DNA from: an uncultured Eubacteriales bacterium
GTDB lineage: Bacteria; Bacillota; Clostridia; Oscillospirales; Oscillospiraceae
Direction: 5' to 3'
Assembly: GCA_900549405.1 (NCBI GenBank)
Contig: URNZ01000055.1
Coordinates: forward strand, 1-13,265
DNA length: 13,265 nt
Made by a program: the position numbers and the translations under genes. This document shows, in pieces, positions 1-13,265 of the stretch. Numbering within the stretch: position 1 is the first letter of the stretch; every line of letters starts with the position of its first letter. Below the pieces are notes generated by a model that was not told the origin of the DNA, did no database searches, and was given only the letters and a program-made list of their open reading frames with translations.

Positions 1-164
1 GGCAGCTGAAAAAATTCCGAAAAAACTGTATGTCTATCTTGACACAACCAGAGGGCCTGGTGGCGGGCACCGCGGCCAAGCTGTTCACCGTGGCCGGCCC
101 AGTGCTGGTCTTCGGCATCAGCGCCAGCGTGGTGTATGGGGTGGTGTATTTTCTTTTATTATAA
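1..164 (+). CDS. C-terminal end of an unidentified membrane protein (partial)
   Basis: An open frame runs from the left edge (first full codon at base 3) to a TAA at 162-164, giving about 54 residues. The visible part starts with a basic stretch (QLKKFRKNC) and ends with a strongly hydrophobic segment (AGPVLVFGISASVVYGVVYF, then LLL). This is consistent with one C-terminal transmembrane helix preceded by a cytoplasmic positive patch. An internal ATG at 30 could start a 44-residue protein, but it has no ribosome site in front of it, so I read the frame as the tail of a longer gene. It converges on citXG with 35 nt between the stops and no clear terminator. I cannot name the family. A carrier or decarboxylase membrane subunit would fit the neighbourhood, but that is only a guess. 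Confidence 0.5.
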   Translation, partial: QLKKFRKNCMSILTQPEGLVAGTAAKLFTVAGPVLVFGISASVVYGVVYFLLL

Positions 165-199
165 TGAAAATGGGGGAAAGTGCAAGCGTTCCGGCGTGT

Positions 200-1579
200 T
201 CAGGCCAACAGTCCGTCCTGCTCCAGGAAGAACAGCATCAGGCTCAGGGCCAGCAGGTCGGCGCAGCCGCCGGGGCTGAGATGCTCCCGGATGTATTGCC
301 GGTCTAAGTCGTTCAAAAGGGCGCGGAAGTTTTCCGGAGTGGCGCGGCGGTAGAGCTCCTCCGCCTCCACCCGGCACTGCCGGGCCCGGGCCAGGCCGCC
401 CCGGTGGATCATGTTGGTGTCCTCCGTCCCGGCGATGAGGGCCAGCAGGGTGAGGGCCGCCGCGTCGGAGAGGGCCAGGCCCGCTTCCGTCCACCGGCGC
501 AGGGCGGGCAGGCCCACGGTCAGCACCGGCTGAAAGCCCCCGGCGGCGACGCCCCGGGCCCCGGTGATCCGATATTGGCGATAGCACCGCAGGCCGCTGG
601 TGTCGGCGTCCGATCCCTCCGCCTGAAGATCCGCCAGGGCGCACTGGCCCAGCTCCCGGCTGATATCCAGCACCCTGTCCCGGGTGGGGACCGGTCCGTC
701 GGCGGCGATGGCCGCCCCCAGGGCGCCGCACAGGATGCCCATGGAGAAGATGAGCCCCTTGTGGGTGTTCACCCCGCCGGTGGCCCGGAGCATGGCGGCT
801 TCCGCCCCCTGCCCGGCAAAGCGCAACCGCTCAAACAGCATGGGGCGGGGGAGTGCGGCCCCGTCCCAGCCGATGCGGAACATAGCCTGAAAGCTGCCCG
901 CCAGAGACACGCTGCTGTCCACAAAGGTGGAAAAGTCCATGTCGGAGTGGGAGCCGGAGTTCTGCCGGTCCACCAGGCCGGGCTTGGGGGTGGCGGATAC
1001 CTCGTGGAGCAGGGCGCGGACGGCGCAGTCGGAATAGGTCTGGGCCCACTTGTCCCGGAAAAAGCTGCCGCAGATGTCCGCCACCCGGTGGCGCAGGGCG
1101 GCCCCGTCGTGGGCCCGGCTGCGGCCACAGGCCTTGGCGTCCCCCCCACACAGCAGACAGCGCCGGGCGGGCAGGCCGAAGTCCCTGCGGGACAGGGACC
1201 GTCCGCTGCCGTCCAGTACATCCATGTCAAACAGGCGGCCCAGGGGGTGCAGCTCCTCCAGCATCACCGTCTTCTGCTTCACGGCCCCCGCGGGCAGGCG
1301 GACCTCCATCAGCGCCTCGCTGCCGGTGACGCTGTGGCGGACAGACTCCTCCCCCAGGGCGCCGGACAGCAGCTGGCGCAGCTGGGACAGCCCCTCGTCA
1401 AACACCTGGCGCAGAGCGGGGGACTGCTTCACCGCCCCGGGCACGTTCAGCCCAAAGCTGAGCAGGCAGGAGCAGCCCTTTTTCAGCAGGGCCTGCTGGC
1501 GGTCCTGCCGGTCCGTGCGGCTTTGCAGCACCTGCTCCAGCGTGCAGGCCGTCCCCTGAAACATTGTCTCCTGATCCAT
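200..1579 (-). CDS. citXG: Fused holo-citrate lyase synthase CitX / triphosphoribosyl-dephospho-CoA synthase CitG
   Basis: This 459-residue protein joins two enzymes that build and attach the citrate lyase prosthetic group. Residues about 1-170 match CitX, which transfers the 2'-(5''-triphosphoribosyl)-3'-dephospho-CoA precursor to the acyl carrier CitD. The motifs seen are HPLGRLFD (111-118), RRDFG (131-135) and the Cys cluster C141-x2-C144 with C151. Residues about 175-459 match CitG, which makes that precursor from ATP and dephospho-CoA. The motifs seen are TPKPGLVD (197-204), HSDMDF (211-216), GGVNTHKG (268-275) and GTEDTN (384-389). CitX-CitG fusions are known in other bacteria. The gene follows citC by 6 nt, and its AGGAG ribosome site overlaps the citC stop, which implies translational coupling. 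Both domains look intact. Family assignment is firm. Confidence 0.95.
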   Translation of the reverse strand: MDQETMFQGTACTLEQVLQSRTDRQDRQQALLKKGCSCLLSFGLNVPGAVKQSPALRQVFDEGLSQLRQLLSGALGEESVRHSVTGSEALMEVRLPAGAVKQKTVMLEELHPLGRLFDMDVLDGSGRSLSRRDFGLPARRCLLCGGDAKACGRSRAHDGAALRHRVADICGSFFRDKWAQTYSDCAVRALLHEVSATPKPGLVDRQNSGSHSDMDFSTFVDSSVSLAGSFQAMFRIGWDGAALPRPMLFERLRFAGQGAEAAMLRATGGVNTHKGLIFSMGILCGALGAAIAADGPVPTRDRVLDISRELGQCALADLQAEGSDADTSGLRCYRQYRITGARGVAAGGFQPVLTVGLPALRRWTEAGLALSDAAALTLLALIAGTEDTNMIHRGGLARARQCRVEAEELYRRATPENFRALLNDLDRQYIREHLSPGGCADLLALSLMLFFLEQDGLLA

Positions 1580-1585
1580 GTCTGA

Positions 1586-2602
1586 TCACTCCTGGGCAAA
1601 AGATTCCTGTAAATAGGCCGCCGTGGTGGGGGGCACCAGGGAGAGTACTTCCGGGCACAGGCCCTTTTCCTTTAAAAGCCGCCGCACCCGACTGGCGCTG
1701 ACCGGCTGGCCGTCCACTTCCAGGCGGGGAATTTCCCGTACCTGGACCCCGTGCCGGGGCAGCAGGGCGGCCATGGCGGCGTTATACTGGGCCGTCACCG
1801 GGTCCAGGGGCTCCTGCCCCACAAAGCGGGTGCGGATGTGCAGGGGCGGGGCGATGCACTGGGCGAACACGGTGCAGTCCAGGGCGCACTGCATGGCGGT
1901 GGCGTCCTCCTCCTGCTTGAGGAAATAGGTGGGGAAGGTGGCCGAGGAGATCATATAGTGGCCGCTGGGGTGGACCCGCACGTTGGGCAGATGGGCGGTG
2001 CCCTCCCGCACCAGCCGGAGCCGCACCTGGCTGGAGAACATGGAGCGGTCCTCCTCCACCACGAACAGGTGCAGCACGTCGCACTGCGCCGCGGCGTATT
2101 CCACCAGATACCGGTGCCCCAGGGTGAAGGGGTTGCAGTTCATGACGATGGCCCCCACGGAGCGGTCCTCGTCCCCGGGCATGACCATGGGGGCGGTGAA
2201 GCGGGCGGGGCCGTCGGGCTGATTCTCCAGCAGGACCAGCTGCTCCGTCTTGGCCACGGTCCAGAAGCCGGAGTTTACAAACAGCGTCTCGTTGTGGGCG
2301 CGGGTGATGACCATCAGGTCATAGTACCCGGCGGCGAACCGGTCCTGGGTCAGGGCGGACACCAGCCGCCCCAGCAGGTTCTGGCCCCGCAGCTGGGGCA
2401 GCAGGGCAAAGCATTTCAGCAGCGCCCCCGCCGCGCAGCCGCAGCCCACCAGCTTTGGCTCCTCGCCAGAGGTCTCGTACACGCCGAAGGCCGTCTCCAC
2501 GTCGTGGTCCAGGCGCAGCCCCTGGCTTTGCAGCAGGGACTCCAGCGCAGACCGGTCCCAGGAGGAGGCCAGCTGTATCTTTTGGATGTCGTATACTTCC
2601 AT
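1586..2602 (-). CDS. citC: [Citrate (pro-3S)-lyase] ligase CitC
   Basis: CitC activates citrate lyase by ATP-dependent acetylation of the thiol of the prosthetic group on CitD. The protein has 338 residues from the start chosen here. An N-terminal GNAT-like acyltransferase domain covers about 1-125, including LPQLRGQNLLGRLV at 68-81. A nucleotidyltransferase-fold domain follows with the HxGH-type motif NPFTLGH at 157-163 and a C-terminal VSASRVRRLL motif at 301-310. This order and length are usual for the family. An in-frame ATG nine codons upstream (2629) is possible. I prefer 2602 because an AAGGAG lies 9 nt before it, whereas that motif would be inside the coding sequence if the upstream ATG were used. 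It is the first gene of the minus-strand operon and is divergent from the LysR gene. Confidence 0.95.
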   Translation of the reverse strand: MEVYDIQKIQLASSWDRSALESLLQSQGLRLDHDVETAFGVYETSGEEPKLVGCGCAAGALLKCFALLPQLRGQNLLGRLVSALTQDRFAAGYYDLMVITRAHNETLFVNSGFWTVAKTEQLVLLENQPDGPARFTAPMVMPGDEDRSVGAIVMNCNPFTLGHRYLVEYAAAQCDVLHLFVVEEDRSMFSSQVRLRLVREGTAHLPNVRVHPSGHYMISSATFPTYFLKQEEDATAMQCALDCTVFAQCIAPPLHIRTRFVGQEPLDPVTAQYNAAMAALLPRHGVQVREIPRLEVDGQPVSASRVRRLLKEKGLCPEVLSLVPPTTAAYLQESFAQE

Positions 2603-2611
2603 GGGTCTGTT

Positions 2612-2617
2612 CTCCTT
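2612..2617 (-). promoter_or_regulatory. Ribosome binding site that sets the citC start
   Basis: AAGGAG on the minus strand lies 9 nt before the ATG at 2602. It favours that codon over the in-frame ATG at 2629. Confidence 0.75.
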
Positions 2618-2630
2618 AGCAGTAAACATG

Positions 2631-2645
2631 CACAGAATGCCTGTG
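2631..2645. promoter_or_regulatory. Inverted repeat CACAG-N5-CTGTG in the citC leader
   Basis: This is a perfect 5-bp inverted repeat between the likely citC promoter and its start. The same outer arms, CACAG and CTGTG, recur in the palindrome at 2786-2802 next to the LysR gene. It is therefore a candidate operator for the divergent regulator. Function is inferred. Confidence 0.4.
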
Positions 2646-2663
2646 GTCGCATTTCTGTATACT

Positions 2664-2694
2664 ATATTAACGGAAAACGGCGGCTCCTTGTCAT
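2664..2694 (-). promoter_or_regulatory. Putative weak citC-citXG promoter
   Basis: On the minus strand, TAATAT (2664-2669) could serve as the -10 and ATGACA (2689-2694) as the -35, with a 19-nt spacer. The poor spacing suits an activator-dependent promoter, which would fit control by the neighbouring LysR protein. TATAGT and TATACA in the same AT-rich patch are alternative -10 elements. Confidence 0.3.
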
Positions 2695-2732
2695 AAGTCT
2701 TTCAATTCCGTGGTATAAGCGTTTTGTTTTGG

Positions 2733-2761
2733 TTGCCTTTTTCGCGGCACTGTGCTAAAAT
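2733..2761 (+). promoter_or_regulatory. Probable sigma-A promoter of the LysR gene (extended -10)
   Basis: TTGCCT (2733-2738) and TAAAAT (2756-2761) are separated by 17 nt. A TGC directly before the -10 makes it an extended -10. Transcription would start near 2768, inside the palindrome cluster, which suggests autorepression. Confidence 0.55.
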
Positions 2762-2802
2762 CATTTTAGTCTGTTACAAATTTAACACAGGAATTTCCTG
2801 TG
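2755..2802. promoter_or_regulatory. Cluster of three palindromes, probable LysR operator region
   Basis: Three inverted repeats lie within 48 nt. CTAAAAT-C-ATTTTAG (2755-2769) is perfect and covers the -10 of the LysR gene. TGTTA-N6-TAACA (2772-2787) sits inside CTGT-N12-ACAG (2771-2790). CACAGGAA-T-TTCCTGTG (2786-2802) is a perfect 8+1+8 palindrome. LysR-type proteins usually bind short interrupted dyads between divergent genes and repress their own gene, so this is the natural binding region. Which palindrome is bound cannot be told from sequence alone. Confidence 0.6.
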
Positions 2803-2833
2803 GATATTTTACGGAAAAGGAGCCGGACGGAGG

Positions 2834-3745
2834 ATGACCTTTAACGATTTGCGCTATATCGTTGTCATCGCAGAGGAAAACAGCATTACCAAAGCGGCGG
2901 ATAAGCTGTATATGACCCAGCCCGCCCTGAGCCAATATCTGAAAAAGGTGGAGAAGGAGCTGGGCGTGCTCATCTTCGAGCGGACCACCACCGGCGTGCG
3001 CCCCACGGCGGAGGGGGTGCAGTTCCTCGCCTTTGCCAAAAACGTGCTCAACCAGGAGCAGGACATGAAAAAGCAGCTGCAAAATCTGCGGGGCGGCGAC
3101 GTGGGCGAGGTGCGGCTGGGCTTTACCGGCACCCAGGCCACCTATGTGCTGCCCCACATCCTGCCGGATTTCCACCTGAAATATCCGGGCATCGAGATCA
3201 CGCTGGTAGAGGGCAGCAGCATCGACATTGAAAACAAGCTGCTCAAGCACGAGGTGGACATCGGCTTTCTCCATCCCCCTATCATGGAGCCGGAGCTGGA
3301 GTGGTTTGAATTCAGCCGGGACGAGATGGTCATCATCCCCCGGGAGGACAGCGACTATCAGCGCTATGTCTATTGGAAGGACGGCAAGGGCCCCTATCTG
3401 GACATGGAGTTCCTCCGCAACGAGCCCCTGACCCTGACCTATCCCTCTATGCGCAGCCGGATGATCTGTGACCAGATCTTTCAAAAGGCGGGCATCACCC
3501 CCACGGTGAAGCTGACCACCAAGCGGCTGAACGTGCTGGACGCCATGGCCCAGGTGGGCTTTACCAGCACCATCATGCCCTATAAGCAGCTCTCCGCCGA
3601 GCTGAAAGACCACCGGCGCTATTTTATCGACCCCAAATACAGCGTGCCCTATTCCTTTGTGGCCGCCGTGCGGAAAAACGCCTACATCCCTCATGTAGTA
3701 CAGCGGTTAATTGAAGAATTGCACCTGAAACAATATACCTTTTAA
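2834..3745 (+). CDS. LysR-family transcriptional regulator
   Basis: This 303-residue protein has the normal length and layout of a LysR-type regulator. An N-terminal winged helix-turn-helix covers about residues 1-60, with the characteristic run of S-I-T-K-A-A-D-K-L and then T-Q-P-A-L-S-Q. A linker helix follows, and a periplasmic-binding-protein-like effector domain runs from about residue 90 to the end. The start is supported by AAAAGGAG (2815-2822) 11 nt upstream. A second GGAGG directly abuts the ATG and is too close to act. The gene is divergent from citC-citXG and upstream of the TRAP and citrate lyase operon, so it most likely controls both in response to the carboxylate substrate. The effector and the direction of control are inferred. 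It ends at its own terminator at 3775. Confidence 0.92.
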   Translation: MTFNDLRYIVVIAEENSITKAADKLYMTQPALSQYLKKVEKELGVLIFERTTTGVRPTAEGVQFLAFAKNVLNQEQDMKKQLQNLRGGDVGEVRLGFTGTQATYVLPHILPDFHLKYPGIEITLVEGSSIDIENKLLKHEVDIGFLHPPIMEPELEWFEFSRDEMVIIPREDSDYQRYVYWKDGKGPYLDMEFLRNEPLTLTYPSMRSRMICDQIFQKAGITPTVKLTTKRLNVLDAMAQVGFTSTIMPYKQLSAELKDHRRYFIDPKYSVPYSFVAAVRKNAYIPHVVQRLIEELHLKQYTF

Positions 3746-3774
3746 AATGCAGCAATATCCTATAAATATACCAG

Positions 3775-3813
3775 GAAGGACGTATAATTGAAAATGCGTC
3801 CTTCTTTCTTTTT
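3775..3813 (+). terminator. Rho-independent terminator after the LysR gene
   Basis: GAAGGACG (3775-3782) pairs perfectly with CGTCCTTC (3797-3804) around a 14-nt loop. A T-rich tail (TTCTTTCTTTTT, 3802-3813) follows. It separates the regulator transcript from the dctP promoter. Confidence 0.8.
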
Positions 3814-3886
3814 ACGCCCATGCAGGATGGGAAAACGCAAATTTCATTCGACACTTTTTAACATGATTTACTTATCGCCCCCAAAT

Positions 3887-3909
3887 ATTTTCTGCATTTC
3901 ACAGAAAAT
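3887..3909. promoter_or_regulatory. Inverted repeat overlapping the dctP -35, candidate operator
   Basis: ATTTTCTG (3887-3894) and CAGAAAAT (3902-3909) form a perfect 8-bp inverted repeat with a 7-nt spacer. The right half covers the end of the -35 hexamer, a usual place for an activator or repressor to touch RNA polymerase. The nearby LysR protein is the most likely ligand, by inference. Confidence 0.5.
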
Positions 3910-3926
3910 TCACAAACTGCTATACT
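3898..3926 (+). promoter_or_regulatory. Sigma-A promoter of the TRAP / citrate lyase operon
   Basis: TTCACA (3898-3903) and TATACT (3921-3926) are spaced 17 nt apart. Transcription should start near 3933, leaving a leader of about 45 nt before dctP, too short for a riboswitch. Confidence 0.7.
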
Positions 3927-3978
3927 TTAGCCAGATTAAGTTTTCACAAAAGATTGTGGAGATGAAAGGAGAAAAAAC

Positions 3979-5037
3979 ATGAAAGGCAAACTTCGTACAC
4001 TGGTCGCCATGGTGATGACCGCCATGATGCTGACCTCCTGCGGTGCCAACGCCGGTTCCGGCAACACCGCCAACTCCGGCTCTGGTTCCCAGGCTTCCGG
4101 CTCTGCCACGGTGAGCGCCGACCCCATCACCATGAAGCTGGGCCTCAGCTTTGCGGACAGCCATCTGATCACCCAGGAGCTGTACGCCATGTCCGACGCA
4201 GTGAAGGAGCGCACCAACGGCGGCATCAACATCGAGATCTACGCCGACTCCCTGCTGGGCAAGGAGACCGAGATGTACGAGCAGCTGTACATGGGCACCA
4301 TCGACATGGCCCTGGAGACCATCGCCTTCCAGAGCACCACCCACCCCGAGTTGACCATCGAGGACCTGCCTTACATGTTCGCCACCCGCGAGGACGGATA
4401 TAAGGCCCTGGACGGCGGCTATGGCGACAAGATCAACGAGATCATCGCCTCCGACGGTCAGATCCGCAACCTGGGCTTTATGGAGCTGGGCTACCGCCAC
4501 ATGACCAACAACGTCCGCCCCATCAACACCCCCGATGACATGAAGGGCATCAAGTTCCGCACCACCACCTCTGACCTGCGTCTGGCCGTGTTCGAGGCCC
4601 TGGGTGCCCAGCCCGTCTCCATGAGCTTCAGCGAGGTCTTCACCGGCCTGCAGCAGAACGTCATCGACGGCCAGGAGAGCCCCCTGTCCACCATCGACAG
4701 CTCCTCCTTTGCCGAGGTGCAGAAGTACCTGTCCCTCACTGGCCACTTCTGGACCAACGAGTGCCTGCTGATCAACGAGAAGCTGTGGGAGAGCCTGCCT
4801 GAGGAGTGGCAGACCATCCTGCAGGAGGAGGTCGACGCCTGCGAGACCCGCATCCGGGAGAAGAACGTCCAGAGCGACGAAGAGCTGGTCGCCAAGCTGG
4901 AGAGCGAGGGCATGGAGGTCAACGAGGTCGACAAGGCCGCCTTTGCCGAGCAGCTGCAGCCCCTGTACGACGAGTGGGAGGGCAAGGTCATCGGTTCCGA
5001 CCTGATGAACGCCTATCGTGAATATTCCGGCTATTAA
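3979..5037 (+). CDS. dctP: TRAP transporter solute-binding lipoprotein (DctP family)
   Basis: This 352-residue protein is the extracytoplasmic receptor of a TRAP carrier, which captures an organic acid and hands it to the DctQM membrane complex. It starts with a lipoprotein signal (KGKLR, a hydrophobic run, lipobox LTSC with Cys21), so it should be lipid-anchored on the outer face of the membrane, as expected for a Gram-positive cell. A Gly/Ser/Ala-rich linker (about 22-46) precedes the binding domain. The conserved Arg of the family, which contacts the ligand carboxylate, is probably R194 in KFRTTTSD. A second signature, SFSEVFTGLQQNVIDGQE, follows. AAAGGAG lies 7 nt before the ATG. A strong terminator separates it from dctQ, probably giving an excess of receptor over permease. 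The ligand is not readable from sequence. Context suggests citrate or a related acid. Confidence 0.93.
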   Translation: MKGKLRTLVAMVMTAMMLTSCGANAGSGNTANSGSGSQASGSATVSADPITMKLGLSFADSHLITQELYAMSDAVKERTNGGINIEIYADSLLGKETEMYEQLYMGTIDMALETIAFQSTTHPELTIEDLPYMFATREDGYKALDGGYGDKINEIIASDGQIRNLGFMELGYRHMTNNVRPINTPDDMKGIKFRTTTSDLRLAVFEALGAQPVSMSFSEVFTGLQQNVIDGQESPLSTIDSSSFAEVQKYLSLTGHFWTNECLLINEKLWESLPEEWQTILQEEVDACETRIREKNVQSDEELVAKLESEGMEVNEVDKAAFAEQLQPLYDEWEGKVIGSDLMNAYREYSGY

Positions 5038-5060
5038 GCCAAATTTGCCGGCAACGCTAC

Positions 5061-5103
5061 AGAATTTCTTCTGCCGCTCGTCGGCAGAAGAAATTCTTTT
5101 TTT
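5061..5103 (+). terminator. Strong intra-operon terminator between dctP and dctQ
   Basis: A perfect 16-bp stem (5061-5076 with 5082-5097) closes a 5-nt CTCGT loop and runs into seven T residues (5097-5103). No separate good promoter is visible before dctQ, so partial read-through probably sets a lower level for the permease and lyase genes than for dctP. Confidence 0.9.
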
Positions 5104-5130
5104 GATCCCTTTTGATCCCTGCGTGATCCC
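5100..5130 (+). repeat. Tandem TTTTGATCCC repeats with a third GATCCC
   Basis: TTTTGATCCC occurs twice in direct tandem (5100-5109 and 5110-5119). A third GATCCC follows at 5125-5130. The repeats are spaced 10 and 11 nt apart, about one helical turn, just after the terminator and upstream of dctQ. Function is unknown. A binding site or simple slippage are both possible. Confidence 0.55.
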
Positions 5131-5169
5131 CCTGAAAACCTAAACTACGAAGTAAGGAGTTTACTGAAA

Positions 5170-5646
5170 ATGCTGTTTGAAAAAATAGTAGTTCGGGCTT
5201 TGCGGACCCTTTCCTTCCTGATGTTCGTCGTGATGATCGCGGTGGTCTTCGCCCAGGTCATCCTGCGCTACTTCTTCGGAATGCCCCTGGCCTGGAGCGA
5301 TGAGCTCTCCCGTCTGCTGCTGGTGTGGGTGTCCTTTATGGGCGTCACCCTGGTCCACTATTCCGACGCGGGCCACCCCGCCGTCACCTTCCTGGTGGAC
5401 AAGCTGCCCAACGCCCCCCGAGAGGTGGTGGACGCGGTGCTGAACGTGCTGCTGATCGTGGGCTTTGCCGCCATCTTCAAGGCCAGCCTGGAGTACACCG
5501 TTACCAACCACCGCTTTGTCAGCGCCGTGCTGCACTATCCCAACTCTGTGAAGTATGCGGTGGTCCCCCTGTCCATGGCCCTGATGGTCATCAAGAGCCT
5601 GGAGCGGACCGTTGTGGACTTTAAAAAACTGATGAAAAACGGATGA
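5170..5646 (+). CDS. dctQ: TRAP transporter small permease (DctQ family)
   Basis: This 158-residue integral membrane protein partners DctM in the TRAP permease. Four hydrophobic segments are visible at about residues 13-35, 45-65, 86-107 and 128-146, as usual for DctQ. The family signature is clear after the first helix: RYFFGMPLAWSDELSR and then a WVSFMG segment. TAAGGAG lies 10 nt before the ATG. The gene follows the terminator and GATCCC repeats and is separated from dctM by 14 nt. It has no enzymatic role of its own. It is needed for carrier assembly and for receptor docking, as known for the family. Confidence 0.92.
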   Translation: MLFEKIVVRALRTLSFLMFVVMIAVVFAQVILRYFFGMPLAWSDELSRLLLVWVSFMGVTLVHYSDAGHPAVTFLVDKLPNAPREVVDAVLNVLLIVGFAAIFKASLEYTVTNHRFVSAVLHYPNSVKYAVVPLSMALMVIKSLERTVVDFKKLMKNG

Positions 5647-5660
5647 GGAGATAAAACGAT

Positions 5661-6947
5661 ATGATGTTACTGTTACTGTTTGGCTCTTTCTTCCTGCTGC
5701 TGGCGCTGGGTGTGCCCATCCTGTTTTCCATGGGCGTGTCCGCCGGCGTCTATTATGTGGTCAGCGGCTATCCCCTGATGCAGTTCGTTCAGAAGACCAT
5801 CGGCGGCGTGGACTCCTTCACCCTGCTGGCCATCCCCTTCTTCCTGCTGGCCGGTGATATCATGGGCAAGGGCGGCATCAGCAAGCGGATGCTGCGCTTT
5901 GCCAACGCCCTGGTGGGCCCCCTCACCGGCGGCCTGGCCGTCACCGGCGTGGTGTCCAGCGCCATGTTCGGCACCATCTGCGGCTCCGCTCCCGCCACCG
6001 CCGCCTCCATCGGCAGCATCGTGGCCCCCGACATGGAGGCCCGTGGCTACAGCAAGCGCTTCACCGGCTCTATCATCGCCGCCTCCGGTCTGCTGGGCAT
6101 CATCATTCCCCCCAGCATCGTCATGGTCAACTATGGCGCTACTGCCGGCGTGTCCATCGGCAGCCTGTTCATCGGCGGCATTATCCCCGGCATCATGGCC
6201 ATGCTGGGCCTGGCCATCTTCTCTGTGTGGCAGAGCAAAAAGTATGGCTATGGCCTGGTGGACGGCCACAAGCAGCACTATGACCTGCGGGAGATCCTGG
6301 TCTCCTTCAAGGGCGCTATCCTGCCCCTGACCACCCCCCTGTTCATCCTGGGCAGCATCATGCTGGGCATCGCCACCGCCACCGAGGCCGCCGTCATCTC
6401 CGTGGTGTGGTCCGCCTTCCTCACCGTGGTCGTTTATCGCGAGATCACCGTGAAGGAGCTGTGCACCATCATCACCGACGGCGTGGGCAAGGCCGGTCAG
6501 ATCATCGGCATGATGGCCTCCTCCGCCGCCTTCGGCTATGCCCTGACCGTGGAGAAGGTCCCCGCCCTGATGGCCAACTTCTTCGTGCAGTATGTGGACA
6601 ACGCCCTGATTTTCTTCCTCATCACCTTTGCTATCGTGCTTATCTTCGGCTGCTTCCTGGAGGTCATCGCCATCATCGTGCTGGTCACCCCCATCCTGCT
6701 GCCCGTCTCCACCGCCATGGGCATCGACCCCATCCACTTCGGCATGTTCATGTGCCTGACCCTGTGCCTGGGCGGCCTGACTCCCCCTGTGGGTCTGTGC
6801 CTGATCACCACCAGCCGTATCGTGGACGTGGACATCGACAAGATGTTCCCCGACCTGCTGTGGTGCATCGGCATCTATGTGCTGGTCATCGCCCTGGTGG
6901 CCGTGTTCCCCGGCCTGGCCACCTGGCTGCCCAGCATGATGGCGTAA
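5661..6947 (+). CDS. dctM: TRAP transporter large permease (DctM family)
   Basis: At 428 residues this is the standard-length transport subunit. It carries out secondary uptake of the DctP-bound acid, normally driven by Na+. It is hydrophobic throughout, with about a dozen membrane segments. Family motifs include LLAIPFFLLAGDIMGKGGIS, the glycine/alanine-rich CGSAPATAASIGSIVAPDME, IIIPPSIVMVNYGA, and near the C-terminus GGLTPPVGLCL. The start has GAGGAG 10 nt upstream. The next codon is also ATG, so the start could be one codon later. It lies between dctQ (14 nt) and the amidohydrolase gene (16 nt), which implies a single transcript. No truncation is visible. Confidence 0.94.
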   Translation: MMLLLLFGSFFLLLALGVPILFSMGVSAGVYYVVSGYPLMQFVQKTIGGVDSFTLLAIPFFLLAGDIMGKGGISKRMLRFANALVGPLTGGLAVTGVVSSAMFGTICGSAPATAASIGSIVAPDMEARGYSKRFTGSIIAASGLLGIIIPPSIVMVNYGATAGVSIGSLFIGGIIPGIMAMLGLAIFSVWQSKKYGYGLVDGHKQHYDLREILVSFKGAILPLTTPLFILGSIMLGIATATEAAVISVVWSAFLTVVVYREITVKELCTIITDGVGKAGQIIGMMASSAAFGYALTVEKVPALMANFFVQYVDNALIFFLITFAIVLIFGCFLEVIAIIVLVTPILLPVSTAMGIDPIHFGMFMCLTLCLGGLTPPVGLCLITTSRIVDVDIDKMFPDLLWCIGIYVLVIALVAVFPGLATWLPSMMA

Positions 6948-6963
6948 CGCGGAGGGAAGTTTT

Positions 6964-7794
6964 ATGAGCGTACATCAAAAGCTGACTATCCCCCACGCCT
7001 GCAACGCCCACCTGCACATCATCGACCCGGCCTTTCCCAACGACGGGAAGGCCGCCGCCCAGATCGGCACGGTGGAGACCTATGCCAAGCTGGCCGACGA
7101 GCTGGGACTGGAGCGGGCGGTGTTCGTCCAGGCCAAGCCCTTTGCCACGGACAACGCCTGCCTGCTGGACGCCATCCAGAAGTTTGGCCCCCAGCGCGCC
7201 CGGGGCATCGCCGTGGTCACCGACCAGATCGGCGACAAAGAACTGGAGCAGCTGCACCAGGGCGGCGTCCGGGGCCTGCGCTTCAGCGTGTGGAACCCCA
7301 ACAACGCCGTGGTCTCCTTTGACATGTGCGAGCCTTTGAGCCACCGGGTCAGCGACCTGGGCTGGAACATGCAGCTGCACATGAGCGCCAGGCAGCTGAT
7401 GGAGCAGGAGGAGATCGTCTCCCGCCTGCCCGGAAAGGTGGTCATCGACCACATGGGCCGTCTGGACCCGGAAAAAGGCATCGATGACCCGGCCTATGCC
7501 TGCCTGTGCCGCCTCATTGACCGGGGCAACGTGTGGGTGAAGCTGTGCGGCCCCTATCTGAATACCAAGACCGGCTATCCCTGGGCCGACGCGGCCAAGA
7601 CCGCCCGGGCCCTGGCCGCCTATGCGCCGGAGCGGATGCTGTGGGGCACCGATTTCCCCCACGTCACCGAAAAAGTAAAGCCTGACGAGTGGTCTCTGCT
7701 GGAGACCATCGACGCCTGGTTCGACACCGACCACGCCAAGCGGCTGGCCCTGGTGGAGAACCCGGAGCAGGTGTATGGATTCTCGGCCGACTAA
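6964..7794 (+). CDS. Amidohydrolase-superfamily TIM-barrel hydrolase, LigI/COG3618 type (putative lactonase)
   Basis: This 276-residue protein resembles the amidohydrolase branch that includes 2-pyrone-4,6-dicarboxylate lactonase (LigI) and galactarolactone isomerase-type enzymes. Visible signatures are N-A-H-L-H with H16 and H18 after strand 1, H139 in MQLH, a basic loop RGLRFSVWNPNN, H163 in VIDHMGR, and the catalytic-type Asp230 in WGTDFPH. These match the pattern of a barrel with a conserved strand-8 Asp. Members act on lactones of di- and tricarboxylic acids. GGAGG lies 8 nt before the ATG. It sits between dctM (16 nt) and citD (18 nt), so it is almost certainly co-transcribed with the citrate lyase. 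I infer that it opens a lactone of the imported acid before cleavage. The exact substrate is unknown, and an isomerase role is possible. Confidence 0.8.
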   Translation: MSVHQKLTIPHACNAHLHIIDPAFPNDGKAAAQIGTVETYAKLADELGLERAVFVQAKPFATDNACLLDAIQKFGPQRARGIAVVTDQIGDKELEQLHQGGVRGLRFSVWNPNNAVVSFDMCEPLSHRVSDLGWNMQLHMSARQLMEQEEIVSRLPGKVVIDHMGRLDPEKGIDDPAYACLCRLIDRGNVWVKLCGPYLNTKTGYPWADAAKTARALAAYAPERMLWGTDFPHVTEKVKPDEWSLLETIDAWFDTDHAKRLALVENPEQVYGFSAD

Positions 7795-7812
7795 TTGAGA
7801 GGAAGCGAAACT

Positions 7813-8121
7813 ATGATCCTGAAAAAACCGGCCATGGCCGGAACTCTGGAGTCCAGCGATGTTCAGATCACGCTGCGCCCCAATCCCAACGGCGGCGTTC
7901 AGCTGAATCTGCGCAGCGACGTGATGGCGCAGTTCGGAGACGCCATCCGGGACACCGTTATGGAAGAGCTGAAGAAATTTGACTTAAACGACGTTGTGGT
8001 GGACGTGGAGGACAAGGGCGCGCTGGATTTCGTTATCCGGTCCCGGCTCCAGTGCGCCATCTGCCGCGGCGCGGAGATCTCCTACAACTGGGCAGAGGAG
8101 GATGGCCATGGCAAGCAGTGA
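7813..8121 (+). CDS. citD: Citrate lyase acyl carrier protein (gamma subunit) CitD
   Basis: This 102-residue protein is the acyl carrier of citrate lyase. It holds the phosphoribosyl-dephospho-CoA arm that carries acetyl and citryl groups. The attachment motif AGTLESSD is present, with Ser14 at the same position as the modified serine of Klebsiella CitD. A conserved VEDKGALDFVIRSRLQ segment follows. The ATG at 7813 is preceded by AGAGGA 9 nt upstream. An upstream in-frame TTG directly after the previous stop is less likely. The 3' end overlaps citE by 14 nt, and the citE ribosome site lies inside citD. The tail after residue 85 (CAICRGAEISYNW and a polar end) contains two Cys, which is a small oddity. 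Confidence 0.95.
   Translation: MILKKPAMAGTLESSDVQITLRPNPNGGVQLNLRSDVMAQFGDAIRDTVMEELKKFDLNDVVVDVEDKGALDFVIRSRLQCAICRGAEISYNWAEEDGHGKQ
8096..8101 (+). promoter_or_regulatory. Ribosome binding site that sets the citE start
   Basis: AGGAGG sits inside the end of citD. It abuts the ATG at 8102 but is 6 nt before the in-frame ATG at 8108, so 8108 is the better start. Confidence 0.7.
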
Positions 8122-9007
8122 ACTGATGCGTACCTCCCTGTACGCCGGCGGCACCAGCCCCGTGAAGATGATCCAGGCTGGCTTTTATAACGAGGACTGC
8201 ATCGTCTACGACCTGGAGGACTCGGTATCCGCGGGGGAGAAGGACGCGGCCCGCTTCCTGGTGTATAACCTGGTGAAGTATCAGCGCCCCAAGAACAAGT
8301 ATGTGGTGGTCCGGGTGAACGGCCTGTACTCTGAGTATCTGGACGAGGACCTGGAGGCCATCGTCCGTGCCCAGCCCGACGCCATCCGCCTGCCCAAGGT
8401 GGAGTATGCCAAAGAGGTGGAGCGCATCGACCAGCGCGTCACCCAGATCGAGCAGGCCGCCGGTCTGCCCGTGGGCGGCATCAAGCTGTGGTGCAACATC
8501 GAGTCCTATCTGGGCGTGATGAACGCCCAGGAGATCGCCAAGGCCAGCCCCCGTGTGGCGGCCATGGCCATCGGCGCCGAGGACCTGACCGCCAGCCTGG
8601 GCGCCCAGCGCACCAAGCCCGGCTGGGAGATCTTCTATGCCCGCAACGCCATCCTCATGGCCTGCCGGGCCGCCGGGATCTCCGCCCAGGACGCCGTGTT
8701 CTCTGACATCAACGACAAGGAGGGCCTGCAGCGGGACCTGGAGATGACCCGCACCCTGGGCTTTGACGGCAAGACCTGCGTCCACCCCCGCCAGATCGAC
8801 GCGGTGAACGCCTGCTTCACCCCCAGCGCCAAAGAGATCCGCAACGCGGAGCGGGTGCTGGCCGCCCTGGACGAGGCGGCGAAGAACCACACCGGCGTCT
8901 GCACGCTGGACGGCAGCATGGTGGACAAGCCCATGGAGCTGCGGGCCAGGACCACTCTGGCCAAGGCCGCTGCTGCGGGCATCAAGATCGGAGGCGTTCA
9001 GGCATGA
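8108..9007 (+). CDS. citE: Citrate lyase beta subunit (citryl-ACP lyase) CitE
   Basis: CitE cleaves citryl-ACP to acetyl-ACP and oxaloacetate. The protein has 299 residues, normal for the family, and a HpcH/HpaI-type TIM barrel. Visible motifs are YDLEDSV (34-40), R69 in VVVRVNG, LPKVE (95-99), E132 in NIES and D159 in GAEDL (the likely Mg2+ ligands), and KTCVHPRQI (222-230). The start at 8108 was chosen from AGGAGG spacing. The stop overlaps the citF start as ATGA (9004-9007), so translation is coupled on both sides. The same fold also serves citramalyl- and malyl-thioester lyases. The full CitCDEFXG set argues for a true ACP-dependent lyase, but a citramalate-type or other citrate-analogue substrate cannot be excluded. 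Confidence 0.94.
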   Translation: MASSELMRTSLYAGGTSPVKMIQAGFYNEDCIVYDLEDSVSAGEKDAARFLVYNLVKYQRPKNKYVVVRVNGLYSEYLDEDLEAIVRAQPDAIRLPKVEYAKEVERIDQRVTQIEQAAGLPVGGIKLWCNIESYLGVMNAQEIAKASPRVAAMAIGAEDLTASLGAQRTKPGWEIFYARNAILMACRAAGISAQDAVFSDINDKEGLQRDLEMTRTLGFDGKTCVHPRQIDAVNACFTPSAKEIRNAERVLAALDEAAKNHTGVCTLDGSMVDKPMELRARTTLAKAAAAGIKIGGVQA

Positions 9008-10569
9008 GCAAGAATTCATTAGGCCGGGAGCTGCCCGAGCAGGTGGGCAGCTATCGCGTCCGCCCCTATGAGGGCGCTTATCAGCCCCTGCCCGAAGTCA
9101 AGCCCGTGGTCACCCGCCGCACCGCCGGACATCGCGTTCCCGGCGGGAACAAGCTGGTGCCCACTCTGAAGGACGCCATCATCGCCTCCGGGCTGAAGGA
9201 CGGCATGACCATCTCCTTCCACCACAGCTTCCGGGAGGGGGACAAGGTCATCGGCCAGGTGCTCACCGCCATCCGGGCGCTGGGCATCAAGGGCCTGCGC
9301 TTTGCCCCCAGCGCCGTGGTGAACATCAAGGAGCCCTCCATCGTGGACTTTGTGAAGGACGGCACCATCAACCGCATCGAGGCCAGCGGCATCCGCGGCC
9401 AGCTGGGCGACGCCATCCTCTCCGGCGAGGTGGAGCTGGCCGAGCCCGTCATCCTGCGCACCCACGGCGGCCGCCCCCGGGCCATCGAGGCCGGGGAGCT
9501 GCAGATCGACGTGGCCTTCATCGGCGCTTCCGCCGCTGACGACTATGGCAACTGCACCAGCCAGATCGGCCCCAACGCCTGCGGCTCCATGGGCTATTCC
9601 TTTGTGGATGCCCACAACGCCGGCTGCGTGGTGGTGGTCACCGACAATCTGGTGGACTACCCCTGCTGCCCGGTGAGCATCAGTCAGCAGTATGTGGACT
9701 ATGTGGTCAAGGTGGACTCCATCGGCGACCCGGCTAAGATCGGCGCGGGTGCGGCCCGGCTGACCAAGAACCCCCGGGACCTGATGATCGCCCAGCGGAC
9801 GGTGGACGTGATGTCCGCCTCCCGCCGGTTCAAGGACGGCTTCTCCTTCCAGACCGGTGCCGGCGCCATCAGCATCGCCACCACCAAGTATCTGGCTGAG
9901 CGGATGAAGGAGCGGGGCGTGAAGGCCAGCTTCGCCCTGGGCGGTATCCCCGCCGCCATCATCGACATGTATGACGAGGGTCTGGTCCGGGTGGTGGCCT
10001 GCAGCCAGTCCTTCGACGCGGTGGCCGCCCAGGCCATCAGCAGCCGCCCCGGCGTCATCGAGATCGACAACGCGGACTATGCCAACGCCTACAGCAAGGG
10101 CGGCTATCTCAACCGGGAGGACTTCGGCATTCTTGGCGCGCTGGAGGTGGACACGGACTTTAACGTGAACATCCTCACCGGCTCCTCTGGCGAGATGCGG
10201 GGCGGCCTGGGCGGCGGCCCCGACGTGGCCGGGGGCGCCCAGGTGTCCATCGTCACCATCCCCGTGATCCGTGGCCGCACCCCCTCCATCGTGAAGAAGG
10301 TGTTCACCACCTGCACCCCCGGCGAGACCGTTGCCGTGGTGGTGACCGAGGCGGGCATCGCCCTGAACCCCAAGCACAAGAACTATCAGGAGCTGAAGGA
10401 GGACCTGGAGGCCGCCGGTTTGAAGCTGGTGACCATCGAGGAGCTTCAGCAGCTGGCCGAGTCCATGACCGGCGTCCCCAAGCCTATCGAGACCGGCGAC
10501 AAGGTGGTCTGCATGGTGGAATACCGGGACGGCAGCGTGGTAGACGTGATCCGCCAGATCAAAAAGTGA
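9004..10569 (+). CDS. citF: Citrate lyase alpha subunit (citrate CoA/ACP-transferase) CitF
   Basis: CitF exchanges acetyl-ACP for citryl-ACP, releasing acetate. It has 521 residues, the usual length, and belongs to the CoA-transferase fold. Recognisable segments are THGGRPRAIEAGE (153-165), AFIGASAADDYGN (171-183) and the glycine-rich SSGEMRGGLGGGPDVAGGA (394-412), with a TPGETVAVVVTEAG segment near the end. It is the last gene of the operon, overlapping citE by 4 nt, and is followed by a 12-bp-stem hairpin. With CitD and CitE it forms the cytoplasmic lyase complex. No missing conserved block is seen. The same caveat on substrate applies as for CitE. Confidence 0.95.
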   Translation: MSKNSLGRELPEQVGSYRVRPYEGAYQPLPEVKPVVTRRTAGHRVPGGNKLVPTLKDAIIASGLKDGMTISFHHSFREGDKVIGQVLTAIRALGIKGLRFAPSAVVNIKEPSIVDFVKDGTINRIEASGIRGQLGDAILSGEVELAEPVILRTHGGRPRAIEAGELQIDVAFIGASAADDYGNCTSQIGPNACGSMGYSFVDAHNAGCVVVVTDNLVDYPCCPVSISQQYVDYVVKVDSIGDPAKIGAGAARLTKNPRDLMIAQRTVDVMSASRRFKDGFSFQTGAGAISIATTKYLAERMKERGVKASFALGGIPAAIIDMYDEGLVRVVACSQSFDAVAAQAISSRPGVIEIDNADYANAYSKGGYLNREDFGILGALEVDTDFNVNILTGSSGEMRGGLGGGPDVAGGAQVSIVTIPVIRGRTPSIVKKVFTTCTPGETVAVVVTEAGIALNPKHKNYQELKEDLEAAGLKLVTIEELQQLAESMTGVPKPIETGDKVVCMVEYRDGSVVDVIRQIKK

Positions 10570-10582
10570 TCATACCCCAGGA

Positions 10583-10646
10583 GCAAAGCTGGAACATGGA
10601 TGAATGAAAACGGGCGCTGATGTAAAAACATCAGCGCCCGCTTTGC
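10583..10646 (+). terminator. Hairpin after citF, likely terminator with a poor U-tail
   Basis: CGGGCGCTGATG (10611-10622) pairs perfectly with CATCAGCGCCCG (10629-10640) around a TAAAAA loop. The tail is only CTTT. An outer GCAAAG (10583-10588) can pair with CTTTGC (10641-10646). It probably ends the citrate lyase transcript, but the weak tail leaves room for a 3'-stabilising role. Confidence 0.6.
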
Positions 10647-10675
10647 GATGTGGGGGGATGGAGCGAGGGTGCAAG

Positions 10676-10704
10676 TTGACACGCCCCCGTCCCCATGATA
10701 AAAT
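10676..10704 (+). promoter_or_regulatory. Near-consensus sigma-A promoter of the sulfur-transfer operon
   Basis: TTGACA (10676-10681, consensus) and TAAAAT (10699-10704) are 17 nt apart. Transcription should start near 10711, giving a leader of about 70 nt. The leader contains GGAATTTCC (10730-10738) flanked by CAC and CTGT, resembling the palindrome at 2786-2802. Confidence 0.8.
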
Positions 10705-10781
10705 AACCGCTGTATCCCCTGGAAACACTGGAATTTCCCTGTTTTCATGCGGGTTTTTAGTTTGTTTATGGGGGCCTTTTT

Positions 10782-11927
10782 ATGATCTATCTGGACTATG
10801 CCGCCAACCATCCGGCGGACCCGGGGGTGGTGGAGCGGTTTTGTCGCACGGAGCTGGCCTTTCCCGGCAACCCCAACTCCGCCCACTCGGCGGGGCGGGC
10901 CGCCCGGGAGGAACTGGACCGGATCACCGCGTCCATTGCCGCTCTGCTGGGGGCGGAGCCGGAGGAGGTCATCTACACCTCTGGGGCCACCGAGTCCAAC
11001 AACCTGGCCATCAAGGGCCTGGCCCAGGCCAGCCGCCACGTGGGGCGGCACATCCTGTCCACCCAGCTGGAGCACTCCTCGGTGGGGGGCAGTCTCACCG
11101 CCCTGCAAAACCAGGGCTATGAGATCGACCTGCTGGACGTGGACCGCCGGGGACAGGTGGACCTGGAACAGCTCCGGGACCTGCTGCGGAAGGACACGGT
11201 GCTGCTGTCCCTGTCGGCGGTGGACAGCGAGCTGGGGACGGTGCAGCCCCTGGAGGAAGTGCGGGAGATATTAAAGGAGTACCCCAACTGCCGATTGCAC
11301 GTCGACGCCACCCAGGCGGTGGGGCGCATCCCCGTGCGCTTCACCGGCTGCGACACCATGAGCCTGGCCCTGCACAAGATCGGCGGGCTCAACGGCAGCG
11401 GCCTGCTGCTCAAGCGGAAGGGCCTGGTGCTGGAGCCCCTGCTCCACGGCGGGACCAGCACCACCATCTATCGCAGCGGCACCCCCACCCTGGCCCTGGC
11501 GGCAGCGGCGGAGGAGGCCCTGCGTCGGGCCTTGTGGGAGCGGGAGGAGCGGACGGCCCGTGTGGCCGCCCTGCGCCGCCGACTGGAGGACGGTCTGAAA
11601 CAATACCCCCAGGTGCGCATCAACAGCCCGGCGGGGGCGGTGCCCCACATTCTCAACCTCAGCGTGGCGGGGGTGCGGGGCAGCCGGTTCCAGCAGGCCC
11701 TGTCGGGCCGGGGCGTGTGCGTGTCGGTAAAGTCCGCCTGTTCCTCTGACGGGCTGCCATCCAAGGCGGTGTTCGCCGTCAGCCGGGACCGGAAAAACGC
11801 CCTATCCAGCTGGCGCATCAGCCTGAGCCACCTGACCACAGAGGAAGAGATCGACCAATTTTTGACCATTTTTGACGCCTGCTGCCGGGAACTCACCGGC
11901 CAGGGGGCGGGGGAGGAGCGCAAATGA
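10782..11927 (+). CDS. Cysteine desulfurase, IscS/NifS-type class V aminotransferase
   Basis: This 381-residue PLP enzyme should take sulfur from cysteine as a protein persulfide and pass it to an acceptor. Key positions are all present: GATESNN (68-74), H98 over the cofactor, D175 and Q178 in VDATQ, the Schiff-base K199 in LHK, RSGT (231-234), and the nucleophile C320 in SAC. The C-terminal motif W-R-I-S-L and T-T-E-E-E-I-D is typical. One oddity is that the NNE motif contacting PLP in IscS reads DSE here (148-150). The ribosome site is weak (GGGGG 7 nt before the ATG). It overlaps the next gene as ATGA, which points to the TtcA-like enzyme as the sulfur acceptor. A selenocysteine lyase activity is a less likely alternative. 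Confidence 0.9.
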   Translation: MIYLDYAANHPADPGVVERFCRTELAFPGNPNSAHSAGRAAREELDRITASIAALLGAEPEEVIYTSGATESNNLAIKGLAQASRHVGRHILSTQLEHSSVGGSLTALQNQGYEIDLLDVDRRGQVDLEQLRDLLRKDTVLLSLSAVDSELGTVQPLEEVREILKEYPNCRLHVDATQAVGRIPVRFTGCDTMSLALHKIGGLNGSGLLLKRKGLVLEPLLHGGTSTTIYRSGTPTLALAAAAEEALRRALWEREERTARVAALRRRLEDGLKQYPQVRINSPAGAVPHILNLSVAGVRGSRFQQALSGRGVCVSVKSACSSDGLPSKAVFAVSRDRKNALSSWRISLSHLTTEEEIDQFLTIFDACCRELTGQGAGEERK

Positions 11928-12796
11928 GCCGTGAATTGACCCAGTGCCAGCTCATCGAGCGGAGCATTCTGAAAAAATATCGCAAAGAGATCTGGAAACC
12001 CTTTACCTATGCCATCCGGCGCTATCAGCTGATCCAGCCCGGGGACAAGATCGCCGTGTGCATCTCCGGGGGGAAAGACTCCATGCTCATGGCCAAGCTG
12101 ATGCAGCTGCTCCAGCGGTTCAGCGACTATCCCTTTGAAGTGGTCTTTTTGGTGATGGACCCCGGCTATAACGAGATCAACCGCCACAAGATCGAGAGCA
12201 ACGCCGCCCTGCTGGAGATCCCCATCACCATCTTCGAGACCAATATTTTCGAGGTGGCCAACAACAGCGAAAAGTCCCCCTGCTACCTGTGCGCCCGGAT
12301 GCGCCGGGGCCACCTGTACAGCAAGGCAAAGGAGCTGGGCTGCAACAAGATCGCCCTGGGCCACCACTTTAACGACGTGATCGAGACCACGGTGCTGGGC
12401 ATGTTCTTCGGCTCTCAGCTCCAGGCCATGCTGCCCAAGCTGCACAGCACCAACTTTGCGGGCATGGAGCTCATCCGCCCCCTGTACTGCATCCACGAGG
12501 ACAGCATCATCGCCTGGCGGCGGTATAACGACCTGGAGTTTATCCAGTGCGCCTGCCGCTTCACGGAAAACTGCGCCATCTGCGATAACGGCGGCGGCGG
12601 CTCCAAGCGGCAGGAGGTGAAGACCCTGCTGCGGCGGCTGAAGCGGGACAACCCCAACATCGAAAAGAGCATCTTCAACAGCATCCACGCCGTCAGTCTG
12701 GATACCATGATCGGCTATAAGACCCACGGGGAGCTGCACTCCTTCCTGGAGGGCTATGACGAGAAGCGCCCGGTGGAGGAGCAGGAGAGCGAGTAA
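11924..12796 (+). CDS. ttcA: TtcA-like PP-loop ATPase, tRNA thiolation enzyme
   Basis: This 290-residue protein has the PP-loop SGGKDS (48-53), which binds ATP and adenylates the target base. It has the C120-x2-C123 pair in PCYLCARMRRG and a GHHFNDVIETT segment, both characteristic of the TtcA group. TtcA makes 2-thiocytidine at tRNA position 32 using a [4Fe-4S] cluster held by three cysteines. The third ligand here is probably in the C-A-C-R...C-x2-C cluster (C209, C211, C217, C220), which is richer in Cys than I would expect. A GGGG-rich stretch follows it. It overlaps the desulfurase gene by 4 nt, so sulfur delivery by that enzyme is likely. Some clostridial TtcA-like proteins may thiolate other positions, so the exact target is inferred. 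Confidence 0.85.
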   Translation: MSRELTQCQLIERSILKKYRKEIWKPFTYAIRRYQLIQPGDKIAVCISGGKDSMLMAKLMQLLQRFSDYPFEVVFLVMDPGYNEINRHKIESNAALLEIPITIFETNIFEVANNSEKSPCYLCARMRRGHLYSKAKELGCNKIALGHHFNDVIETTVLGMFFGSQLQAMLPKLHSTNFAGMELIRPLYCIHEDSIIAWRRYNDLEFIQCACRFTENCAICDNGGGGSKRQEVKTLLRRLKRDNPNIEKSIFNSIHAVSLDTMIGYKTHGELHSFLEGYDEKRPVEEQESE

Positions 12797-12823
12797 ACGC
12801 CCAGAAATATAGGAGAGAGAAGC

Positions 12824-13138
12824 ATGAGCGACTATCAGGATATCGATTTTCAGCAGGCCCGGGAGATCTTAGACCGGGAGAAGGACAGCGTGCTGCTGGA
12901 CGTGCGGGAGGAGGAGGAGTTCATCACCGGCCACCCCATCGAGGCCGAGCTGCTGCCCCTGAGCACCTTAAGCCCCGCCACCGCGGCGGAGCTGATCCCC
13001 AGCAAGGACAGCCCCGCCCTGGTCTATTGCCGCAGCGGCGTGCGCAGCCGCCAGGCCGCCGAAAAGCTGGTAAAAATGGGCTACACCCAGGTCTATAACC
13101 TGGGCAGCTTAGTGGGCTGGCCCTATGGGATGACGTGA
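12824..13138 (+). CDS. Single-domain rhodanese-like sulfurtransferase
   Basis: This 104-residue cytoplasmic protein is one rhodanese domain. LLDVREEEEF (24-33) is the CH2A-like motif. The active-site loop Y-C-R-S-G-V-R-S carries the nucleophile C69, followed by AAEKLVKMGYTQVYNLGSLVGWP. Catalytic Cys and loop Arg residues are present, so it should carry a persulfide. AGGAGA lies 7-8 nt before the ATG. The gap from the TtcA-like gene is 27 nt with no terminator or promoter, so it is probably the third gene of the operon and may relay sulfur from the desulfurase to the PP-loop enzyme. The partner is inferred. Confidence 0.88.
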   Translation: MSDYQDIDFQQAREILDREKDSVLLDVREEEEFITGHPIEAELLPLSTLSPATAAELIPSKDSPALVYCRSGVRSRQAAEKLVKMGYTQVYNLGSLVGWPYGMT

Positions 13139-13148
13139 GCGGGATCAG

Positions 13149-13207
13149 TAATCAGGGGGACGGTTCTTGTGATTAGTGCCTAATCAGAAGAACCGTCCCC
13201 CTGATTA
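13149..13207. repeat. REP-like palindrome with GGGGACGGTTC core, probable non-autonomous mobile repeat
   Basis: Two perfect 20-bp arms (13149-13168 and 13188-13207) enclose a second 7-bp inverted repeat, TGATTAG (13170-13176) and CTAATCA (13180-13186), with a 3-nt loop. The only unpaired stem position is a G opposite G. I recall repeats with this GGGGACGGTTC core near REP-associated tyrosine transposases in Firmicutes. No transposase is in the window. It lacks a T-tract, so it is not a standard terminator, though a transcript would fold strongly. Confidence 0.75.
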
Positions 13208-13210
13208 CAC

Positions 13211-13239
13211 TTGCAATGCTCCCAAAACTGAGATATAAT
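13211..13239 (+). promoter_or_regulatory. Sigma-A promoter for a gene beyond the right edge
   Basis: TTGCAA (13211-13216) and TATAAT (13234-13239, consensus) are 17 nt apart. Transcription would start near 13246. The -35 begins 4 nt after the palindrome ends. Confidence 0.7.
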
Positions 13240-13250
13240 AACAGGCAGAA

Positions 13251-13257
13251 AAAGGAG
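13251..13257 (+). promoter_or_regulatory. Ribosome binding site of the next gene
   Basis: AAAGGAG at 13251-13257 has no suitable ATG in the remaining 8 nt. The start codon should lie just past 13265. A TTG abuts it but is too close to be used. Confidence 0.5.
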
Positions 13258-13265
13258 TTGACGGC

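Follow-up and report, generated by a model that had tools for sequence, protein, structure and literature searches.

The citrate lyase of Escherichia coli is a known enzyme, and the lyases of E. coli K-12 and of Enterococcus and Streptococcus plasmids have three subunits (CitD, CitE and CitF) and maturation genes in common with the locus described here, but they differ from its lyase in clade and in single residues of CitE and CitF, which are given below. The LigI-like amidohydrolase gene of the locus (AH) has no counterpart in the annotated citrate lyase stretches examined as comparison loci. The itaconate cluster PA0878-0886 of Pseudomonas aeruginosa presumably shares a TRAP part with the locus. 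According to PMC9875883 and PMC12290011, genes for a CoA-transferase, a citramalyl-CoA lyase and a lactonase are clustered there as well, but that system is based on CoA, its lactonase is of another kind and its lyase acts on citramalyl-CoA. The lactonase, PA0880, acts on 2-hydroxyparaconate and is a precedent for the function proposed below; in PMC9875883 it carries the annotation of a ring-cleaving dioxygenase of 127 residues, not that of an amidohydrolase, and neither 2-hydroxyparaconate nor itatartarate supported growth of the engineered host.

The methylaspartate pathway includes a putative citramalate lyase (PMC4682846) with the same CitDEF build as the lyase of the locus, but that enzyme forms its own clade and occurs in methylaspartase stretches. 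The tar operon for trans-aconitate, as described in PMC11495376, has an isomerase of the PrpF family, TarA, and an MFS carrier; a PrpF-type isomerase is also found in 11 of 20 anaerobe genomes with AH (see below), whereas the window has none.

Organization of the gene cluster

The window is the whole stretch of 13,265 nucleotides analysed, contig URNZ01000055.1 of an uncultured Eubacteriales bacterium (GCA_900549405.1). The gene order of its segment 3979..10569 was verified by ORF coordinates and family profile matches, and the features of the cluster are the following:

200..1579, minus strand: citXG fusion, for synthesis of the prosthetic group and its attachment to the lyase (PF03802, PF01874 and TIGR03124 above cut-off)
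1586..2629, minus strand: citC, acetylating ligase for the lyase ACP (TIGR00124, 284 bits, cut-off 262)
2834..3745, plus strand: LysR regulator (family profile matches)
3898..3926, plus strand: promoter-like site upstream of dctP (10 of 12 consensus matches, called on the consensus match alone)
3979..5037, plus strand: dctP, TRAP solute-binding protein (PF03480, TIGR00787)
5061..5097, plus strand: 16-bp hairpin with a T run after it, in the dctP-dctQ interval (scan for terminator-like sites)
5170..5646, plus strand: dctQ, TRAP small permease (PF04290)
5661..6947, plus strand: dctM, TRAP large permease (PF06808, TIGR00786)
6964..7794, plus strand: AH, LigI-like amidohydrolase, putative lactonase (PF04909, Amidohydro_2)
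7813..8121, plus strand: citD, acyl carrier protein of the lyase (TIGR01608, 109.1 bits, cut-off 63.5)
8108..9007, plus strand: citE, beta subunit of the lyase, HpcH_HpaI/citE (TIGR01588, 315.7 bits, below the cut-off of 443.4)
8495..8497, plus strand: Asn codon of citE, at the position that separates the lyase groups (residue 128 counting from base 8114)
9004..10569, plus strand: citF, alpha subunit, acyl transferase (TIGR01584, 595.6 bits, cut-off 501.45)

The gaps measure 14 nt between dctQ and dctM, 16 nt between dctM and AH, and 18 nt between AH and citD (ATG at 7813), while citD and citE overlap, as do citE and citF, so the tight packing from dctQ to citF described in an earlier note on this DNA is correct by coordinates. 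The LysR gene (2834-3745) and the divergent maturation genes citC and citXG (200-2629) are in all likelihood part of the cluster; LysR proteins 50-54% identical to this one adjoin citDEF of the same type in loci L001, L074, L095 and L096. The dctP product has an AF2 model with a pLDDT of 84.7, and sequence and fold searches with it returned closely scored matches that gave no ligand call. Family profiles detected no PrpF, LeuC/LeuCD or methylaspartase among the ten window proteins scanned, and an Rfam scan of the window gave no match at gathering scores.

The LigI-like amidohydrolase

The predicted fold of AH and its structural alignment with LigI (4d8l and 4di8, 33-35% identity) reveal the LigI fold and catalytic set, and His31, His33, His180, Asp248, Arg124 and Arg183 of LigI are retained in all 20 AH rows of the alignment. 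The LigI residues Arg130, Tyr156 and Arg217, which we take to form the pyrone-dicarboxylate substrate pocket, are not conserved: Tyr156 is replaced by His in 20 of 20 rows, and Arg130 and Arg217 align with Pro112 and Leu199 of AH. The only NCBIfam match of AH, 4-sulfomuconolactone hydrolase (NF042924), scores 135.7 bits, far below the cut-off of 500. AH is proposed to be a LigI-type lactonase.

In the AH tree, one branch (100/97) splits 30 rows labelled as lyase-linked from 44 unlinked relatives; L006 and L010 carry the linked label though contig ends leave no cit gene visible, and L019 is unlabelled. Three residues that LigI lacks mark the linked set: Lys58 (29 of 30 linked rows versus 0 of 43 unlinked), Ser108 (30 of 30 versus 0 of 43) and Trp110 (29 of 30 versus at most 1 of 43). 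Gln137, Tyr198 and Trp252 were discarded as marks because 36, 41 and 35 of the 43 unlinked relatives also have them, and so were His139, Gln144, Thr235 and Glu236, which are in part common among unlinked relatives too.

Pairing of the amidohydrolase and the lyase

Whether the amidohydrolase keeps company with citDEF in other genomes had been set beforehand as a point on which the earlier note could fail, and the pairing proved to be conserved beyond this genome. Among 20 anaerobe genomes found with AH, 18 have cit genes at most 13 kb from it, which exceeds chance, and in the remaining two the contig stops near AH. Counted from the lyase, AH is in the examined stretch for 12 of the 16 citE rows of this type; two rows (G007) meet a contig end at citD, and in two AH is absent. 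Same-type citDEF occurs without AH within 10 kb and 7 kb of its two sides in L095, in L096 there is none in 12.6 kb or in the 2.7 kb remaining before the contig ends, and an Asn-type CoA lyase cluster, L171, has no AH in 18 kb; AH is thus not obligatory at these loci.

Alphaproteobacterial relatives of AH adjoin a CoA-type CitE lyase. Across 200 genomes of one alphaproteobacterial order, all four matches of at least 400 bits have CitE-like and CoA-transferase genes no more than 5 kb away; L021 (G020) accounts for a pair of these matches, and one member of that pair belongs to the query alignment. None of the 38 lower-scoring relatives fetched shows a CitE-like gene in the 5 kb around it, or as far as the contig runs; five of these 38 loci are clipped by contig ends, and 20 were taken down a ranked list with some skipped. 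On plasmids (240 records matched), five of six relatives examined are near CitE-like genes, and no relative was found in the viral contigs searched. AH was present in 1 of 291 and 2 of 300 genomes of two even draws, which are poor for counting.

Two further enzymes occur in many of the anaerobe genomes with AH. A LeuC from a single close-knit subfamily (78-100% identity) is encoded in 16 of the 20, being missing from G001, G315, G011 and G013, and in the 11 genomes mentioned above a PrpF-type isomerase shares the examined stretch with AH or its lyase. The PrpF of L002 matches best 3-methylitaconate isomerase (3g7k, 331.7 bits; next match 272.1) and its LeuC isopropylmalate/citramalate isomerase (4nqy, 342.5 bits). 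Plasmid relatives of PrpF are 41-44% identical among the 40 matches listed and give no substrate call, and neither do those of LeuC. The AH-lyase pairing was not found in the titles and abstracts listed by searches of one open-access literature collection; PMC2996986 describes a citrate lyase cluster and, separately, an amidohydrolase within a benzoate cluster.

A probable third group of lyases

CitE and CitF linked to AH each form a clade of their own (100/100), separate from the citrate type and from putative citramalate lyases. These two labels rest on clade or neighbours except for the E. coli enzyme. A CitE residue two positions before the Glu taken as Mg-binding divides the same groups, being Ala in 15 of 15 citrate-type sequences, Leu in 8 of 8 putative citramalate lyases and Asn in 16 of 16 of the present type. 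The window lyase is thus placed neither with the citrate-type clade and its Ala nor with the methylaspartase-linked clade and its Leu; for the latter, 15 genomes had a strong methylaspartase match and 14 were fetched. Residue 405 of CitF is Gly in this type and His in citrate lyase. The citD and citF products nevertheless pass the curated citrate lyase cut-offs, whereas citE misses that of TIGR01588.

Asn is also present in five of seven CoA lyases near AH and in L143 and L144, but in only 1 of 26 other CitE sequences, which were taken from the best-matching loci of 18 genomes and include one ACP-type citE (L170). AH-linked lyases with another residue are L092 and L094 (Ile), L011 (Thr), and L071 and L073 (Ile); the last two have a canonical label despite an AH 11-13 kb away and are counted apart in the residue counts and the CitF tree. 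L066 and L067 are labelled as the AH-linked type in some lyase comparisons though no AH is near, and U_L169, U_L141 and U_L142 were left out of the CitE tree. G003, G013 and G015 have only citF fragments, none of which entered a tree; the G013 fragments are of the ordinary type (44-45% identical). An ordinary citF is also found in 6 of 11 genomes with a citF of this type of at least 350 residues.

Judged from sequence comparison, the lyase probably represents a third group, distinct from the citrate and citramalate enzymes, and breaks down some other acid. Its position outside the citrate type in trees and at one residue makes it likelier than the earlier note could tell that the substrate is not citrate. 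We infer that this CitE residue contacts the side group of the substrate, and the Asn may be shared by inheritance and not by convergence.

Proposed pathway and alternative explanations

The cluster would ferment an imported small branched hydroxy acid together with its lactone. DctPQM would be the importer, a role taken by other carriers in relatives, and AH would open the lactone ring to give a tertiary hydroxy acid, R-C(OH)(COO-)-CH2-COO-, with a polar R. After maturation by CitXG and acetylation by CitC, CitDEF would exchange its acetyl group for the acid and release acetate and R-CO-COO-, acetyl-ACP being kept for the next round; Alphaproteobacteria would follow the same plan with CoA replacing ACP. 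The analysis itself establishes which genes are present, how conserved they are, the clades, the residues and a predicted fold; we infer every one of these reactions, the action of AH before the lyase and the polar R. The explanation as a whole, from lactone uptake through ring opening to cleavage by a third type of CitDEF, is about evenly balanced between right and wrong. It is tentative, and a shade below even, that a third ACP-dependent lyase, whose substrate is a tertiary hydroxy acid bearing a polar side chain (itatartarate, homocitrate or hydroxycitrate, for example), is fed by a dedicated LigI-type lactonase in gut anaerobes of several lineages, with a parallel CoA form in Alphaproteobacteria. 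This explanation accounts only in part for the hydratase and isomerase that most relatives have.

The likeliest single substrate, itself rather improbable, would be itatartarate with its lactone 2-hydroxyparaconate, yielding acetate and hydroxypyruvate. Homocitrate lactone, giving acetate and 2-oxoglutarate, is a somewhat less likely candidate, and hydroxycitrate lactone ranks third, with a small probability. Lyases of the citrate lyase family require a hydroxyl on the carbon beside CH2-COO, and isocitrate or its lactone is unlikely because its hydroxyl is wrongly placed. The LigI substrate 2-pyrone-4,6-dicarboxylate (PDC) was set aside, as the AH pocket differs, and we know of no gut source of it. 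The earlier note had joined a lactonase to the lyase; conserved pairing, the LigI fold and catalytic set and a lyase outside the citrate type favour that model, but the lyase is also outside the putative citramalate lyases.

Plain citrate fermentation is not the first choice, since the lyase clade and the CitE residue speak against it. In a related and unlikely route, PrpF would convert trans-aconitate to cis-aconitate and LeuCD would form citrate for cleavage by CitDEF, AH having a side role and the window being a reduced form for citrate uptake. Citrate and oxaloacetate are intermediates when Acidaminococcus fermentans ferments trans-aconitate (PMC3035267), the PrpF family includes TarA, and LeuC and PrpF are as frequent in the AH genomes as given above. 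This route leaves AH without a clear task, and it is opposed by the position of the lyase without the citrate-type Ala, by the ordinary citF in six of the 11 genomes, and by the LeuC missing from four genomes and from the window; in the genome taken as A. fermentans, the AH relative has 36% identity and does not group with the linked clade. Less likely again is a CoA-free route from itaconate via citraconate (PrpF) and citramalate (LeuCD) to acetate and pyruvate (CitDEF), with AH removing inhibitory 2-hydroxyparaconate. The best matches of PrpF and LeuC in L002 agree with it, and the P. aeruginosa itaconate cluster likewise has a lactonase (PMC9875883), but the lyase has Asn where the putative citramalate clade has Leu, and the window contains neither PrpF nor LeuCD. 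Least probable of all, AH would act downstream of the lyase on the 2-oxo acid product, or would be a hydratase or decarboxylase and not a lactonase.

If the enzyme of the preferred explanation acts on another acid than citrate, use of citrate by gut bacteria is over-predicted, since the products of citD and citF score above the cut-offs of the curated models for citrate lyase, and a fermentation route for plant, fungal or host acids has been overlooked. The single CitE residue would allow lyases to be assigned quickly to the citrate, citramalate or third type, and the putative lactonase next to the lyase points to a small panel of candidate lactones. An itaconate-family lactone as substrate would bear on gut breakdown of antimicrobial fungal or host metabolites.

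Transcription between dctP and dctQ

A single promoter from dctP onward, as claimed in the earlier note, is only partly supported: the 132-nt interval between dctP and dctQ holds the 16-bp hairpin and T run (5061-5097) ahead of dctQ. Its stem is the longest among 14 terminator-like sites between 3700 and 10800, where shuffles expect 4.6. The hairpin may mark the end of a separate dctP transcript or may damp the expression of dctQM-AH-cit.

Association of the amidohydrolase with lyase genes

The LigI-like (PF04909) amidohydrolase of the window (AH, 6964-7794), a proposed lactonase, has relatives that are found repeatedly close to lyase (cit) genes. Species genomes were scanned with two conserved peptides from 15 AH relatives, which gave 21 loci and misses relatives that lack those peptides, and three further AH genomes came from family-level searches. 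The loci of the peptide scan belong to Lachnospiraceae, Oscillospiraceae, Acidaminococcus and Pyramidobacter, among others. The earlier note proposed surveying whether the gene keeps company with citDEF in other genomes, and it does: citD, citE, citF, citC or citXG is located within 13 kb of AH on the same contig in 18 of the 20 anaerobe AH genomes (G001-G017, G315, G377 and G378), the distance being 11-13 kb in G012, G377 and G378. No cit gene was seen in G006, where the contig stops about 0.1 kb from AH and extends 3.5 kb the other way, nor in G010, where these distances are about 0.5 kb and some 12 kb. AH is rare in even draws (1/291 and 2/300 genomes) and is present in 5 of 14 genomes of the Pyramidobacter family, and matches above 400 bits occur in 3 of 59 genomes of the Acidaminococcus family.

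In the AH tree (75 rows), a branch with support 100/97 separates the 30 rows labelled as lyase-linked from 44 unlinked rows; LigI and the Acidaminococcaceae relatives fall on the unlinked side. The AH-lyase link is strengthened, at the level of sequence, by Lys58 and Ser108, present in 29/30 and 30/30 linked rows versus 0/43 unlinked ones. A distant AH (36% identity) in a genome taken for A. fermentans (L083, 4598-12833) has TRAP genes, PrpF and a dihydroorotase-like hydrolase as neighbours and may belong to a different acid pathway.

A third group of lyases

Lyases found with methylaspartase are regarded as citramalate lyases (PMC4682846). The citramalate yardstick came from 14 loci with a strong methylaspartase match, 8 of which have both citE and citF. 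CitF proteins of the window's type form a single clade (100/100), the stem of which is 1.2-1.35 changes per site long. In both the CitE and CitF trees a single branch sets apart the rows of this type, and another the putative citramalate rows. The citrate-type rows are likewise set apart in the CitE tree; in the CitF tree the citrate-type row L088 (Fusobacterium) is the exception, beside the citramalate group. The CitE residue two positions ahead of the presumed Mg-binding Glu (window codon 8495-8497) is Ala in 15/15 citrate-type, Leu in 8/8 citramalate-type and Asn in 16/16 sequences of this type, and CitF position 405 is Gly in 14/14 of this type versus His in 15/15 and 8/8 of the others. 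An ordinary citF is also present in 6 of the 11 genomes that have a citF of this type of at least 350 residues.

The Pyramidobacter-family genomes G012, G377 and G378 have three citF paralogues each, two of those of G012 being in different clades, and the citF nearest AH in G012 and G377 accompanies Ile at the key CitE residue. An Enterococcus faecium plasmid (L085, NZ_CP034947.1) carries ordinary citrate lyase genes clustered with that for a 2-hydroxycarboxylate carrier, and a citF match was found in 52 Enterococcus plasmid records.

A parallel CoA form in Alphaproteobacteria and Cupriavidus

In Alphaproteobacteria (L020, L021, L089, L090, L092, L094, L101 and L102) and Cupriavidus (L091), AH relatives have a CitE-type CoA lyase nearby and, in most cases, a class III CoA-transferase and a carrier as well. 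Their identity is 43-51%, a range measured on the loci other than L101 and L102. The carriers are of 2HCT (L089), TctC, DASS (L021) and SCFA (L020) types. Among 200 genomes of one alphaproteobacterial order, all four AH matches of at least 400 bits are within 5 kb of CitE-like and CoA-transferase genes, two of them belonging to L021 and one of these being in the query alignment; the 38 lower-scoring relatives fetched (L103-L140) have no CitE-like neighbour up to 5 kb away or up to where the contig stops. In the alphaproteobacterial L021 (1938-10097), CitE and the CoA-transferase share one cluster with two copies of AH, the DASS carrier, MmgE/PrpD and an SMP-30 type protein.

The key residue is Asn in 5 of 7 CoA lyases near AH; L143 and L144, which are the lyases of L102 and L101, respectively, have it too. 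One of 26 other sequences (L145) has Asn there, at a locus (L171) with no AH in 18 kb. AH-linked lyases without Asn have Ile (L092, L094, L071 and L073) or Thr (L011). Asn-type CoA lyases are not nested inside Asn-type ACP lyases in the CitE tree, and the shared Asn may reflect common descent with losses.

The enzymes themselves belong to known families. No description of the AH-lyase pairing, the third lyase clade or the parallel CoA form was found in the literature searched, which does not prove its absence.

Cluster layouts

A core layout of LysR, carrier, AH and citDEF is seen in the window, in Yanshouia hominis (L001), whose TRAP proteins are 79-91% identical, and in L074, with a MatC/CitMHS-type carrier. 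The extended layout has LeuCD, AH and citDEF, often also with PrpF, CitMHS carrier, RpiR, DJ-1 and MmgE/PrpD genes. The cassette LeuC (78-100% identical) is present in 16 of the 20 anaerobe AH genomes and absent from G001, G315, G011 and G013, where the best LeuC is 35-40% identical, so the AH-lyase pair can do without that hydratase. G002 and G005 have a second Asn-type citDEF (L095, 7347-12982; L096, 2657-8364); these stretches also carry LysR and a stand-alone DctM-like permease but lack AH.

Proposed pathway and substrate

In the pathway that we infer as the most likely, substrate uptake would be followed by opening of a lactone by AH, CitF would exchange the acyl group on ACP and CitE would carry out the cleavage, yielding acetate and a 2-oxo acid. 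Where citrate-type enzymes have Ala and citramalate-type ones Leu, the Asn of this type points to a polar side group in the substrate, and itatartarate, homocitrate and hydroxycitrate, which also form lactones, would be candidates. Itatartarate is slightly preferred because the P. aeruginosa itaconate cluster is reported to have a 2-hydroxyparaconate lactonase (PMC9875883), termed proposed in PMC12290011. Homocitrate is also slightly preferred because LeuC passes the homoaconitase-family model TIGR01343; its nearest solved relative, however, is an isopropylmalate/citramalate isomerase. PrpF of L002 is nearest to 3-methylitaconate isomerase.

Gene order in the window

The minus strand of the window carries citXG and citC; LysR, dctP, dctQ, dctM, AH, citD, citE and citF follow on the plus strand. 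The spacing described in the earlier note is correct, with 14 nt between dctQ and dctM, 16 nt between dctM and AH and 18 nt between AH and citD, followed by overlaps. The dctP-dctQ interval of 132 nt contains a 16-bp hairpin and a T run (5061-5097) that separate dctP from dctQM, so dctP may have partly separate transcription; the hairpin may serve for attenuation downstream of dctP. Genes 3' of the cluster (10782-13138) are cysteine-desulfurase-like, TtcA-like and rhodanese-like, names that come from reading the translations only.
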